Virus record (IMG/VR): IMGVR_UViG_3300029998_000020
Coordinates: 28,767-92,766 of that record
Source: a virus
Length of the DNA: 64,000 bases
Strand: one strand, 5' to 3'
Part shown: piece by piece, positions 1 to 64,000 of the stretch
Position numbering within the stretch: the stretch's first letter is position 1
How the letters are laid out: the number at the start of each line of letters is the position of its first letter
Translations under genes and position numbers: made by a program
The notes under the pieces: model-generated
The model's database searches: none
Told to the model about the DNA's origin: nothing
Seen by the model: only the letters and a program-made list of their open reading frames with translations

Positions 1-95
1 TAATCTTTGCCTACTGAAATAAGGTGATCATTTGTGTTATCAATTTTGATGCAAGTAACAATTTCACCAATTTTATATTTATTTATTTTTTTCAT
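1..95 (-). CDS. Small KIGxxV-family protein, C-terminus off the window
   Basis: Partial gene whose ATG lies at 93-95; about 31 codons are visible before the window edge. The readable start is MKKINKYKIGEIVTCIK. It matches the start of the gene at 633-902 (FKIGQVVTCVKYDND), so it belongs to the same paralogous family of small proteins with a KxGxxV turn, possibly SH3-like barrels (inference). Its start lies inside the end of the upstream gene (17-nt overlap), the arrangement used throughout this array. No function is known. Confidence 0.6.
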   Translation of the reverse strand, partial: MKKINKYKIGEIVTCIKIDNTNDHLISVGKD

Positions 96-417
96 TTATT
101 TTATTAAGTTTCAATGTTCTATATTCTTTTACCCCAATGAATCTTTTCATATCAAAAACAGTATGTCCATGTATCTTTTCAACTTCATCTAATATATATG
201 ATGTGTTTTCATATGTACTACTGGTATTATCAATTTTGTCTCCACAATTTCCATCATCTCCCCAATATGTATGAATTTCTTTAATTGTATAATATTTATA
301 CTTTTCTAATGGATTTATTTTATGATATTCTAAAATACAAGAAGAATAATCATAAAATATTTCCTTTGAGTAAGGTTTATCATCAATACAAACCATAATA
401 TCACCTACTTTGTACAT
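79..417 (-). CDS. Small accessory protein with KVGD start and KLNKIN tail
   Basis: A 112-residue protein of unknown function. It begins MYKVGDIMVCIDD and ends with the basic tail TLKLNKINEKNK. Both ends recur in neighbouring genes, while the middle, with a WGDDGNCGD turn, is its own. The start codon lies within the last codons of the frameshifted gene upstream (AAGATATGTACAAAGTAG encodes both KICTK-stop and MYKV), so translation is probably coupled. No catalytic motif or membrane segment is seen. Confidence 0.6.
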   Translation of the reverse strand: MYKVGDIMVCIDDKPYSKEIFYDYSSCILEYHKINPLEKYKYYTIKEIHTYWGDDGNCGDKIDNTSSTYENTSYILDEVEKIHGHTVFDMKRFIGVKEYRTLKLNKINEKNK

Positions 418-645
418 ATCTTATTAAGTTTTTCTAATTTCATTTTTCTATAATAAGAAGTTTTAATAAAATATGATGATTTAAACCATAATACAATATT
501 TCTTGTTTCAATACGAATGTAGATTGAATAAAAAAGATGATTTGTTGATTTTATTTTATATCTTTCTCATTTTTTTTAGATATTCACGAGAAAGGTAATC
601 TCCATCATCATTAATAAAAGTAACAGAATCACCTACTTTGAACAT
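405..645 (-). pseudogene. Frameshifted paralogue of the small KVGD-family genes
   Basis: The first frame reads MFKVGDSVTFINDDGDYLSRE and stops after 29 codons, just past a run of eight A. A second frame then continues to the family tail (RKMKLEKLNKICTK-stop). The downstream part aligns with residues of the protein at 633-902, for example RYKIKS against KYKIND, followed by a nearly identical tail. The whole span is 241 nt, one more than a multiple of three, as expected for a single-base indel. It may be a decaying gene, a sequencing error in the A-run, or programmed slippage. Confidence 0.6.
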
Positions 646-902
646 ATTTTATTGAGTTTTTCTAATTTCATTTTTCTAATTGATTGATCATCTGTGAAAA
701 ATTCTATCGGTATAAATTGGGAAAATCTTTTTGTGTCAGTTTTTATACAAATTTTATTAAAAAAATGATAATCTAAATCATTGATTTTATATTTTTTGCC
801 TATTGTTAAATGTTGTTCCCAGTAATCATCATTGTCATATTTTACGCAAGTAACAACTTGTCCAATTTTAAAATCTTGATAAGTCAATTCTTTATTTTGC
901 AT
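633..902 (-). CDS. Small KIGQVV-family accessory protein
   Basis: An 89-residue protein: FKIGQVVTCVKYDND near the N-terminus, LTIGKKYKIND in the middle, and the tail KMKLEKLNKICSK. The glycine turns and alternating beta pattern suggest a small barrel (inference). It is the best intact reference for the frameshifted gene downstream and the partial gene at the window edge. Its ATG is embedded in the upstream gene's tail (TTATGC), and the ATG of the next gene is embedded in its own tail. Function unknown. Confidence 0.6.
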   Translation of the reverse strand: MQNKELTYQDFKIGQVVTCVKYDNDDYWEQHLTIGKKYKINDLDYHFFNKICIKTDTKRFSQFIPIEFFTDDQSIRKMKLEKLNKICSK

Positions 903-1171
903 AATTTATTGAGTTTTATTTTTCTTAAAATTGAAATCAATTCTCTTTCAGTTATAAAATGATTACTTATTGATTGTCTGCATATATTTCCATTGATATT
1001 AGATTTAATAATTATTCCATATTTTGAATTATTATTGTTATAACTTATTGAAAGTATATCTACATCATGTGAAATATTTAAATTAAATTTTTTGTTATAA
1101 TATTGTCTTAATTCTCTTAATAAGAGTAAATATGATTTAATGTCTAAGTTTGAAACTATATTGTCTGACAT
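884..1171 (-). CDS. Small accessory protein with KLNKLC tail
   Basis: A 95-residue protein of unknown function, rich in Asn, Ser and Ile. It ends in RKIKLNKLCKIKN, the array's shared tail, but lacks the KxGDxV start of its neighbours, so the tail is shared more widely than the fold. It overlaps both neighbours by 16-19 nt through start codons embedded in tails. Confidence 0.55.
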   Translation of the reverse strand: MSDNIVSNLDIKSYLLLLRELRQYYNKKFNLNISHDVDILSISYNNNNSKYGIIIKSNINGNICRQSISNHFITERELISILRKIKLNKLCKIKN

Positions 1172-1494
1172 AATTTTACAAGTTTTTGTTTTCTCAAAAA
1201 AATATTATGTTCTTTATCATCAACAAATTGATATAGCACATCACCTATAACTTCATGATTAGAATACATAAGTGTATATATTTTGTGTTCAAACCTAATA
1301 GAAAAAGATGTTTCGCATGAATAGAAAATTTCAAACCTTCTATTGTATCTTTCATTAAGTAATGTTATTGCAGCAGACCTAATTATTTCTTTTCTTTCAT
1401 CTTTTGTAATAAAATTATCCATTTGATAACAATTACGAGGCATACCCCATAATCCATTATCTTGTTTTTTTGATTTTATTGGTATTATATCCAT
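1156..1494 (-). CDS. Small accessory protein with KLVKLC tail
   Basis: A 112-residue protein that I do not recognise. It has a mixed alpha/beta composition with an RRFEIFYSCETSFSIRFEHK segment, and ends FLRKQKLVKLCQTI. The last codons contain the ATG of the next gene (TTATGT). No membrane segment or enzymatic motif is visible. Confidence 0.55.
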   Translation of the reverse strand: MDIIPIKSKKQDNGLWGMPRNCYQMDNFITKDERKEIIRSAAITLLNERYNRRFEIFYSCETSFSIRFEHKIYTLMYSNHEVIGDVLYQFVDDKEHNIFLRKQKLVKLCQTI

Positions 1495-1504
1495 GATAAT
1501 TTAA

Positions 1505-2011
1505 TTATAATTTGCCTAAACTATTCAGTTCATTATTCAGTTTAGATCCAAGCAGTTCCAAATTTTTCAGTTGATTTTTTACTTGATTTATACTATCATT
1601 AAAATCTTCTTTGATATTATTATTAAATTCTTCTATATCATCTTTATTTATTAACTCATCTAATTTTTTATACAATTCTTCACGTTCCATATTGTTTGCA
1701 TTATAATCAAATTCATCATTTTCAGTATCTTTTTCATATTGAGATTCATTTTCAGATATCTTTTTGTTTACAGATAGTATATCATCTTTTGTTTTATTAG
1801 ATAATTCTTTAAATTTGAAAGTATATTCTTCAGTTATAAGAGGACACCATTTTGGTTTATATTCATTCTCATCTAACTCGATATAATGTTCATTTAATTT
1901 TAAATAATTTGATAATACGCATATATTTGTGTCTGGATTTACTGTTGCATCATAGTCATATTCTGTGTGACAAAAAGGGCAATTCAAGCAACCATTTACT
2001 GTTTTTTTCAT
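1505..2011 (-). CDS. Zinc-ribbon-like protein with coiled-coil C-terminus
   Basis: A 168-residue protein. The N-terminal 60 residues carry a Cys-rich phage-type motif (GCLNCPFCHTEYD, then CVLSN, then KWCPL) that looks like a small metal-binding domain. From about residue 65 it becomes acidic and heptad-like (KLDELINKDDIEEFNNN), so a coiled coil is likely. The start at 2011 overlaps the stop of the short upstream gene (ATGA). Function unknown. Phage proteins with a CPFC...WCPL domain are common in small-gene arrays. Confidence 0.6.
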   Translation of the reverse strand: MKKTVNGCLNCPFCHTEYDYDATVNPDTNICVLSNYLKLNEHYIELDENEYKPKWCPLITEEYTFKFKELSNKTKDDILSVNKKISENESQYEKDTENDEFDYNANNMEREELYKKLDELINKDDIEEFNNNIKEDFNDSINQVKNQLKNLELLGSKLNNELNSLGKL

Positions 2012-2178
2012 TTTAAGTTATTTATTTTTTCTATCTTTTTCTTTCTTTCTATTTTTGTTATTTTTCTTTTTAGTTCAGCAGCTAATTTTTCATCTATATC
2101 AAAAGATTCTGGATATAAACTTGCATAATCAAAATTAGATATACTATATAAATCTTCAAATTTCAGATTCTTCTTCAC
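2008..2178 (-). CDS. Short lysine-rich protein with GTG start
   Basis: A 56-residue ORF filling the apparent gap between two larger genes. It opens after an in-frame TAA and the only reasonable start is GTG at 2178, giving MKKNLKFEDLYSISNFDY. It ends KKIEKINNLK-TGA, with the array's basic tail, and the stop overlaps the next ATG. It overlaps the upstream gene by 23 nt. Tail similarity and perfect packing between neighbours support it; the GTG start is the weak point. Confidence 0.5.
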   Translation of the reverse strand: MKKNLKFEDLYSISNFDYASLYPESFDIDEKLAAELKRKITKIERKKKIEKINNLK

Positions 2179-2815
2179 TACAATTTATTTTATTTAATTT
2201 TATTTTTCTATTGAATTTTATCAATAGTTCAGTATCCTTATATCTTAATATAGACAATTCAAATCCGTTATTATTATAATGATTTTCTAATTTAGATATA
2301 AATAATTCAAAATTTTCAGATAGAACTCCATTTTTTTCAAATATTTTTGGCTTGTTATTTTTATTTTCATATATTCCTCTAATTAGAACCTTATTTATAC
2401 GTGTTGAAAAATTTATATAATCTTGGTCATTGCATAATTTCCAATTTTGATTTAATATTAATTTTTTAATTTTTTTATATTGTTCATCTATGATACCCCA
2501 ATAGTGATATTCATTTTCACTGTCAGCTCCTTTGTTATAGCTACTTATAAATATTACATATGGAGTATCTTTATATAAAGTTTTGAATAATTCATATTTA
2601 GATTTGCAATCTAAATCAAACACTGGATAAATAACATTTTTAAATTTTGACTCAATTAAAACTTCACAATATCTATCAATATTAATCATAGTTCTGAAGT
2701 ATTTCATTATACTACCAATAGATTTATATTTTAGTTTTGATGTTGTATCATAACTTCCATAATGTGTTGTTTGATGTAGATATATTAATTCATTTTTATT
2801 TTTAAATAAAATCAT
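2156..2815 (-). CDS. Hypothetical 219-residue protein with KLNKIN tail
   Basis: The largest protein of this array. The central part reads VIYPVFDLDCKSKYELFK, then VIFISSYNKG, then HYWGIID, then STRINKVLIRG. An acidic pair, a beta strand and a basic/aromatic strand in that order faintly recall archaeo-eukaryotic primase folds, but I would not assign that without a profile search. The tail KIKLNKINCSEE repeats the array motif and is followed by an extra acidic stretch. Confidence 0.5.
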   Translation of the reverse strand: MILFKNKNELIYLHQTTHYGSYDTTSKLKYKSIGSIMKYFRTMINIDRYCEVLIESKFKNVIYPVFDLDCKSKYELFKTLYKDTPYVIFISSYNKGADSENEYHYWGIIDEQYKKIKKLILNQNWKLCNDQDYINFSTRINKVLIRGIYENKNNKPKIFEKNGVLSENFELFISKLENHYNNNGFELSILRYKDTELLIKFNRKIKLNKINCSEEESEI

Positions 2816-2827
2816 ATTATTTTTTAA

Positions 2828-3046
2828 TTATTTATACTGATGATTTCTGTTATGTTTCCAAGTTTTATACATTCTTATTTGGTACATTAACAATTGTTTC
2901 TTTTTATATTTCCTTGTTAATCTTGAGCATTCTGGATAAAAGTGTAAACCCTCATCCCAATAAGGATCAGTATTATCGTTAGTTATAATATTGTAGGTTT
3001 TGTTGTCAGTTACTACTTCTGATTTCGGACATTTTATTCTTTTCAT
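2828..3046 (-). CDS. Small basic protein, first gene of the minus-strand array
   Basis: A 72-residue, Lys/Arg/Tyr-rich protein (MKRIKCPKSEVVTDN... CSRLTRKYKKKQLLMYQIR). Two cysteines (KCPK and ECSR) might form part of a metal site. It is the promoter-proximal gene of the minus array, about 190 nt downstream of a strong Bacteroidota-type promoter. Function unknown. Confidence 0.5.
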   Translation of the reverse strand: MKRIKCPKSEVVTDNKTYNIITNDNTDPYWDEGLHFYPECSRLTRKYKKKQLLMYQIRMYKTWKHNRNHQYK

Positions 3047-3234
3047 TTCTATTTGATTATTTTTTAATAATCTAATAGTTATCTAATTTTTTCTTCATTT
3101 TGTATATTATGTCATCTTTAAATTTTATATATATGTTTTTTAATTAAATGTTTTTTAAAAATATAAAACTTTTTTTATTTATATGATATAAGTGATATAA
3201 TTTTAAATTGATTCTATACTCAAATAGATTTTTA

Positions 3235-3264
3235 CAAAGATAACAAAAATATTCAATAAAACAA
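3235..3264 (-). promoter_or_regulatory. Bacteroidota-type promoter for the 1-3046 array
   Basis: On the minus strand this reads TTG-N19-TATCTTTG: the TTG is the complement of CAA at 3262-3264, and TATCTTTG is the complement of 3235-3242. This matches the Bacteroidota sigma consensus TTG-N19/21-TAnnTTTG exactly. It fires away from the plus-strand gene at 3272 and should start transcription near 3228. Confidence 0.75.
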
Positions 3265-3271
3265 TTTTTAT

Positions 3272-3562
3272 ATGGTAAATAATAAAGTTGAAAGACTTTT
3301 AGCAGGAGAAACAATTATTAGTAAAGAACCTGGTAACTCAATGCTTCCATTAATTAAATCAAAACAACCTGTAACATTAGAACCAGCAACTTGGGAATCA
3401 GTTGAAGTAGGTGATATAGTTTATGCTAAATATCACGGAAAATTATACACTCACATAGTAAAATCAAAAAATTCAGAACAAGGAGTTCAAATTGGAAACA
3501 ATAAAGGACATATCAATGGATGGACAAAGAATGTCTATGGAAAAGTCATAAATATATCATAA
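3272..3562 (+). CDS. S24/S26-like small protein (GNSMLP motif)
   Basis: A 96-residue protein with the hallmarks of the LexA/signal-peptidase-like beta fold: GNSMLPLI at residues 21-28 (the usual Ser-Met-x-Pro nucleophile site), VEVGDIVYAK at 44-53, YTHIV at 59-63, QIGNN at 73-77 and a C-terminal YGKVINI. There is no DNA-binding domain, and the usual catalytic lysine is not obvious, so it may not be a protease. Similar stand-alone proteins occur in many phages and their role is unknown to me. Confidence 0.65.
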   Translation: MVNNKVERLLAGETIISKEPGNSMLPLIKSKQPVTLEPATWESVEVGDIVYAKYHGKLYTHIVKSKNSEQGVQIGNNKGHINGWTKNVYGKVINIS

Positions 3563-3581
3563 AAAATAAATAACAAAATAT

Positions 3582-3770
3582 ATGAGAGCTACATGCAAGC
3601 TAGATTACGGACAGTTTGAAAACAACAAAACCTACAATTATTCATACACTAAAGACAACAAATACCACGTCGATGGACAATATGGAAAAACAGAATTCAA
3701 TAAAAGACAATTTGGTGCACTATTCACATCAGAAAAAATAAAAAACCCAAACAAATCATTTAATTTTTAA
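3582..3770 (+). CDS. Small beta-rich hypothetical protein
   Basis: A 62-residue protein with alternating aromatic and charged residues (FENNKTYNYSYTKDNKYHVDG, FNKRQFGALF), consistent with a compact beta barrel. It lies 19 nt after the S24-like gene and 10 nt before the next gene, so the three are probably cotranscribed. No function recognised. Confidence 0.5.
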   Translation: MRATCKLDYGQFENNKTYNYSYTKDNKYHVDGQYGKTEFNKRQFGALFTSEKIKNPNKSFNF

Positions 3771-3780
3771 TATCTAAGAA

Positions 3781-4038
3781 ATGAAATATCATGTCGGTGA
3801 TAACGTTGTGTTCATAAATAATTCCAAAAATGCTTACGATTGGAACATAACTGAGTATAAAATCTATAAAATTTATGGATATTCAATTCATAAATCTCAA
3901 ATTGTATATTCTGTCAAATTTGGAACAACTATTCAAAGTTGGTACAGTGAATGTGACTTCATGTCATTAAAAGAATATAGAAAATTGAAAATAGAAAAAA
4001 TAAATAAACTAAAAAATGGGTATATTGGAGATAGATAG
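3781..4038 (+). CDS. KVGDxV-family small protein, plus-strand member
   Basis: An 85-residue protein beginning MKYHVGDNVVFINN and ending EYRKLKIEKINKLKNG. It combines the N-terminal turn and basic tail seen in the minus-strand array, which shows that the family is spread across both sides of the divergent promoter region. The next reading frame starts inside its last codons (ATG at 4016). Function unknown. Confidence 0.6.
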   Translation: MKYHVGDNVVFINNSKNAYDWNITEYKIYKIYGYSIHKSQIVYSVKFGTTIQSWYSECDFMSLKEYRKLKIEKINKLKNGYIGDR

Positions 4039-4237
4039 TGAATATATACAGAAAGAAGAATTGACTACATTAGGATTAGTTTGTCACTGAGTAAAGACAG
4101 TCAATAATAAATTTTATTATCACATTATGAATATTGGTGATAGTAAAAAAATAGACATTTATGTTACACAGCAAGAACTTAATAATATTGAAGAATATAT
4201 GAAAAATTATTATAAAGAAATTAGATTAAAAAATTAA
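4016..4237 (+). pseudogene. Small gene interrupted by an in-frame TGA
   Basis: From the ATG at 4016 the frame encodes 24 residues (ending LTTLGLVCH) and reaches TGA at 4088-4090. The same frame continues VKTVNNKFYYHIMNIGD to a stop at 4237. Its second half (DIYVTQQELNNIEEY) resembles the xVTxxEYxxL element of other small proteins here. A Trp-to-stop change would explain it. Alternatively only 4127-4237 (36 residues from an internal ATG) is translated. Confidence 0.4.
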
Positions 4238-4247
4238 AAAAATTAAA

Positions 4248-4565
4248 ATGAAAAAAATTAAAAAAATAATAATTTTTTTAAATAAGTCATTTAATCCATA
4301 TTATGAATTAAATAAACAGGCAAAAACAATTGAAAATATATATGAAAAACTTATATCAAGTCAATTAGATAGTAGACTGAATGAACTTGAAAGACTTAGA
4401 AATATGAGTGAAGAAGATATAAAAAATGAGAAAGAAAAAATCTTAAATATAGAGGCAACTAAAATATTAACTCAGTTAGAATGTAATCCAGAATTATATA
4501 GAGTATTTAATAATATATTAAGAATAAATAAATTTAAAAAAATAGAAGATAGTAAAAATGAGTAA
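4248..4565 (+). CDS. Hypothetical helical protein
   Basis: A 105-residue, lysine-rich, mostly helical protein (KKIKKIIIFLNKSFNPYYE at the start, then a charged helical stretch). The hydrophobic N-terminal stretch is too short and charged for a confident membrane anchor. It overlaps the next gene by 8 nt. No family recognised. Confidence 0.5.
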   Translation: MKKIKKIIIFLNKSFNPYYELNKQAKTIENIYEKLISSQLDSRLNELERLRNMSEEDIKNEKEKILNIEATKILTQLECNPELYRVFNNILRINKFKKIEDSKNE

Positions 4566-5142
4566 TTTAATAGAACATGCAAAAAAAGAATTTATAGCAT
4601 TAGGATATAAACCAGTTGATGAATGTGAAGAAGGACCAAATAGATGGGTACAAGAAAATGTATTGGAATTACTTGAGATGTTTTCTAAACAAGGACATTC
4701 AGGATTTTCAGCAAAAATTGTTATTGACTATTTTAAAAAATTAGCAAATTTTAAACCAATTGCGCCAATTATGTGTACTGATGATGAATGGATCGATGTT
4801 TCTATATATAATAATGATGTGACTTATCAAAATACTCGTTGTTCTGCTGTTTTTAAAAATTCAATAAATGACTCACCATATTATTTGGATGCAATAGTTT
4901 TTGTTGAAGATGGAAATTCATCTTATACTGGAGGTGCTTTTAATAAGAAGCATGAACGTATCACAAGTAGTCAAGAAATAAAAATTCCGTTTATTCCAAA
5001 ATCTTTTTATGTCGATGTTGTAGATATTGATGGAGAACATCACATTAAAGATGAATCTCAATTAAAGGAAATTTGGGAATATTATGAGCATCAAGAAACA
5101 AAATCATTTATTAGATTACAAAAATTAAAAGCATTAAAATGA
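4558..5142 (+). CDS. Conserved phage hypothetical protein (QGHSGFSA motif)
   Basis: A 194-residue protein. Residues 1-80 carry a block I recognise from many phage hypotheticals: AKKEF, ENVLELLEMFSKQGHSGFSA, a Phe-x-x-Leu step, then APIMCTDDEWIDVS and QNTRCSAVF. The C-terminal part (RITSSQEIKIPFIPKSFYVDVV) fits the same family, and the last 15 residues resemble the local basic tail (FIRLQKLKALK). Function is not established. Its ATG overlaps the previous stop, and its own stop overlaps the next ATG. Confidence 0.65.
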   Translation: MSNLIEHAKKEFIALGYKPVDECEEGPNRWVQENVLELLEMFSKQGHSGFSAKIVIDYFKKLANFKPIAPIMCTDDEWIDVSIYNNDVTYQNTRCSAVFKNSINDSPYYLDAIVFVEDGNSSYTGGAFNKKHERITSSQEIKIPFIPKSFYVDVVDIDGEHHIKDESQLKEIWEYYEHQETKSFIRLQKLKALK

Positions 5143-5357
5143 AAATAACAATAGATGAATCACAATTTGATGTCAAATGGGATTTTGGAGATTTACCAGA
5201 TAATCCCAGTAAAAGTTTGACTATTGATATGTTAAATAGGTGGCAAGAATTTATAAATTATGACAAAATAAATGAAGCAAGAAAAGAAGCAAGAAAATTA
5301 AGAATTGATAAATTAAATGAAATAATTTCAAAATCAAATGACAATACAGAATTATAA
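5139..5357 (+). CDS. Small hypothetical protein with KLRIDKLNE tail
   Basis: A 72-residue protein, acidic in its first half (DESQFDVKWDFGDLPDN) and basic at the end (EARKEARKLRIDKLNEI), again with a version of the shared tail. It starts within the ATGA stop overlap of the preceding gene and overlaps the next by 20 nt, indicating translational coupling. Confidence 0.5.
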   Translation: MKITIDESQFDVKWDFGDLPDNPSKSLTIDMLNRWQEFINYDKINEARKEARKLRIDKLNEIISKSNDNTEL

Positions 5358-5658
5358 GAAGAAATATTTAATATGTAAAGATGACTTTTATAAAAATATA
5401 TATGCTGGCGATACAGTTGAATTGTATTGTCCAACGGAAATATCAACTACATGGAATTCAATAGTTTATTGGAATATGTTAGATGGTGCTTTTATTCATT
5501 CTCATCAGGTTGGTAAACTGTTGTATGGAGAAAATAGTATGACTAAATTATCTTCAATGATTAATCAACAAGAATTGAATATTTGTGATGTTGGAAGTGA
5601 TATTCCAATCAAATATAAGGGATATTGTAAAAAAATTAAATCTTTTTATCAAGAATAA
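5338..5658 (+). CDS. Hypothetical 106-residue protein
   Basis: A protein of unknown function with an aromatic/Cys-rich centre (YLICKDDFYKNIYAGDTVELYC) and a YAGDTVELY turn like the KxGDxV motif of the small-gene family. It ends the plus-strand overlapping cluster before a short repeat-rich spacer and the methyltransferase gene. Confidence 0.5.
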   Translation: MTIQNYKKKYLICKDDFYKNIYAGDTVELYCPTEISTTWNSIVYWNMLDGAFIHSHQVGKLLYGENSMTKLSSMINQQELNICDVGSDIPIKYKGYCKKIKSFYQE

Positions 5659-5708
5659 CATATAAAATAATATAAAATAATAGAATAATATAAAATAATA
5701 GAATAAGA
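5659..5708. repeat. A/T spacer with short direct repeats
   Basis: The 50-nt spacer before the methyltransferase consists of imperfect tandem copies of a unit like TATAAAATAATAGAA. It probably holds the promoter or translation-start region of the methyltransferase and could also arise by slippage. No clear Bacteroidota promoter is present. Confidence 0.5.
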
Positions 5709-6452
5709 ATGTTAAATATAAATGAAATTTATTTAGGAGATTGCCTTGATGTTATGAAAGACATTGATGACAAATCTGTTGATATGATATTAGCGGATTT
5801 ACCTTATGGTACAACAAAATGTAAATGGGATTCTCAGATTGATTTAGATAAATTATGGGTTCAATATAATAGAATAATTAAAGATCATGGAGTAATTGTA
5901 TTGTTTTCTCAAACTCCTTTTGATAAAGTTCTTGGAAGTAGTAATTTAAAAATGTTAAGATATGAATGGATATGGGAAAAATCTCAATCAACTGGACATC
6001 TAAACGCAAAAAAAATGCCAATGAAGTCTCATGAAAATTTGCTAGTATTTTATAAAAAGTTACCAACATTTAATCCTCAAAAAACATTTAATCATAAAAG
6101 AAAAATTTCTACAGCTTTTCACAAAAGAAATACAAATACAGGAGAAATATATGGTAAATGTGATGTATTTTCTGATTATGATTCAACAGAAAGATATCCT
6201 AGAAGTATTCAGTTGTTTCCTAGTGATAAACAAAAATTAAATCTACATAGCACACAGAAACCTTTGTCCTTATGTGAATATTTGATAAAAACTTACACGA
6301 ACGAAAATGATTTAGTTCTTGATAATGTTTGTGGAAGTGGAACCACTGGGGTAGCTTGCTCAAAATTAAATAGAAATTTTATCATGATAGAAAAAGATTT
6401 GACTTTTTTTAATACCTCTACAGAAAGATTAAAAAAATTTCCTTTGGAATAA
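5709..6452 (+). CDS. DNA methyltransferase (N6-adenine or N4-cytosine)
   Basis: A 247-residue, SAM-dependent amino-methyltransferase. Motif IV is ADLPYGTT at residues 30-37 (a DPPY-type catalytic loop), and the SAM-binding motif I (DNVCGSGTTG) comes late, near residue 205. This order (IV before I) is that of beta-class enzymes. STQKPLSLCEYLI just before motif I is the conserved segment X. There is no partner restriction gene nearby, so it is probably an orphan that protects phage DNA from host restriction. Target sequence and base cannot be read from the sequence. Confidence 0.85.
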   Translation: MLNINEIYLGDCLDVMKDIDDKSVDMILADLPYGTTKCKWDSQIDLDKLWVQYNRIIKDHGVIVLFSQTPFDKVLGSSNLKMLRYEWIWEKSQSTGHLNAKKMPMKSHENLLVFYKKLPTFNPQKTFNHKRKISTAFHKRNTNTGEIYGKCDVFSDYDSTERYPRSIQLFPSDKQKLNLHSTQKPLSLCEYLIKTYTNENDLVLDNVCGSGTTGVACSKLNRNFIMIEKDLTFFNTSTERLKKFPLE

Positions 6453-6484
6453 AAAAAGCTTCATTAAAAATGAAGCTTTTTTGT
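6453..6484. terminator. Bidirectional hairpin terminator
   Basis: An AAAAAGCTTCA / TGAAGCTTTTT stem with a short loop, flanked by A and T runs, lies between the convergent methyltransferase and membrane-protein genes. It can serve both directions. Confidence 0.7.
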
Positions 6485-6486
6485 TT

Positions 6487-6864
6487 TTAATTTATAGTTG
6501 GATCAGTAGTACCAGGATCTCCAGTAGAATTAGTTTTAGTTGTTATGATGTCTGTTTTATTATCATTGGAATCAATTGCACTAATATTTGTTGTATTTGT
6601 TTGAGTTTTCTCTTTTTGAATTTGAAAAAGAATAAATCCAGCCAGTGTAAATTGTATACCAGCCCAAATTGCGAAATCTCCAGCAGAGATTTTACTAATA
6701 TTCACAATTAAAAAATAAATCATACCCCATTGTCCTATAACAAATGCGAAAAATTCTTCAATTCTTTTTCTAGAAAAAAATGAACTTTTATCTGAGAATG
6801 TTTTTAACAATTCAGTAATGAATTTTTTTATATTTGTCCAGCCAAAAAAATAATTCTTTCTCAT
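6487..6864 (-). CDS. Small membrane protein with two transmembrane helices
   Basis: A 125-residue protein. Two hydrophobic segments are visible, about residues 38-55 (FFAFVIGQWGMIYFLIV) and 63-80 (FAIWAGIQFTLAGFILF), followed by a Thr/Asn/Asp-rich hydrophilic tail. Size and topology would suit a holin or a small inner-membrane accessory protein, but no specific family is recognised. It is the last gene of the minus-strand block starting at 9476. Confidence 0.55.
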   Translation of the reverse strand: MRKNYFFGWTNIKKFITELLKTFSDKSSFFSRKRIEEFFAFVIGQWGMIYFLIVNISKISAGDFAIWAGIQFTLAGFILFQIQKEKTQTNTTNISAIDSNDNKTDIITTKTNSTGDPGTTDPTIN

Positions 6865-6867
6865 AAT

Positions 6868-7410
6868 TTATTTACCTTGTCTTTTTAAAATAGCTTTTTG
6901 TAAGCCTTCTGGTAATTTTTTTTGAGATGCGGACAATCCTTTTTTGTCTTCTTCATCATCTTCATCATCATCATCATCATCATCTTTTTTAGATTTGCTC
7001 ATTGGTTTTTTCTTTTCATCTTTATCTTTCTTATCATCATCTTTCATCTTTTTTACAACTTTGCCTTTCTTTTCACTCTTTTCATCATCGTCATCATCGT
7101 CTTCATCTTTGATGTTTTTGAATTCTTTAAGAATATCTTTTGCTACATCAGTACGTTTAGTTGGTCCTGATTTTTTAAACAAGTCTTTTTCAGAAAAATC
7201 ATTAAGACAACAAAGATTGTTTAATTTACCATATGAGTTTTCTTCTTTGCTCTTTGATTTTTCTGTGATGTTTTTTCCGCCAGATTCTTCTTTGTTTTCA
7301 AAAATATCTTTTGCAACTTCAGTTCTTTTCGTAACTTTTGCGTTTTTGAATACTTCTTTTTCTGAAAAATTATCCATGCTAAGTAGATTATTTAATTTAG
7401 TATCTTTCAT
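6868..7410 (-). CDS. Acidic/basic low-complexity protein with two TKRT(D/E)VAKDI modules
   Basis: A 180-residue protein. Residues 5-36 and 62-93 are two copies of one module: KLNNL, then a DNF/NDF-SEK step, then FK, then TKRTEVAKDI or TKRTDVAKDI. Residues 100-160 are runs of Asp and Lys (DDDDDDEKSEKKGK), and the end is basic. The same module occurs once in the protein at 17878-18552. Charge patterning and neighbours suggest a head-interior or DNA-associated virion protein (inference). The plus-strand Ser/Phe-rich ORFs here are shadows. Confidence 0.6.
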   Translation of the reverse strand: MKDTKLNNLLSMDNFSEKEVFKNAKVTKRTEVAKDIFENKEESGGKNITEKSKSKEENSYGKLNNLCCLNDFSEKDLFKKSGPTKRTDVAKDILKEFKNIKDEDDDDDDEKSEKKGKVVKKMKDDDKKDKDEKKKPMSKSKKDDDDDDDEDDEEDKKGLSASQKKLPEGLQKAILKRQGK

Positions 7411-7443
7411 GTGTTTTTATTTTATTTTTATATTGTATATATA

Positions 7444-7710
7444 TTATTTTTTATTTACTTTTTCTTCACCGCAAATGTCAATTTTTATTTTATCTAAATC
7501 TTTCGTTGCACCTTTTCCTTTAGTCCAATATTTGTTTATATTATCAAAAAATTCACTTTTCTTTTCATCTGATAATTTTGCAGGAGATTTAACATCATAG
7601 CAATCAAGTATAAATTTAAAATATTCTCTATACTCTATTTGTAAATCTGATAATTTTTCATTTAAAGATAAACTTTCATTATATTGTTTAAAATCTTTGA
7701 TTTTATTCAT
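7444..7710 (-). CDS. Small protein with capsid-targeting-like leader
   Basis: An 88-residue protein. The start MNKIKDFKQYNESLSLNEKL has the pattern of a Met-basic helix with FxxYNE and LNE sites, like the T4 capsid-targeting sequence (MKTYQEFIAE). The rest is a charged helical region (KLSDEKKSEFFDNINKYW). A TTTAATATATA box (7731-7741) sits 20 nt before the ATG. It may be an internal head protein (inference). Confidence 0.55.
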   Translation of the reverse strand: MNKIKDFKQYNESLSLNEKLSDLQIEYREYFKFILDCYDVKSPAKLSDEKKSEFFDNINKYWTKGKGATKDLDKIKIDICGEEKVNKK

Positions 7711-7756
7711 GCGTATATTTTCTTTTTTTGTATATATTAAATAATAAAAATCATTT

Positions 7757-7963
7757 TTATTTTAATGTAAATTGTCTTTTGATTAAATTACCTTTTAACT
7801 TAACTATTTTCTTAGATCCATCTTCAAAATATATAGTAATCTCAAAATTATCAAATATTAAGCCAAAATCTTGATATTCAATATTATCATATGAATTTGA
7901 TATAATAATTACATTTTTGTTGTGATAAAAACCTTTTCTTCCTACATAATATTCTTTAAACAT
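7757..7963 (-). CDS. Small beta-rich hypothetical protein
   Basis: A 68-residue protein with alternating strands (YYVGRKGFYHNKNVIIISN, ITIYFEDGSKKIVKLKG). There is no leader motif. It lies between two putative head-interior genes. No family recognised. Confidence 0.5.
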   Translation of the reverse strand: MFKEYYVGRKGFYHNKNVIIISNSYDNIEYQDFGLIFDNFEITIYFEDGSKKIVKLKGNLIKRQFTLK

Positions 7964-7989
7964 TTATATATTAAATTTTTGATATTTTT

Positions 7990-8478
7990 TCATCTTGGAT
8001 TAATTCTATTTGCAACCTGCATCATTGAATTGTATCTTGCCTTTTCAAACATTTCTAAAGATATATAATCAGAATTTGAGAAATCAATATTTTCATTTAA
8101 TCTTTGACGTTCCTGAGTTTGTTTTATTTCATTTAATCTTTCGTCACGAAGTTTTTGCATAACTTCATTTAACTTATTTTCTCTTTCTTCTTGTTTAACT
8201 TCATTGATAATCTGTCCATTTACTCTTTTCTCAATGTTAAATTCATTAATGTTAAAATCTTGTGAGTATTCTTGTCTTCTTACTTCATTTATATTTTGAG
8301 TTTTAAAATTACTATAATTATCGTTATAATTAGTATAGTCAGTAGTTTCTTTTAACATTTGAGTGTTGTATGAGTTGTCGTTACCTCGTAATTGCTCATA
8401 TGCATAATTTGTTGATTCTGATTTTTGTGTATTTACTTGTTTAAACAAGTCTAAATACGATTGATCGTAATATTCCAT
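7990..8478 (-). CDS. Putative core/scaffold-like protein with repeated (L/I)NE sites
   Basis: A 162-residue, Asn/Gln/Glu-rich, charged and mostly helical protein. At least six INE or LNE tripeptides are spaced through residues 65-140 (INEVRR, INEFNI, INEVKQ, LNEVMQ, LNEIKQ, LNENID). The T4 prohead protease gp21 cleaves after (L/I)xE, and T4 core proteins are cut repeatedly this way. By analogy this may be a processed head-core protein (inference). A TATATATTAAT box lies at 8517-8527 on its promoter side. Confidence 0.5.
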   Translation of the reverse strand: MEYYDQSYLDLFKQVNTQKSESTNYAYEQLRGNDNSYNTQMLKETTDYTNYNDNYSNFKTQNINEVRRQEYSQDFNINEFNIEKRVNGQIINEVKQEERENKLNEVMQKLRDERLNEIKQTQERQRLNENIDFSNSDYISLEMFEKARYNSMMQVANRINPR

Positions 8479-8528
8479 TCTATTGTATTGTTTTTGTTAT
8501 ATATTATTATGATGAGTATATATTAATA

Positions 8529-9476
8529 TTACAAGTTAAATTTGGTTATATCTTCATAAAATGGATTTTCCTTTATAAAATCAGCAAATCTCTCATAAAA
8601 AAGTTCTCCATTATTCTTTTTTAACATATTATAAAATTTAGGATATGCACCCAATCTCAATAATTTTGTTGATATGTCAATACCTCCTAATCCAGATTCA
8701 TAATATAATCTATTGTATATTAAAATAACAAAATCATCATACATATATTTTTTAAGTGGAGTCATAAAATCATCTATTATATTAAAATTTTTCTCAATCA
8801 TTGGTAACATATTTGAAAATGTTTTCATATCTTGAATTATCACACCATTATCAAATAGAGTTTTAAATATATTTATTACTATATTTTTACTTTTATCACT
8901 ATAATGTCTTAGTTGATAAGTCAAAGGATATAAATAACTTACTTGGTCCTTACCATTTAAATTTACATTGTTTTTTATTAATAATTCTAATATTTTTTTA
9001 TTTAATATGGATCCTGTGAGAACTGATTGAGAATTGATATCTATTTTATTTATATCTACTCCATCGTTAATTATTTTTTGATATAACTCAACATTGAACA
9101 ACTTCTTTATTGCTAATGTAATTAGTGTTGTTCTATTAATTTTGGTTACTTGATTAATATTAGCTCCTAAATCATACAATTTTTTGAATACTTTAAGACT
9201 CTTGCAAAAAAATAACACATTCTCGCCTGTAGATTTTACTACTTGATTTAAGTCAACTTTAAATTTTAAAATATAATCAATCAAATCTTCATTATTAGAT
9301 GAAACTACACTCATTAATACGTTTTTACCACTTTTATCACTATAATTAACTAATCTATTAATTAATGCTGAGTTTTTGTTGTCTTCTGTTTCTAATGATT
9401 TTAATATTTCAATTATATCTTCATTAGACATTGATATGTTTTCATTTAATAGAAACATGTTATATTTTTTTATCAT
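8529..9476 (-). CDS. Ankyrin-repeat protein with capsid-targeting-like leader
   Basis: A 315-residue protein. After the leader MIKKYNMFLLNEN there are ankyrin-like units from about residue 40: SGKNVLMSVVSSNNEDLIDY, TGENVLFFCKSLKVFKKLYD, then LGANINQVTKINRTTLITLA, a DGVDINKID unit and LELLIKNNVNLNGKD. The C-terminal 100 residues are less repetitive and end NPFYEDITKFNL, a version of the tail shared with the next genes. Ankyrin repeats bind proteins. A phage ankyrin protein with a packaging-type leader could be an injected effector (inference). Only one base separates it from the next gene. Confidence 0.65.
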   Translation of the reverse strand: MIKKYNMFLLNENISMSNEDIIEILKSLETEDNKNSALINRLVNYSDKSGKNVLMSVVSSNNEDLIDYILKFKVDLNQVVKSTGENVLFFCKSLKVFKKLYDLGANINQVTKINRTTLITLAIKKLFNVELYQKIINDGVDINKIDINSQSVLTGSILNKKILELLIKNNVNLNGKDQVSYLYPLTYQLRHYSDKSKNIVINIFKTLFDNGVIIQDMKTFSNMLPMIEKNFNIIDDFMTPLKKYMYDDFVILIYNRLYYESGLGGIDISTKLLRLGAYPKFYNMLKKNNGELFYERFADFIKENPFYEDITKFNL

Positions 9477-9477
9477 A

Positions 9478-9864
9478 TTATATATTGAATTTATTTGAGT
9501 TTTTATAAAATTCTAAGTTTTCTGGATGTTCTAAAAAAGAAACATTGTTATATCCTATAATTATTCCATAATCGTCTATTAATAATCCACAATTTTTTGC
9601 ATATTTCTCAGCCTCAATATCATCTTTAATTAAAATTGAGTCATCATCTTTTTGTATTTGCCAATAATCTCCATATTTATTTGTATATGGTACATTATAT
9701 TCATTTGGAATATTCAATCCTGATGCATGTGAAATAAGCCAACCTTCTTTTTTCATTATATCATCATAAAGATTACAAAACCATTCAATGAAGGGCTGAA
9801 ATAAATCTATTGGATATATTTTCTTATTATCTTTAATATTTTCATATTTTTTGATATATTTCAT
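9478..9864 (-). CDS. Hypothetical protein with leader and YKNSNKFNI tail
   Basis: A 128-residue protein beginning MKYIKKYENIKDN and ending HPENLEFYKNSNKFNI. Between them is a domain with GWLISHASG, YGDYWQIQKDDD and a LLIDDYGIIIGYNN hairpin. The tail matches the proteins at 11142 and 11485. The junction with the next gene is TAA-T-ATG. A TTTAATATATA box (9885-9895) sits 20 nt upstream of the ATG. Function unknown. Confidence 0.55.
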   Translation of the reverse strand: MKYIKKYENIKDNKKIYPIDLFQPFIEWFCNLYDDIMKKEGWLISHASGLNIPNEYNVPYTNKYGDYWQIQKDDDSILIKDDIEAEKYAKNCGLLIDDYGIIIGYNNVSFLEHPENLEFYKNSNKFNI

Positions 9865-9912
9865 TTATAACATATATTTATTTATATATATTAAAAAATT
9901 AAAGTTATTTTT

Positions 9913-10539
9913 ATGAGCAAAAGTGAAACACCAACAGAGAAAGATTATAGAGAATCATTTCAATCAAATATAGACAAATTAAAAACTGAAATTGAAGATG
10001 CACAAGAAGAATTGGATTTTGATCCATCAGAATTTTTTCCAGTTAATAATAACATAGATTTAAATTTCAAAATTGAAATGCATGATTATGAAAAAGATTT
10101 GGAAGTAATAAGAGAAGAATCTAAAGAAACACTTGAATGCATAGCAAATTTATATTTATCAGAAGATATTATGTTAAATAAAAATATAAATAACATAATA
10201 AAAAATGATGCACTTGCAATTTCTGATTTAAAATTTTCAATTTCATGTTCAAAAAGAGGATTAATAAATCTGATGAAGCAAATAGATAATGGCAGTTCAG
10301 ACGCTGATTTATTTCAGGCTGTTTCTATGTTTCAAAGAGAAATGAAAGATTGTATTGAAACTTTATATAAATTACAAAAAAGTATGAAAGAATTTTTTAA
10401 AGATTTAAAAGAAGAATTAAAGGAAATAAACATAGGTGATAGTGAAGTAGAAATACACGATAAGTATAAAGATATGAGAATTTCAGATAGAGATATTAAC
10501 AAATCAATTGATATTATATTAGCATCTAAAAAGAAATAA
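9913..10539 (+). CDS. Coiled-coil protein, possible small-terminase-like
   Basis: A 208-residue acidic helical protein, the only plus-strand gene in this block. An N-terminal coiled coil (EKDYRESFQSNIDKLKTEIE) is followed by a patterned helix pair (DYEKDLEVIREESKETLECI ... QREMKDCIETLYKLQKSMKE). That pattern is loosely like the central domain of T4 gp16-type small terminase subunits. I rate the terminase idea as weak. A profile comparison with the T4 DNA-packaging family would decide it. An A/T box at 9885-9895 precedes it. Confidence 0.45.
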   Translation: MSKSETPTEKDYRESFQSNIDKLKTEIEDAQEELDFDPSEFFPVNNNIDLNFKIEMHDYEKDLEVIREESKETLECIANLYLSEDIMLNKNINNIIKNDALAISDLKFSISCSKRGLINLMKQIDNGSSDADLFQAVSMFQREMKDCIETLYKLQKSMKEFFKDLKEELKEINIGDSEVEIHDKYKDMRISDRDINKSIDIILASKKK

Positions 10540-10570
10540 AAAAATCAGTAGATATTCTACTGATTTTTTT
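10538..10570. terminator. Bidirectional hairpin terminator
   Basis: An AAATCAGTAGA / TCTACTGATTT stem with A and T tracts lies between convergent genes. The last codons of the minus-strand gene ending at 10557 fall inside it. Confidence 0.7.
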
Positions 10571-10841
10571 TAAATGTTTCTGATTTAATTTTTTCTATTG
10601 CTACTATCACTATGCTAACGTACACTTTCTTTTTTTCATCTAAAAGTTCACACATATGCTTTGTACTATCAGACAATCCTTTTAATTTATCATATTCTTC
10701 ATCAGTTAAATAAACAGTTTTATTATTATTTCTTCTTGTTGAATATTCCTGAGTTTTAGTTAACTCTCCATTTTCACTCAACTCATAAGGATTTCTAAAT
10801 TTATCCTTATCAACTTCTTCATTAAATTTTTCTATTTTCAT
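10557..10841 (-). CDS. Paralogue A1: leader plus LTDEEYxxLK domain
   Basis: A 94-residue protein: leader MKIEKFNEEVDKDKF, then NGELTKTQEY, then VYLTDEEYDKLKGLSDSTKH. It is a clear paralogue of the next protein upstream (NGELKLG, IFLTDDEYSRIKDLADNIKK), sharing order and spacing. It lacks the KFNL tail. Probably a small virion-associated protein (inference). Confidence 0.55.
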   Translation of the reverse strand: MKIEKFNEEVDKDKFRNPYELSENGELTKTQEYSTRRNNNKTVYLTDEEYDKLKGLSDSTKHMCELLDEKKKVYVSIVIVAIEKIKSETFKKNQ

Positions 10842-10855
10842 ATTACTTTTTATTT

Positions 10856-11140
10856 TTATAAATTAAATTTATTAGTTGTTCTCATAAATTCAGAGTCATC
10901 TTTAACTTTTGATATTGCAGTTCTTAGTCTTAATATCTGTGTTTCTTTCATTGCATTATAATTCTCACAAGATTTTTTTATATTATCAGCTAAATCTTTT
11001 ATTCTACTATACTCATCATCAGTTAAGAAAATATTAGAACTCATGGTGTTGCCAAGTTTCAATTCTCCATTTTTAGGTTCAATAAAATATCCTTTTTCTC
11101 TTGAACTTTCGTTTATTTCTTCAAATTTATTCACCTTCAT
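10856..11140 (-). CDS. Paralogue A2: leader plus LTDDEYxxIK domain
   Basis: A 94-residue protein with the leader MKVNKFEEINESSREK, whose INE-S site resembles the T4 capsid-targeting cleavage site. The domain SSNIFLTDDEYSRIKDLADN is paralogous to the protein at 10557-10841. It ends MRTTNKFNL, like the other tailed proteins of this block. Its ATG follows the upstream stop as TAA-T-ATG inside a duplicated 47-bp junction. Confidence 0.55.
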   Translation of the reverse strand: MKVNKFEEINESSREKGYFIEPKNGELKLGNTMSSNIFLTDDEYSRIKDLADNIKKSCENYNAMKETQILRLRTAISKVKDDSEFMRTTNKFNL

Positions 11141-11171
11141 ATTATATGTTAAATTTTTTTGAATTTTTATA
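11125..11171. repeat. 47-bp gene-junction repeat, copy 1
   Basis: Nearly identical to 11468-11514 (two mismatches seen). It spans the KKFNI tail of one gene, the TAA-T-ATG junction and the MKVN(K) leader of the next. Its position exactly at gene boundaries makes it a plausible recombination seam. Confidence 0.8.
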
Positions 11172-11483
11172 CACCTCAGGATTGTCTACAAATTTCATTA
11201 TATCATCAAATTCACTTTGATTTATAATATCACAATATTTTTTTTTAGAACTAGATTCTATAATAATCATAACAGAATAAAAATATCCGTTATTTTCAAA
11301 ATCTTTCTCAATAGTCTTTTCTATACTAATTGCTTTAACTTTTTTAAGTCCATATCCATAATGATTTATTCTAAATTGATCATTGAAATTATAATAATCA
11401 CTTATGAGATTCATAATATCTAACCTTATTCTTTCACACTCATGGTTTAATTTTAAATATTCATCATATTTATTTACCTTCAT
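11142..11483 (-). CDS. Paralogue B1: leader, alpha/beta domain, KFNI tail
   Basis: I start it at 11483 (113 residues, MKVNKYDEYLKLNHE), not at the longer in-frame start at 11519. This gives the same start as its paralogue (MKVTRYEQFLKLKDK) and the conserved TAA-T-ATG junction. The two proteins match along their full length: LISDYYNFNDQFRI against LIQDYYNLNDDFRI, and NPEVYKNSKKFNI against NPDVYKNSKKFNI. They are a recent tandem duplication. Function unknown. Confidence 0.6.
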   Translation of the reverse strand: MKVNKYDEYLKLNHECERIRLDIMNLISDYYNFNDQFRINHYGYGLKKVKAISIEKTIEKDFENNGYFYSVMIIIESSSKKKYCDIINQSEFDDIMKFVDNPEVYKNSKKFNI

Positions 11484-11514
11484 ATTATATGTTAAATTTT
11501 TTTGAGTTTTTATA
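11468..11514. repeat. 47-bp gene-junction repeat, copy 2
   Basis: The second copy of the tail-junction-leader sequence at 11125-11171, offset by 343 bp, about one gene length. Confidence 0.8.
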
Positions 11515-11814
11515 TACATCAGGATTTTCTATAAATTTAATCATATCATCATATTCACTTTGAGTTAACTTATCATAATTTCTACCTCCTGGTACATAAT
11601 ATTCTATCCAATAAAAATATTCTCCTGAATCATAATCTATTTCATCAGACTTACTAACATTTAAGACAATTTTAATATTATTATCTCCAATATGAGTTAT
11701 TCTGAAATCATCATTCAAATTATAATAATCTTGAATTAGACTCATAATATTACTTCTTTCGATATCGTATTTATCTTTCAACTTTAAAAATTGTTCATAT
11801 CTAGTTACTTTCAT
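11485..11814 (-). CDS. Paralogue B2: leader, alpha/beta domain, KFNI tail
   Basis: A 109-residue protein, MKVTRYEQFLKLKDK at the start and YKNSKKFNI at the end, duplicated from or into the neighbouring gene. The middle (DSGEYFYWIEYYVPGGRNYD) diverges from the other copy, so the ends are better conserved than the core. It lies six bases after the stop of the gene that follows on the plus-coordinate side. Confidence 0.6.
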   Translation of the reverse strand: MKVTRYEQFLKLKDKYDIERSNIMSLIQDYYNLNDDFRITHIGDNNIKIVLNVSKSDEIDYDSGEYFYWIEYYVPGGRNYDKLTQSEYDDMIKFIENPDVYKNSKKFNI

Positions 11815-11820
11815 GCCAAT

Positions 11821-12126
11821 TTAATTCATTTTGAAATATTTATCATAAACAAACTCAGCGGTATATTCTTTTCTTTTATCTTTAAGATTATTTATTTCTT
11901 CTAATATTTCTGGATTGTTATCAAACATATTTTTTAGATAAGATTCCGCTTCATCTAATTGATTAAAAGACTTTTCACTTATATGTTTTTCATTACAATA
12001 TATGTGTGATATGTGATCAAATACATCATCAACATAATTTCTTACTGGAAATTTCCATCCAAATGAATTTATTTCATATTCTGGATTTTTATTGTACATT
12101 TCCGTTATTAATTTAACGTGATTCAT
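11821..12126 (-). CDS. Hypothetical 101-residue protein
   Basis: A protein of unknown function, helical and charged (NQLDEAESYLKNMFDNNPEI), ending KYFKMN. A TTTATATATA-type box lies 21 nt before the ATG (12148-12157), so it probably heads the transcript reading through the B and A paralogues. It has no typical leader. Confidence 0.5.
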   Translation of the reverse strand: MNHVKLITEMYNKNPEYEINSFGWKFPVRNYVDDVFDHISHIYCNEKHISEKSFNQLDEAESYLKNMFDNNPEILEEINNLKDKRKEYTAEFVYDKYFKMN

Positions 12127-12156
12127 TTAAATATATTTATTTTTCAGTATATATAA

Positions 12157-12188
12157 AAAAAAATACACTTAAATAAGTGTATTTTTTA
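12157..12188 (-). terminator. Hairpin terminator of the DHH gene
   Basis: An AAATACACTTA / AAGTGTATTT hairpin followed (minus strand) by a T-run. It overlaps the final codons of the DHH gene and separates it from the next transcript. Confidence 0.6.
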
Positions 12189-14028
12189 ATAATATTTCAA
12201 ACTTTATATTTGTATCATTTTTAATATATACTCTATTCATTATATTGAAAATATATTTAAATATTCTTTTAAGTTCTTTTCTTTGAGTTTTTCTTGCATC
12301 TATTAGAGTGCTACTGTAAATATCATTCAATTCAAATTTTGTATAAATTTTTTCAAATAGTATACTATTTTCAATGTCTTTATTTCTTTTGAAATATATT
12401 TTTTCTAAATCATTTGATTTTACTGTTCTACATTTAATTTCATTAAAGTCTGTATCTAGCCAAATATCATATATTTTTCTGATAGTATCATTTTTGAATT
12501 TTGAAATTATATTTTCATCTTTAATACTATTTGTAATAATATAATTTAATATTTCTATTTCATCATTTTCAACTTTAATATCATTTTCACTACTAATATT
12601 ATTAATATCCATTAATTTTTTATTGACTTCATCAGGTGCAAAAACTTTGCCTTTTTCATCTGATTCATTCCAAGCCATTGTGATACCCCACTTAACTCCT
12701 GAAATATCATTAATAATTTTATTTCTTAATAAATCTAAAAATTTAATATTTTTATAATTTTCTTTTTTGCATTTTTTGAAAATATTAGATATTGAACCAA
12801 TACCAGTATGTCCACCTGCAACTGTTCTATCATCATCATATTCTAAATGTTGTTTGAAGTTTTTTAATAAACCATCCATATATGAACCTAAATTATCAAT
12901 TGGTATACCATTCTTATCTTTTGGTAAATCATCTGGCGACATATCAGACATTTTAGTTGTCAAATTTGCAATTTGAAGTGTATTACCATATTGTAACAGA
13001 ACGAAATTTAATTTAGTATTATACTGAATAATACCTGATTCAACATCTTGTGAAAAAATAGCCTTAGCTCTTAATGCATTCGCCCAAGTTCCTGACGGTA
13101 CATACATTAAATTTCCTATTATTTGATATACAACAGGCTTAACTTGCCATTTTAATTCATCAGTATTTATTACATTACCTTCATCATCATGATCTATGTA
13201 TGGAATTTTTTGTGCAAATTTTTTCCAAAATTCATCTTGTGATGAAAATATTATTTTTTTACCATCTTCTGTGAACCCTTGTGATTCATTTCCAATACCT
13301 TTTGTTTTTGATTTCATTTGTTCTAATCTTAAATATGCATCAGATACAAATTCAGGTTCATCACCATTTTTGAAATTAGGATTATTTTTAGGATAGAATA
13401 TTTTAAATAATCTGAAAATGTTATATATTGATGGTTCTTGAGATGCATTTATAACTTCAATAAATGTTTTATGGTCAGAACGCTTGAGCATTTGATTAAA
13501 TGATGCTGCAAAATTTAACTTTGCATTATCACTATTGATAATATTATTTAAATCAAAATCTAATATACCTTTGATGTCTACATGATACTCATCATATTTT
13601 GCAGAATCAATCATGTCTATCCAATCTTTTGTGTCATTTGAAAATGGTATGCCTAATTGTTGAGCTAAACCTTCAGCTGCAGAACCAGTATTTGTTTTTA
13701 TACTACCTTTCTTTTGTGCTATTATTTTCTCTTCTTCAGAAAAAATTCCATGGTGGTCGACATAATAATTAAATGACTCATCATCCGAAGAAAAATCTAA
13801 TGTTATATTAATCAGTGAGTTATCTAATTTGAATGCATCAACACCTTCTTGGTAATCAATCAAACCATATCTAAGAATTTTAAAATCATGATTAATTAAA
13901 TAATTCTTCATTATTATTGCGGAAACTATTCCGTCTAAATCATTGTGTGTAATTAAACATACATTTTTTCCAGATTTGCCTTTTTTTAGCCAATAATTTA
14001 TATCATTTGGAAGTCTTGGTGCAGCCAT
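12169..14028 (-). CDS. DHH-family phosphoesterase
   Basis: A 619-residue protein. N-terminal metal-binding motifs of the DHH superfamily are visible: THNDLDGI (about residue 27-34), LDFSSDD near 78 and YYVDHHG near 90. A late AGGHTGIGS is the substrate-binding GGHxxxxG of the DHHA1 domain. Members are nanoRNases, pyrophosphatases or RecJ-like nucleases. At 619 residues it has more than 150 extra C-terminal residues of unknown role. A perfect Bacteroidota promoter lies just upstream, so it is likely expressed early by host polymerase. Possible roles are RNA turnover or cleavage of a nucleotide signal. Confidence 0.8.
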   Translation of the reverse strand: MAAPRLPNDINYWLKKGKSGKNVCLITHNDLDGIVSAIIMKNYLINHDFKILRYGLIDYQEGVDAFKLDNSLINITLDFSSDDESFNYYVDHHGIFSEEEKIIAQKKGSIKTNTGSAAEGLAQQLGIPFSNDTKDWIDMIDSAKYDEYHVDIKGILDFDLNNIINSDNAKLNFAASFNQMLKRSDHKTFIEVINASQEPSIYNIFRLFKIFYPKNNPNFKNGDEPEFVSDAYLRLEQMKSKTKGIGNESQGFTEDGKKIIFSSQDEFWKKFAQKIPYIDHDDEGNVINTDELKWQVKPVVYQIIGNLMYVPSGTWANALRAKAIFSQDVESGIIQYNTKLNFVLLQYGNTLQIANLTTKMSDMSPDDLPKDKNGIPIDNLGSYMDGLLKNFKQHLEYDDDRTVAGGHTGIGSISNIFKKCKKENYKNIKFLDLLRNKIINDISGVKWGITMAWNESDEKGKVFAPDEVNKKLMDINNISSENDIKVENDEIEILNYIITNSIKDENIISKFKNDTIRKIYDIWLDTDFNEIKCRTVKSNDLEKIYFKRNKDIENSILFEKIYTKFELNDIYSSTLIDARKTQRKELKRIFKYIFNIMNRVYIKNDTNIKFEILLKNTLI

Positions 14029-14053
14029 ATTTTTTATTTTTATAATTAGATTA

Positions 14054-14083
14054 CAAAGATAACAAAATATTTCTAATATACAA
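14054..14083 (-). promoter_or_regulatory. Bacteroidota-type promoter for the DHH gene
   Basis: On the minus strand TTG (complement of 14081-14083), 19 nt, then TATCTTTG (complement of 14054-14061). It has the same spacing as the promoter at 3235-3264 and lies about 25 nt upstream of the DHH start codon. Confidence 0.75.
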
Positions 14084-14095
14084 CCATTTGACTGT

Positions 14096-14581
14096 TTAAT
14101 TTTTCTTGGAGAGTAGAGATGTTATATCACTAATAAACTTATCAGAATGTTTTGGATTCATATTTTCAACAATTGAAAAATTACCATTCCCTTTTACTTT
14201 TATTCCTTCTGTGATTTTTCTAAGTTCTGGCTTAGTTGAATAGTATTTCAATAAACTATTAACAAATTCATTAATATTCATTTTTAATTTTTCATTGTAC
14301 TTAACAATGTGTAATTGATTATCTTTCTTTCTGATAAAATAATCAGTATCAGAATATTTATTTTTAATTGTTTCAAGTATATCAGTTATATTACCGTTAT
14401 TGAATTTGATAATTCTTTCTTCTAATATTTCAATTGTTGAAGTAGAATCATCTTTAGGAGTCAATAAAACTTCTTCTTTTATAGGTTCATCTTCAATATA
14501 AGTATTAATTGAAATTTTAGATTCAGTAGGTATGTTTTGTACATTTAATGTATCAAAATCACTATAGCGTTTTATTGGCAT
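14096..14581 (-). CDS. Hypothetical protein, paralogue of the 28530-28934 product
   Basis: A 161-residue protein. The first 60 residues are polar (MPIKRYSDFDTLNVQNI). The C-terminal 95 align with the protein at 28530-28934: KKDNQLHIVKYNEKLKMNIN against EKDENELQCIKYNNKMGVN, VKGNGNFSIVEN against IEGNQIFSIIKG, and SDITSLLSKKN against TEELIQLLKDK. The shared domain has no known function. The TATATATTAAT box at 14613-14623 may be its promoter. Confidence 0.55.
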   Translation of the reverse strand: MPIKRYSDFDTLNVQNIPTESKISINTYIEDEPIKEEVLLTPKDDSTSTIEILEERIIKFNNGNITDILETIKNKYSDTDYFIRKKDNQLHIVKYNEKLKMNINEFVNSLLKYYSTKPELRKITEGIKVKGNGNFSIVENMNPKHSDKFISDITSLLSKKN

Positions 14582-14701
14582 ATTTTTTTATTAATTTTAT
14601 ATTAATTTATATTATATATTAATAAATTAAAGTCATTTTATTTTTATTGACAAATAAATGTTATTTGTAGTTAAATAAATACCTTATTCATTCAAATTGT
14701 A

Positions 14702-14731
14702 TTGTATATTTATGATAATGTTGTATCTTTG
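14702..14731 (+). promoter_or_regulatory. Bacteroidota-type promoter for the 14842 gene
   Basis: TTG at 14702-14704, 19 nt, TATCTTTG at 14724-14731: a perfect match. It leaves a leader of roughly 100 nt before the ATG at 14842. That leader holds no obvious hairpin or gene. The rest of 14582-14841 is A/T spacer. Confidence 0.75.
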
Positions 14732-14841
14732 TATTCAAATTAATTGAAATGATGAAAGAATAAATTAAAATAGACTGAATTTGCACTACAATATGACGGA
14801 GATTATTCATTTAAAGTATTTAAAATTTAATAAAAAACATT

Positions 14842-15156
14842 ATGAACTTGGAACAAATCGAATTTAAAACAATTGAAGATTTTGATAGTATTAAAAATTC
14901 AAAATTTTATGACATTCTTAAAGATTTTGATATTCTCAAAATGACATCTGAACAGGAAGAAGAACTTAAGATTTTTATTCTTAGTTTATCTGATGAAGAA
15001 ATTGACTCTGTTATGATTAAAATTATTGATGATGATTATTGTAATTGTTCCACTATTTATGAGCACAAAAAAAATAAAAAGATGAAAGAATTCTTATCAG
15101 ATTTAAGATTTGAAAAAATTTTAGAAAGAATATTATATGTACCTAAGAATTATTAA
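14842..15156 (+). CDS. Small acidic hypothetical protein
   Basis: A 104-residue acidic protein (FKTIEDFDSIKNSKFYDIL, LSLSDEEIDSVM, IIDDDYCNC) without recognised family. It is a single-gene transcript bounded by its own host-type promoter and a strong terminator. That arrangement and its acidity suit a small early host-takeover or anti-defence protein (inference only). Confidence 0.5.
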   Translation: MNLEQIEFKTIEDFDSIKNSKFYDILKDFDILKMTSEQEEELKIFILSLSDEEIDSVMIKIIDDDYCNCSTIYEHKKNKKMKEFLSDLRFEKILERILYVPKNY

Positions 15157-15172
15157 ATATTAATAAATTCGC

Positions 15173-15213
15173 AAAAAAAAAGATTATTACTATTAAGTAA
15201 TAATCTTTTTTTG
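15173..15213. terminator. Bidirectional hairpin terminator
   Basis: An AAAGATTATTACT / AGTAATAATCTTT stem with flanking A8 and T7 runs between convergent genes. Confidence 0.75.
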
Positions 15214-15225
15214 TTTAAAAATTAA

Positions 15226-15738
15226 TTAGATTTCTTGTGCTGGAACTTGTGCAGCAGCAGATTGAGCACTTGGTTGAATAGTTGCCTGAACTTGTGCCTG
15301 AGCACTACCTGCAGGTTGAGCTTGTGCTGTACCTGGCTGAACTTGTGCTTGTGCCTGTGCTCCTTGTGCTGGCTGAACTTGTGATTCATCACCATACTCA
15401 TCTTGTGCACCTTGTGCCTGTGGTTGTGCTTGAACTGGTCCTTTATCAGATCCTGTTACTATTTCAACTGGAAGATTTTCAATATTCAAATAGTTTTCAT
15501 TAGCCCATTGTACTAATCTTTCAGCTAATCTTTTTTCACCCATTTCTGCTCTCAAATCTTTTCCTGTACTTTCTTTAACTTTCTTAATGAATGAGCCAAC
15601 TAAAGATTTTGGAAGATCGACATCAACACTTACACGATAAAAATCGTCAATTGCGTCTACCATTTCATTTACTGCTGATACTTGTGTTGTAGATTTCTTA
15701 CCTTTGAAATCATTTAAACTTAAAATATTTTTTGTCAT
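15226..15738 (-). CDS. Protein with folded N-terminus and Ala/Gln repeat tail
   Basis: A 170-residue protein. Residues 1-95 look folded (MTKNILSLNDFKGKK start, then VDVDLPKSLVGSFIKKVKES). Residues 97-168 are almost entirely Ala, Gln, Val, Pro and Gly (AQAQVQPGTAQAQPAGSAQA). This disordered tail is encoded by imperfect repeats around 15240-15440. LSLNDF recalls the CLNDF step of the TKRTDVAKD module. Two TATATATTAAA boxes lie upstream (15779-15789, 15817-15827). Probably a virion protein (inference). Confidence 0.55.
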   Translation of the reverse strand: MTKNILSLNDFKGKKSTTQVSAVNEMVDAIDDFYRVSVDVDLPKSLVGSFIKKVKESTGKDLRAEMGEKRLAERLVQWANENYLNIENLPVEIVTGSDKGPVQAQPQAQGAQDEYGDESQVQPAQGAQAQAQVQPGTAQAQPAGSAQAQVQATIQPSAQSAAAQVPAQEI

Positions 15739-15778
15739 TTTTTCAATATTATTTTTTTTGTATATTAATTTTGTATAT

Positions 15779-15789
15779 TATATATTAAA
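15779..15789 (-). promoter_or_regulatory. TTTAATATATA box (putative late promoter element)
   Basis: One of a set of TTTAATATATA elements on the coding strand upstream of putative virion genes. Other exact or near copies lie at 7731-7741, 8517-8527, 9885-9895, 14613-14623, 18574-18584 and 28369-28379, with TTTATATATA variants at 12148-12157 and 34928-34937. Several sit 20-22 nt before the ATG. The promoter role is inferred. Confidence 0.4.
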
Positions 15790-15919
15790 ATTCATATGTT
15801 CATTTTTATTCAATCATATATATTAAATAAAAAATATGAATTTTTGTATTTTTACTAATTATTATTTATTAAACTTTAAATGAAAATTTTTATAAATAAA
15901 TTAAATTAAATTAGAAAAC

Positions 15920-16423
15920 ATGAAAATAAATATAATTGTAGCAGTATCAGAAAATTGGGTAATTGGAAAAGATAATAAATTATTATGGAGATTGAGTAAC
16001 GATCTTAAAAAATTCAAAGAATTAACATTAAATAAGCCTATTATTATGGGTGACAAAACTTTTTATTCTTTACCAAAAGGAGCATTACCAAATAGAACTA
16101 ACATTATTTTGACATTAGACAAGAGTTTTAATGAACCTGATACTATTCCAGTATATTCAATAGAAGATGCTTTAAAAACAGCCGAGATGTATGGTGATGA
16201 TGTGTTTATAACAGGAGGAGGAAGTATATATAAACAATTCTTAGATATATCAGATACTGTGTATTTAACTGTAGTTCATACAATTATAGATGGAGATACT
16301 ATATTTCCAGAACTTGATGATAAATGGATTTGTATATCAGAAGAATTTAAATCAAAAGATGAAAAGAATGATTATGACCATACTTATAAAATATATAATA
16401 AAAAATATGATAATGTTAAATAA
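15920..16423 (+). CDS. folA: Dihydrofolate reductase
   Basis: A 167-residue, full-length DHFR. It shows the N-terminal strand INIIVAVSENWVIGKDNKLLWRLSNDLKKFKELT with catalytic Asp27-type acid (SNDLKKFK), PIIMGDKTFYSLP (the NADPH-binding GRKTxxS region, here GDKTFYS), TNIILT, and DVFITGGGSIYKQFL (glycine-rich cofactor loop). It reduces dihydrofolate to tetrahydrofolate for thymidylate synthesis, a common enzyme in T4-like phages. It is followed 55 nt later by the PIN-PhoH gene. Confidence 0.92.
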   Translation: MKINIIVAVSENWVIGKDNKLLWRLSNDLKKFKELTLNKPIIMGDKTFYSLPKGALPNRTNIILTLDKSFNEPDTIPVYSIEDALKTAEMYGDDVFITGGGSIYKQFLDISDTVYLTVVHTIIDGDTIFPELDDKWICISEEFKSKDEKNDYDHTYKIYNKKYDNVK

Positions 16424-16478
16424 TATATAAAATAACAAATCATAAAATTAACAATCAAACAAAAAATAATTAAAATAA

Positions 16479-17819
16479 ATGGCTAAAAAAGAAAAAAGTG
16501 ATAAAATATTTGTACTTGATACAAGTGTAATACTTTATGATCACAATGCAATTTACAATTTTGAAGAAAATGATGTTGCAATTCCTATTACAGTATTCGA
16601 AGAATTAGATGATTTCAAAAAGGGTAATGACACAATTAATTATGAGGCAAGAGAATTTATTAGAAAAACAGATAAATTAGCATCTAAATGTAATTTGAGC
16701 GATTGGATTCCTATTGGTAAAGGAAAAGGTAGAGTTAAGGTTGTGATGAATGAAACAACTGGAACAACTGATGCTTGTTTAGTTTTTAAATCTACAAAGC
16801 CAGATCATTTAATTTTAAATACTGCGTTGTCATTGGTAGAAGAATATCCTGACAAAAAGATTATACTTGTATCAAAAGATATAAATTTAAGATTGAAAGC
16901 TAAATCTTTAAATGTTAATTCTGAAGATTATTTAACAGGTAAAATTAAAGATACTGATAAATTATTTACAGGTAGATCAACAATTGAATTAGATACAGAT
17001 GATATAATTACTAAACTATATCAAGATAATGTTTGTACACCACAAGAACTTGGTATTACAGATTTATTAAATAATAAATATTTAATTATTAAATCATCTA
17101 TTTCTGCTGCATCAGCTTTAGCATATTATAATTCATCAAAACAGCAAGTGGAAAGAATAGATAAAGAAACATGTTATAAAATAACACCAAGAAATTCTGA
17201 ACAAGTATTTGCGTTACATGCATTATTAAATCCTGATGTTAAATTAGTATCATTACAAGGAGTTGCAGGAACAGGAAAAACATTGTTAGCTTTGGCTGCT
17301 GCACTTAGTCAGAAGAGAAATTTTAAACAAATATTTTTGGCGAGACCAATTGTGCCATTAAGTGGAAAAGACATAGGCTATCTTCCTGGCGATGTTGATC
17401 AGAAGACATCAGTGTACATGATGCCTCTGTTCGATAATCTAAAATTTATACAAAGTCAGTTTAAAGATACTGATAAGGAATATAAATTCATTCAAGATTG
17501 TATTAAAGACGAAAAAGTAATAATAACTCCTTTGACATATATTCGTGGACGTAGTATTTCAAATGTTTTTTTTATTGTTGACGAATCTCAGAACCTTACT
17601 CCTCATGAAATAAAAACTATTATAACAAGAGCAGGAGAAGGTACAAAGATTGTGTTCACTGGAGATATAAATCAGATCGACACACCTTATTTAGATGCTC
17701 AAAGTAATGGATTATCACATTTAATTGCTAAAATAAAAGGACAACCTATTTATTCTCATGTGACTCTTGAAAAAGGAGAACGTTCTGAATTAGCAAATAT
17801 TGCAAATGAATTACTTTAA
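16479..17819 (+). CDS. phoH: PIN domain-PhoH ATPase fusion
   Basis: A 446-residue protein. Residues 9-140 form a PIN-type RNase domain with acidic residues at VLDTSV (D14), EELDDF (41-46), TTDAC (D98) and SKDINLR (D134). Residues 235-446 are a PhoH-like P-loop ATPase: Walker A GVAGTGKT (261-268), ARPIVPLSGKDIGYLPGD, Walker B FFIVDESQN (364-372) and FTGDINQID. This is the PhoH2/YlaK architecture, an RNA helicase-RNase. Such genes are widespread in phages. Their role in infection is unsettled, with RNA remodelling the likely activity. Confidence 0.9.
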   Translation: MAKKEKSDKIFVLDTSVILYDHNAIYNFEENDVAIPITVFEELDDFKKGNDTINYEAREFIRKTDKLASKCNLSDWIPIGKGKGRVKVVMNETTGTTDACLVFKSTKPDHLILNTALSLVEEYPDKKIILVSKDINLRLKAKSLNVNSEDYLTGKIKDTDKLFTGRSTIELDTDDIITKLYQDNVCTPQELGITDLLNNKYLIIKSSISAASALAYYNSSKQQVERIDKETCYKITPRNSEQVFALHALLNPDVKLVSLQGVAGTGKTLLALAAALSQKRNFKQIFLARPIVPLSGKDIGYLPGDVDQKTSVYMMPLFDNLKFIQSQFKDTDKEYKFIQDCIKDEKVIITPLTYIRGRSISNVFFIVDESQNLTPHEIKTIITRAGEGTKIVFTGDINQIDTPYLDAQSNGLSHLIAKIKGQPIYSHVTLEKGERSELANIANELL

Positions 17820-17847
17820 TCTATCCCTTTTAAAATTATTATAAACT

Positions 17848-17880
17848 AAAAAAGCTACTCATTATGAGTAGCTTTTTTTA
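17848..17880. terminator. Bidirectional hairpin terminator
   Basis: An AAAAAAGCTACTCAT / ATGAGTAGCTTTTTT near-perfect hairpin between convergent genes. Confidence 0.8.
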
Positions 17881-18552
17881 TTCCTTTTTTTCTTTTTTAA
17901 GTTTAACTGCATCTTTTATGCTAAATTTCTTTATTACCATTGGTTCATCTACTGATTCTACATAAACATCTCTACCATTTATTCTATTGACATATCCTTT
18001 AACTATATCATTATCAATAAATACACCAGCATTTAGTATAGGTCTTTCTTTTGGTGTTTGTGGGTCAATAATATTAAAGTCTGAAATCTTCTTTATTTCT
18101 TGTGCTTTAACTGCTCCAATACCAAAAAGAGGATTTGATTTGTATTCTTTTTCTTGACCTAACATTGTATATTTAGGCATTTCATTAGACTCTTTTACCA
18201 CATCTTTTGCAACATCTGTTCTTTTAGTTTTTGTAGATTCTAAATCTTTCCAATTTTCATCAAAATCTTTAAATTTCAAAACATTTTTTATATCTTTCAT
18301 ATTACTATATTTATTTTCTTTTACTGTTTTATTTACTAATTTAGATTTGAATGCTATAGTTTGTAGTTTACTATCTTTAGCAGCAAATTCTTCCCAACTA
18401 CTGATATGATTATCAACAGGATTTCCTATATATTGAAGATTTGGTATACCTTTATTCAATCTATCATTTGTTGTTAAATCTCCAATGTCTTTTCCTTTTG
18501 TTTCTTTTCTTAACTTTTTTAATTGTTTAATTGTAGTATCTCTGGGTAACAT
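17878..18552 (-). CDS. Hypothetical protein with one TKRTDVAKD module
   Basis: A 224-residue protein with a basic N-terminal helix (TIKQLKKLRKETKGKD). At about residues 85-120 is the third copy of a module otherwise found twice in the protein at 6868-7410: NMKDIKNVLKFKDFDEN, then TKTKRTDVAKDVVKE. The C-terminus (GVFIDNDIVKGYVNRINGRD) looks like a small beta domain. A TTTAATATATA box (18574-18584) lies 21 nt upstream. Likely a virion or packaging-associated protein (inference). Confidence 0.55.
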   Translation of the reverse strand: MLPRDTTIKQLKKLRKETKGKDIGDLTTNDRLNKGIPNLQYIGNPVDNHISSWEEFAAKDSKLQTIAFKSKLVNKTVKENKYSNMKDIKNVLKFKDFDENWKDLESTKTKRTDVAKDVVKESNEMPKYTMLGQEKEYKSNPLFGIGAVKAQEIKKISDFNIIDPQTPKERPILNAGVFIDNDIVKGYVNRINGRDVYVESVDEPMVIKKFSIKDAVKLKKEKKE

Positions 18553-18607
18553 ATTAATTAGTTATTTTTTATGTATATATTAAATATCATTTTCCGTTTT
18601 TTTATAT

Positions 18608-18644
18608 AAAAAAATGTTGTGAAAATTAATCCACAACATTTTTA
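18608..18644 (-). terminator. Hairpin terminator
   Basis: An AAAATGTTGTG / CACAACATTTT stem that overlaps the last codons of the gene ending at 18626. It closes the 20220-18626 operon on the minus strand. Confidence 0.65.
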
Positions 18645-19129
18645 TTTTCTTTATTCATTTTTTCTAATAATTCAAGAATTTTTGTTTTCTCTGTGAAGGT
18701 TTGAATTTTTTCATCTGAAATTTCTAACGGTATAAAATGTAAAACTATTTCACCTCCTGCCAATTTATGTAATTTACCTTCAACAGTATGCCAATCTAAA
18801 ATTCTATGTATTCCTTTTATAGGTGGAATAACATTAACATTTTTTGAAATTTTAATAGCATGTTTTTTGAGTCTTTTATAAATTTCAATGCTAGGTGTTC
18901 CTTGATTGCTAATAACTCCAATCTCTTTACCATTCTCATCAAATAGTTTAGAATAAACAGTAAAATCAATATTACAACGTGTTACTGTATATCCAAGTTC
19001 TATACATATATCTTCCATGAATCCAACATTAAATATATCGCTTATTACATAGTAAGCTATTATACCATATTTTTCAATTATTGGATTTTTAATGTTGTTG
19101 TTTTTTTCTATGAATTCTTCTTTTGTCAT
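18626..19129 (-). CDS. Hypothetical 167-residue protein
   Basis: I start it at the ATG at 19129 (MTKEEFIEKNNNIKNPIIEK), 10 nt after the upstream stop. A longer start at 19153 would overlap that gene by 14 nt. It has alternating hydrophobic strands (YGIIAYYVISDIFNVGFM, GGEIVLHFIPLEI) and no known motif. It is the third gene after the metal transporter, and its role may be linked to it only by position. Confidence 0.5.
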   Translation of the reverse strand: MTKEEFIEKNNNIKNPIIEKYGIIAYYVISDIFNVGFMEDICIELGYTVTRCNIDFTVYSKLFDENGKEIGVISNQGTPSIEIYKRLKKHAIKISKNVNVIPPIKGIHRILDWHTVEGKLHKLAGGEIVLHFIPLEISDEKIQTFTEKTKILELLEKMNKENKNVVD

Positions 19130-19139
19130 TTTGATATTT

Positions 19140-19358
19140 TTACCAACAGTCATAATCAGTTATATTTTTTTCTTCTTTAAGATAATTATCTATTATAGTT
19201 ACTGCTGTTGCTATTCCTGTTGGAGTAAATCTATAACTAAATCTACCACCTATTCCTGTTTGTGGAGATTTTTTTATTTTTTTTTGTTTTTCCATCCACT
19301 CATTTGCGGATTTTTCTTCTTTCTCTGTTAAATCAAATTTAATCATATTTTTAATCAT
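19140..19358 (-). CDS. Small hypothetical protein between transporter and 18626 gene
   Basis: A 72-residue protein with a charged helix (KFDLTEKEEKSANEWMEKQK) followed by a Gly/Thr-rich strand region (TGIGGRFSYRFTPTGIATAV). It overlaps the transporter gene by 8 nt, indicating coupled translation. No family recognised. Confidence 0.5.
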   Translation of the reverse strand: MIKNMIKFDLTEKEEKSANEWMEKQKKIKKSPQTGIGGRFSYRFTPTGIATAVTIIDNYLKEEKNITDYDCW

Positions 19359-20220
19359 TTGGTTCTATGTGAATATAAATTTCACTTCTCTTTATTTTAT
19401 TTTTTATTTCATTCTCAATTTTATCACAGACAGAATGAGCTTCTAATAAAGTTAATTCAGAATTTAAATGTAAGTCAAATTTTATAAATGTATCTGCACC
19501 TGAGCTTCTAACTTTTAAATCATGAAATAGTTTTACATCTTCACAACTATTTAATATATCTACTATAATATCACTCACACCTACTGGTGCTTTATCTAAC
19601 AGAACATCAATTGCATTTTTAGCTAATCTATAAGAAACTAATATAATTATAAAGGCAACACCTAATGCAGCAACAGAATCAGCCCAATAAACATTAAAAT
19701 TTATAAGAATCAAACCAACTAATACAACACATGAACTCCATATATCTGTTTTAAAATGAATAGAATCTGCTTCTAATGCTTGACTGTTATATTTTTTTGC
19801 TACTTTTTTTAACATTCTTGAACGATTTATATCAATTATAATAGATGATATAATAACCACATAACTCCATATAGTTACTTCAACATCAAAATCGTTAGAA
19901 ATTAATTTTGATAATGATTCTGAAATTATCCAAATGCTTGTAACACCTAATAACATTGCTTCTGCAAATGCTGATAAATTCTCTACTTTACCGTGCCCAT
20001 AATTATGTTTATAATCTGCAGGTTTATCTGATACTCTAACAGAAAAATATGTAATAATAGCAGCAACCATATCCAATGTTGAATGTAATGCTTCTGATAA
20101 TATTCCTAAACTGCCTGTCATCAATCCAATTATAAGCTTGAATAATGTCAATGCTCCTGATGCAATAACAGATAAAAAAGCTGCTTTCTTTTTTTCAGTT
20201 GTGTCTAATTTTTGTTCCAT
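19351..20220 (-). CDS. Cation diffusion facilitator (CDF) metal transporter
   Basis: A 289-residue inner-membrane protein with six hydrophobic segments. The diagnostic CDF metal site is intact: HSTLD in TM2 (after GILSEAL) and HFKTD in TM5 (ADSIHFKTD), each a HxxxD pair. DYKHNYGHGKVENLSAF and the C-terminal cytoplasmic domain (DTFIKFDLHLNSELTLLEAH, IYIHIEPND) are also typical. Family members export Zn, Fe, Mn or Cd by proton antiport. A full-length, apparently functional CDF transporter in a phage is unusual. It may adjust metal levels during infection or defeat metal-dependent host functions (inference). Confidence 0.88.
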   Translation of the reverse strand: MEQKLDTTEKKKAAFLSVIASGALTLFKLIIGLMTGSLGILSEALHSTLDMVAAIITYFSVRVSDKPADYKHNYGHGKVENLSAFAEAMLLGVTSIWIISESLSKLISNDFDVEVTIWSYVVIISSIIIDINRSRMLKKVAKKYNSQALEADSIHFKTDIWSSCVVLVGLILINFNVYWADSVAALGVAFIIILVSYRLAKNAIDVLLDKAPVGVSDIIVDILNSCEDVKLFHDLKVRSSGADTFIKFDLHLNSELTLLEAHSVCDKIENEIKNKIKRSEIYIHIEPND

Positions 20221-20231
20221 TTTTCTTATAA

Positions 20232-20474
20232 TTAATTTACTTCACTAAGAGTTTTGAGTTTTTGTTTACGAATCATTTTTTTTACAAATAAATGATAATC
20301 ATATAGTTTTATTGATATTTTAATATTTCTATATTTTGCCAATTCCATATCAAAATACTTTACTGTGTAGCAAGCTACTTCATCAGAGTAAGAGTGTATT
20401 TTTATATCTTCTATTGTATTTTCCCCTAATGCATTTATAGATAATAAATAACTCTTTACTGTTGGATTTTTCAT
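20232..20474 (-). CDS. Small hypothetical protein with RKQKLKTL tail
   Basis: An 80-residue protein ending KKMIRKQKLKTLSEVN, which echoes the basic tail of the 1-3 kb array. It has a mixed beta pattern (EVACYTVKYFDMELAKYRNI). It sits 11 nt ahead of the CDF gene and overlaps the membrane protein upstream by 4 nt. Confidence 0.5.
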   Translation of the reverse strand: MKNPTVKSYLLSINALGENTIEDIKIHSYSDEVACYTVKYFDMELAKYRNIKISIKLYDYHLFVKKMIRKQKLKTLSEVN

Positions 20475-20887
20475 GGTTTTAGTTTACCTATTGTTTCAAT
20501 TTTTATATTAATTAATGATACTAATCTATTTATTTCTTGTGAATGTATACCTCCCTGTGACATAGTCCACATTTTTTTTATTTCTACATCAAACAAATCT
20601 TTCAATTCTTTAACTGTATCAGTATCATTTATCAAAGATTCAACTTTATCACGATAATCAAAAAATACATCACTTTTTCTACTTATATTAAATGAAAATG
20701 TTATTAAAATTGAAAACATAAATGACAAACCAACAGAGAATTTCAACATAACATTATGAATCCTAATATCATCATTAGGAATAACATAATAGAATAATAG
20801 ATAACAAAAACTAACAAAAAATACAAATGATAACACAAAAACAATCCATAAAGAACATGTATCAAAATACTTACTTAATGTTTTCAT
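20471..20887 (-). CDS. Two-helix membrane protein
   Basis: I choose the ATG at 20887 (138 residues, MKTLSKYFDTCSLW) over an upstream GTG at 20929. Two hydrophobic segments (IVFVLSFVFFVSFCYLLFYY and FSVGLSFMFSILITFSFNI) are followed by a cytoplasmic-looking helical domain (VESLINDTDTVKELKDLFD). It heads the group containing the CDF transporter and might act with it, but this is only context. Confidence 0.5.
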   Translation of the reverse strand: MKTLSKYFDTCSLWIVFVLSFVFFVSFCYLLFYYVIPNDDIRIHNVMLKFSVGLSFMFSILITFSFNISRKSDVFFDYRDKVESLINDTDTVKELKDLFDVEIKKMWTMSQGGIHSQEINRLVSLINIKIETIGKLKP

Positions 20888-20945
20888 AATTTTTATTTTT
20901 ATAAGTGTAAATAATAAAGAATTGACCACAATAAAATTGATATTT

Positions 20946-21278
20946 TCATAATCCTATGCTTATAAATAACATTATACAATTACTTTTAAAAATGCTAGAA
21001 AAAATACAATATGCATTTAAAAATTCAGCAAATTCAGATGTGATTTCCCTATATTTTATGTCAGCATCTTTTTGAGATATTTTTTTATCAAGTAATTTAT
21101 TTTTTATATCAATCATTCTGATAGCAAGGCTAAATACTTTTTTAACCAATTTATCTGAAAAAACTCCAACAAATTCAAAAGTTTCCATTAATTTATTGAA
21201 TGCTTTATAATTATCAATATTATTCTCGTTTATCCAAGAATTTTCTAAGTCATATCCATATTCTGATTTCATGCTCAT
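20946..21278 (-). CDS. Hypothetical 110-residue protein
   Basis: I start it at the ATG at 21278 (MSMKSEYGYDLENSW). The longer frame begins with TTG inside the promoter box. It is helical, with a hydrophobic C-terminal end (CIFSSIFKSNCIMLFISIGL) that could be a membrane anchor. It lies about 20-30 nt downstream of a Bacteroidota-type -7 box. Confidence 0.5.
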   Translation of the reverse strand: MSMKSEYGYDLENSWINENNIDNYKAFNKLMETFEFVGVFSDKLVKKVFSLAIRMIDIKNKLLDKKISQKDADIKYREITSEFAEFLNAYCIFSSIFKSNCIMLFISIGL

Positions 21279-21305
21279 TTTATTTAGTTTTTTATAATTA
21301 TTGTA

Positions 21306-21335
21306 CAAAGATAATAAAAAAATGAGCTATAATAA
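21306..21335 (-). promoter_or_regulatory. Bacteroidota-type promoter (weaker -33)
   Basis: On the minus strand TATCTTTG (complement of 21306-21313) preceded at 19 nt by TTA in place of TTG. It partly overlaps the upstream terminator hairpin. It would drive the 21278-18626 gene group. Confidence 0.5.
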
Positions 21336-21351
21336 TCTATAGCTCATTTTA
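21318..21351 (-). terminator. Hairpin terminator
   Basis: An AAAATGAGCTATA / TATAGCTCATTTT stem downstream of the gene ending at 21363, immediately upstream of the next promoter. Confidence 0.7.
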
Positions 21352-21362
21352 TTTTTAATGAT

Positions 21363-21653
21363 TTAATGTTTTTTGTGTTTATAATATAATTTTTTACTAT
21401 ATTTTTCTTCTTGTTTTTTTCTTTCTTCTAATTTTTTATTAATTTCATTATAAGTGTTATTGGATAATTTTTCCAAGTATTTCAACTTTTTCTTTCTATC
21501 TTCTTTTTTCCTTACTTGTGATTCGTATTTTTCTATTATTTTAGCAGTAATAGAATCAATAATTACATAATTACCAGATCCGTTCAAATTTTTCTGGTGA
21601 ATAATATTCGCAGCATTTAGTATTTTTTGATATAGTTCACTGTTTTTTGACAT
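21363..21653 (-). CDS. Lysine-rich helical hypothetical protein
   Basis: A 96-residue, strongly basic, coiled-coil-like protein (RKKEDRKKKLKYLEKLSNNT, ending KYSKKLYYKHKKH). It may bind nucleic acid by charge alone. It sits between two terminators downstream of the tRNA gene. No family recognised. Confidence 0.5.
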   Translation of the reverse strand: MSKNSELYQKILNAANIIHQKNLNGSGNYVIIDSITAKIIEKYESQVRKKEDRKKKLKYLEKLSNNTYNEINKKLEERKKQEEKYSKKLYYKHKKH

Positions 21654-21668
21654 GTTACATTTTTAATA

Positions 21669-21695
21669 AAAAAAGTCTCATAAAGAGACTTTTTA
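21669..21695 (-). terminator. Hairpin terminator below the tRNA
   Basis: An AAAAGTCTC / GAGACTTTT stem with T-runs on both sides. It lies just 3' of the tRNA-like gene on the minus strand. Confidence 0.7.
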
Positions 21696-21699
21696 TTTG

Positions 21700-21768
21700 A
21701 GCAAGAGGTCTGATTTGAACAGAATCTTTTTACTGGAAGTAAAAAGCATTAACATATGCTACCTCTGC
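21700..21768 (-). tRNA. tRNA-Gly(UCC), possibly degenerate
   Basis: On the minus strand the sequence folds as a cloverleaf: acceptor GCAGAGG, D-arm GCAT/ATGC, anticodon stem TTTTA/TAAAA with loop CTTCCAG (anticodon UCC), and T-arm TCTG-TTCAAAT-CAGA. The 3' side is CCTCTTGC plus discriminator U, as in bacterial and T4 tRNA-Gly. Odd points: the D-loop lacks GG, the acceptor 3' strand has one extra or mismatched base, and CCA is not encoded. It would read GGA, a codon favoured in this A/T-rich genome. It may be functional with a bulge or a decaying gene. Confidence 0.55.
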
Positions 21769-21939
21769 ATTTTAATAATATAGTAATAAAAAAAATTATA
21801 GTTTATAAATTATATATAAATTTTAAATTACCAGAATCAAAAATTCTATATATTTTTCTATCTAACATAATTTGTCAATTAATTGGTATCAAAAAATTAA
21901 TAAATACCACCTTTTTATTTTTATATATAAAAATAAAAA

Positions 21940-22092
21940 ATGAAAAACAAATCAAAAATTTCGATATCATTAAAAAATGAATTGATAGATTATTTAAATG
22001 ACTTGAGTTTAAATAAATCTAAATTTATAGAAAAATTAATAGAAGAGTATAAAATAATAAAAATAAATAATGATAATAACAAAAAAAGTTAA
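21940..22092 (+). CDS. Ribbon-helix-helix-like small protein
   Basis: A 50-residue protein, MKNKSKISISLKNELIDYL at the start and LNKSKFIEKLIEEYK after a short turn. A beta strand (KISISL) followed by two helices with a central SLNKS turn is the CopG/Arc ribbon-helix-helix pattern. It overlaps the downstream nuclease gene by 23 nt and probably autoregulates it (inference). Confidence 0.55.
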   Translation: MKNKSKISISLKNELIDYLNDLSLNKSKFIEKLIEEYKIIKINNDNNKKS

Positions 22093-23059
22093 AATTCATA
22101 TTAAAGGAATATCAATAAAAAGATATAAAAAATTAGGTTATAATGTTGATACTAAAGGATTAAATACTATTAATGTTGAAGATCTTCCTAAATGTAGTAA
22201 TATTAAAGTCATGGTGAAATGTGATAATTGTGATTATGAAAAAGAATTAAAGATTCAAGATTATTATTTATCTTTTAAAAATAATAAATATTGTTGTAAT
22301 AAATGCTCATATGAAAATTATAAAAAAACAATGTTAGAAAGATATGGAGTTGAAAATGGATTTCAATATAAAGACATAAAAGAAAAATCTAATAGCACTA
22401 AAATAAAATTATATGGAGATGAAAATTACAATAATAGAGAAAAAGCGATAGAAACATGTTTAGATAAATATGGTGTTGAAAATCCTAATCAAAATTATAA
22501 AATAAAAAAAAAATCTAATAATACTTGCTTAGAAAAATATGGATTTGAAACAGCATCTAAAAATGAAAAAGTAAAGGAAAAAATAAAAAAAACAAATTTG
22601 AAAAGATGGAACAGTACATGTACATTACATTCAGAAAAACAAATTGATAAAATTAAACAAATATTTATTGATAAATATGGAGTTGATAATCCTATGAAGA
22701 ATTTAGAAATATTTTTAAAAGCCCAAAAAACAGCTCTAAATCGTAAAAAATTTAAAGAAACTGAATTATTATATCAAGGTACATATGAATTAGATTTTTT
22801 AAATAATTATTATGAAAAAATTAATATTGAAAATGGTAAATCAATAAAAATAATTTATAATAATAATAAAACTGTGTATCATTCTGATTTTTTTTTATCT
22901 GAAAAAAATTTAATTATAGAAATAAAATCATCATATTGGTATAATAGATATTATGATAAAAATATAATTAAACAAAAAGAATGTGAAAAATTAGGATATA
23001 ATTATATCATAATAATAGATAAAAATTATAATGATTTTAATAAATTAATAATGATTTAA
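22070..23059 (+). CDS. Putative homing endonuclease with PD-(D/E)xK-type C-terminus
   Basis: A 329-residue protein. Residues 35-85 contain two CxxC pairs (CDNCDYEKE, CCNKCSYEN), a likely zinc ribbon. Residues 90-215 hold four repeats of a YGVENPNQ-like unit (ERYGVENGFQ, DKYGVENPNQ, EKYGFETASK, DKYGVDNPMK), a DNA-binding repeat seen in phage intron or free-standing endonucleases. The end has YHSDFFLSEKNLIIEIKSSYWY (D...ExK pattern) and a following strand, suggesting a PD-(D/E)xK or Vsr-like nuclease. It sits directly downstream of the truncated DNA polymerase gene, a classic homing target. Confidence 0.65.
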   Translation: MIITKKVKIHIKGISIKRYKKLGYNVDTKGLNTINVEDLPKCSNIKVMVKCDNCDYEKELKIQDYYLSFKNNKYCCNKCSYENYKKTMLERYGVENGFQYKDIKEKSNSTKIKLYGDENYNNREKAIETCLDKYGVENPNQNYKIKKKSNNTCLEKYGFETASKNEKVKEKIKKTNLKRWNSTCTLHSEKQIDKIKQIFIDKYGVDNPMKNLEIFLKAQKTALNRKKFKETELLYQGTYELDFLNNYYEKINIENGKSIKIIYNNNKTVYHSDFFLSEKNLIIEIKSSYWYNRYYDKNIIKQKECEKLGYNYIIIIDKNYNDFNKLIMI

Positions 23060-23100
23060 AATAAAACAACTTAGATTTTAATCTAAGTTGTTTTATTTTT
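23058..23100. terminator. Bidirectional hairpin terminator
   Basis: A long AAAACAACTTAGATT / AATCTAAGTTGTTTT stem between the convergent nuclease and DNA polymerase genes. Confidence 0.8.
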
Positions 23101-24580
23101 ATATATTTGTTTCTTCTAATTTTTTTAATTCATCTTTTAACTTTTCAAGTTCTTCGTGTTTTTGATTCATTACTTTCTTCCATTTTTTTCTATCAGAATA
23201 AACTTCTCCCATTACTTGAGTAACAACACCATCTTCATTCTTAAATACTGATCCATTGAGAGTTACAATATCATCAGGTTCAATTGTTAATTGATGTCCA
23301 TTAAATAATGAGTAATCTTTACCTTTTACTTTTTGTCCTTTATATGAGTCTGCTGATATGTTAAATTCTCTCATTGTGGTAGGATACAGGGATGCGAAGT
23401 CAAAACAACAAGTCCATGTTGCCATTCCTCTCACTGGATCTTTAACCCATCCACCTTTAATAGATTCAGATTCAGAATCACTATATTCACTATCTTCATT
23501 TCTTACAAGTACAATATTCTTTTGATCTCTTAATTTTTCTCTTAAAATTCCTTCTGTCAGTGCAAGTGTTGAAATTGCATCTTTAATTTTAATTTTACCT
23601 AATACAGCCATACCATAAAGAATATCTACATATTTCATTTTAACGTGAATTCTTTGTACCAGACAACTATCTACAGCATTATAAAAAACGAATTTCTTAA
23701 AATCTTCTCTATGTAATCTTTTTAAATCTCCATCATAGTTAATTTTCTTGACTTCTTTACCAAGAATTTTTTCTGATGCAAAATCAAGAGATAAACTTTC
23801 TTTAACTTTAACAGATTGATCCCATTTCTTAAATAATTCCATATAATCCACTATAACTCTATGAGCTGGTAATTCAGCATAATCTAAATGTATTGCATTA
23901 GGAGGATTGAATGGTTTGTTAAGTTTCTTTGTGAAAGATGCTACTTCAGGTTCTAGTCCTAATTTTCTTGCCCTTGCAACTAAGAATGTCCAGTCATATG
24001 CAATAAAATTCCAGCCAGTCATTACTGGCATTTTTGGAACTAATTTATTGAAAAATGCATGAAGCATATCAAATTCAGTTTTATAATGAACATATTTAAA
24101 TTTATAATCAGTATCAAATTTTTTGAAGTGAGTATTTAAATCTGATTCAATGTTTTCAATTTGTTTTGAATCCAGTGATTCTGTTCCAATTACTAACACT
24201 TTATTCTTATTTACAATTGATATTGTTTGAATCGCACTTTCTGCTAAATGAGGTTCAGGTTTTTTATCTAATATTTCATTTTCAATATCGACAAAGAATA
24301 TATCTGGTTCATTATAACTATATATTTCATTTTTTTCATCTTCATCAAAACTATCAATAAAATCATAAATAGAATATCTATTAGGATATTTTGTGAATAT
24401 TTCTTTTACAGCACTACCATCCCATGTAACATATCTACCAGATTTTTCTGAATCATCATCAGTAGTTTTTATGAATTTTGTACATCTTGCCCAAGGTTTA
24501 TATTTTAATTTTATTTGACCTGATTTATCTATGTAACTTATTATAAGGTTATTATTTCTGTATTCTGTGTCTATAAGCAT
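23099..24580 (-). CDS. DNA polymerase B family, N-terminal half (gp43A-like)
   Basis: A 493-residue protein. The 3'-5' exonuclease motifs are present: FFVDIENEI (Exo I, D98/E100), GWNFIAYDW (Exo II, about 189-197) and YNAVDSCLV (Exo III, Y300/D304). The palm starts with KGGWVKDP and motif A DFASLYPTTMREFNIS (394-409). It then ends after SDRKKWKK plus a lysine/glutamate-rich helix. Motif B (KxxxNSxYG) and motif C (DTDS) are absent, and no continuation lies nearby. This is the 5' half of a split T4-type polymerase. The C-terminal half must be encoded elsewhere. Confidence 0.88.
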   Translation of the reverse strand: MLIDTEYRNNNLIISYIDKSGQIKLKYKPWARCTKFIKTTDDDSEKSGRYVTWDGSAVKEIFTKYPNRYSIYDFIDSFDEDEKNEIYSYNEPDIFFVDIENEILDKKPEPHLAESAIQTISIVNKNKVLVIGTESLDSKQIENIESDLNTHFKKFDTDYKFKYVHYKTEFDMLHAFFNKLVPKMPVMTGWNFIAYDWTFLVARARKLGLEPEVASFTKKLNKPFNPPNAIHLDYAELPAHRVIVDYMELFKKWDQSVKVKESLSLDFASEKILGKEVKKINYDGDLKRLHREDFKKFVFYNAVDSCLVQRIHVKMKYVDILYGMAVLGKIKIKDAISTLALTEGILREKLRDQKNIVLVRNEDSEYSDSESESIKGGWVKDPVRGMATWTCCFDFASLYPTTMREFNISADSYKGQKVKGKDYSLFNGHQLTIEPDDIVTLNGSVFKNEDGVVTQVMGEVYSDRKKWKKVMNQKHEELEKLKDELKKLEETNI

Positions 24581-24689
24581 ATATTATATATTTTTATTTT
24601 ATTATCTAATAAAGTTTCAATGAACTTTTACTTATTTAGTCCAATTCATATTAAAGGTTTAATAAAAATATCATAAAAAATATCATAAA

Positions 24690-24718
24690 AAATGTGCATC
24701 GTTTAACGATGCACATTT
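24690..24718. terminator. Hairpin terminator
   Basis: An AAATGTGCATCG / CGATGCACATTT stem with TTTAA loop downstream of the fibre gene on the minus strand. An adjacent direct repeat (ATATCATAAAAA twice) precedes it. Confidence 0.75.
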
Positions 24719-24739
24719 ATATTTTAATTGTCAATTTAT

Positions 24740-28315
<3,576 letters not shown>

Positions 28316-28368
28316 TGTTATTTAATTGTTTTTTTGATATTATATAGAATTATCATTTTTATTTATGA

Positions 28369-28379
28369 TATATATTAAA
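28369..28379 (-). promoter_or_regulatory. TTTAATATATA box upstream of the collagen-like fibre
   Basis: Same element as that at 15779-15789, here 53 nt before the fibre ATG. The rest of 28316-28529 is A/T-rich spacer between divergent genes with no other gene seen. Confidence 0.35.
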
Positions 28380-28529
28380 ATAAAAATGTATTTAAGACTA
28401 ATCAGAAGCATTTTTTGATAAAATGTCAAGTTTTAACTTTTTTTAACTTCAAAATAAAAATAAATATATTTTAATCAAAAATGAACCATTTAATGTTAAT
28501 ATATAGATGTATAAAAATAAATATATTTA

Positions 28530-28934
28530 ATGATAAATAATCAAGAGAATGATAACGATAAAATTGTTCAATTTACTGGAAAAGTAGCTAAAATGCCAAG
28601 AAACACTAAAGCTAAAAGTGCATATACTTTTTTGGAAAATATAAAAGTGAGTAAAAGCAAGTTGTGGTATATTCTCATTGAAAAGGATGAGAATGAACTT
28701 CAGTGCATTAAATATAATAATAAGATGGGTGTAAATTTGAAAGTTTTTATTGAAGAATTGATGGAATATCATAAGAAAGACGATAAGCTATCTGAATATA
28801 TGAAAAAACTCACGATTGAAGGTAATCAGATTTTTTCAATAATAAAGGGTATATCCGATGTAGAAGTTAAAGATGGTAAGAAAATGATTACATTTTTAAC
28901 AGAAGAACTTATACAACTACTAAAAGATAAATAA
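28530..28934 (+). CDS. Hypothetical protein, paralogue of the 14096-14581 product
   Basis: A 134-residue protein. From about residue 38 it aligns with the C-terminal half of the protein at 14096-14581: matching KYN and GN-xFSI steps and a similar terminal LLKDK helix. Its N-terminus (QFTGKVAKMPRNTKAKSAY) is basic and different. It is followed after 4 nt by an HNH nuclease gene. Function unknown. Confidence 0.5.
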   Translation: MINNQENDNDKIVQFTGKVAKMPRNTKAKSAYTFLENIKVSKSKLWYILIEKDENELQCIKYNNKMGVNLKVFIEELMEYHKKDDKLSEYMKKLTIEGNQIFSIIKGISDVEVKDGKKMITFLTEELIQLLKDK

Positions 28935-28938
28935 TATT

Positions 28939-29637
28939 ATGAGAATAAATAAAGTAGATAATAACAAATATGCAAAAGAATATAGAAATAAAAATTCTGA
29001 AAAAATAAAAGAGTATAGAAATAAAAATTCTGAAAAAAATAAAGAATATCAAAAAAAATATTTCAATGATAACAAAGAAATAATTAAAGAGAAACAAAAT
29101 AAATATAATATTGAGAATAAAGAAAAAATAAAAGATACCAAAAAATTATATTCAGAAAGCAACAGAGAAACAATATTAGAAAAAAAGAAAGAATATTATA
29201 ATAACAATAAAGAAAAAATCAAAGAATATAATAAAGAATATTTTAAAAATAATAAACCTGAACTAAATAAAAAAAGAAATATTTATTTGAAAAATAAAAT
29301 ATCAACTGATGATTTATTCAAATTGAAAATAAAGATAAGAACAATAATTTATAAATCTTTAAAAAAAAAGAAATATATTAAAAAAGAAAGTACTGAAGAA
29401 ATACTTGGTTGTTCGTTTGAAATTTTTAAAAATTATATTGAATATCAATTCGAATCTTGGATGAATTGGGCTAATTATGTGAAATATAATGGAAATTATA
29501 AATATGGTTGGGATATTGACCATATAATAGAACTAAAAATAGCAGAAACAGATAGTGATATATTAAAATTAAATTATTATACAAATCTAAGAACATTAGA
29601 TTCTAAAATAAATAGGGTGGATAGAAATTTTCTGTAA
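28939..29637 (+). CDS. HNH homing endonuclease
   Basis: A 232-residue protein. Residues 8-115 are lysine/asparagine-rich helical repeats (YRNKNSEKIKEYRNKNSEKN, then several KEYxxxNKEKIKEY units), a likely DNA-gripping region. The C-terminal domain has WDIDHIIELKIA, then LKLNYYTNLRTLDSKINR. This is the DH...N...K/N pattern of HNH nucleases, with the first His of the finger probably provided by DH. It is a free-standing mobile gene between the fibre and glycosyltransferase blocks. Confidence 0.75.
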   Translation: MRINKVDNNKYAKEYRNKNSEKIKEYRNKNSEKNKEYQKKYFNDNKEIIKEKQNKYNIENKEKIKDTKKLYSESNRETILEKKKEYYNNNKEKIKEYNKEYFKNNKPELNKKRNIYLKNKISTDDLFKLKIKIRTIIYKSLKKKKYIKKESTEEILGCSFEIFKNYIEYQFESWMNWANYVKYNGNYKYGWDIDHIIELKIAETDSDILKLNYYTNLRTLDSKINRVDRNFL

Positions 29638-29682
29638 TAAAAAATATACCTGATGTAGAAATAACTCCAGGTAAATCTAATT

Positions 29683-29714
29683 AAGTTCATATTTTTAAAT
29701 ATGAACATTTTTAA
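29683..29714. terminator. Bidirectional hairpin terminator
   Basis: An AAGTTCATATTT / AAATATGAACATT stem between the convergent HNH and GT25-like genes. Confidence 0.65.
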
Positions 29715-29715
29715 T

Positions 29716-30333
29716 TTATTTTAAAACCTCTATAATTTTATCTATCCATAAAAATTTAGTAACATCAGATGTGTAATCATTTTGAAAAAAATATGGACCA
29801 TCCTTAGGAGTTAAAAAAATATTTTCGTTAGAAGATAATGCTAAATATATATCACTAAACTCAGATTTTTCTATTGATTTTTTCATTATAGTTATATATA
29901 ATTTTGCATTTTTTAGATTAGTAATTAGAATTGAGTGAGATGATAGCATATTATAAACTCTATAATAATTTTCATTATAATTTTCAATATACATATCATA
30001 TTTTATGCCTCCACAATTATATAAGCTACCTCCTAAATATATAAGATCAGATTCATCTGGAATATCAAAAAATTCTGGAAAATCATTTATTAAAGTTGCA
30101 TCATCTTCAAATATAATAAATGGAAAATTATTATCACTTATAGCATTTTCAACCGCTGCTATGTGAGCATTGGCTATTGTTTCAGTTCTAATTGTAGATA
30201 TATCATCAAATGTAATACGAGTAAATGATGATAAATTAAGACTTTTTAATGTATTTGTGATATCATTTAACCTATGAGAAAATTTTTCAGGATTAATAAA
30301 ATATCCATGAATGTCGGTATTTTTAAATTTCAT
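29716..30333 (-). CDS. GT25-like glycosyltransferase
   Basis: A 205-residue protein. GYFINPEKFSHRLNDI resembles the usual 'xxNLxxRxxR' start of family 25 (LPS/collagen galactosyltransferases). FPFIIFEDDATLINDFP contains the EDD metal-binding motif. SDLIYLGGS and a short acceptor-side LSSHSILITN also fit. Length is close to bacterial GT25 enzymes. It is the last gene of a minus-strand glycosyltransferase cluster and probably transfers a hexose onto a glycan or protein of the phage or host surface (inference). Confidence 0.75.
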   Translation of the reverse strand: MKFKNTDIHGYFINPEKFSHRLNDITNTLKSLNLSSFTRITFDDISTIRTETIANAHIAAVENAISDNNFPFIIFEDDATLINDFPEFFDIPDESDLIYLGGSLYNCGGIKYDMYIENYNENYYRVYNMLSSHSILITNLKNAKLYITIMKKSIEKSEFSDIYLALSSNENIFLTPKDGPYFFQNDYTSDVTKFLWIDKIIEVLK

Positions 30334-30347
30334 ATTTTTTTATTTTT

Positions 30348-31079
30348 TTAATAATATTTTAATCTAGATTTATTTAAACTTATATTTCTCACTAAAGTAG
30401 AATAAGTTAAATTTAAATCTTTTGAGGCTTGTCCTATGGTATCATAAATTTTAGAAGTTAATGTATCAATAACTTTTTTTAATTTTTTGTGATTTTTACC
30501 AGATCTTTTTTCAATTTGATCAAAAGATTGAGTTATTCCAAAAAAATGAGAAGTTGTTCCTGTTTTTCCATACCAATAATTATTTTCTCCACTAGTTTTT
30601 AATTTCCTTTCTATGCTTTGTTTTTTTCCAAAATTAGGATTTTTTTCTCCTTTATTGCCAAAATTTGCATTGCCTTCACCTTTAATTTTTTCACAAAATT
30701 CTTTAGATCTTTTTTTACCATAAGAAGGATGCAATGTTCCTTTTATTTTTCTTAATTTTTCTTTAGTTTCTTCACTATGTTTACCTTTACTACCACCTGA
30801 TGCTAAATTCATCATTTCAAATCCATTTTTTTTATACTCATTTATATAAAAAATTTCTTTTTGATCTAATATATCTTGTGTAACATCATCACAATTAAAT
30901 TCGCATATTATTTCTATTGTGTGATTGTCAAAACCATATTTTACTAAAGAATTAAATATTTTTGGTTGACGTTCACATTTTAAATTTTTATATTTTCTAA
31001 AACGTTTTTTTAAATCCCAACTTTGTCCTATATAAATTTTATCAGATGGACTTGTTATTTTATATATTCCAATATTCAT
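30348..31079 (-). CDS. GIY-YIG homing endonuclease with NUMOD3 repeats
   Basis: A 243-residue protein. The N-terminal nuclease domain reads GIYKITSPSDKIYIGQSWDL (GIY...YIG) with catalytic Arg in LKKRFRKY and a Glu in KEIFYINEY. The middle has NUMOD3-type DNA-binding motifs (KHSEETKEKLRKIKG, HPSYGKKRSKEFCEKIKG, NPNFGKKQSIERK). The C-terminal helix-turn-helix (AYSTLVRN-like, here LTYSTLVRNISLNKSRL) is NUMOD1-like. It starts inside the last codons of the GT6 gene and is a mobile insertion in the glycosyltransferase cluster. Confidence 0.85.
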   Translation of the reverse strand: MNIGIYKITSPSDKIYIGQSWDLKKRFRKYKNLKCERQPKIFNSLVKYGFDNHTIEIICEFNCDDVTQDILDQKEIFYINEYKKNGFEMMNLASGGSKGKHSEETKEKLRKIKGTLHPSYGKKRSKEFCEKIKGEGNANFGNKGEKNPNFGKKQSIERKLKTSGENNYWYGKTGTTSHFFGITQSFDQIEKRSGKNHKKLKKVIDTLTSKIYDTIGQASKDLNLTYSTLVRNISLNKSRLKYY

Positions 31080-31830
31080 AAGTTAATTTGTTGTTTTGTA
31101 TATTTATTGAATTGTTTTTATGTATTAACAATTCATTTTTTATATCATTAACATCTAAATCAGTGTATCTAGTTTCGCCTATACCACCTTTATCACTAAT
31201 CGCAAATGCAAAATCTTTACATGAAACTACTTTTGTAGGTGGATTGAAATGAAAATAACCATTAATATAACTTTCGTCATTTACGCCGGGCTCATATGGT
31301 ATTTTTTTATCTTCAAGTTGATAAAATAACATAATATTACAAAATTTTATCATGTTTTCAGAATTACCTCCAAAAAATGCACCGTAGTAATACATTTGAG
31401 GTAATTTAGTATCAAGTGGTACATATGCTTTTGATAATGGATTTCTATCGAATCCTTTTTCATTTTTCATCCAATCTTGATCTGCATAATGTTGTCCTCC
31501 AACCAAATCACCAACAAACCATTCTTCTGTAAAATCAGTATTTACATTAGTATCAGCATCAAAATAAAACAAGTAATCACTTTTTAATTTATTTTTTATT
31601 GATAATATTGATGTAAATTTCAAATTAGTACCATCAACCCAATTGCTATTAGATGCATAAAAATATTCTACATCTATATCATCAGGAATATAATCTTTTG
31701 GATTATTATCAGAGAAAAAATAAAATGTTATATTTTTATCTCCTTTATAAAAATTCATAAATCTTTTAATAAATCTCACACCCAATACAAAATATGCATT
31801 TGTTGCTAATACTACTATTCCTATATTCAT
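31060..31830 (-). CDS. GT6-like glycosyltransferase (ABO/alpha-1,3-Gal family)
   Basis: A 256-residue protein. WVDGTNLKFTSIL, YLFYFDADTNVNTDFTEEW (metal-site region), LVGGQHYADQDW, MYYYGAFFGGN and GVNDESYINGYFHFNPPTKV follow the order of family GT6, whose human members make the A/B blood-group and alpha-Gal epitopes. Bacterial and phage homologues are short and lack the membrane stem, as here. It would add Gal or GalNAc in alpha-1,3 linkage to a terminal sugar. Its last codons overlap the GIY-YIG start by 20 nt. Confidence 0.78.
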   Translation of the reverse strand: MNIGIVVLATNAYFVLGVRFIKRFMNFYKGDKNITFYFFSDNNPKDYIPDDIDVEYFYASNSNWVDGTNLKFTSILSIKNKLKSDYLFYFDADTNVNTDFTEEWFVGDLVGGQHYADQDWMKNEKGFDRNPLSKAYVPLDTKLPQMYYYGAFFGGNSENMIKFCNIMLFYQLEDKKIPYEPGVNDESYINGYFHFNPPTKVVSCKDFAFAISDKGGIGETRYTDLDVNDIKNELLIHKNNSINIQNNKLTYEYWNI

Positions 31831-31848
31831 TTAATTATATTTAATTTT

Positions 31849-32760
31849 TTACCAGATGATATCTTTGAAATTCTCTTCTGTTTCTTTTATTTCTTGTACA
31901 TAATTATATGTACAATTATCAGTATCAACTTTTATATCTTTATTAAATGGTGAAACTTGATATTCAATTTTACTAAAGTGAGTATCACTTTTACCTACTA
32001 TTCCTGCATTATGAAAAATATAAGTTTCATCCCATCTGTTTATATTATCAGTAGCCCAACTAAATTCTAACTCTTTGTTAATCTCAACTTCATGATTAAA
32101 ATAAACTGCATTCCATAGAACTGCCCACATATCAGACGTCCATGATTGAATAGGATGCTCAGGATTATATATACTTTCTGTGCTTTTCATATGAGAATAT
32201 AATTTTTCACAATCATTATACACTTTTTTCCAATATTCAGAATTTATTCCTTTCATTAGATATTGTGCTCCTCCTGCATTTTCATCAATTGCTACTATAT
32301 CTTCTGGTTTTACTTTAGATATTTCACACATCTCATTAAATAATTTTTCACTTTTACTTTTTATATACACTGTATCAATATAAGATCTAGTGTCACTCAA
32401 ATGCCATTTATTGTCGTTTTCCATTTCAGTGAAATCTATTTTTTTAGTAAAAATCATATCTGGATCACAATAAAAAAATGTTTCATTATTATACTCAGGA
32501 TGTTCTAAAAACATTTTTTCTAATATGTGAGGTCTTAATGAAGATGGATATTTTGGATTTATTCTTTCATCTTTATAGATGAAAAATTTAGATTTAATTT
32601 TATCATTATTCATTATTGATTTTAGAACTGGACTAGGACTTGAAGTTGATATTACATATATTGTATCATCGTCATATCCGTATTTCATAAAATTGTTAAT
32701 TTGTACAAGAACTTGCCACAAATAATAATTATGATCAAAAGTTGCTACTAATATTTTCAT
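31849..32760 (-). CDS. Putative GT-A glycosyltransferase (DPD motif)
   Basis: A 303-residue protein. It begins MKILVATFDHNYYLWQVLVQ, and at about residue 95-105 has FFYCDPDMIFTKK, a DxD-type sugar-nucleotide site. AGGAQYLMKG and SWTSDMWAVLWNA may be acceptor-side segments. The pattern is like the SGT1/hydroxyproline arabinosyltransferase group, but the exact family is uncertain. It is the first gene of the GT cluster, upstream of GT6 and GT25. Confidence 0.6.
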   Translation of the reverse strand: MKILVATFDHNYYLWQVLVQINNFMKYGYDDDTIYVISTSSPSPVLKSIMNNDKIKSKFFIYKDERINPKYPSSLRPHILEKMFLEHPEYNNETFFYCDPDMIFTKKIDFTEMENDNKWHLSDTRSYIDTVYIKSKSEKLFNEMCEISKVKPEDIVAIDENAGGAQYLMKGINSEYWKKVYNDCEKLYSHMKSTESIYNPEHPIQSWTSDMWAVLWNAVYFNHEVEINKELEFSWATDNINRWDETYIFHNAGIVGKSDTHFSKIEYQVSPFNKDIKVDTDNCTYNYVQEIKETEENFKDIIW

Positions 32761-32819
32761 TTTTATATTTTTTATTTGATTATTGTATATAAAAAATATC
32801 TAAATGTTTATAATTTATA

Positions 32820-32857
32820 AAAAAATAACTGATTACATTGATAATCAGTTATTTTTA
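32820..32857 (-). terminator. Hairpin terminator
   Basis: An AAAATAACTGATTA / TAATCAGTTATTTT stem just after the IPT/TIG gene on the minus strand. Confidence 0.7.
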
Positions 32858-32874
32858 ATCATATACTTAATGAA

Positions 32875-34905
32875 TTATGGATAAACATATAAATTCGGTT
32901 CTTGATCAATTCCAGCAGATGTTACAACTTTAATACTAGAAGGACCAGTATATCCAAGAGTATTAGGAATGATTCCTTTTATTTCTGACTCAGATACATA
33001 TTCTTGTGAATCTAAATATATATATTCTACATTACCTGTATTTCCAGATGGTATTACACTAATGTAAGCATCTGTATAATATTTAACAAAATTTTGTCCT
33101 GATATAGTAATTAAAGATCCTTCTGAATAAGTAGAACCTGTTACATAAGTTATAGGATATGATAGTAATGATGGTGGCAAAGATGCTTGAATATAAGATT
33201 CAAATGGAGAATGTGATATGGTTCCATTTAATGTAGTAGCATAAATATTCATAATTTCATTCGTACCAGAATGTGTTATTCCAGATGGTACAATCACTCT
33301 CAAATGATTGTTATTTATAGTCGTTGTTGTGCCATAAGTACCTGGATAAGATACACCAAAACTAATTGTACCTCCAGATAGAAGACTACCATATATGTTA
33401 ATAACATCGCCATATTTTCCAAATATAGGACTTATTTTTGATATTATAGGTTCATTTACAGAATCAACAGTAAATCCGCTCATAGTATAATTACCATTTG
33501 TACTTTCTACTCTAATATCAACATCACCTGTAGGTATGATATCAGTTGTTGATGCTGCATTTAATATTTGTACAGTTAATCCTGATGCGCTGTTATATGA
33601 AAATCTAGACAACACATTTCCGACATATACACTCATTGAAGGATTGGTTATAAATCCAGTACCATATAAACCTATTGAATGTAGTCCTCTTTGTGAATGA
33701 GTAGTACTAAAACTTGTTATAGATAATGGTTTGTTAGATAGTACGTCGTAAGAATAAGATAATGATGAGCCATATTTATTTATTACTATTACAGTATTTT
33801 TACCTGGTATTACATCATTTCCTATATGAATATCGCAAGTTGTTGAACTAATTATAGTATAATCACATATTACTCCACTAAATGTAATTGTTAAAGGTAT
33901 ATTAAAATTTGTACCTATCATTGTTACTGTGTTTCCTGGATAAACTGACGGACTTATACTTGATATTGTTGGAATTATACTATTAGTAACTCCGCAAACT
34001 GTGAATCCAGATAATGATGTATCATCTACTTTTATTGATGTGTCTCCTATTGGTGTTTCATTTGAAATAACTGCTGTCATATAACCAGAATTGTGTACAG
34101 TTACATTTGTTGATTGAGTTGGACCAAAACGTATTAATGTTGTGCCAGTATTAAAATTTGCACCAAATATATCAATTGTGTCTCCTATATTGGCATATGT
34201 AGGATTAAAACTATCAAATAATGGAATTAAGCCATTATCAATAGTTATATTTTTGAATAAACTTTGACCAATATTTGTTTGTATATATAATTGAGTAGGT
34301 CCAAGTGCCAATAAAGGTACCTTTGCAGTCAATTTAGTTGAGCTAATTACAGTTGTAACAACCTCAATTGATGGTACAAAATATAATTTTGTTTTTCCAG
34401 CTATGAAATATAATCCTTCTATAGTTATTGTAGAATTAATACTTGCAATAGAAGGACATATTGTTATTATTGGTTTATTAATTTGATTATAAACTCTATA
34501 TTTTACTGCTGGCCCAAATCCAAATGGTGATGTTAATATGACATCAACTTCATTGTCATAATTTGATAGTTCAGGTATTATAACTGTTAATTGATTTGGT
34601 GAAAATATTGTTGTTACTCCTGTTACTCCACTAAATGATGCTACAGTATCATTAACAAAATTTATTCCATATATTGTTATAGAATCTCCATTATATGCAC
34701 TAGTTGGATTGAAGTTTAATATGGTTGGTACATTTGAATATCCTGCTAATAAATATGTAGAATCACTACCATTATCATCTTTTATCCAAAATCCTTTAGT
34801 ATCTCCACTACTTACAGTAGAATCATCATAACCAAAATAAACATAACCTTTTTCAGGCGTTTCAACCTCTTCTTTAAGTATTTTTTTAATTTTAATATAA
34901 CTCAT
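32875..34905 (-). CDS. IPT/TIG-domain fibre or decoration protein
   Basis: A 676-residue protein built of about seven 80-90-residue Ig-like IPT/TIG repeats. Each starts with a P-x-I-x-x-I/F-x-P-x-x-G-x-x-I-x-I-x-G-x-x-F pattern, for example IISKISPIFGKYGDVINIYG and PTILNFNPTSAYNGDSITIYG. The N-terminus (MSYIKIKKILKEEVETPEKG) precedes them. TIG repeats are common in surface-exposed phage and bacterial adhesins. It lies between glycosyltransferase genes and is a good candidate for their substrate (inference). A TTTATATATA box is at 34928-34937. Confidence 0.75.
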   Translation of the reverse strand: MSYIKIKKILKEEVETPEKGYVYFGYDDSTVSSGDTKGFWIKDDNGSDSTYLLAGYSNVPTILNFNPTSAYNGDSITIYGINFVNDTVASFSGVTGVTTIFSPNQLTVIIPELSNYDNEVDVILTSPFGFGPAVKYRVYNQINKPIITICPSIASINSTITIEGLYFIAGKTKLYFVPSIEVVTTVISSTKLTAKVPLLALGPTQLYIQTNIGQSLFKNITIDNGLIPLFDSFNPTYANIGDTIDIFGANFNTGTTLIRFGPTQSTNVTVHNSGYMTAVISNETPIGDTSIKVDDTSLSGFTVCGVTNSIIPTISSISPSVYPGNTVTMIGTNFNIPLTITFSGVICDYTIISSTTCDIHIGNDVIPGKNTVIVINKYGSSLSYSYDVLSNKPLSITSFSTTHSQRGLHSIGLYGTGFITNPSMSVYVGNVLSRFSYNSASGLTVQILNAASTTDIIPTGDVDIRVESTNGNYTMSGFTVDSVNEPIISKISPIFGKYGDVINIYGSLLSGGTISFGVSYPGTYGTTTTINNNHLRVIVPSGITHSGTNEIMNIYATTLNGTISHSPFESYIQASLPPSLLSYPITYVTGSTYSEGSLITISGQNFVKYYTDAYISVIPSGNTGNVEYIYLDSQEYVSESEIKGIIPNTLGYTGPSSIKVVTSAGIDQEPNLYVYP

Positions 34906-34940
34906 ATATAACGATTTTTCTTTTCGTTATATATAAATAT

Positions 34941-37403
34941 TTAAATTTCATATTGTATTTCCAATATTTTATTTCTTTCATAAAATACTATTAGCAATTT
35001 GTTTGTATCTTCAAATAATTTTATTTTCGGAATACACCAACTTACACTATTTTTATTTAAAGATATTTCAGATATTGTGTAATATGTTTTATTAGTATTT
35101 AAATCTTTAATGTCAATATTTAATGACTGCAAATCATCACCATTATAATATATCATCAATTTATTTTCATTTCTATCATAACTTATTTTTATGTTATTTT
35201 TATCTAAATTGTAATCAATTATATATTTTTTAAAATCAAATAATTTAGGATTTTCTACCAATTTTGATTCAATTATTCTATCAGTTATCATTTCAGGAGT
35301 TATGTTAATAGAACATTCAAATTGTTTATCTGTATCTTTATGCATAGGACACCAATTCCAATCACCTGGATCAAATTTATGAGTATTAAAACATCCATTA
35401 CAAACATTAAAATTGTGTATATTTATGTTATTAGTTTTAAACTCACAAAAAGGATTAGAAAAACCTGACATCATTACTACTTTTTTACCTACAGCCCATG
35501 CCAACCAACTCAATCCTGAACCAATTCCAATATAGAATTCACACCATTTTAATTGATTTATTCTGTGCTCAATAGGAAAATCACCAGTGTTATCTATAAT
35601 ATTTTTTAGATTTGTTGATTGCTTACTTATTGTCATAACTTTATACCCTTGCGTATTAAGCCAATCAACTAAAATTTGCCATCCTTTATTACTATCTTTA
35701 CAAGGATAATGCCAATGTTTAGAGTTCGCAGTTGAGAATTGCCCAATACAAATATATTTTTCTTTAATTGGTCTAACGCCTTCAGGAATTTCAATCTTTG
35801 GTATTATTTCTTCATATTCTAATCCAAGAATATCACTTGCTGTTTTTTGTAATGGTATGGTTTTATAATCAATCGGATTTTTATTACTATCAAATGGTGA
35901 ATACCATCCAATTTTATATTTAGCATATAAATTTTCTGTGTTTGCTTTTCCTGGATCAACAAATGTTATTTCTGGGTATTGTTTTATAAACCAACTATTC
36001 CAAAATGTTGAGCACTGAATATTACAATTATGTTTTTTTCTAAATTCTTCTACATATGGAAACCATGCTAATGTATCTCCAATTGATTTACTTTCTATTG
36101 TTATTAAAACATTTCTATTTGTTAAATCAAAATCATGTGTAATTAATTCGTTATTATGAAATATATTAATTTTATACTCCTTATAACATTCATTATTTGT
36201 ACGACACCAATTATTGTTATTTAATGTTTTTTTGTATATAATTTCTTTTGTATTTTTATCTATTATTTCAACATCAAACTCAGATTTTACATCTCCAAGA
36301 ATTTCTACATTTGCACCGTTAATAAAACTAATATTATAATCATATTGTGGTTCTATTAATTTTTGAATTGTTTTATTAAGATTAAGTGTGTCATTATATT
36401 CTGTTGTTAATCTTGATTCAAATGTTACATTATTATCTATTCTTTTAATATTAAAATTATCCAAAATTCTTTTAGAATCTTTATCAACATTCATTGTTAA
36501 ATATTTAATATTTTTGCATGAATCATAAGTATCTAAATATGTATTAAGATTATTTAAATAAATAGGCATATTATATGATGTTGCTTCTTTAACAGCTAAC
36601 GGGTTCAACTCTAATATAGAAGAATGAATTAACAAATCAGATGCTTGGTAAAATGTATCAACGTCACTTCTTTCTCCATGTATTATACAATTAATTGGTT
36701 TATTATTTAACAAAGGTTTCCAATAATCTTCAAAATTTTCTGCTTGATTACCAACAAAGTGAAATTGTATTTTATAGTCTTTTAATTTTTCAGCTATTTC
36801 AAATACATATCCTTGATTTTTTCCTTTTGTGAATAACCCAACATTTAAAACATGAAAATACTCAGAATCAAATTTTAATTCGTCAATAGCTAATCCTTTA
36901 TTTGCTATTAATTTTTCAGATGGATATTCAATAATAGAAGATGGAATATTGAATTTGTTATATTGTAGTTGTGAATATTTTGATACAAATAAAAATTTAT
37001 CTGGGAAATATTTTTTTTTGCTAATATCAAAAGTTGAAGTATGAGTAGTTTCTATTATTTTATATGGTCTGTCATTTCTATATAACCAATTTATATGCTC
37101 ATTTCTCATTCCAAAAATAAATATTTCTGGTATTTCTTCCATATGAATAATATCAGGATTGATATTATTAATTATATCTTCAAACAAATCACGCTTTGTT
37201 TCATTTTCATTATCTCCAAGCGAAATGAATTTATCTCCTAATAACTCAATAAGTCTATTCCTCTGCACAACAAAACTCCAAGAAATTTGTCTATATTCAA
37301 TAAGATATACATCATTTGTTTTTATTAAATATTCTACTCTTTTAAGAGCTACCATCGGAAGTCCTCCTGTAGATCCGTGAGGAATTATTATAAGTATTTT
37401 CAT
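34941..37403 (-). CDS. Fusion of GT4 glycosyltransferase and TibC-like heptosyltransferase
   Basis: An 820-residue, two-domain protein. Residues 1-345 form a GT-B/GT4 domain (ILIIIPHGSTGGLPMVALKR, VLNVGLFTKGKNQGYV, LIHSSILELNPLAVKEA). From about 355 a beta segment (FINGANVEILGDVKSEFDVE) and a GT9-like domain (ESKSIGDTLAWFPYVEEF, ICIGQFSTANSKHWHYP, GIGSGLSWLAWAV) follow. Near 660-705 four cysteines occur (VCNGC, WNWCPMH, FECS). This order and the Cys cluster are hallmarks of bacterial autotransporter heptosyltransferases (TibC/AAH), which O-glycosylate adhesins. The fusion suggests two successive sugar transfers to a phage adhesin (inference). Confidence 0.78.
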   Translation of the reverse strand: MKILIIIPHGSTGGLPMVALKRVEYLIKTNDVYLIEYRQISWSFVVQRNRLIELLGDKFISLGDNENETKRDLFEDIINNINPDIIHMEEIPEIFIFGMRNEHINWLYRNDRPYKIIETTHTSTFDISKKKYFPDKFLFVSKYSQLQYNKFNIPSSIIEYPSEKLIANKGLAIDELKFDSEYFHVLNVGLFTKGKNQGYVFEIAEKLKDYKIQFHFVGNQAENFEDYWKPLLNNKPINCIIHGERSDVDTFYQASDLLIHSSILELNPLAVKEATSYNMPIYLNNLNTYLDTYDSCKNIKYLTMNVDKDSKRILDNFNIKRIDNNVTFESRLTTEYNDTLNLNKTIQKLIEPQYDYNISFINGANVEILGDVKSEFDVEIIDKNTKEIIYKKTLNNNNWCRTNNECYKEYKINIFHNNELITHDFDLTNRNVLITIESKSIGDTLAWFPYVEEFRKKHNCNIQCSTFWNSWFIKQYPEITFVDPGKANTENLYAKYKIGWYSPFDSNKNPIDYKTIPLQKTASDILGLEYEEIIPKIEIPEGVRPIKEKYICIGQFSTANSKHWHYPCKDSNKGWQILVDWLNTQGYKVMTISKQSTNLKNIIDNTGDFPIEHRINQLKWCEFYIGIGSGLSWLAWAVGKKVVMMSGFSNPFCEFKTNNINIHNFNVCNGCFNTHKFDPGDWNWCPMHKDTDKQFECSINITPEMITDRIIESKLVENPKLFDFKKYIIDYNLDKNNIKISYDRNENKLMIYYNGDDLQSLNIDIKDLNTNKTYYTISEISLNKNSVSWCIPKIKLFEDTNKLLIVFYERNKILEIQYEI

Positions 37404-37462
37404 TGTACATTATTTATTTTTAATTTTTATTCTAACTTTTATGATAAGTTTATAATTTTAAT

Positions 37463-37501
37463 AAAAAAAGCATCATTGACAAATCAATGATGCTTTTTTT
37501 A
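37463..37501 (-). terminator. Hairpin terminator of the NAD synthetase gene
   Basis: An AAAAAGCATCATTGA / TCAATGATGCTTTTT perfect stem with CAAA loop, 3' of the NadE gene on the minus strand. Confidence 0.8.
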
Positions 37502-37514
37502 AAAATTTAATATA

Positions 37515-39281
37515 TTAATCAATTGAAACGTTATTAACAGGCTTGTATTTGTTAATTAATGTTTCTCTATTACTAAATCCTCTGCTTCTTGGACTCATGA
37601 TAACAATAGGAGAACTTTGAGCAGCTTTATAAACTGAAATTTTCATTTTACTAACAGCAAAATTTACTTGCTCATTCCATTGTTTGATATCATATTTATA
37701 AACTTCCTCCATTTTAGGGAAATAGTCAATATTTAATGAATGATTTTTATAATCTAAAATCAAATCATCTCGTGTTTTTCTATCTCTAATTAAAGATGCA
37801 CATATTCCACTTTGCACCCAATAATCAATAGGATCTTCATTTGCATCAGGTAATTCTGCTGCAGGTTTAAATTTACCATTATATAAATCAAAAGGTACAA
37901 TCTCATCTTTATACAATTCTGTGTTTATATAATCTGACAATTCATACAATTCAACTTTTGTCAAATCACCAATAATAGCATGAACACCAATTGATCCAAT
38001 ATCATGAAATGAAGCCCAGCCAAGAACTATTTCAGTGTGATTTCCAGTTGATACAATACCACTTTTAAATCTGTGAGTATCTTCTAATCCTAACACAGTT
38101 CTTAGTACAGCATGAATTGATGCTTTACCTGTATCACTTAATTCAGGTGAATCACTCATATGAATTTTATCAACTTCTAATATTTCATTGACTGTTGATT
38201 GAATAGGTTGCCAGTATGTATTTGTTCCTAATTTTTCGTCTAATTGAGTTACATAATCTTTTGATTTAGTATTCAATGAAGATGGATTAGATATAAATAT
38301 TGTATGTTCTTTACCCATAGCACGATAAACTAATGCTGCTACAATAGATGAATCAAGTCCTCCTGACACATGAACTTGAGCATTTTCAATTCCTGATAAT
38401 TTGAAAAATTCTTTTTGTTCAAATAGAATTGCATCAGTAATTTCTTTATATTTACTATCATCGCTACCTACTATTGGTTCACTTTTTTTTAGTCTGAATG
38501 TTTCAGTTGTTTCTTTAAATTTAGGTAGTTCTTTAACTAATCTACCATAACTATTATAGACAAGAGAACCTCCATCGTAAATTATAATATTTTTAACAAT
38601 ATCTCCACAACCAACAGAATTTAATGATACTACTGGAACCATATTATTTTTTGCAATTTTAGAAAATAAATTTTTTCTGATTTTTTGCTTACCATAATAA
38701 AAATATGATTGATTAGGTATAATTAAAATTTCTGCCCCCATATTAACCATTTCTTGTGGTATGTCTCTATGATGGTTCATAAACCAAGAATCTTCACAAA
38801 TTGGTATTCCTATGATAGTTTTACCTGCATTTGGTAAGTAAACTTCAAAAACTTTAGTTTCAGTTCCTTCTGTGAAATATTTTCTATCTTCATGATGATC
38901 TGTATCTGCTAACAATTGTTTATCATAGGTACGAATTCCATCTTTATCAATTACCGCTACTGAATTTTTCAATATAGGAAATCCATTTCTGTTATTACCA
39001 TGTGATGAAACGAATCCAACAATAATAATACCATGTAATCCTATTTCTTTTCTGAATTTTTGAATTTCTTTCAATTTTGTGATTTGATCACGAATGAAAT
39101 CTTCTCTATCCCAAAGAGAACCACAACAATAACCACTAATAGCAGTTTCTGGGAAAACTGATATATCTACAAAATTTTTACTATCTAATTTTAAACAATC
39201 CATAATTTTTTGGGTATTTCCAATTAAATCACCAGTGACTGTATTAATCTGATGTAACGAAATATTTGCATTTTCAATCAT
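37515..39281 (-). CDS. nadE: Glutamine-dependent NAD+ synthetase
   Basis: A 588-residue enzyme. The N-terminal nitrilase-type glutaminase has the full triad: E45 (FPETAISGY), K121 (TYDKQLL) and C162 (GIPICEDSWF). The C-terminal synthetase has the PP-loop SGGLDSS at 306-312, SDTGKAS, GIVSTGNHTE, and HAIIGDLTKVELYELSDYI. It amidates nicotinate adenine dinucleotide to NAD+ using ATP and glutamine. It is monocistronic, with its own Bacteroidota-type promoter and terminator, so host polymerase can express it early. It may replenish NAD+ against NAD-depleting defences (inference). Confidence 0.93.
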   Translation of the reverse strand: MIENANISLHQINTVTGDLIGNTQKIMDCLKLDSKNFVDISVFPETAISGYCCGSLWDREDFIRDQITKLKEIQKFRKEIGLHGIIIVGFVSSHGNNRNGFPILKNSVAVIDKDGIRTYDKQLLADTDHHEDRKYFTEGTETKVFEVYLPNAGKTIIGIPICEDSWFMNHHRDIPQEMVNMGAEILIIPNQSYFYYGKQKIRKNLFSKIAKNNMVPVVSLNSVGCGDIVKNIIIYDGGSLVYNSYGRLVKELPKFKETTETFRLKKSEPIVGSDDSKYKEITDAILFEQKEFFKLSGIENAQVHVSGGLDSSIVAALVYRAMGKEHTIFISNPSSLNTKSKDYVTQLDEKLGTNTYWQPIQSTVNEILEVDKIHMSDSPELSDTGKASIHAVLRTVLGLEDTHRFKSGIVSTGNHTEIVLGWASFHDIGSIGVHAIIGDLTKVELYELSDYINTELYKDEIVPFDLYNGKFKPAAELPDANEDPIDYWVQSGICASLIRDRKTRDDLILDYKNHSLNIDYFPKMEEVYKYDIKQWNEQVNFAVSKMKISVYKAAQSSPIVIMSPRSRGFSNRETLINKYKPVNNVSID

Positions 39282-39308
39282 AATATGTGAATGTTTTTAA
39301 TTTTACTA

Positions 39309-39339
39309 CAAAAATACATATAATAATTGACATAAACAA
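39309..39339 (-). promoter_or_regulatory. Bacteroidota-type promoter for nadE
   Basis: On the minus strand TTG (complement of 39337-39339), 20 nt, TATTTTTG (complement of 39309-39316). It lies about 27 nt upstream of the nadE ATG. Confidence 0.65.
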
Positions 39340-39422
39340 AAAATTCATAATATAATTATGAATTTAATCGAGTAATTAAATATAGTTGTGAAATCTTTTA
39401 TTATTTTTATTTAATGTGTTAT

Positions 39423-42056
39423 TTACACTCTTATCAAACGAAGAGGACAACCAAAAGTTTTTAACACTGCAATAGTAGCATTCGTATTAGAATTATAATT
39501 TAAATCCATAGCACCACCATTTATAGAAGCAGTTTCAAAAATAGTCCAAATTAATGATCTGTTATTTAGTGCTTGATTATTAGATGCCCTATAGCCAGTG
39601 CCTAATGCACTAAAACCACTACTATTATCAGCATTCGTATTTGGAGTTAACCAATAAGTTAGTCCTTCTTTCTTTAGTTTTCCACCTACAACACCAATTC
39701 CACCTAAATAAGTACTAAGAGTATTATAATTAGCTATATCTGGAACTTTCCAACCCCAAGGAGTTGATGGATTAGCAGCATTATAGTAATCTATGTCCAT
39801 TTGTAATAATTTAACAGCAAACCAATTATATAATTTACCGTATACAGCTCCAATAGCAGCATCATTATTATAATAACACCACATAGCTGCTGCTTTAACT
39901 GCTGCATAAGTTTTCTGTTCTACTGTGCCTGTGGTTTGTGCATAAATAGCATCATACAATTCTTGGGAATTTGACCAACCAACTTCTTGGAGAGATATAT
40001 TATCTATAGAACCTAAAAATCCACTGGTACTATTTATACCTATACTAGTAGATGTAGAAGTAACGTATAGATATCCAGTATATATACCAATACTTGTCTT
40101 TAAACCAGTAGGACTACCAAATAAAAGTTGAACATTTCCACTAATTATATTCTTTATTTCGTATGAGTACTTATACCAAGTATTAATTTTAATTACCATG
40201 CCTTGATAGATATAAATTCCATTTGTTGCTGAATCAATATCTATAAATCCTGATGTATTCCAAGTAGCAATACCCCCATTTAATATCCAATTATTTAAGT
40301 TAGTATCAAATCCTCCATTAACAACTTTTTCAACACTTACATTAGGTTGAACATTATTAATCAAATTACCCCGTGGTGTACATGTCATCTCACAATTAGA
40401 AGATTGCCATTGTTGAGTACCAATCGTTACATTAGGTATTTCAGGATATAAATTCTTAATAAAATTTGACTCTGCTAAAACTTGCGTAGATGTTAATGCT
40501 TGTGAACGTATAATATGAGCTGCTATAGAACCTTTAAATGGCGTTTGATTAGTAATAGCCGTCATCAAACAACTAAAATTAATAGAAGTTATAACTATTG
40601 GTAAAGTTTCAAATAATGTACCATTAATATAAATATCTAGTGTATTATCACCTTTAGCAACTATAGTAATTATTGTATTTTTACCTATTAGAAAATCAAC
40701 CTTTTTTAATGTTGCTGTTACTTGGGACAGTGTATTTCTTATCTTTAAAGTTCCTGATAAATTATCAAATCCAAACAAACTTCCACTACTACTATTGTCA
40801 CTAGCATAAAAATTGGAAGTAGGTTCCCTTGATGTTGTAACATTAACTAAAGTAGTCATACTCCAAGCATCCGTAGCGGAAAAACTAATTATTGGATGAA
40901 TTAAATAATTCTGAGATCCGCTAGGATTCTTAATATATGGATTTTCATTTGGAGCAATAGTTCCAAGATAAAATGGATATGAAGAACCCCCAACACTAGA
41001 TAAATCTAAAGGATCACCTGATAATACTTCTTTAATTGATACATTATCGATACTTAAAGTAGTAGTTCCAACAGCCATTAACCATAATGTTATGCTTGTA
41101 GCTACAAAAACCTCTGAAAATATACCATTAGTTTTTCTTTGCGTTCCTACTCCAGTACTCGAATTTAACAGAATAGCACCTAATACATAATTAGAAATTT
41201 CAAATACTAATTTATATTGTTTTCCAACAGTTAATATAGTACTCTGAGTTATATTTATTCCTGATGCTACGTTTAAAAAATTAGCAGTTCCTCCACTAAT
41301 AGTAATACCTGCTCCTTTACTCCAAACTGTATCAGTATCAAATCCACCGTTAACGACTTTTTCAACAGTATCTAAAACCTCTGTTCCTTGTGAAGTAATA
41401 GAGTAAAGTTTTTTAATATTATTTGATGTATTAGCAATACTCCCCCCAACACCAAGCCAACCCAGTTTAATAGAATCGTACATATTATTTAACTTACACA
41501 TTTTAATGTAAGAAGTTGTATTAACTTCCAATAATTCCCTAACTGAAATATTTTTAAAACTTGCTGATAATCCTAAAGTTGTTGTACTTATAACAAACCC
41601 TATGTATAAAACAGTTGAAGTTGAAGTAAAAATCATTGACGTACTGGAACTTGAAAGTAAAGTGTTATTTACAATAAGATGACTTAATGAGGAGTTTAAA
41701 GAAATACGATAAACTGCACTTGTATCGCCATACAAAAAATCAAAAGATACCTTATACTTTTTTCCTACTTTAGTATTAAAGGCTTGATAGAAATAGCCAT
41801 AATTATTTGAACCATTGGTAATTTTTAAATAACTTGCATCTAAACTTAAAATTGAGGCGTTACCTGTAACCCACCCTTCTATACTACTTCCACCACCATT
41901 GGTTACTAACTCAGGTCCGAAATTAGTGTTATCCCCTAACACTCCACCATCCGCTACAACCCTATCTTTATAGGTATTAAATAGAGATAATGCAGAATTA
42001 TAAAAATTCCACATTACTCTACCTGCCATTGCTAGTTGTTCTCTAAATAAACTCAT
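39423..42056 (-). CDS. Tail fibre/adhesin with lectin-like and FISUMP C-terminal domains
   Basis: An 877-residue protein. Two carbohydrate-binding-like repeats start VEKVVNGGFDT (about residues 235 and 590). A concanavalin-like jelly roll lies between (KGDNTLDIYINGTLFETLP). The last 190 residues are a FISUMP/C-type-lectin-like domain: YGKLYNWFAV, WGWKVPDIANYNTL, GGKLKKEGLTYW, then SGFSALGTGYRASNNQALNN and GCPLRLIRV. It is the distal gene of a four-gene fibre cluster and probably the receptor-binding tip. The final domain has the fold used by diversity-generating retroelement targets. Confidence 0.7.
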   Translation of the reverse strand: MSLFREQLAMAGRVMWNFYNSALSLFNTYKDRVVADGGVLGDNTNFGPELVTNGGGSSIEGWVTGNASILSLDASYLKITNGSNNYGYFYQAFNTKVGKKYKVSFDFLYGDTSAVYRISLNSSLSHLIVNNTLLSSSSTSMIFTSTSTVLYIGFVISTTTLGLSASFKNISVRELLEVNTTSYIKMCKLNNMYDSIKLGWLGVGGSIANTSNNIKKLYSITSQGTEVLDTVEKVVNGGFDTDTVWSKGAGITISGGTANFLNVASGINITQSTILTVGKQYKLVFEISNYVLGAILLNSSTGVGTQRKTNGIFSEVFVATSITLWLMAVGTTTLSIDNVSIKEVLSGDPLDLSSVGGSSYPFYLGTIAPNENPYIKNPSGSQNYLIHPIISFSATDAWSMTTLVNVTTSREPTSNFYASDNSSSGSLFGFDNLSGTLKIRNTLSQVTATLKKVDFLIGKNTIITIVAKGDNTLDIYINGTLFETLPIVITSINFSCLMTAITNQTPFKGSIAAHIIRSQALTSTQVLAESNFIKNLYPEIPNVTIGTQQWQSSNCEMTCTPRGNLINNVQPNVSVEKVVNGGFDTNLNNWILNGGIATWNTSGFIDIDSATNGIYIYQGMVIKINTWYKYSYEIKNIISGNVQLLFGSPTGLKTSIGIYTGYLYVTSTSTSIGINSTSGFLGSIDNISLQEVGWSNSQELYDAIYAQTTGTVEQKTYAAVKAAAMWCYYNNDAAIGAVYGKLYNWFAVKLLQMDIDYYNAANPSTPWGWKVPDIANYNTLSTYLGGIGVVGGKLKKEGLTYWLTPNTNADNSSGFSALGTGYRASNNQALNNRSLIWTIFETASINGGAMDLNYNSNTNATIAVLKTFGCPLRLIRV

Positions 42057-42059
42057 AAA

Positions 42060-44537
42060 TTACATCCCCCACCATAAATAAATTTGTCCTGCACTACGTA
42101 TCTCACATTGTAAATAATTAGTACTTAGTGGTACGTAGTCACTTTGTAATGCTCCATAAATCCAATTACTTGTATACCCACTAAATATAGAAGTTGCTAA
42201 TGTTCCCCCTGTCATAATAACCTTAAAGGGTTTTTTGATAATTGGATTCATTATAGTAAGAGCTTGATTAGTTCCCATAGTAACAGAGAACTCCTCTCCT
42301 GTAGTCATATCTATATTGAATCCTGGTAGAGCTACTGTTGTTATCGGCTGATTATATAATCCAACTATATTTCCATTGGCATCTACTTTAAACAAAGTTA
42401 CCCATGTACCACTTCCTTTGGTGGCATTAGCTACAGTACACTTTTCAAACAATACAGTACTCATTTGATTAGAGTGTCGTATGTCTCCTACTGCATCACC
42501 TACAGCTGTAGTTATTGATTGATATACATAACGGAGAGCTAAGTCGCGATAATTTCCTAATGTATTATTATTTATCTCTATAATTCCAGTTGTATTTTTT
42601 TGGAATGACTGAGTAGAATCGGTCATAGACAACTTCGAATATATCATAACATTATTAGAAGTATTTACATAAAAGGAGTTAATACCTGATGTAGGAGAAA
42701 AAAACATAGCGTTACCAGAACCATCAAATGAAAACCACTTGTTATATATCCCGAACCCAAATCCATTATAATTAATACTAAAAGGACTACCAACAGTGAT
42801 TGAAGTTGCACTAATATAAGTAGCAATAATACGTTCCTCTGAATTGATTATAATTTTTGCTCCTATCATTGCAGCACTGAATGCCGTACCAATGCCAGTT
42901 ATAGTAGTACCATTTGTTGAAATAGTTCCAGAAATAGTCCAAGGAGTAGTATGATAGATTATACCACCATTTTGAGAAACAAACTTAGTTATTTGATCAT
43001 TTGATACAGGTAATGTATTTGGATAAATTGTTTTGAATTTTAAACTAGCAGCATCCCAAACAGATACTCCTTTGTCGATAGGAACCTCTTCACGAGTAGC
43101 TAAAGGTTGAGTACTTCCAACGTCTCCAACTCTTGCTATACCATTATTATCAAATACTAATAATCCATCATTAACTCCATCATATAACTTAGCCCTTATA
43201 CCAACTAACTGTCCTGGAGAAAGTCCTGCAACTGCTAAATCACGAAGTATTATCTCATTTTTAGTTGTTAATACTTGTTCTGCATGAGTTTCGTAAGAAG
43301 CACCTAATTGAGATATGTTCTCTACATGTAAGGTTCCAGCAGCATCCAATAAAACAGAGTGAGTACCATTAACAAGACTTGTTGGGTCTATTGAAATTAA
43401 GGTTGAATCTATTACTTTATTATCTCCATCAATACATAGATAGTGGTTTGTAAGGTCATCTGTTTGGAATACTCCGTCAGTCAGTCTACAATAATAATAA
43501 GTGCTACCAAAATAAGCTAAAGCCCCAAAATCACCCACACAATAAGAATACTTACTATTAACTCCATTACAAGAATCTACTCCACCAATACAATTAATAT
43601 AAATACTATCAGGACCGTTAAAAACTTGACCAATACCTCTACAATTTATATGTATGTTATTTACCCCATTAAAGGCATTCTCAAGAGCTTCACAATTTAT
43701 ATAAGTACAATTACTACCCCTAAAACCAGATTGTCCTGCCTTACAATTAATAAATTTAGCACCTAAAGGAGAGATGGTAGTGAAAGTATTATTTAGTTTA
43801 TTTCCACAATTTTCGAATGAACCAGTTAATGACCCACCGCCAGCAAACATCTCTCTGTCTAAACTATTTATATTCTTAAAAGTACCTGAATAAATTGAAC
43901 TAGAATTAAATAGAGTACCGCCTATACTATTTATATTTTCAAAGATTCCAGAGAACTCCAAAGCACTATGAAAACTTTCAACACTAGTAACTTCAATATT
44001 TCTAAATACTCCAGACAATATAGCATCACTAGTGCCATATATTCTACCTTTACAATTCTCAACCAACAAGCCTGGATAATTACCAGATACAAGTAATCCG
44101 TTGTGAACGAAATCAAGACCCCTTAATTTTATATTATCTGCCATTACTATACACCCACTGTGACCTATTTTAACATCAGCTTGTCCAGTATCTGATACTA
44201 AATATATATAAGAAGTATCTAAAACTAATTGTGTGTCCATACCACAGAATCTAGCTTTTATTAAAATATAAATAGGACTATCAGAAGTAGGAGACATGGT
44301 TTTTGCTATATTATATACTGATTCTAATTCCAGACCATTATCAGAATTACTTTGTCCTCCAAATACTGTTAGATATCTATCCTGATTAAATAAAGCTGCT
44401 GCAACTCCTACATTTTCCTTACCACTTAAATCTACAGCAGGAATAGCTGCTATTAACTGAGCAGCAACTCCTACATCTTCTTTTGAAGTATCATGAACCT
44501 CAGTCCAAATTCCATTTATTTTTATTTTGTGTTTCAT
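42060..44537 (-). CDS. Tail fibre with Cys-rich beta-helix and KEDVGVAA motifs
   Basis: An 825-residue protein. The N-terminus has TSKEDVGVAAQLIAAIPAVD and SGKENVGVAAALFNQDRY, repeats shared with the upstream gene. Residues about 150-370 form a right-handed beta-helix-like stack with recurring INC, ENC or FKN-IN steps (SGTFKNINSLDREMFAGGGS, KFINCKAGQSG, YINCEALENAF, HINCRGIGQVF). The C-terminus is beta-rich and ends near WGM. Beta-helices are common in fibres and depolymerases. No lyase catalytic residues are recognised. Confidence 0.65.
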   Translation of the reverse strand: MKHKIKINGIWTEVHDTSKEDVGVAAQLIAAIPAVDLSGKENVGVAAALFNQDRYLTVFGGQSNSDNGLELESVYNIAKTMSPTSDSPIYILIKARFCGMDTQLVLDTSYIYLVSDTGQADVKIGHSGCIVMADNIKLRGLDFVHNGLLVSGNYPGLLVENCKGRIYGTSDAILSGVFRNIEVTSVESFHSALEFSGIFENINSIGGTLFNSSSIYSGTFKNINSLDREMFAGGGSLTGSFENCGNKLNNTFTTISPLGAKFINCKAGQSGFRGSNCTYINCEALENAFNGVNNIHINCRGIGQVFNGPDSIYINCIGGVDSCNGVNSKYSYCVGDFGALAYFGSTYYYCRLTDGVFQTDDLTNHYLCIDGDNKVIDSTLISIDPTSLVNGTHSVLLDAAGTLHVENISQLGASYETHAEQVLTTKNEIILRDLAVAGLSPGQLVGIRAKLYDGVNDGLLVFDNNGIARVGDVGSTQPLATREEVPIDKGVSVWDAASLKFKTIYPNTLPVSNDQITKFVSQNGGIIYHTTPWTISGTISTNGTTITGIGTAFSAAMIGAKIIINSEERIIATYISATSITVGSPFSINYNGFGFGIYNKWFSFDGSGNAMFFSPTSGINSFYVNTSNNVMIYSKLSMTDSTQSFQKNTTGIIEINNNTLGNYRDLALRYVYQSITTAVGDAVGDIRHSNQMSTVLFEKCTVANATKGSGTWVTLFKVDANGNIVGLYNQPITTVALPGFNIDMTTGEEFSVTMGTNQALTIMNPIIKKPFKVIMTGGTLATSIFSGYTSNWIYGALQSDYVPLSTNYLQCEIRSAGQIYLWWGM

Positions 44538-47500
44538 TATTCTGGTAGATTTTGTGGTAAAATGTTGTTGATATCAAATCCTAAAGCAACTAAACGGTCA
44601 ATTTCAGGTTGAGGTAGATTATTGTATTGGAAACTAAATCCAGTATTATATATATTTTTTATTGAACTGATATTTATAGATTCAAGATTATTATTCTGTA
44701 AATAAATATAATTCAAATTATTCAGTGAATCTAAACCTATTATATCAATAGGATATACTGATTGATTAATGCTTAATGTTCTTAAATTTGGAGTTGAAGC
44801 CATGTTTATAGATTGTAATTCAGTATTTCCTATTTCCAAATAAAATAAATTATTCAATCCTAATAAATTTATTTCAGTTAATTTATTTCCTCCACATGAA
44901 ACATATTGTAATTCTTGTGATGAACTTAAATCTAAATATTCCAGTTTATTAAAACCACATAATAAGGCTTGTAAATTATTTAATCCTGTTAAATTTAAAA
45001 CAGATACTAATAATCCATATTCCTGAGATACATTTAAAATATACACTTTATTTGAGTCTAAAACAGAAGGTAGAATAACCCCATACCCATTCGCCATGTC
45101 TTGTAGACTAGGATTATCTCCAAATAAAGCACCTAATTGAATATCATTATCCCACCATTCAGTGTGAGGGTTTTTAGAATCATCAAATAACACTGCTAAC
45201 TGTTCACTTTGTGGATTGGCATCACGAATAGCCCTTAATATGTCAACATCAGATAGCACAACTACAGGTTCACTAGTATCATACCACACTTTTATATTTG
45301 GATTAACAGGTTCTTCCGTTCCTATATAAACTTCTTCAAATATTCCACTTGTGTATAATTCATCAATTTCCTGTTGAAGTGTATTAGTCTTATTATCATA
45401 CTCAGTATGTACCCCTTCCACAACAGCTGTAAACTCCTCTCTTGTTGTATACCCGCTTAAATCTACTATCGGTAAATCATCAATTATACTAGCCTGTATT
45501 CTCTTATTTTCCTTTGGTTGAACATGTATATAATACGGTGTATTTATTTGTCTAGTTGATTTTAATAAATCCCCATTAAGAGCTACATAAGTTTGTAAAG
45601 TTAGAGCATCATCTTTAGATGGAATCTTCCAACCATTGGTTGTATCAACGATACCTTTTCCATTGGAAATAGTATATGCGTTATATAATCTGCCATATGT
45701 TGATACAATTAATTCATCGGTTGTTAACTCATCGATATATGGTATTATAGAAGTACTCCCAGTATTATCTAATACCCATTGTTCATTGGTTAAATTATTA
45801 TTTATAAGAGACCCATCTTGATAATGAGTTACTTTTAAATTTGAAGTGATCCAAATTTGAGTTCCTATTTTACAAGTATCATATATATTATTATCATAAT
45901 CTTTATAAATTGCTGTAGTCTTACCATCAGGTAATGATAATTCTAAAGTAGTACAATCCCTAACAACTCTTAATGATTGTCCATTATTAGGATGTTTATT
46001 ATCAGTTACATATAAAGATGAATATCCAGCATACAAATTTATAGCTGTATATCCAATAAAACCAGGTGTTTGGGTTGAAGTCCAAATAGAACTAATTCCA
46101 CCAACACCAGCGTTTAATGCGGTACCTGTAAATATGCCAGTAATTCCATTTCTAGTACCTCCTGGAATTAAATTAAATCCATATTTATCAATTCCATATA
46201 TATCTATATTTTGAGAATCAATCCATCTTGGGTGTAATATAGTTGATAAAGGTAATTTTTCCCATTTACTTTGGTCAACTTCAGAAAATAAAGCTGCTGC
46301 CACTCCTACATCCTCCTTACTATCGTGAGCATGAGAAGTTATATTTCCAGTAAGTAAGTTTTCAATTTGTTGTTTGGTAAGAATGTAGTTAGAAAGTCCG
46401 TTTAATTTATTAAGTAAGTTATTAGTTAATACATTCGTGTCGGAATTACTCTCATAACTAAGTTTTATTTGGGCAGAACTCATTACTGCGTTTAACATAT
46501 CTGGGTCAGATGTTTTTACAAAAGAGGCATTAATCCCAACAGAAGTAGCTTGATATACTGCCCACTTTCCATCTCCATCATCTAATATGAAGACAGAAAA
46601 TGGTAGTTTTGGTATGTTGTATTCGTTTCTCTCTGGAATCCCAGCTAATACAACTTGCTCTACAGCACCCTGTACTAAATTATATAATTTTTGTAGTGTA
46701 TCTCCTGCTGAGGTTACTCCATCTCTAAGGTTTGAAATTAAAATAGCTGCTACACCTGCATCCTCTTTACCACTTAAATCAACTACTGGCAGCCCATCGA
46801 TTATACTAGCATGAATCTTAACTGGAAGTCCATTCCTCTGTTTTGGTTGAATATAATTGTGATCTTCAATTTGTATGATATTATAAACATTCAATTCATC
46901 ATTATTATAAGCACAAACTGCTCCATCAGTACCACTGAAATCTGAACCGATTAATGAGCCATCACGATATTTAGTTTCACATAAGTTTTCAGCTAACCAC
47001 CATTGAGTTCCTATTTTTACGCATTTATATATTTGACCATCATTACCAATATATTCAGCCGTATGTCCTGTAATATTTATTGGATTATCAATTATTGCTC
47101 TAATTGAACACCCTGCTTTTTTATTATCACTCGATGCTCCATTTGATAATGAATTTGTTTGAAAATAATAATCATAAACTCTCAGTGCATTGTTATCATT
47201 AAAACTATCAGCCAACCACATATAAAAAGTAGAATAATCCCCTAATATAAAGTGAAATGTACCATCAGTCTCTCTATATCCACTAGCTCTTTCATTGAAA
47301 CCATATTCATTAGTTGCTGTTGCATTTGGTGCATCCCAATACAAAGTACCTGTTTCTTTTAATTTTTGCCCACCATTACCATTTCCACCTAAAAATGCAT
47401 ATAAAATATTAAATTCATTTTTAGTTGAAATATGTGCACTAGATGTTGTAATACCTCTTGGATCTGTTGTAGCATACCAATTATAAAGCCTACCATATTT

Positions 47501-47770
47501 GATAGATTGTACATCGGTAGTTGCATTTTCCCATTTACTCTGTTCAAAATTAACAAGGTCAGAATCATCCACACCATCTTTAAACCAATATTTAGTATTT
47601 CCATTTATTTCATCCAATATTCGTACTTCCATTGTTGGAAACCTGACAGCTATAGGTATAGTATTTATTGCTTCAGCAATAGATGAATAAGGTCCTTCCC
47701 AAGTATTTACTGGGACAGGATTAACTGGTTGTATACCAAACGGTAATTGTAATCCTTCAGTTATCCCCAT
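44537..47770 (-). CDS. Large adhesin: FISUMP domains plus leucine-rich repeats
   Basis: A 1077-residue protein. There are two FISUMP modules, each with a YGRLYN(W/A)Y element, an ASGYR or GTRNGITG region, and CVKIGTQWWLAENLCETKYRDG or CKIGTQIWITSNLKVTHYQDG. KEDAGVAA and KEDVGVAA spacers link them. From about residue 905 there are leucine-rich repeats (LTGLNNLQALLCGFNKLEYL, LSSSQELQYVSCGGNKLTEI, and so on) to the C-terminus. All are protein- or glycan-binding modules typical of Bacteroidota surface proteins, so a captured host-derived adhesin is plausible. Its stop overlaps the next ATG. Confidence 0.72.
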   Translation of the reverse strand: MGITEGLQLPFGIQPVNPVPVNTWEGPYSSIAEAINTIPIAVRFPTMEVRILDEINGNTKYWFKDGVDDSDLVNFEQSKWENATTDVQSIKYGRLYNWYATTDPRGITTSSAHISTKNEFNILYAFLGGNGNGGQKLKETGTLYWDAPNATATNEYGFNERASGYRETDGTFHFILGDYSTFYMWLADSFNDNNALRVYDYYFQTNSLSNGASSDNKKAGCSIRAIIDNPINITGHTAEYIGNDGQIYKCVKIGTQWWLAENLCETKYRDGSLIGSDFSGTDGAVCAYNNDELNVYNIIQIEDHNYIQPKQRNGLPVKIHASIIDGLPVVDLSGKEDAGVAAILISNLRDGVTSAGDTLQKLYNLVQGAVEQVVLAGIPERNEYNIPKLPFSVFILDDGDGKWAVYQATSVGINASFVKTSDPDMLNAVMSSAQIKLSYESNSDTNVLTNNLLNKLNGLSNYILTKQQIENLLTGNITSHAHDSKEDVGVAAALFSEVDQSKWEKLPLSTILHPRWIDSQNIDIYGIDKYGFNLIPGGTRNGITGIFTGTALNAGVGGISSIWTSTQTPGFIGYTAINLYAGYSSLYVTDNKHPNNGQSLRVVRDCTTLELSLPDGKTTAIYKDYDNNIYDTCKIGTQIWITSNLKVTHYQDGSLINNNLTNEQWVLDNTGSTSIIPYIDELTTDELIVSTYGRLYNAYTISNGKGIVDTTNGWKIPSKDDALTLQTYVALNGDLLKSTRQINTPYYIHVQPKENKRIQASIIDDLPIVDLSGYTTREEFTAVVEGVHTEYDNKTNTLQQEIDELYTSGIFEEVYIGTEEPVNPNIKVWYDTSEPVVVLSDVDILRAIRDANPQSEQLAVLFDDSKNPHTEWWDNDIQLGALFGDNPSLQDMANGYGVILPSVLDSNKVYILNVSQEYGLLVSVLNLTGLNNLQALLCGFNKLEYLDLSSSQELQYVSCGGNKLTEINLLGLNNLFYLEIGNTELQSINMASTPNLRTLSINQSVYPIDIIGLDSLNNLNYIYLQNNNLESINISSIKNIYNTGFSFQYNNLPQPEIDRLVALGFDINNILPQNLPE

Positions 47771-50025
47771 TATATATTATTTATTTCTTTATTATTTAAT
47801 GTTATTACGTGGTTGTGATTTTTATAATATGGGATTGCGTTTTTCATAATATAAACATTATAAGCAGTTTCAAATCCGCCAGCATCTTCAATATTCATAT
47901 CTATTACGTGATATGAATTTGTTAATTCGATATTCATTGCATTAATATCAAAAACACTAATAATATTTCTACTTTCTGGAATTGCCAATACAAATACACT
48001 ATTATTACTCCCAGTTTGTAAATTAATTACTTTGGCATCTTCATTAAATATTCTACCACTTAAGCCTCTAATTTCGTTTGTGGTACTTGGTACATTTTCA
48101 GTACTTCCATAAAAAATCATATTATCAAATTTTATTTCTTTTATTTGCGTTGTTCCGTTTAAATTTCTATGTGTATCAAAAATCTCAATCATATATTTTA
48201 TTGATTGTAAATTTTGTAATTTAAGACTTTCATTAGTATGGTTGAATTCACTAATAGCCCCACCTAATGGGTTAATTTGGAATAAATTATTTATTTGAAT
48301 CCTTGGTGAATTGTCTACATAATAGTACAATTTATAACCAGTTAATGGTTTTACTAATTCATTAATATATTTATTTAATTTAATATATGCATTAATTAAT
48401 GTGTCCGTATTACCTTTTTCTCGTCGATAAATAGTTTCTGGATATGTAATTGAATTAGAATTAAGAGTCATATCTATAGTTGGTTCAATATATTTATCTG
48501 ATGTAGTGACATTGAATTCATAATTATAGTTATTTTTTATTTTACTATAATCATGTTTACCATTGAAAATCCTAAATTTTGATATTTCACCAATAAATGA
48601 TCCACTAAAATATTTTTCTATTGGTAATAAATATTGAGTTGAATAATTATTATCGAATCCAATCAAATTTGAAAGACCCTGTGTACCTCCGCCAATTGAC
48701 AAATTAAAAGGTACCAATTCTTGTTTTTGGTCTCTTTCGTCTAAACTTCTAAATAAAAGTTCTGGTAAATTTTTAGATATAAATATTAATTTTCCATTAA
48801 TATAAAATTGTAAAATATAAGTTCTATTTGCATCACCACATACTGAATAATTATTCATTATCATTCTTATTGATATAGAACTCCACTCATTATCATTAAT
48901 CATTTTCGGATTTGAATATTCTTCCACAACATCAAATTCTTCATCACAAGAATATATAATAGTTCTATACCCTATACTTCCATCATCTTTTACTCTAAAT
49001 CCTATTTGATTATTTACAATATCATTAATAATTTTTGCTTTTAATTTTTTCTCTGGTAACTCCTCGATATTATTTACAGTATTACCAGCTAATGTTCTAT
49101 TCAGTAATAAATATAGATTTGGATTATGTTTTTCGATATCAGATATAGAATATTGCTTTGATTCATTAAATGTTTTTGTATTCAATCCATTTTTACCTCT
49201 ATTGAGCAATAAGAATTTATTGTCTGTTAATATCTCATAGATACCCTGTTGATTGATATTAAAATTATCATCTGTTGTTATTGTTATCCCAGTTTCTAAT
49301 ATTATTTCATTATTTATTGATTTTATTTCAAAATTTTCTTCTAAATCTTTATTGTATCCATACCAAAATTTATTTTCAGCTCTTAGTCCCATATAGAAAA
49401 AAAATCCTTTATTATCTGGATATTTATAATTTAACGTATTCATTAAAGGAAATGTTATAAAATCTGGCTTTATTGTAAAGTTAAATGTTATTTCATCGTT
49501 AATAATATTTGGTAATATTTGGTATTCTTCTTTTGACTTATAAACTCCCTGATAAAATCCACCATTGAAACGTATAGAGTTACCATCTTCGGTTTCGACT
49601 AACGTTGTTGGGTAAATATATTCCCCAGTGTTTCCACTAATAGCATTTAACGTTAATCTCATATCACCAACATCAATAACATGAGAAGAGTCAGTAATTA
49701 ACTGTAATAGTTCATTAGATGTAATAGTTTTTTTATCGAATAAAATTAACCCATTATCTATTCCAGTAAATCCAATATTTTTTAATTCCAAACCTTTATT
49801 AATCGAGCTGCTCCATTTATAGTTACCCGACCCATATATTTTATTTACGCCTATACAAGAATTATCATTAATATCAATAAATGAAATTAGATTAGAATCA
49901 TAATACGTTGTATCATCTAAAAGAGTAGAAGGGTCAACATCTTTTGATAATGTTAAGTCCCAGTACTCTGAAAGTGATAATTTTAAGTCTATTTTATTGT
50001 TATTGTTTTCAAAAATATTTGACAT
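47770..50025 (-). CDS. Fibre-associated protein with lectin-like domain
   Basis: A 751-residue protein, the first of the four-gene fibre cluster. The central part looks like concanavalin-type jelly rolls (INDEITFNFTIKPDFITFPL; FSGSFIGEISKFRIFNGKHD). The C-terminal 230 residues carry beta strands and a Tyr/Asn-rich linker (LTGYKLYYYVDNSPRIQINN). Position at the head of the cluster suggests a fibre-attachment or proximal-fibre role. The family is not recognised. Confidence 0.55.
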   Translation of the reverse strand: MSNIFENNNNKIDLKLSLSEYWDLTLSKDVDPSTLLDDTTYYDSNLISFIDINDNSCIGVNKIYGSGNYKWSSSINKGLELKNIGFTGIDNGLILFDKKTITSNELLQLITDSSHVIDVGDMRLTLNAISGNTGEYIYPTTLVETEDGNSIRFNGGFYQGVYKSKEEYQILPNIINDEITFNFTIKPDFITFPLMNTLNYKYPDNKGFFFYMGLRAENKFWYGYNKDLEENFEIKSINNEIILETGITITTDDNFNINQQGIYEILTDNKFLLLNRGKNGLNTKTFNESKQYSISDIEKHNPNLYLLLNRTLAGNTVNNIEELPEKKLKAKIINDIVNNQIGFRVKDDGSIGYRTIIYSCDEEFDVVEEYSNPKMINDNEWSSISIRMIMNNYSVCGDANRTYILQFYINGKLIFISKNLPELLFRSLDERDQKQELVPFNLSIGGGTQGLSNLIGFDNNYSTQYLLPIEKYFSGSFIGEISKFRIFNGKHDYSKIKNNYNYEFNVTTSDKYIEPTIDMTLNSNSITYPETIYRREKGNTDTLINAYIKLNKYINELVKPLTGYKLYYYVDNSPRIQINNLFQINPLGGAISEFNHTNESLKLQNLQSIKYMIEIFDTHRNLNGTTQIKEIKFDNMIFYGSTENVPSTTNEIRGLSGRIFNEDAKVINLQTGSNNSVFVLAIPESRNIISVFDINAMNIELTNSYHVIDMNIEDAGGFETAYNVYIMKNAIPYYKNHNHVITLNNKEINNI

Positions 50026-50126
50026 TAATATCTGATTTATCTATAAATACAATAAAAACGTAATTTATTCGCTAAATGTAAAACATTTTTAGAAAATCTT
50101 TATATTTATTATTAAATGAAATTATA

Positions 50127-50366
50127 ATGCGAAAAATAAAAATAACAAAATCACAACTTAATGAACTTCTAAATTCAGATCTTATGTTTTCAACCGATTC
50201 AACAAGTGAATATGTTGGATCAACAGTTTCAACAACAGAGCCTGTAGGCGATAATAATTTTGGTAATCCATTGACAACTGATAAAAAGGCGTCCGAAATG
50301 TCACCTTCTCCGCTTTCCAGAATGGGAAATGGTGGTGGATCGTATAATGGACCAGTAATAACATAA
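50127..50366 (+). CDS. Small Ser/Gly-rich protein with QLNELL start
   Basis: A 79-residue protein with a helical start (MRKIKITKSQLNELLNSD, containing an LNE site) followed by a disordered Ser/Thr/Gly-rich region ending GGGSYNGPVIT. It is the first gene of the right-hand plus-strand operon. A TTATTAAA box lies 10 nt before the ATG (50109-50116). Probably a small virion protein (inference). Confidence 0.5.
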   Translation: MRKIKITKSQLNELLNSDLMFSTDSTSEYVGSTVSTTEPVGDNNFGNPLTTDKKASEMSPSPLSRMGNGGGSYNGPVIT

Positions 50367-50388
50367 ATAAAAAACTAAAAACAAAACA

Positions 50389-50448
50389 ATGGAAGCAGAT
50401 ATAACACTTTATAAAATAAAAGGTTACGCCATAAGTTCAGATATTTAA
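50389..50448 (+). CDS. Possible 19-residue leader peptide
   Basis: MEADITLYKIKGYAISSDI, with its stop two bases before the ATG at 50451. It may only be a coupling leader, and the evidence is its tight placement. Chance is quite possible. Confidence 0.2.
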   Translation: MEADITLYKIKGYAISSDI

Positions 50449-50450
50449 TT

Positions 50451-50984
50451 ATGTTAATATTAAAAGAAGAAAATCACAAATTAAAAGGTACAAAACATAC
50501 TCTACCAAAAAAGATAGTTGATTTGTATCATAACATTATATTGAAGTATCCACAATTCTATGCCAGTGGTGGGTTCATAAAAGCAGAGAATGTGCTCGAA
50601 AATAAAGGTATTGTGACAATGGAGTGGCTGAAAGGTATGAAATCTTTTTTTAATAAACACGTTGATAGTAACGATATTGATTACACACTTGGCGGTGGAA
50701 TAGTTGTTAAAACATTTGTAGATAATAAATTGGATCAGTTAACTGCTTCAACGCCAAAAACGCGCAAGCAGCACACTAATAACCCAGTAAAACCATTAGC
50801 ACTAGCAGATAATTTATCTGGACACAGAGCACAAAAATCGTCTCAAGCTCTTTCAATGGTAAATTCATTAATGAGCGATGCAATACCAAATTTAAAATGT
50901 TCAAACACTAAAGAAATTAAAGGAAATACTATTTATATTACAGAAGAACAATTTAAAGAACTAAAAAATTACATAAAAAAATAA
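50451..50984 (+). CDS. Hypothetical protein with ITEEQFKELK C-terminus
   Basis: A 177-residue protein. The N-terminal half is helical and basic (LILKEENHKLKGTKHTLPKK, ASGGFIKAENVLENKG). It ends GNTIYITEEQFKELKNYIKK, a short element like xLTDEEYDKLK in the paralogues near 10.6 kb. Probably a virion-associated protein in the late operon. No family recognised. Confidence 0.5.
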   Translation: MLILKEENHKLKGTKHTLPKKIVDLYHNIILKYPQFYASGGFIKAENVLENKGIVTMEWLKGMKSFFNKHVDSNDIDYTLGGGIVVKTFVDNKLDQLTASTPKTRKQHTNNPVKPLALADNLSGHRAQKSSQALSMVNSLMSDAIPNLKCSNTKEIKGNTIYITEEQFKELKNYIKK

Positions 50985-50989
50985 ATATT

Positions 50990-51301
50990 ATGCAAAGCAA
51001 TTTAGAAAAAAAAGCAATTGTAAAAAGAAACGAATTAGAGGTTAAAAATAATTTTGACCAAACTAATGAGTATAGTGATAAAAACTCAAAAAAAGGGGGA
51101 ACAGGAACTGGAAGTTTAGTAGATATAAATACGCCTTATTTTGATACGAGTAGCGGAGGTAGTTCGGTAGATCAATTAGAAAGAAACAAACAAAGTTTAT
51201 ATACTTCACAAGGACTTACCAGATACACTTCAGAACAAGGTTATGGAGAACAAATCACTATTGATACGTCATTAAACAAAGGGCAATACTTCGCCGAATA
51301 A
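50990..51301 (+). CDS. Disordered Gly/Ser/Lys-rich protein
   Basis: A 103-residue polar protein (KGGTGTGSLVDINTPYFDTS, SSGGSSVDQLERNKQSLYTS) with no folded domain evident. It sits 5 nt after the previous gene and 11 nt before the next. It may be a scaffold-like or linker virion component (inference). Confidence 0.45.
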   Translation: MQSNLEKKAIVKRNELEVKNNFDQTNEYSDKNSKKGGTGTGSLVDINTPYFDTSSGGSSVDQLERNKQSLYTSQGLTRYTSEQGYGEQITIDTSLNKGQYFAE

Positions 51302-51312
51302 TATATTTATAA

Positions 51313-52107
51313 ATGAATATTTTACTCGAAATATATAATAAAATTTTTTTAACTGAGGCAATTGCAAATGTCGCAAGTGTTACTGATGCAATAAAAGGTC
51401 GATATGGTGTTACTATTAATTATAAAGGTGACCCTAAACATGGTGTAGCTCCAGGTCCTCGCACAATTCAAGTTTATGTCTATGGATTAACCAAAGCTGG
51501 TAACCCTTGTATTAGAGCATATCAACCATATGGAGATACGGCATCAAAAGTACCATCTTGGAAAATGTTTAGACTTGATAGAATAATCGCCTGGAAACCA
51601 ACATTTGCTATATTTAATAAACCAGCGCCGCTTTTTAATCCAAACGGTGATAAATCAATGTCTGTTGTTTATACAATTATTAATTTTAATAAGAAAACAT
51701 CACCAAACGAGGTCGATGGTCCAAGACAAAGCTACAAGCCAGTAGGTAAACTACCAAATATAGATAAAATATTAGCGGATAGGGAAGCTGAAAAAAGAAA
51801 AGGGTCGCAATACAATAAATTGGTTAATACACCAAGACTAAAATCATCTGTTCCTCCTGAATACCAAGACACTATCGAACCGAATGTAGAAGAACCAAAA
51901 CCTGAAGCTCAAAGTCCAATTCAGAATACAAATTTACCAGAACCTAGAATAGGTGATGAGGAAATTACAGATGTAGAGCCAGAAAAATCAGATGCTGATA
52001 CATTTAAAACAGATGGGGATATTGAACTACAAAAATTTAGAGATTTAAATAAAAGATTAGATAATTCACCTATTATGGATTTATCAAACAGACGTTTTAA
52101 AAAATAA
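51313..52107 (+). CDS. Protein with FLTEA leader and WYL-like beta domain
   Basis: A 264-residue protein. The start MNILLEIYNKIFLTEAIANV resembles T4-type cleavable leaders (xFLTE-A). Residues 25-120 form a beta domain (TIQVYVYGLTKAGNPCIRAY, SWKMFRLDRIIAWKPT) similar in pattern to WYL or SH3-like ligand domains. From about 150 the chain is acidic and probably disordered (EPNVEEPKPEAQSPIQ). A head protein processed by the prohead protease is a reasonable guess (inference). Confidence 0.5.
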   Translation: MNILLEIYNKIFLTEAIANVASVTDAIKGRYGVTINYKGDPKHGVAPGPRTIQVYVYGLTKAGNPCIRAYQPYGDTASKVPSWKMFRLDRIIAWKPTFAIFNKPAPLFNPNGDKSMSVVYTIINFNKKTSPNEVDGPRQSYKPVGKLPNIDKILADREAEKRKGSQYNKLVNTPRLKSSVPPEYQDTIEPNVEEPKPEAQSPIQNTNLPEPRIGDEEITDVEPEKSDADTFKTDGDIELQKFRDLNKRLDNSPIMDLSNRRFKK

Positions 52108-52130
52108 TAGTTTAAACACAAATAAAAATA

Positions 52131-52149
52131 ACTACAATATTATTAAAAG
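52131..52149 (+). promoter_or_regulatory. TATTATTAAAAG box before the 52180 gene
   Basis: ACTACAATATTATTAAAAG, similar to the boxes at 52866-52884 and 57158-57177. The ATG is 30 nt further on. Confidence 0.35.
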
Positions 52150-52179
52150 AATAATAATATTTAATAAAAATAATAAATT

Positions 52180-52782
52180 ATGCCATTACCAGAAGGAATA
52201 TTTAATTCATTTAAAGAAAATCCAGGTTCGGATTTAGACGCAACAACAGGCCTTAGCGTATTAGATACATTAAATGAAAATTCACCATTATTTAAAGCGC
52301 TTGGAAAGTCACGAAAAATGATATCCAGCCAAGTTCTACCAGAACAAAGTTCATTTTCAGTAAAATCCAGTTATGAAACAAATGATTCAACATCAAATGA
52401 AAATCATAATGATGGTGAAAAAGAAATACCAACAACTGAAGAATTACTTAGAAGAATACAAAGTGGGCGACCAACTTTAAATGAAGTAGCCCCAGTTAGA
52501 ACACAGCCAATTCAACAATATACACAGCCACAACAAACATTTCCATCTATTCAACCATCAGCATCTCCAGTAATTGATTATAGTCTTATAAATTCAATGC
52601 TTAAATCAATTATAGAAGAACAAATGAAAGGGTTAAAATCCCAAATACTAACCGAGAGTAAAAAGTCTACAACCAGTGAGGCCGCATATTTTACAGTCGG
52701 TGGTAATAGTATTAAATTTGTTGATAAAAAGGGTAACGTATTTGAAGGTAGGCTTAAATTAATTGGAAACGCTAACGATTAA
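52180..52782 (+). CDS. Hypothetical late protein with LNE sites and beta C-terminus
   Basis: A 200-residue protein. The N-terminal half is polar with LNE sites (LDTLNENSPL, RPTLNEVAP). A Gln/Pro linker follows (QQYTQPQQTFPSIQPSASP), then a helix (SMLKSIIEEQMKGLKSQIL) and a compact beta end (YFTVGGNSIKFVDKKGN). It ends before a terminator. Likely virion or assembly protein (inference). Confidence 0.5.
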   Translation: MPLPEGIFNSFKENPGSDLDATTGLSVLDTLNENSPLFKALGKSRKMISSQVLPEQSSFSVKSSYETNDSTSNENHNDGEKEIPTTEELLRRIQSGRPTLNEVAPVRTQPIQQYTQPQQTFPSIQPSASPVIDYSLINSMLKSIIEEQMKGLKSQILTESKKSTTSEAAYFTVGGNSIKFVDKKGNVFEGRLKLIGNAND

Positions 52783-52802
52783 TAAATTTATTATAAAAAT
52801 AT

Positions 52803-52837
52803 AAAAATCCGATTCATTAAATTGAATCGGATTTTTT
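52803..52837 (+). terminator. Hairpin terminator
   Basis: An AAAATCCGATTCA / TGAATCGGATTTTTT stem after the 52180 gene. Confidence 0.75.
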
Positions 52838-52865
52838 GTTTAAATATATAAAAATTAATAATAAA

Positions 52866-52884
52866 ATCTATACTATTATTAAAG
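52866..52884 (+). promoter_or_regulatory. Candidate late promoter box before the GT gene
   Basis: ATCTATACTATTATTAAAG, 11 nt before the ATG at 52896. It matches 18-19 positions of the element at 57158-57177. Because it sits inside a longer upstream reading frame, it also argues for the 52896 start. Confidence 0.45.
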
Positions 52885-52895
52885 ATTATAATATT

Positions 52896-54134
52896 ATGTC
52901 AGAAAAAATTAAAGTACTTGTAGTTATACCAAACAGAGGAGGTGTTGGATTTTTCCGTTCAATTAGACCACATTCTTACTTAGATGAATTCTATTCAGAT
53001 GAATTTGAATTGACAATGATTAATACATCCCAATTTGATTTTAAAGATGTTGATTTTGGATTGGACTTCGATATTGTACACTTCCATGTTACCGTAGGTC
53101 TAAATTATGAGATATGGAATGCAAAAATGAAGCAATTACAATTTGCTGGTGTTAAAATGATTTGTGATCTTGATGATATATGGGAATTACCAAAAGGATT
53201 TCCAAATTATTATGAATATAAAAATGGAATAGCTGAAAAAATTAAAACAAATATCAAGTTGTCGGACCATATCATTACAACTACTGAAATTTTTGCGACT
53301 GAAATTAGGAAATTAAATAAAAACGTTACGGTAATTCCAAATGCGATTGATATAAGAGAAAAACAATTTAAGGCTAGTGAGTCTAAATCTGACAGATTGC
53401 GTATTGGTATAATTTGTGGTGCCAGTCATGAACAAGATGTAAATATATTATCTGGGGTGGTTAATATGCTAAAACCAGAGTTAGATAGAATACAATTTGT
53501 GCTTTGTGGTTTTGATTTAAATGGAAAAATTACTTATTTAGATAAAGAAGATGGTCAAATTAAAGAAAGGCAACGACTTCCACAAGAAACCGTATGGTAT
53601 ACATATGAACAAATATTAACTGATAATTATTCAGATGAAGTTCTCCCTAAAGAATATATAAAATACTTAATGGAATTCAACTCATTAAAACCATACCCAG
53701 ATGAAGATAATATGCCATATAAACGGTGCTGGACAAAACCAGTATCAACATATGGATCTCATTACGATAATATTGATGTTTTATTAGTACCACTTGTTTC
53801 GAATAAATTTAATATTTGTAAATCACAATTAAAGGTTGTTGAGTCCGCATTCTGTGGTAAAAATATTATCGCATCTAATATTGGGCCATATACCATTGAT
53901 TTAAAATCAGCATATTTGAAAGGTGGTATTTTTGATAAAACAGGTAATAGTCTTTTAATTGACGATGAAAAGCCAGCAAAAGACTGGGTTAAAGCTATTA
54001 AATTCTTATTAAACAACCCAGAACACAGGGAAACAATGAAAAATAACTTAGTAAATGATATTACTACTAAATATAGCCTTAGTGAAGTTACAAAAACCAG
54101 AGTGGAATTATATAAAAAATTAGGTAAAAAATGA
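52896..54134 (+). CDS. GT-B (GT4-like) glycosyltransferase
   Basis: I use the ATG at 52896 (412 residues, MSEKIKVLVVIPNRGGVGFF) rather than the in-frame ATG at 52836, which lies before the promoter-like box. Features: FDIVHFHVTVGLN, KMICDLDDIWELPKGFP, HIITTTEIFATEIRKL with VIPNAID (GT4 acceptor/donor linker), RIGIICGASHEQDV, and a C-terminal VLLVPLVSNKFNICKSQLKV, where the GT4 EX7E-like region is altered. It is one of four glycosyltransferase genes in the late operon and overlaps the next by 4 nt. Confidence 0.7.
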   Translation: MSEKIKVLVVIPNRGGVGFFRSIRPHSYLDEFYSDEFELTMINTSQFDFKDVDFGLDFDIVHFHVTVGLNYEIWNAKMKQLQFAGVKMICDLDDIWELPKGFPNYYEYKNGIAEKIKTNIKLSDHIITTTEIFATEIRKLNKNVTVIPNAIDIREKQFKASESKSDRLRIGIICGASHEQDVNILSGVVNMLKPELDRIQFVLCGFDLNGKITYLDKEDGQIKERQRLPQETVWYTYEQILTDNYSDEVLPKEYIKYLMEFNSLKPYPDEDNMPYKRCWTKPVSTYGSHYDNIDVLLVPLVSNKFNICKSQLKVVESAFCGKNIIASNIGPYTIDLKSAYLKGGIFDKTGNSLLIDDEKPAKDWVKAIKFLLNNPEHRETMKNNLVNDITTKYSLSEVTKTRVELYKKLGKK

Positions 54135-55624
54135 TAAGTATAGTAGTATCAACAAGAAAAATAGATGAAAATTTTAACCTAATGCTTTTAAAGAGTGTTG
54201 GTTTAAAAGATGTACAATTACTTGTATATACAAATAATGGTGAGAAAAGTTTAACAGAAATATACAATGAGGGATTAAAAGATTCCATATACGATACGGT
54301 TTGTTTTTGTCATGATGATATAGTTTTAGATAATGGGTGGGGTAAAAAACTATTAAGTCATTATGAAAAGTCAGATTATGGTATTTTAGGTGTTGCTGGG
54401 AGTAGAGAATTAAATGATGGTCGTTGGTGGTCAAACAAATCTACAACCTATGGTGTGGTTAGACATACCGATGGTGAAAAAACCTGGACATCTGAATTCA
54501 GTAGAAATCTTGGTAATAATATTCAGGAAGTATGTTGTGTTGATGGGGTATTTTTTAGTGTAATGAAATCAAGGATTAAAACAGGCTTCAATGAAGGGTA
54601 TAAAGAATTTCATTTTTACGATATTTCATTTTGTGTTTCTAACTTCATACAAGGGATTAAAATTGGTGTTCATACAAATATATTACTAACACATAAAAGT
54701 GTCGGTAAAACGAACGAAACGTGGGAAATCAATAGATTAAAACTAATAGAGGAGTATAAAGAATACCTACCCTTAGAGGTAGAATTAGAAGTCCCTTATT
54801 TAGATTTAAATATCAGGGTAAATGAAGAACCAAATCTTGCTATAATTATACCAACTAAAGATAATGTTGACGAACTACTTATTCCTTGTTTAAATAGTAT
54901 TATTAAAACAACAAAATATACTAATTATACTATCTATGTAGCCGATACAGGAAGTAATGAAGAAGAATTAATAAAATTAAAAGATTATATTTCAAAAGTT
55001 AATGAAGAATATGAAATTATTAAATTAATTGAATATGACTTTTATAATTTTGCTAAAATCAATAACGACGTTATTAATTATAAAATTGAAGTAGATACAG
55101 AGTTATTGTTATTTTGTAATAATGATATAGAAATTGTTAACGATGCAATTTCATTATTAGTTGAAACATATATAAGCAATAAAAAAGACTGTGGAACTAT
55201 TGGCTGTAGACTACATTATGAAATAGGTACAATTCAACATATGGGTATTATTATTCAAGAGAGTAAAGATAATAATATTAATATTACCCATAAATTTTTA
55301 GGATGGGATTATAAAAATGCTATGGTATAAAATCCTATTGTGAGGACGCATGGAAATACAGCAGCATTCATGCTTGTATCAAAATATCTATTTGATGAAG
55401 TTGGTGGTTTTAACGAGGCATATAAAGAATGCTTCGAAGATGTTGAATTTAATTTACAATGCTTTTTAAAGGGAAAAAGAAATTTAACGAATTCAAATGG
55501 TGTTTGTTATCATTTTGAATCACAAACAAGAGGAAAAACTGTAGATCAAGAAGATGTAACTAAAATTCTTGAATTTATTAATAAACATGAATCAATCAAA
55601 AATACATTTTATAAATTAAATTAA
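54131..55624 (+). pseudogene. Tandem GT2 glycosyltransferase interrupted by in-frame TAA
   Basis: One continuous frame of 497 codons apart from TAA at 55328-55330 (codon 400). Domain 1 (1-230) has FCHDDIVLDNGWG and a VDGVFFSV acceptor element. Domain 2 starts LAIIIPTKDNVDELLIPCLN and has DTGS and LLLFCNNDIEIVND (the metal-binding acidic site). Beyond the stop the same frame gives HGNTAAFMLVSKYLFDEVGG and CFEDVEFNLQCFLKG, the conserved end of a GT2 domain including its ED catalytic-base motif. The stop thus removes essential parts. A single Tyr-to-stop change, read-through or sequencing error are the options. Confidence 0.72.
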
Positions 55625-55628
55625 AAAC

Positions 55629-56165
55629 ATGGAAAAAAAAATAAAAAAAGACACAAAAAAAGTGGTTAAAAAGATATCAGTACTGAAAGACATGAATGCT
55701 GTTTCACCAATGGGAAAACCATCAGGTAAAATATTTTTTATTGAACCGATAGCTGCACCCTTAGAAAATATAGTACAACTTCCAGACGAAACAGACATAA
55801 TTAAATCAGAACCAATCAAAATAGAAGGTAAGTGGGGAAGAGAAGATGAGGATATTACTGGTATTAATTTACTAAATAATAAACTTGATAAAATTATTGG
55901 GTTCTTAAATTCTATAGAATCAGAGTTAATTGAATTTAATACTATTTCAAAACATGACACATTATCAGTAGATGAAACCACAAGTTCAATAGAAGATTTA
56001 TCTTTAGAAACATTATTTTTATTACAAAAACATGCTGGTGACATAATTCAAAGAAACAATTATCCAGAAGGTAGATATTCTATTGAAATGATTGCAGCGC
56101 AACAACGATTTGAAAAACTCACATCAATGATTACTGAAAAATTAAATGGATATTCATGGGATTAA
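55629..56165 (+). CDS. Hypothetical late protein, helical C-terminus
   Basis: A 178-residue protein. The start is very basic (MEKKIKKDTKKVVKKISVL). There is then an acidic centre and heptad-like helices (LNNKLDKIIGFLNSIESELI, LETLFLLQKHAGDIIQRNNY). Overlap of 10 nt with the next gene. No family recognised; probably structural or assembly (inference). Confidence 0.5.
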   Translation: MEKKIKKDTKKVVKKISVLKDMNAVSPMGKPSGKIFFIEPIAAPLENIVQLPDETDIIKSEPIKIEGKWGREDEDITGINLLNNKLDKIIGFLNSIESELIEFNTISKHDTLSVDETTSSIEDLSLETLFLLQKHAGDIIQRNNYPEGRYSIEMIAAQQRFEKLTSMITEKLNGYSWD

Positions 56166-57070
56166 TATCAAAACTAAAAATATTATTTAGAAATGCGATA
56201 GTTTCATTTGCTTTCGGACTAAAAAATACCGAATCCAATATGTTTAGTCAAAAAACGGAATCATCGGAATCAAACTCCTTAGAACAGCAGCAAACAGCGA
56301 ATACACTAGCTGAAGCTTTATTAAAAGGTGAAATAACAGAAGAAGTTGAGTTATTGAGAGACAGGATGTATTATGTTGCTGAAGAATCGAAAAAGTTTAA
56401 ATTATCTTTATCTAATATCATTGTAGATCACACAACAGGTGAAGTTACGAGTGGTGATTTAAAAACAGAAAAGAAATCAATGATTGTTGGAAAACCAAAG
56501 GTATATGAAGATGATTATAAGTTAGTTATTGCAATGGAAACACCAATGATTATAAATAACTTACTGGATACTATGAATGCAATTAGTGGCTCAGAATTAG
56601 AAAAAGTTGAGAGTGCATTACATTTTACCTATAATTGTATTGAAAAATATAGACTTCATCGATATATCAGAAGAACCGTAGTGCGAAAAAAAGATGAGGA
56701 TTATCTTATTGATTTTTACATCCCAAAAATTTACGTTAAAGTTGAAAATTTTGAATCTGCATTCAATACTGAAATTAATAGAGTGAAGGAAAAAAAATTA
56801 AAACATATTAATTTAGAATTTGAAACAATACAATTCATTTCCGATGATGCGTATGGTGTAGAGGACTTAAATGAATTTAAATTTGAAATGATTGAGTTTA
56901 AAGAAATCAATGACTTTAATGATTTTAATATTATAACATATAAGGTAAAACCAATCATTTACCAATTTAAAGTTACGGATAAATATATCAAACAAGAACT
57001 TAGAGATAAATATGCAAGAAAAGAAAAAAGAGACCTAAAATTAACTGCCGACTTTTCAGAAGGTTTATGA
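56156..57070 (+). CDS. Hypothetical 304-residue late protein
   Basis: An alpha/beta protein with Gln/Ser-rich residues 30-55. It continues LLRDRMYYVAEESKKFKLSL, HTTGEVTSGDLKTEKKSMIV and YIPKIYVKVENFESAFNTEI, and ends in a basic helix (YIKQELRDKYARKEKRDLKL). I do not recognise a family. A terminator follows it. Confidence 0.5.
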   Translation: MGLISKLKILFRNAIVSFAFGLKNTESNMFSQKTESSESNSLEQQQTANTLAEALLKGEITEEVELLRDRMYYVAEESKKFKLSLSNIIVDHTTGEVTSGDLKTEKKSMIVGKPKVYEDDYKLVIAMETPMIINNLLDTMNAISGSELEKVESALHFTYNCIEKYRLHRYIRRTVVRKKDEDYLIDFYIPKIYVKVENFESAFNTEINRVKEKKLKHINLEFETIQFISDDAYGVEDLNEFKFEMIEFKEINDFNDFNIITYKVKPIIYQFKVTDKYIKQELRDKYARKEKRDLKLTADFSEGL

Positions 57071-57090
57071 TTTTAATTATTTAATTTTAA

Positions 57091-57120
57091 GAGCAGCCAA
57101 AACTAACGGTTGCTTTTTTT
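57091..57120 (+). terminator. Hairpin terminator
   Basis: An AGCAGCC / GGTTGCT stem (one G-T pair) followed by T7. Confidence 0.6.
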
Positions 57121-57157
57121 GTGTTATTAATATAATTATTTAAAAATTAATTAAAAA

Positions 57158-57177
57158 ATCTATAATATTATTAAAAG
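57158..57177 (+). promoter_or_regulatory. Candidate late promoter box
   Basis: ATCTATAATATTATTAAAAG, 10 nt before the ATG at 57188 and right after a terminator, where a new promoter is expected. The same element occurs at 52866-52884. Confidence 0.45.
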
Positions 57178-57187
57178 AGTATAAATT

Positions 57188-57784
57188 ATGAAAATTGCAA
57201 TTGATTTAAACGATGTATATAGAGCTTACACTTCACAATTTGCTATGTATTATAAAAAAGTAGTTGATCGTTCTTTTGATATTGATAACGTAGATATTTG
57301 GACAAACGATTTAAAACAAATATTCCCATTTGAGTCAACTGATCAATATTTAGATTTTTTATATAATGACTGTCCTATCGAAATATTTGGAAGCGCACAA
57401 GCAATGGAACGAAATTTATCAAATAGGTTTGTTAATTGGCTAAAAGAATTAAATGATCTCGATGAAATTCCAGAAGTATGTATTGTATCAACTAAAGAAT
57501 ATGATAAATCAATCGGTGCTTCATTATTTTTTATAGGTAAAAACGCTGTTCCAATTAGAGAAATACATTTAGTATTAGGTGAAGATTTAGTGTGGGACAA
57601 ATGCGATATTTTAATTACGGCAAATCCAATTTTATTAGATTACGTCCCAGAAGGGAAAATAGTCGTTAAAATAAATGCAAGTTATAATGAAGAAAATAAG
57701 GCTTATTTCGTTTTTGATTCTTTTATGGAATTTTTAAACGATGGTGAAATTATTGAAAAATTAAATAAAAAATTAAATAATTAA
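57188..57784 (+). CDS. HAD-like protein with altered DxD motif
   Basis: A 198-residue protein. It starts MKIAIDLNDVYRAYTSQFAM. The DLNDV motif is at the position of the HAD nucleophile loop (DxDGV/T), but the second Asp is Asn. VCIVSTKEYDKSIGASLFF matches the HAD motif II Ser/Thr region, and ILITANPILLDYVP the motif IV region (acidic pair changed). This resembles 5'-deoxynucleotidase-like phage proteins. The changes suggest a catalytically weak or structural role. Confidence 0.5.
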   Translation: MKIAIDLNDVYRAYTSQFAMYYKKVVDRSFDIDNVDIWTNDLKQIFPFESTDQYLDFLYNDCPIEIFGSAQAMERNLSNRFVNWLKELNDLDEIPEVCIVSTKEYDKSIGASLFFIGKNAVPIREIHLVLGEDLVWDKCDILITANPILLDYVPEGKIVVKINASYNEENKAYFVFDSFMEFLNDGEIIEKLNKKLNN

Positions 57785-57787
57785 AAA

Positions 57788-58162
57788 ATGATTGAAATTG
57801 AATCAGGACATTATTATTATTTTGACCTAAATAAAATTAACGATTGGATTTTTAACAACCAATCAGATATAAATTTTATTGAAACTAAAGAATATACTTA
57901 CACAAAAGAAAATGGGGGCATTGGTACAGAAATAAGTCATAATGAAAATAATACATCAAAGCAGATGTATTCAAATACAAGGTTTGAGTTGTTGACTGAC
58001 ATGCTTAATTCACTATTTACCTTAACTTCAGAAAGCGACAACAATGGTGTTAAATTTATACAAAATACAGAAGATTTAGGTATTGGAAATAAAATTATTT
58101 TTAATACACTAATAGAAAATGAATTTGTAGTTGATAAATTAGGCTCAAAAAAGAAAAAGTAA
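57788..58162 (+). CDS. Hypothetical 124-residue late protein
   Basis: An acidic protein (IESGHYYYFDLNKINDWIFN, then ETKEYTYTKENGGIGTEISH). It ends in a basic KLGSKKKK. It is packed 3 nt after and 2 nt before its neighbours. Function unknown. Confidence 0.5.
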   Translation: MIEIESGHYYYFDLNKINDWIFNNQSDINFIETKEYTYTKENGGIGTEISHNENNTSKQMYSNTRFELLTDMLNSLFTLTSESDNNGVKFIQNTEDLGIGNKIIFNTLIENEFVVDKLGSKKKK

Positions 58163-58164
58163 AT

Positions 58165-58764
58165 ATGGAAGCAGAAGAAATTGAAAGAATATACGGAGAA
58201 AAAATATTCACTGAAGTCGAATTTAAGGATTGGAAATCGCCAGAGAATACCAGTTATGAAAATACAGTTGGAATTGTAAAAGCAGAGGCGTCTGACTCTT
58301 CACCAGCATTTAAATTTGGGTTTGTTGGTAAGACACCTGAATGGATTTTCAAAAATATTATTGATAATACGAACTCAGTACATAAAAAAATTAATGTTGG
58401 TACAGTACAATCAAATCACAAAGAAGACCACATTGATTGGCAAGATAAAAAAACTGGATTCAGCTATATGGATTTCAATGCTTCAACAAACACATTTATA
58501 GTAGCACTTACCGTATGGTATGCATTTTATATTGAAACAGGTTATTCGTATAGAGAAATGCAAAAGTTTTTCGCTGAACAAATGAAATATCATTTTAATA
58601 TAGTACCAGATAATATTACAATGTTAAGTCATATTATGGATGAAAAGGTTAGGTCATATAAACCAGATAAAACTAAAGTACTCACAGAAATGGAGAAATT
58701 AAGACAGGAACTAAATACAGTAACAGATAAACTAAATAAATTAAGTAATAAATATAATAAATAA
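58165..58764 (+). CDS. Hypothetical 199-residue late protein, coiled-coil end
   Basis: Contains FKFGFVGKTPEWIFKNI, an aromatic NTFIVALTVWYAFYIETGYS stretch that is probably buried rather than membrane-spanning, and a C-terminal coiled coil (EMEKLRQELNTVTDKLNKLS). Its stop shares a base with the next ATG (TAATG). No family recognised. Confidence 0.5.
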   Translation: MEAEEIERIYGEKIFTEVEFKDWKSPENTSYENTVGIVKAEASDSSPAFKFGFVGKTPEWIFKNIIDNTNSVHKKINVGTVQSNHKEDHIDWQDKKTGFSYMDFNASTNTFIVALTVWYAFYIETGYSYREMQKFFAEQMKYHFNIVPDNITMLSHIMDEKVRSYKPDKTKVLTEMEKLRQELNTVTDKLNKLSNKYNK

Positions 58765-60032
58765 TGGATAATAAAGTAAAAGAAATCTCAGAAAAAATAG
58801 AAGATGCGATTGGAAAGTTAAAAGATAAAAACTTTACGATCAATTTTTTTATTATTGACACAAAAGGAGTTCCAAATGGTAATACTCGATACATCTACGA
58901 AACAGCAAAAAGTTTGATTGATAATGAATATAAATGTTTCATGCTATATCAACAAGAAAAAGAAACGGTTCAATTTACAGTCCTCGATGTAGTAGAACCA
59001 CCTCACAAGAGACAAAACGGTGATTGGGATGTTGTTATCAGAACAAAATTAAATGATGAATTTATTGACAAACAGAAAATAGGCAAAGAGATTGACATTA
59101 AAAAACATAAAATCGGGTACGTTTGGGAAGAAGAAATTGAAGTACCTTTTATTGGTGTTCGCAGTTGGATGGGTGATGAATTTGCAGATATTGCTCATGG
59201 AAGTATCGGTGGTGATACAATTAAAATTTCAACATCTGATTTTTTAATTATTCCAGAACTGTTTGCAAATGTAATGAGCCAGACAAGTAAACTACCTTGT
59301 AAACGAATTGTTTTGTGTCAAAATTTAAATTATATTACAGAATTTATTTCTCTTGGTAGTTCATGGATGAGCTATGGTATTAGTGATGTAATAACCACAA
59401 CTGAAACCCAAGCCGAAGAAATTAAGGGATTATTCCCATATATTAGCACAAAGGTTATTAATCCTTCCATACCAAGTTTTTTCAGGAATAATACTGAACC
59501 TAAAAAAATTGTAATATCAACCGTAATTAAAGATGCTTCGTTATTAAAAAAATTAGTTAATCAATTTTATTGGAAATACCCACAATACAGTTGGGTTACT
59601 TTCATGGATTTAAGAAGTCTAAGTAGAGAATCATTTGCTAATACACTTAGAGAATCTGCTATTACAGTTTGGGTAGATGATGAAACATATTTTGGCCATG
59701 CGCCAGTAGAAGCAATTAAATCAGGTAGTATTGTTATTGGAAAAATACCAGATACAATACCAGAATGGATGTATTTGGATGATAAATCGGATATTTCAAC
59801 AAATGGATTATGGTTTGATAATTTTAGGGATGTACATAAGCTTATTGCTCAAGCGATTAAACTTTGGCTTGATGATGAAATACCAGCAATTGTAACAGAT
59901 GAAATGGTAAAAATGACAGATAAATATTCAGATGAAAGTAAGGAAGTTCAACTTTTAAACGCATTCAGAGAATATACTTTAGAACGAATTACAGAATTAA
60001 CTGAAATTAAAAATAAAATTGAAAATAAATAA
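58764..60032 (+). CDS. GT-B-fold glycosyltransferase-like protein
   Basis: A 422-residue protein. TINFFIIDTKGVPNGNTRYI (N-terminal Rossmann loop), CKRIVLCQNLNYITEF, DVITTTETQAEEIKGLFP with VINPSIPSFFR (GT4-style linker), ITVWVDDETYFGHAPVEAIK (the donor-site region, E-type residue retained as PVEAIKSGSIVIG). It looks like GT4, of similar size to the 52896 product, and sits between late virion genes. Substrate unknown. Confidence 0.65.
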   Translation: MDNKVKEISEKIEDAIGKLKDKNFTINFFIIDTKGVPNGNTRYIYETAKSLIDNEYKCFMLYQQEKETVQFTVLDVVEPPHKRQNGDWDVVIRTKLNDEFIDKQKIGKEIDIKKHKIGYVWEEEIEVPFIGVRSWMGDEFADIAHGSIGGDTIKISTSDFLIIPELFANVMSQTSKLPCKRIVLCQNLNYITEFISLGSSWMSYGISDVITTTETQAEEIKGLFPYISTKVINPSIPSFFRNNTEPKKIVISTVIKDASLLKKLVNQFYWKYPQYSWVTFMDLRSLSRESFANTLRESAITVWVDDETYFGHAPVEAIKSGSIVIGKIPDTIPEWMYLDDKSDISTNGLWFDNFRDVHKLIAQAIKLWLDDEIPAIVTDEMVKMTDKYSDESKEVQLLNAFREYTLERITELTEIKNKIENK

Positions 60033-60034
60033 AA

Positions 60035-60835
60035 ATGGAAGAACTTACGATTATAATCCCAATTCATGAATTTAACGAAACCATTGGGAACTATTTAGCA
60101 AGAGCAATTCAAAGTGTTGAAGCGCAAACAGAAAAACCAAGTAGTATCCTAATTGTCGGTCCAAAAGGGGTATTGGGTAATATTAAACAGTTGGACGATA
60201 ATTTGGTTAGTGTGAATTTAGTTGAGAATAAAGGAGAAACAGACTACTGTTCTCAAATAAATTTAGCTGTTAAATCCGTCGATACAAAGTATTTTTCAAT
60301 TCTGGAATTTGATGATTATTATCAAAAAAATTGGATTAAGAATGTTAATATATATACAAAATATAAACCAGACTTTTCTATATTTTTACCAATTTCAAAA
60401 TTTGTAGATGTTAAAGATAATGAAGTTTGTTTGTCGAACGAAATAATTTGGTCACTATCGTTTACAGACACACTTGGTGTTATAGAACCAGATATTTTAC
60501 AGTCATATGGTGACTTTTCAGTACCAGGTGGTGTTTTACGAGTAGATGATTTCATTGAGGTAGGTGGGCTGAAACCATCAATCAAGTTATCTTTCTGGTA
60601 TGAATTTTTATTAAGAGCATCAAACAATGGTGTTAAAATATTTGTAATTCCTAAGACTGGGTATGTACATACTATAGAACGTAAAAATTCTTTAATGAGT
60701 GAGTATATTGAAATGCCTGAAAAGGAAAAATTATTCTGGATTGAATTAGCAAAAAAAGAATATTACTTTGTTAATGAACGAGTAGACAAAGCAAAATATA
60801 TCGAAAAGAAAAAACTAACTGAAATAATTAAATAA
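60035..60835 (+). CDS. GT2 (family A) glycosyltransferase
   Basis: A 266-residue protein: MEELTIIIPIHEFNETIGNY, SVEAQTEKPSSILIVGPKG, then YFSILEFDDYYQKNWIKNVN (the DxD-like metal site, EFDDYY) and GDFSVPGGVLRVDDFIEVGG with a later WYEFLLR acceptor element. A compact single-domain GT-A enzyme. It starts 3 nt after the GT-B gene, so the two probably act in one glycan pathway. Confidence 0.75.
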   Translation: MEELTIIIPIHEFNETIGNYLARAIQSVEAQTEKPSSILIVGPKGVLGNIKQLDDNLVSVNLVENKGETDYCSQINLAVKSVDTKYFSILEFDDYYQKNWIKNVNIYTKYKPDFSIFLPISKFVDVKDNEVCLSNEIIWSLSFTDTLGVIEPDILQSYGDFSVPGGVLRVDDFIEVGGLKPSIKLSFWYEFLLRASNNGVKIFVIPKTGYVHTIERKNSLMSEYIEMPEKEKLFWIELAKKEYYFVNERVDKAKYIEKKKLTEIIK

Positions 60836-60836
60836 T

Positions 60837-61262
60837 ATGAGTGAAATAGGTAAAATGTCACCAGAAGCTATTCGATCATTTAATAAAAAAGATATTAATA
60901 AATGCATTAAAAATTGGGCACAACTCGGATTTAACAATGGTCTATCTGAACCACAATTAACAAATGTGTCTATTGCATTCGAAACAATGGACAGTATTTT
61001 ATTAAATTCATTTACTAATCAATACCAAACCGAAATTGGGTTACTTGTATTTCCAATAGCAAGACGCATTTTTCAAAAAGTAGACCATGAAATTACGATT
61101 GGTGTTATAGTTGATAATTCAATTACTCTAATAGATGAACTCTCAAAATCTTACGTAGAAAGCATAACAGAAGATTTTATTGCTCAAAGTAAAAAATTCA
61201 ATATCGACTATGAAGCGGAGTTTTGTGCTGTGTTTTCGGAAAAATATAAATTAAACCTTTAA
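60837..61262 (+). CDS. Hypothetical 141-residue protein
   Basis: A helical protein with a mixed hydrophobic core (GFNNGLSEPQLTNVSIAFET, EIGLLVFPIARRIFQKVDHE). Sits between the GT2 gene and a terminator. No family recognised. Confidence 0.5.
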   Translation: MSEIGKMSPEAIRSFNKKDINKCIKNWAQLGFNNGLSEPQLTNVSIAFETMDSILLNSFTNQYQTEIGLLVFPIARRIFQKVDHEITIGVIVDNSITLIDELSKSYVESITEDFIAQSKKFNIDYEAEFCAVFSEKYKLNL

Positions 61263-61267
61263 ATTAT

Positions 61268-61307
61268 AAATGTCAAGTATTCGACACTGTTTACTTGACA
61301 TTTTATT
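61268..61307 (+). terminator. Hairpin terminator
   Basis: An AAATGTCAAGTA / TACTTGACATTT stem with a 12-nt loop downstream of the 60837 gene. The short frame read across 61270-61509 is a shadow. Confidence 0.65.
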
Positions 61308-61427
61308 TCTTATCAAACTAATAAAGCATCGGCATAAGATGTTCAAAGAACATAGCCAAATAAAGCGTAATAACCTTACGGAAATAGATGTTGCAAAAAA
61401 AATAATATTTTTTACAACAAGTATAAA

Positions 61428-62162
61428 ATGGCTAAACGAGGAAGACCCCCGAAACCGAAAGAAGAACGCACTGGATTCTACTTCTATACCGATGAAGAAA
61501 ATGCTGTAGTAGCATATATAAAATCAAAGTCCAGAAAAGAAAAGAATGATATATTTAAAACAATATTAGAAGTTCCATTTACTAAAATGATTGAATCTAT
61601 TATTAGGAGATACTTCAAAGATAATATAACTCAAGAAGATTTTCAAGTATATTTTAATGATACTATGGGTCATGTAATTGAAAAGATGGTATTATATGAT
61701 AAAAATAGATGTAAAAAAGCATATTCATATATTGGAACAATTGTTAGAAATTACGTATTAAGTAGATTAATTGACAATAGAAAGGCATTATTAAGAGATG
61801 CTCAATTTGATGATTTATCAGATGAATTAAATGAGGATATTAATTATTCTTATAATATTAGTGATCACCATAATTCAGATATGACTGAAATTATAGATTT
61901 AACAACTTCAAAGATAAATGAATTATTGATGGATGGTAAACAAAAATTAATTTATAATGAGATGTTAGTTGGCAAGGCGTTAGTCGAATTAATGTCAAAC
62001 TGGGATGAGGTATTTACAGACTTAGGTTCAAATAAATTTAATAAAAGTTCCATTTTATTTTATTTAAAGGAAACGACTAATTTATCAACTAAAGAAGTTA
62101 GGAGTTCAATGAGAAAGTTTAAGACGATATATAATAAAACTAAAGAAATTGTTTATGCTTAA
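61428..62162 (+). CDS. Probable late-transcription sigma factor (gp55-like)
   Basis: A 244-residue basic protein (MAKRGRPPKPKEERTG AT-hook-like start). Residues 45-130 resemble sigma region 2 (IESIIRRYFKDNITQEDFQV, KAYSYIGTIVRNYVLSRLID, the T4 gp55-type AFxYIxxIVxNxxxxRI pattern). The C-terminal part has a helix-turn-helix-like end (LKETTNLSTKEVRSSMRKFK). T4 gp55 directs host polymerase to late promoters, so this gene fits the late A/T boxes found here. The assignment rests on motif pattern only. Confidence 0.45.
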   Translation: MAKRGRPPKPKEERTGFYFYTDEENAVVAYIKSKSRKEKNDIFKTILEVPFTKMIESIIRRYFKDNITQEDFQVYFNDTMGHVIEKMVLYDKNRCKKAYSYIGTIVRNYVLSRLIDNRKALLRDAQFDDLSDELNEDINYSYNISDHHNSDMTEIIDLTTSKINELLMDGKQKLIYNEMLVGKALVELMSNWDEVFTDLGSNKFNKSSILFYLKETTNLSTKEVRSSMRKFKTIYNKTKEIVYA

Positions 62163-62199
62163 AAAAATATAAATATTATATTTATTATAAAAAAACATT

Positions 62200-62628
62200 A
62201 TGGGGACCTTTAAATTAAAACTAAATTCCGTTGAAAAGACGGAATCGTTATTACAAGAAATATATGACGATTCTCTCAGGCAACAGAATCTACTTCAAAC
62301 ATTAATAAATGAACTTCGAGAATCTACAACTTTAATTGATGAACCACTTGATTCAAAAACTAAATTTGCAAAAGCTTTAAATGACTTCTCTGTAACAAAA
62401 GATAAAGCTATAGGTAGAAAATTGGATGTAGCAAAGGTTATGGCTGAGATATTAAAATATAGTGGTAACATTGAAAAAGTGCTTGTAGAAGCTGAAATAT
62501 TTAATAAATTGGACTTAGGTGACGAATTTAAGAAAGTTCGAGAGCAGGTAATTGAACCAATCTCCAATAATGAAAAACCAAAAGCAGAGGAATATATTAC
62601 GAATTCACAAAAACCAAGATTTCAATAA
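62200..62628 (+). CDS. Coiled-coil late protein
   Basis: A 142-residue, heptad-rich protein (KTESLLQEIYDDSLRQQNLL, EILKYSGNIEKVLVEAEIFN). The LLQEI and LNEL stretches suggest an oligomerising helix. TATAAATA occurs at 62168-62175, 24 nt before the ATG, but could be chance. It precedes the long partial gene by 2 nt. Possibly tail or baseplate (inference). Confidence 0.5.
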   Translation: MGTFKLKLNSVEKTESLLQEIYDDSLRQQNLLQTLINELRESTTLIDEPLDSKTKFAKALNDFSVTKDKAIGRKLDVAKVMAEILKYSGNIEKVLVEAEIFNKLDLGDEFKKVREQVIEPISNNEKPKAEEYITNSQKPRFQ

Positions 62629-62630
62629 TA

Positions 62631-64000
62631 ATGGTATCAATTTCTAAACAGAAAAATAGTATATTTGGTGGTATTGCAGCATTAAAAACGATATCGGAAC
62701 AATCACTAATTAAGTTAAATGGTAAAAAAAATTCTACCATCGGGGAAGCAAATAATATTATGTCTTCTCTTTTAGAAATTTTTAATCAACTTGGTGGATA
62801 TAATGACTTAATACAAACAATTGAGAATATTTTAATTAAAAGACTTAGTGATATTGAAAACACAATTAAGGGGTCTATTAAAACTTCTATTAAACAAATA
62901 ATATCTTGTGGTATAGAACCCACAATCACACCAGAATTAGTTTCCACTGGTGTAACATTCAACTTAAAAAATATAGATCCACTTTCATTATTAACTATAA
63001 ATCCAAAATCTGATAATGGTGAATTAGTTTATTTTGATAATGATCAAGGTCTTAATTCAAGAGATTTTAATGTATTTTTATATTCTATTATTTCGGATGG
63101 AATCAATAATCAATACAGTACTGGTCATACATGGTACTCATCTAATGCATTGGACAAACAACCACTGATAACAGTGTCATTTCAAGAGTTTGATCAAACA
63201 AACCATAGTTTAAATAATCTAACAATAAAAATAGATAGTTTTTACCAGGGTAAGAAACTAAGTGCGTTTATAAGTGACTATTTAGATAGTATTAACTTAT
63301 TTAATAATACTCAGCTACTGTCATCGATATTTGATGATATTATGGGTACAAAAATATTTTCTATTAATAAAACATCAGAGCAAATTGCCGCTGAAAAAAT
63401 AATTGAGAATTTGTGTAATAATATATTAAATAATGTTGATGAATCAGATGTTATAGACGATAGTTTTTATATATTTTCAAATGATACATATAATAGCATA
63501 TTAGAAGAGGCCGAAAATAAAAAAAATGGTGTATTCACATATAACGGGGACACAAATTTAGTATTATCTGTTGACCAAACATCTTTAATGAACTCACTAT
63601 TAAATTTAAAAAATACAGATTCAAATAAGATAACCGACCAAACAAACATAATAAAAGAGGCTATTGATAATTTAACTACTGATATTCTAAAAAACTCAAC
63701 TATTGCCGAGAAAGATAAGTTCTCATTAAAACTAAATTTAATTCAAAATATTATCAAAAAATTAATGTCAACTATAACAATGTTTATATTTTCACCTAAA
63801 ATTATTTATTTATTTATAATGACAAGTAAGTTATTAGGTGTAGAAGATACGGGTGATATAGTACAATTTGTTAAAAAAAATATTAACGTATATAAATTAA
63901 TAATAATTGCAATTAGAGATATTATAGTCTCAGAAATAACAAAGGAAATTGAAAAACTATTAGCACCATTAATATCACAAGTTGTGGTTATACTTACAAA
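62631..64000 (+). CDS. Large late protein, C-terminus off the window
   Basis: Open from the ATG at 62631 through the window end (more than 456 codons, no stop). The N-terminal part is Asn/Ser/Ile-rich (FGGIAALKTISEQSLIKLNG). Later segments are helical (IAAEKIIENLCNNILNNVDE), with a hydrophobic region near residues 380-400 (TITMFIFSPKIIYLFIMTSK) that could be buried or membrane-active. Position and size fit a baseplate or tail component. I do not recognise the family. Confidence 0.5.
   Translation, partial: MVSISKQKNSIFGGIAALKTISEQSLIKLNGKKNSTIGEANNIMSSLLEIFNQLGGYNDLIQTIENILIKRLSDIENTIKGSIKTSIKQIISCGIEPTITPELVSTGVTFNLKNIDPLSLLTINPKSDNGELVYFDNDQGLNSRDFNVFLYSIISDGINNQYSTGHTWYSSNALDKQPLITVSFQEFDQTNHSLNNLTIKIDSFYQGKKLSAFISDYLDSINLFNNTQLLSSIFDDIMGTKIFSINKTSEQIAAEKIIENLCNNILNNVDESDVIDDSFYIFSNDTYNSILEEAENKKNGVFTYNGDTNLVLSVDQTSLMNSLLNLKNTDSNKITDQTNIIKEAIDNLTTDILKNSTIAEKDKFSLKLNLIQNIIKKLMSTITMFIFSPKIIYLFIMTSKLLGVEDTGDIVQFVKKNINVYKLIIIAIRDIIVSEITKEIEKLLAPLISQVVVILT

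Follow-up and report, generated by a model that had tools for sequence, protein, structure and literature searches.

A phage-wide set of leader- and tail-bearing proteins in a huge phage as candidates for T4-like head loading

The window (the whole stretch of DNA analyzed, 64,000 nucleotides) is part of a huge-phage fragment; G000 is the contig of the window, and G001 is the 330-kb contig holding the region. Seven neighboring minus-strand open reading frames (ORFs) within 7444-11814 start with a short leader, which bears out what the initial annotation had noticed; that annotation overlooked how widespread the pattern is and that it has a C-terminal counterpart, the tail. Five of the seven also end in K-F-N-[IL] (exceptions, 7444-7710 and 10557-10841). 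The leader is absent from ORFs 7757-7963, 7990-8478, and 9913-10539 (plus strand).

All features of the locus described below lie on the minus strand. A framework gene at 7444-7710 encodes the tailless leader protein MNKIKDFKQYNESLSLNEK (88 aa; N-terminus, MNKIKDFKQYNES), which matched PHROG 28651 (E 3e-09; a family of unknown function) in a PHROGs search of ten window ORFs of the locus and has similar genes in L014, L015, and L020. At 7964-7993, a nine-codon ORF read from sequence (MKKYQKFNI-stop) joins leader directly to tail; it is perhaps an eroded cassette and may be due to chance. The ankyrin-repeat protein at 8529-9476 (315 aa; N-terminus, MIKKYNMFLLNEN; leader, MIKKYNMFLLNE; tail, ITKFNL) carries the same kind of leader, as had been claimed, and its repeats were confirmed by profile (Pfam Ank_2, E 9.9e-08, 32.9 bits versus a cut-off of 27.3). 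Its AF2 model was mostly helical (mean pLDDT, 82.9), with residues 309 to 315 below 50 and a mean of 63 over the first ten. The adjacent gene at 9478-9864 (128 aa) starts MKYIKKYEN (leader, MKYIKKYE; tail, NSNKFNI); its product had no Pfam match over cut-off and no PHROG match, and was the sole member of its own body component. A putative AT-type promoter-like motif, read from the sequence, lies upstream of these two genes at 9883-9898.

Farther along, the leader protein MKIEKFNEE (10557-10841; 94 aa) lacks the tail, and its gene is followed by a hairpin and a T run. Three tagged genes follow, at 10856-11140 (MKVNKFEEINES; 94 aa; leader, MKVNKFEEINE; tail, TTNKFNL), 11142-11483 (leader, MKVNKYDEYLKL; tail, NSKKFNI), and 11485-11814 (leader, MKVTRYEQFLKL; tail, NSKKFNI; 109 aa). 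L014 has a gene similar to the first of these with both tags present, and the products of the other two share one body component. The longest ORF of the 11142-11483 gene begins at 11519; its start is likely the internal ATG at 11483. Beyond the array are a second framework gene, MNHVKLITEMYNK (11821-12126), with a leader-like start and no tail, a further putative AT-type motif upstream of it (12148-12163), and a leaderless gene (MAAPRLP; 12169-14028) for a DHH-like phosphoesterase (Pfam DHH, E 0.0061, below cut-off), which is preceded by a host-like promoter -7 box, TATCTTTG, at 14054-14061.

Both tags recur throughout the genome. C-terminal [FY]N[ILMV] was found on 104/578 ORFs of G001 (18%), its fullest form being [AST]-[NKD]-K-[FY]-N-[IL], and 79 of the 104 also match the leader pattern, e.g., M-K-x-[IL]-K-x-[FY]-E. 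The tail was present on 79/97 strict-leader ORFs versus 25/481 others in G001 and on 54/74 versus 13/387 in a second genome, G002. A capsid-targeting (CTS)-like N-terminus, scored by our own rule with internal-Met decoys as controls, was carried by 103/578 ORFs of G001 (decoys, 14/1205) and 86/461 of the second genome (18/808); leaders were few in PTm1 (12/315; decoys, 9/970), pT24 (11/300; 11/1306), and MA9V-1 (5/267; 11/1249). Reciprocal orthologs of G001 tailed proteins kept the tail in 52/52 pairs, drawn from two genomes that are not independent (283 reciprocal best hits between G001 and G002). The tail aromatic was F in 93 and Y in 10 proteins of G001, F in 58 and Y in 1 of G002, and Y in 30/30 of G006, G008, G015, and G016. 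In PAU, W01, G013, and G014, leaders occur with no accompanying class of tails, so the leader does not depend on the tail. Tagged proteins of G001 had a median length of 123.5 aa and a median net charge of -3, versus 114 aa and 0 for untagged proteins. In the literature searched, which mostly did not extend to subscription papers, we found neither a description of the leader-tail pair nor identified virion proteins of these phages; virion data in the available text of the MA9V-1 paper are SDS-PAGE only.

The bodies between the tags are diverse, comprising ankyrin and leucine-rich repeat (LRR) proteins and many without a known family. Together, G001 and G002 have 171 tailed proteins, which fell into 66 body components (93 when 38 leader-only proteins were added), one of which holds 22 ankyrin proteins including that at 8529-9476. 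Pfam matches among 55 representatives of the tailed components were ankyrin (2 members), LRR (1), ExoX-like_C (1; 3.4e-08), CBM39 (1; 0.00062), and weaker single matches. When tagged bodies were searched against all ORFs, homologs lacking both tags made up 1/43, 1/23, 0/8, 2/9, 0/5, and 0/5 of the six largest families. This is a better test than the invariance of the tag residues in alignments A1 (30/42 members) and A2 (19/22, including the window copy, plus L005), which is partly circular because members were chosen by tag; reference coverage, counting listed ones only, was 55/64 for A4 and 51/104 for A5. In AF2 models, the leader or tail formed a low-confidence end of a folded body. Foldseek with the GDYV model returned nothing at an E value of ≤0.001, the top ranks being nitrile hydratase beta subunits (E 0.13) and then tudor and chromo domains. 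Cassettes were gained and lost between framework genes.

Tagged genes also share an AT-rich promoter-like motif class. The ratio of AT-type to host-like motifs upstream of tagged genes was 67:3 and 48:0 in the two genomes, versus 61:181 and 65:91 for untagged genes; in G001, the AT-type motif occurred in 42 sense and 42 antisense of 213 upstream regions, so that its position alone is strand specific. Several large candidate structural genes have the same motif as the tagged genes, although two, including the tail-fiber gene, leave the class under tighter spacing, and the class also includes topoisomerase and PPK2 (class scans, 10 of 14 listed references each).

The initial annotation compared the leader with MKTYQEFIAE of T4 internal proteins, cut after (L/I)xE; that sequence is correct for IPII and IPIII, and IPI starts MKTFKEFTST. 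The available text of PMC9026906 places the T4 targeting residues at positions 4 and 7. In G001, position 4 was hydrophobic in 79/104 tagged versus 195/474 untagged proteins and position 7 in 87/104 versus 192/474. The proposed cleavage motif fared less well, as (L/I)xE within residues 5 to 14 was missing from most tagged proteins (present in 27/104, versus 48/474 untagged). A, S, G, or N followed the leader Glu in 38/97. No IPI-III family was found among the Pfam matches of the 55 representatives or the Pfam/PHROG matches of window ORFs. Four indirect lines of evidence (the promoter-motif class, the DHH loci, the protease in related phages, and the position of the PAU leader genes) favor a leader that behaves like a detachable, T4-like capsid-targeting propeptide, so that the original comparison is supported in part.

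The DHH gene bears on whether the leader is detachable. At related loci elsewhere, the leader stops before SAPRIP; in 24 loci, it abuts the conserved N-terminus, its final residue being E in 20 of them, and 10 loci are leaderless. A host-like box lay 30 to 42 nt upstream of 10/10 leaderless and 0/24 leader-bearing genes, leaving out L203 (box at 25 nt, leader unclear) and the remote L208 and L209; the leaderless genes may represent one or two evolutionary events. The leader is present or absent as a unit in this enzyme.

A gp21-like protease, which the initial annotation had suggested seeking, was located in related phages and not on the contig of the window. Peptidase_S77 (the gp21 family) matched in 9/10 related phage records, 6 over cut-off: 5/5 in W01 to W05 (2 over cut-off) and 4/5 in a second set (4 over cut-off), with no match in MaF61; the corresponding searches of 14 control genomes hit one genome, below cut-off, in the first case and none in the second. 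A Gp23-type capsid gene was over cut-off in W01 to W05, less than 4 kb from the protease; in Lak-A2, the distance between the two is large. In PAU, a stretch of 37 ORFs at 100 to 121 kb, around the protease and capsid genes, contains 15/20 leader genes; the other 258 ORFs contain 5. On G000, Peptidase_S77 had no match at an E value of ≤10, and on G001, it had one match below cut-off (E 0.07; 54-aa frame). No IMG/VR contig searched had it over cut-off (0/8 and 0/9, including 256-kb and 464-kb contigs); the 464-kb contig carries a leader-bearing DHH gene, and two contigs with such a gene had Peptidase_S77 below cut-off. Gp23 matches on G000 and G001 were below cut-off only. ORF 21363-21653 (96 aa) was rejected as a capsid protein (41 residues of Gp23 matched, below cut-off). 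A capsid gene is absent from G001; its possible membership in the Mahaphage/PAU lineage is suggested by a 1059-aa protein of unknown function, which has 37% identity to LR745206 over 99% and also has matches in PAU and Lak.

We consider it roughly 55% probable that these genes belong to a phage-wide repertoire of cargo proteins with two tags, which would be expressed late, loaded into the head via the T4-like leader, and ejected. The leader (M-K-x-[IL]-K-x-[FY]-E or a variant of it) would bind the prohead core, carry the body into the head, and probably be cut off after Glu by the phage's gp21-type protease. The [AST]-[NKD]-K-[FY]-N-[IL] tail would be a second, clade-specific protein signal, with a receptor that is most likely phage encoded, e.g., a core or shell protein. 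The bodies would be exchangeable cassettes, ejected into the next host and acting at once. The fuller proposition of two-signal loading (cleavable leader plus free C-terminal [AST]xK[FY]N[IL] tail) of about 100 rapidly exchanged proteins, with a coevolving receptor, a clade-wide F/Y switch, and injection, is tentative and falls somewhat short of even odds.

Other readings assign the tags different roles. Tags might direct proteins to an intracellular site or partner during infection (replication compartment, membrane, or host complex) and not to the head, making them cytoplasmic effectors or assembly factors. Ankyrin and LRR are binding folds, the tagged proteins are acidic, and a clade-specific tail with a joint F/Y shift is expected of any receptor-bound signal; we nonetheless regard this as rather unlikely, given the hydrophobic residues kept at T4 targeting positions, the clustering of PAU leader genes with head genes, and a DHH leader that stops at a mature-like N-terminus. 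The strong pairing of tail and leader inside the clade (79/97 and 54/74) similarly makes a split of roles improbable, in which the leader targets the capsid and the tail, with no part in packaging, governs stability or degradation (protease adaptor, quality control). In favor of such a split, PAU and W01 leader proteins lack the tail as a class, as do the leader-bearing DHH proteins among those listed, and hydrophobic C-termini are common protease signals.

The tags could also be DNA by-products, that is, junction sequences that help tandem cassettes to recombine, to be promoted, or to couple their translation. Neighboring tags do form a single DNA string at ATGA stop-start overlaps (53/103 K[FY]N[ILMV] tails), the cassettes between framework genes turn over, codon use is skewed in the tail (Asn as AAC in 52/103, versus 14% genome-wide; Ile as ATA in 47 versus ATT in 2), and the same-codon share is somewhat higher in the leader than in the body (0.854 versus 0.770). 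In the tail, however, identical residues use the same codon about as often as in the body (0.789 versus 0.770), indicating equal synonymous turnover, I/L/M/V and F/Y interchange, and genes directly before terminator-like hairpins still keep their tails. Such an origin was mostly rejected on the tails before hairpins and the body-like synonymous turnover, and we consider it very improbable.

If head loading and ejection are correct, these huge phages would send a large protein arsenal along with their DNA, part of their uncharacterized gene stock would be accounted for, and leader plus tail would give a simple rule for predicting injected proteins from metagenomes. In that case, the DHH and PPK2-HAD enzymes that bear a leader would count as candidate counter-defense or repair factors, arriving before transcription. 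Even without packaging, a tail on 104/578 ORFs, coupled to a leader, would call for an explanation.

Among known systems, T4 IPI-III are similar in their short MK leader, hydrophobic or aromatic residues at positions 4 and 7, later Glu (IPII and IPIII), small size, and differing bodies, and phages related to ours own a gp21-type protease and gp23-type capsid. Unlike in T4, there are about 100 members per genome, many in ATGA-coupled arrays, with an extra C-terminal tag; they are acidic (T4 internal proteins are basic), and (L/I)xE is mostly missing. Phage PAU (JQ362498) has an MKTLxxLYE leader on many proteins and is related through three proteins of the lineage (a large protein, the capsid, and the protease) but differs in lacking the tail as a class, in a leader that fits (L/I)xE, and in leader genes beside head genes. 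The 735-kb huge phage LR756501 has MI[KT]xFKxFE leaders but, instead of a KFN tail class, the motif DP[YF]GEE, in most cases with xW after it (36/546 ORFs of the first 400 kb have it, in 45 copies); Lak pieces, with TAG read as Gln, entered the motif scan only. For phiKZ-like SPN3US, the available portions of two papers describe many head-packaged, partly cleaved proteins (PMC10052503; PMC5694885). The resemblance would lie in a large head-packaged set; the SPN3US protease motif, AXE, differs. To our knowledge, the SPN3US proteins share no comparable leader or tail. Encapsulin cargo-loading peptides are short C-terminal tags that load cargo into an HK97-fold shell; they resemble the tail in position and length but are nonphage and unrelated in sequence, an analogy only.

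The window forms bases 28767-92766 of a 92,766-base IMG/VR virus contig, and in its region 7444-11814 seven minus-strand ORFs start with a short basic-aromatic leader, as the initial annotation had it; the pattern is confirmed on a far greater scale than was given there. The C-terminal tail is a new element of the system: five of these seven proteins end in K-F-N-[IL]. The region also lies within a 330,208-base contig (G001, IMGVR_UViG_3300029983_000007), in which window position p becomes p+88372; five 60-base probes at window 1000-40000 matched it, and those at 50000, 60000 and 63500 did not. G001 has 104 ORFs out of 578 ending in [FY]N[ILMV], consecutive in runs (longest, 11 ORFs), with the tail on 79/97 ORFs picked by their leader versus 25/481 remaining ORFs. 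A second, 256-kb genome (G002) gave 54/74 versus 13/387. The consensus, derived from the leader-picked ORFs, is [AST]-[NKD]-K-[FY]-N-[IL]. Both tags occurred together on 0/289 and 0/177 overlapping ORFs that had been set aside, and no earlier report of the leader-tail pair was found in the literature searched.

Across relatives, framework genes (starting MNHVKLITE, MEYYDQSY, MFKEYY, MNKIKDF, and MKDTKLN) were found repeatedly, and the tagged genes between them vary from relative to relative. At the site of the ankyrin gene of other relatives, G002 has a tailed 50-amino-acid (aa) ORF, apparently a remnant of that gene. A nine-codon ORF at window 7964-7993, MKKYQKFNI, consists of leader and tail and nothing else. 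Outside the window, the same contig encodes seven small proteins (L002, 1984-7453) with differing bodies and a common start, MK[IL]RxGFV[SG]NSSSSSF.

In G001 and G002 together, 209 proteins carry at least one of the two tags: 133 have leader plus tail, 38 lack the leader, and 38 lack the tail. They fall into 93 components, 66 of which include a tailed member. The largest are a GDYV family (42), ankyrin proteins (22), and components of 8, 7, 5 (leucine-rich repeat [LRR]), and 5; homologs lacking both tags numbered 1/43, 1/23, 0/8, 2/9, 0/5, and 0/5, respectively, and 34/243 matched ORFs over all families. Structure models had mean pLDDT values of 86.7 for GDYV (residues 1 to 10, <50) and 82.9 for the window's ankyrin protein (residues 309 to 315, <50). 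Adjoining a tagged array, a protein with PPK2 and HAD RNA-repair domains (L047, 7298-8941) has a leader-like start, MLKYDDYNKLNE, and is outside the set of tailed ORFs.

The tail could be held as a peptide or as a DNA signal. An ATGA overlap with the next start was present in 53/103 G001 tails of the form K[FY]N[ILMV] and in none of the remaining tails, and several nonoverlapping tails lie directly 5' of terminator-like hairpins. Asn AAC and Ile ATA are in excess in the tails, a sign of some effect of ancestry or at the nucleotide level. In the G001-G002 comparison, the tail was retained in 52/52 tailed genes with a reciprocal best hit (median gene identity, 65%) while its codons turn over as in bodies (same codon at identical residues: tail, 0.789; body, 0.770; leader, 0.854); the tail is therefore conserved as a peptide, and for the leader the result is less clear. 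Tails are K-Y-N in 30/30 cases in four contigs (G006, G008, G015, and G016), and F:Y is 93:10 in G001 and 58:1 in G002; since this shift is joint, it suggests a receptor common to the tails of a clade. As a class, the tail is absent from leader ORFs of phage PAU (JQ362498; 1/21) and a 735-kb huge phage (LR756501; 1/22) and from ORFs of contigs G013 (1/96) and G014 (0/83). The first 400 kb of LR756501 (L086-L105) carry DP[YF]GEE, mostly followed by xW, in 45 copies on 36/546 ORFs (ten copies C-terminal); none was found in the other genomes or pieces scanned.

Two motifs peak 30 to 39 nt 5' of ATG on the sense strand of G001, host-like TANNTTTG (sense, 56; antisense, 25) and AT-type TTTWATATA (sense, 42; antisense, 42), each counted over 213 upstream regions; in 169 upstream regions of G002, the counts were 45 and 20 and 47 and 36, respectively. 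AT-type:host-like ratios, whose counts include genes sharing an operon and hence are not independent, were 67:3 for tagged (both, 10; none, 24) and 61:181 for untagged genes in G001, and 48:0 (both, 1; none, 18) and 65:91 in G002. Restricting the tagged genes to those with their own upstream region left 12:1 (G001) and 9:0 (G002), and tighter spacing in G001 gave 58:3 tagged and 55:159 untagged. Nine of ten large structural candidates were AT-type (121247 was unassigned), although tail-fibre gene 113112 and 137957 left that list under tighter spacing. We infer late expression for the AT-type motif, whose class includes collagen-like and Fib_succ proteins, yet also a topoisomerase and PPK2; host-like genes include a gp32-type protein, NAPRTase, and polynucleotide kinase. 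The host-like NAD synthetase (window 37515-39281) and nicotinate phosphoribosyltransferase (L033, 2664-3851) would form an NAD supply route.

A DHH-like enzyme adjoining the array starts MAAPRLP in the window. Among 37 related loci (three excluded from the comparison), 10 are leaderless, every one with a host-like box 32 to 35 nt upstream; they comprise about four distinct sequences and may derive from one or two events. In the other 24, a leader (e.g., MIINFKLFE, MKNFNEYLEVLNE, or MLIKFDDFLFE) ending in E (20), D (2), or Y (2) abuts [SA][AS]P or AAAR, with a host-like box at 30 to 42 nt in 0/24 and at 46 to 110 nt in 5. The L024 leader-bearing copy has a reading frame broken between 7096 and 7209. 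If the leaderless form lost its Met and the leader-bearing form were cleaved after E, both would have an identical mature N-terminus, which would match the expectation for a cleaved propeptide.

The gp21-like protease gene sought by the initial annotation has candidates in relatives: Peptidase_S77 (gp21 type) matched in 9/10 related phage records, over the cut-off in six; MaF61 had no S77 match. Five records (W01-W05) have a Gp23-type gene over the cut-off within 4 kb of the protease; in Lak-A2 protease and capsid gene are widely separated. No S77 match over the cut-off came from the IMG/VR contigs searched (the window's contig, 0/8, and 0/9, including a 464-kb contig), which may be fragments; G013 and G014 combine a match below it with a leader-bearing DHH gene. 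A 1,059-aa G001 protein shares 35 to 37% identity with proteins of uncultured phages of 634 to 735 kb; it has further matches in PAU, Tenacibaculum phages, and Lak phages. Similar leader-bearing proteins lie near the capsid-protease region of LR745206 (L107, 2508-2897) and G014 (L228, 12109-12501), and perhaps these are the two members of family alignment A5 that match an NFACT-R RNA-binding domain. In the window, a 41-residue piece of a 96-aa ORF (21363-21653) resembles Gp23 below the cut-off, with counterparts of the ORF in 4/8 related contigs.

In PAU, MKTLTQLYE or a near variant starts 20/295 ORFs. Of these, 15 are among the 37 ORFs at 100 to 121 kb, where the protease (111.4 kb) and the capsid gene (114.9 kb) also lie, versus 5 among the 258 ORFs elsewhere (Fisher P = 1.7e-11); because the pattern was defined post hoc from these sequences, the clustering serves as a test and the count does not. 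The PAU endings LYE and LFE fit the (L/I)xE of T4. According to PMC9026906, residues 4 and 7 of the T4 targeting sequence serve targeting, 8 and 10 serve processing, and Alt is cut C-terminally as well. The likeness to T4 internal proteins proposed initially stands in part: a hydrophobic residue occupies position 4 in 79/104 and position 7 in 87/104 tagged G001 leaders, which argues for capsid targeting, and (L/I)xE occurs in only 27/104, so that targeting suits these leaders better than T4-style processing. Judged by these sequences, packaging of the tagged proteins in the phage head is plausible; they are acidic, a charge that differs from that of T4 internal proteins.
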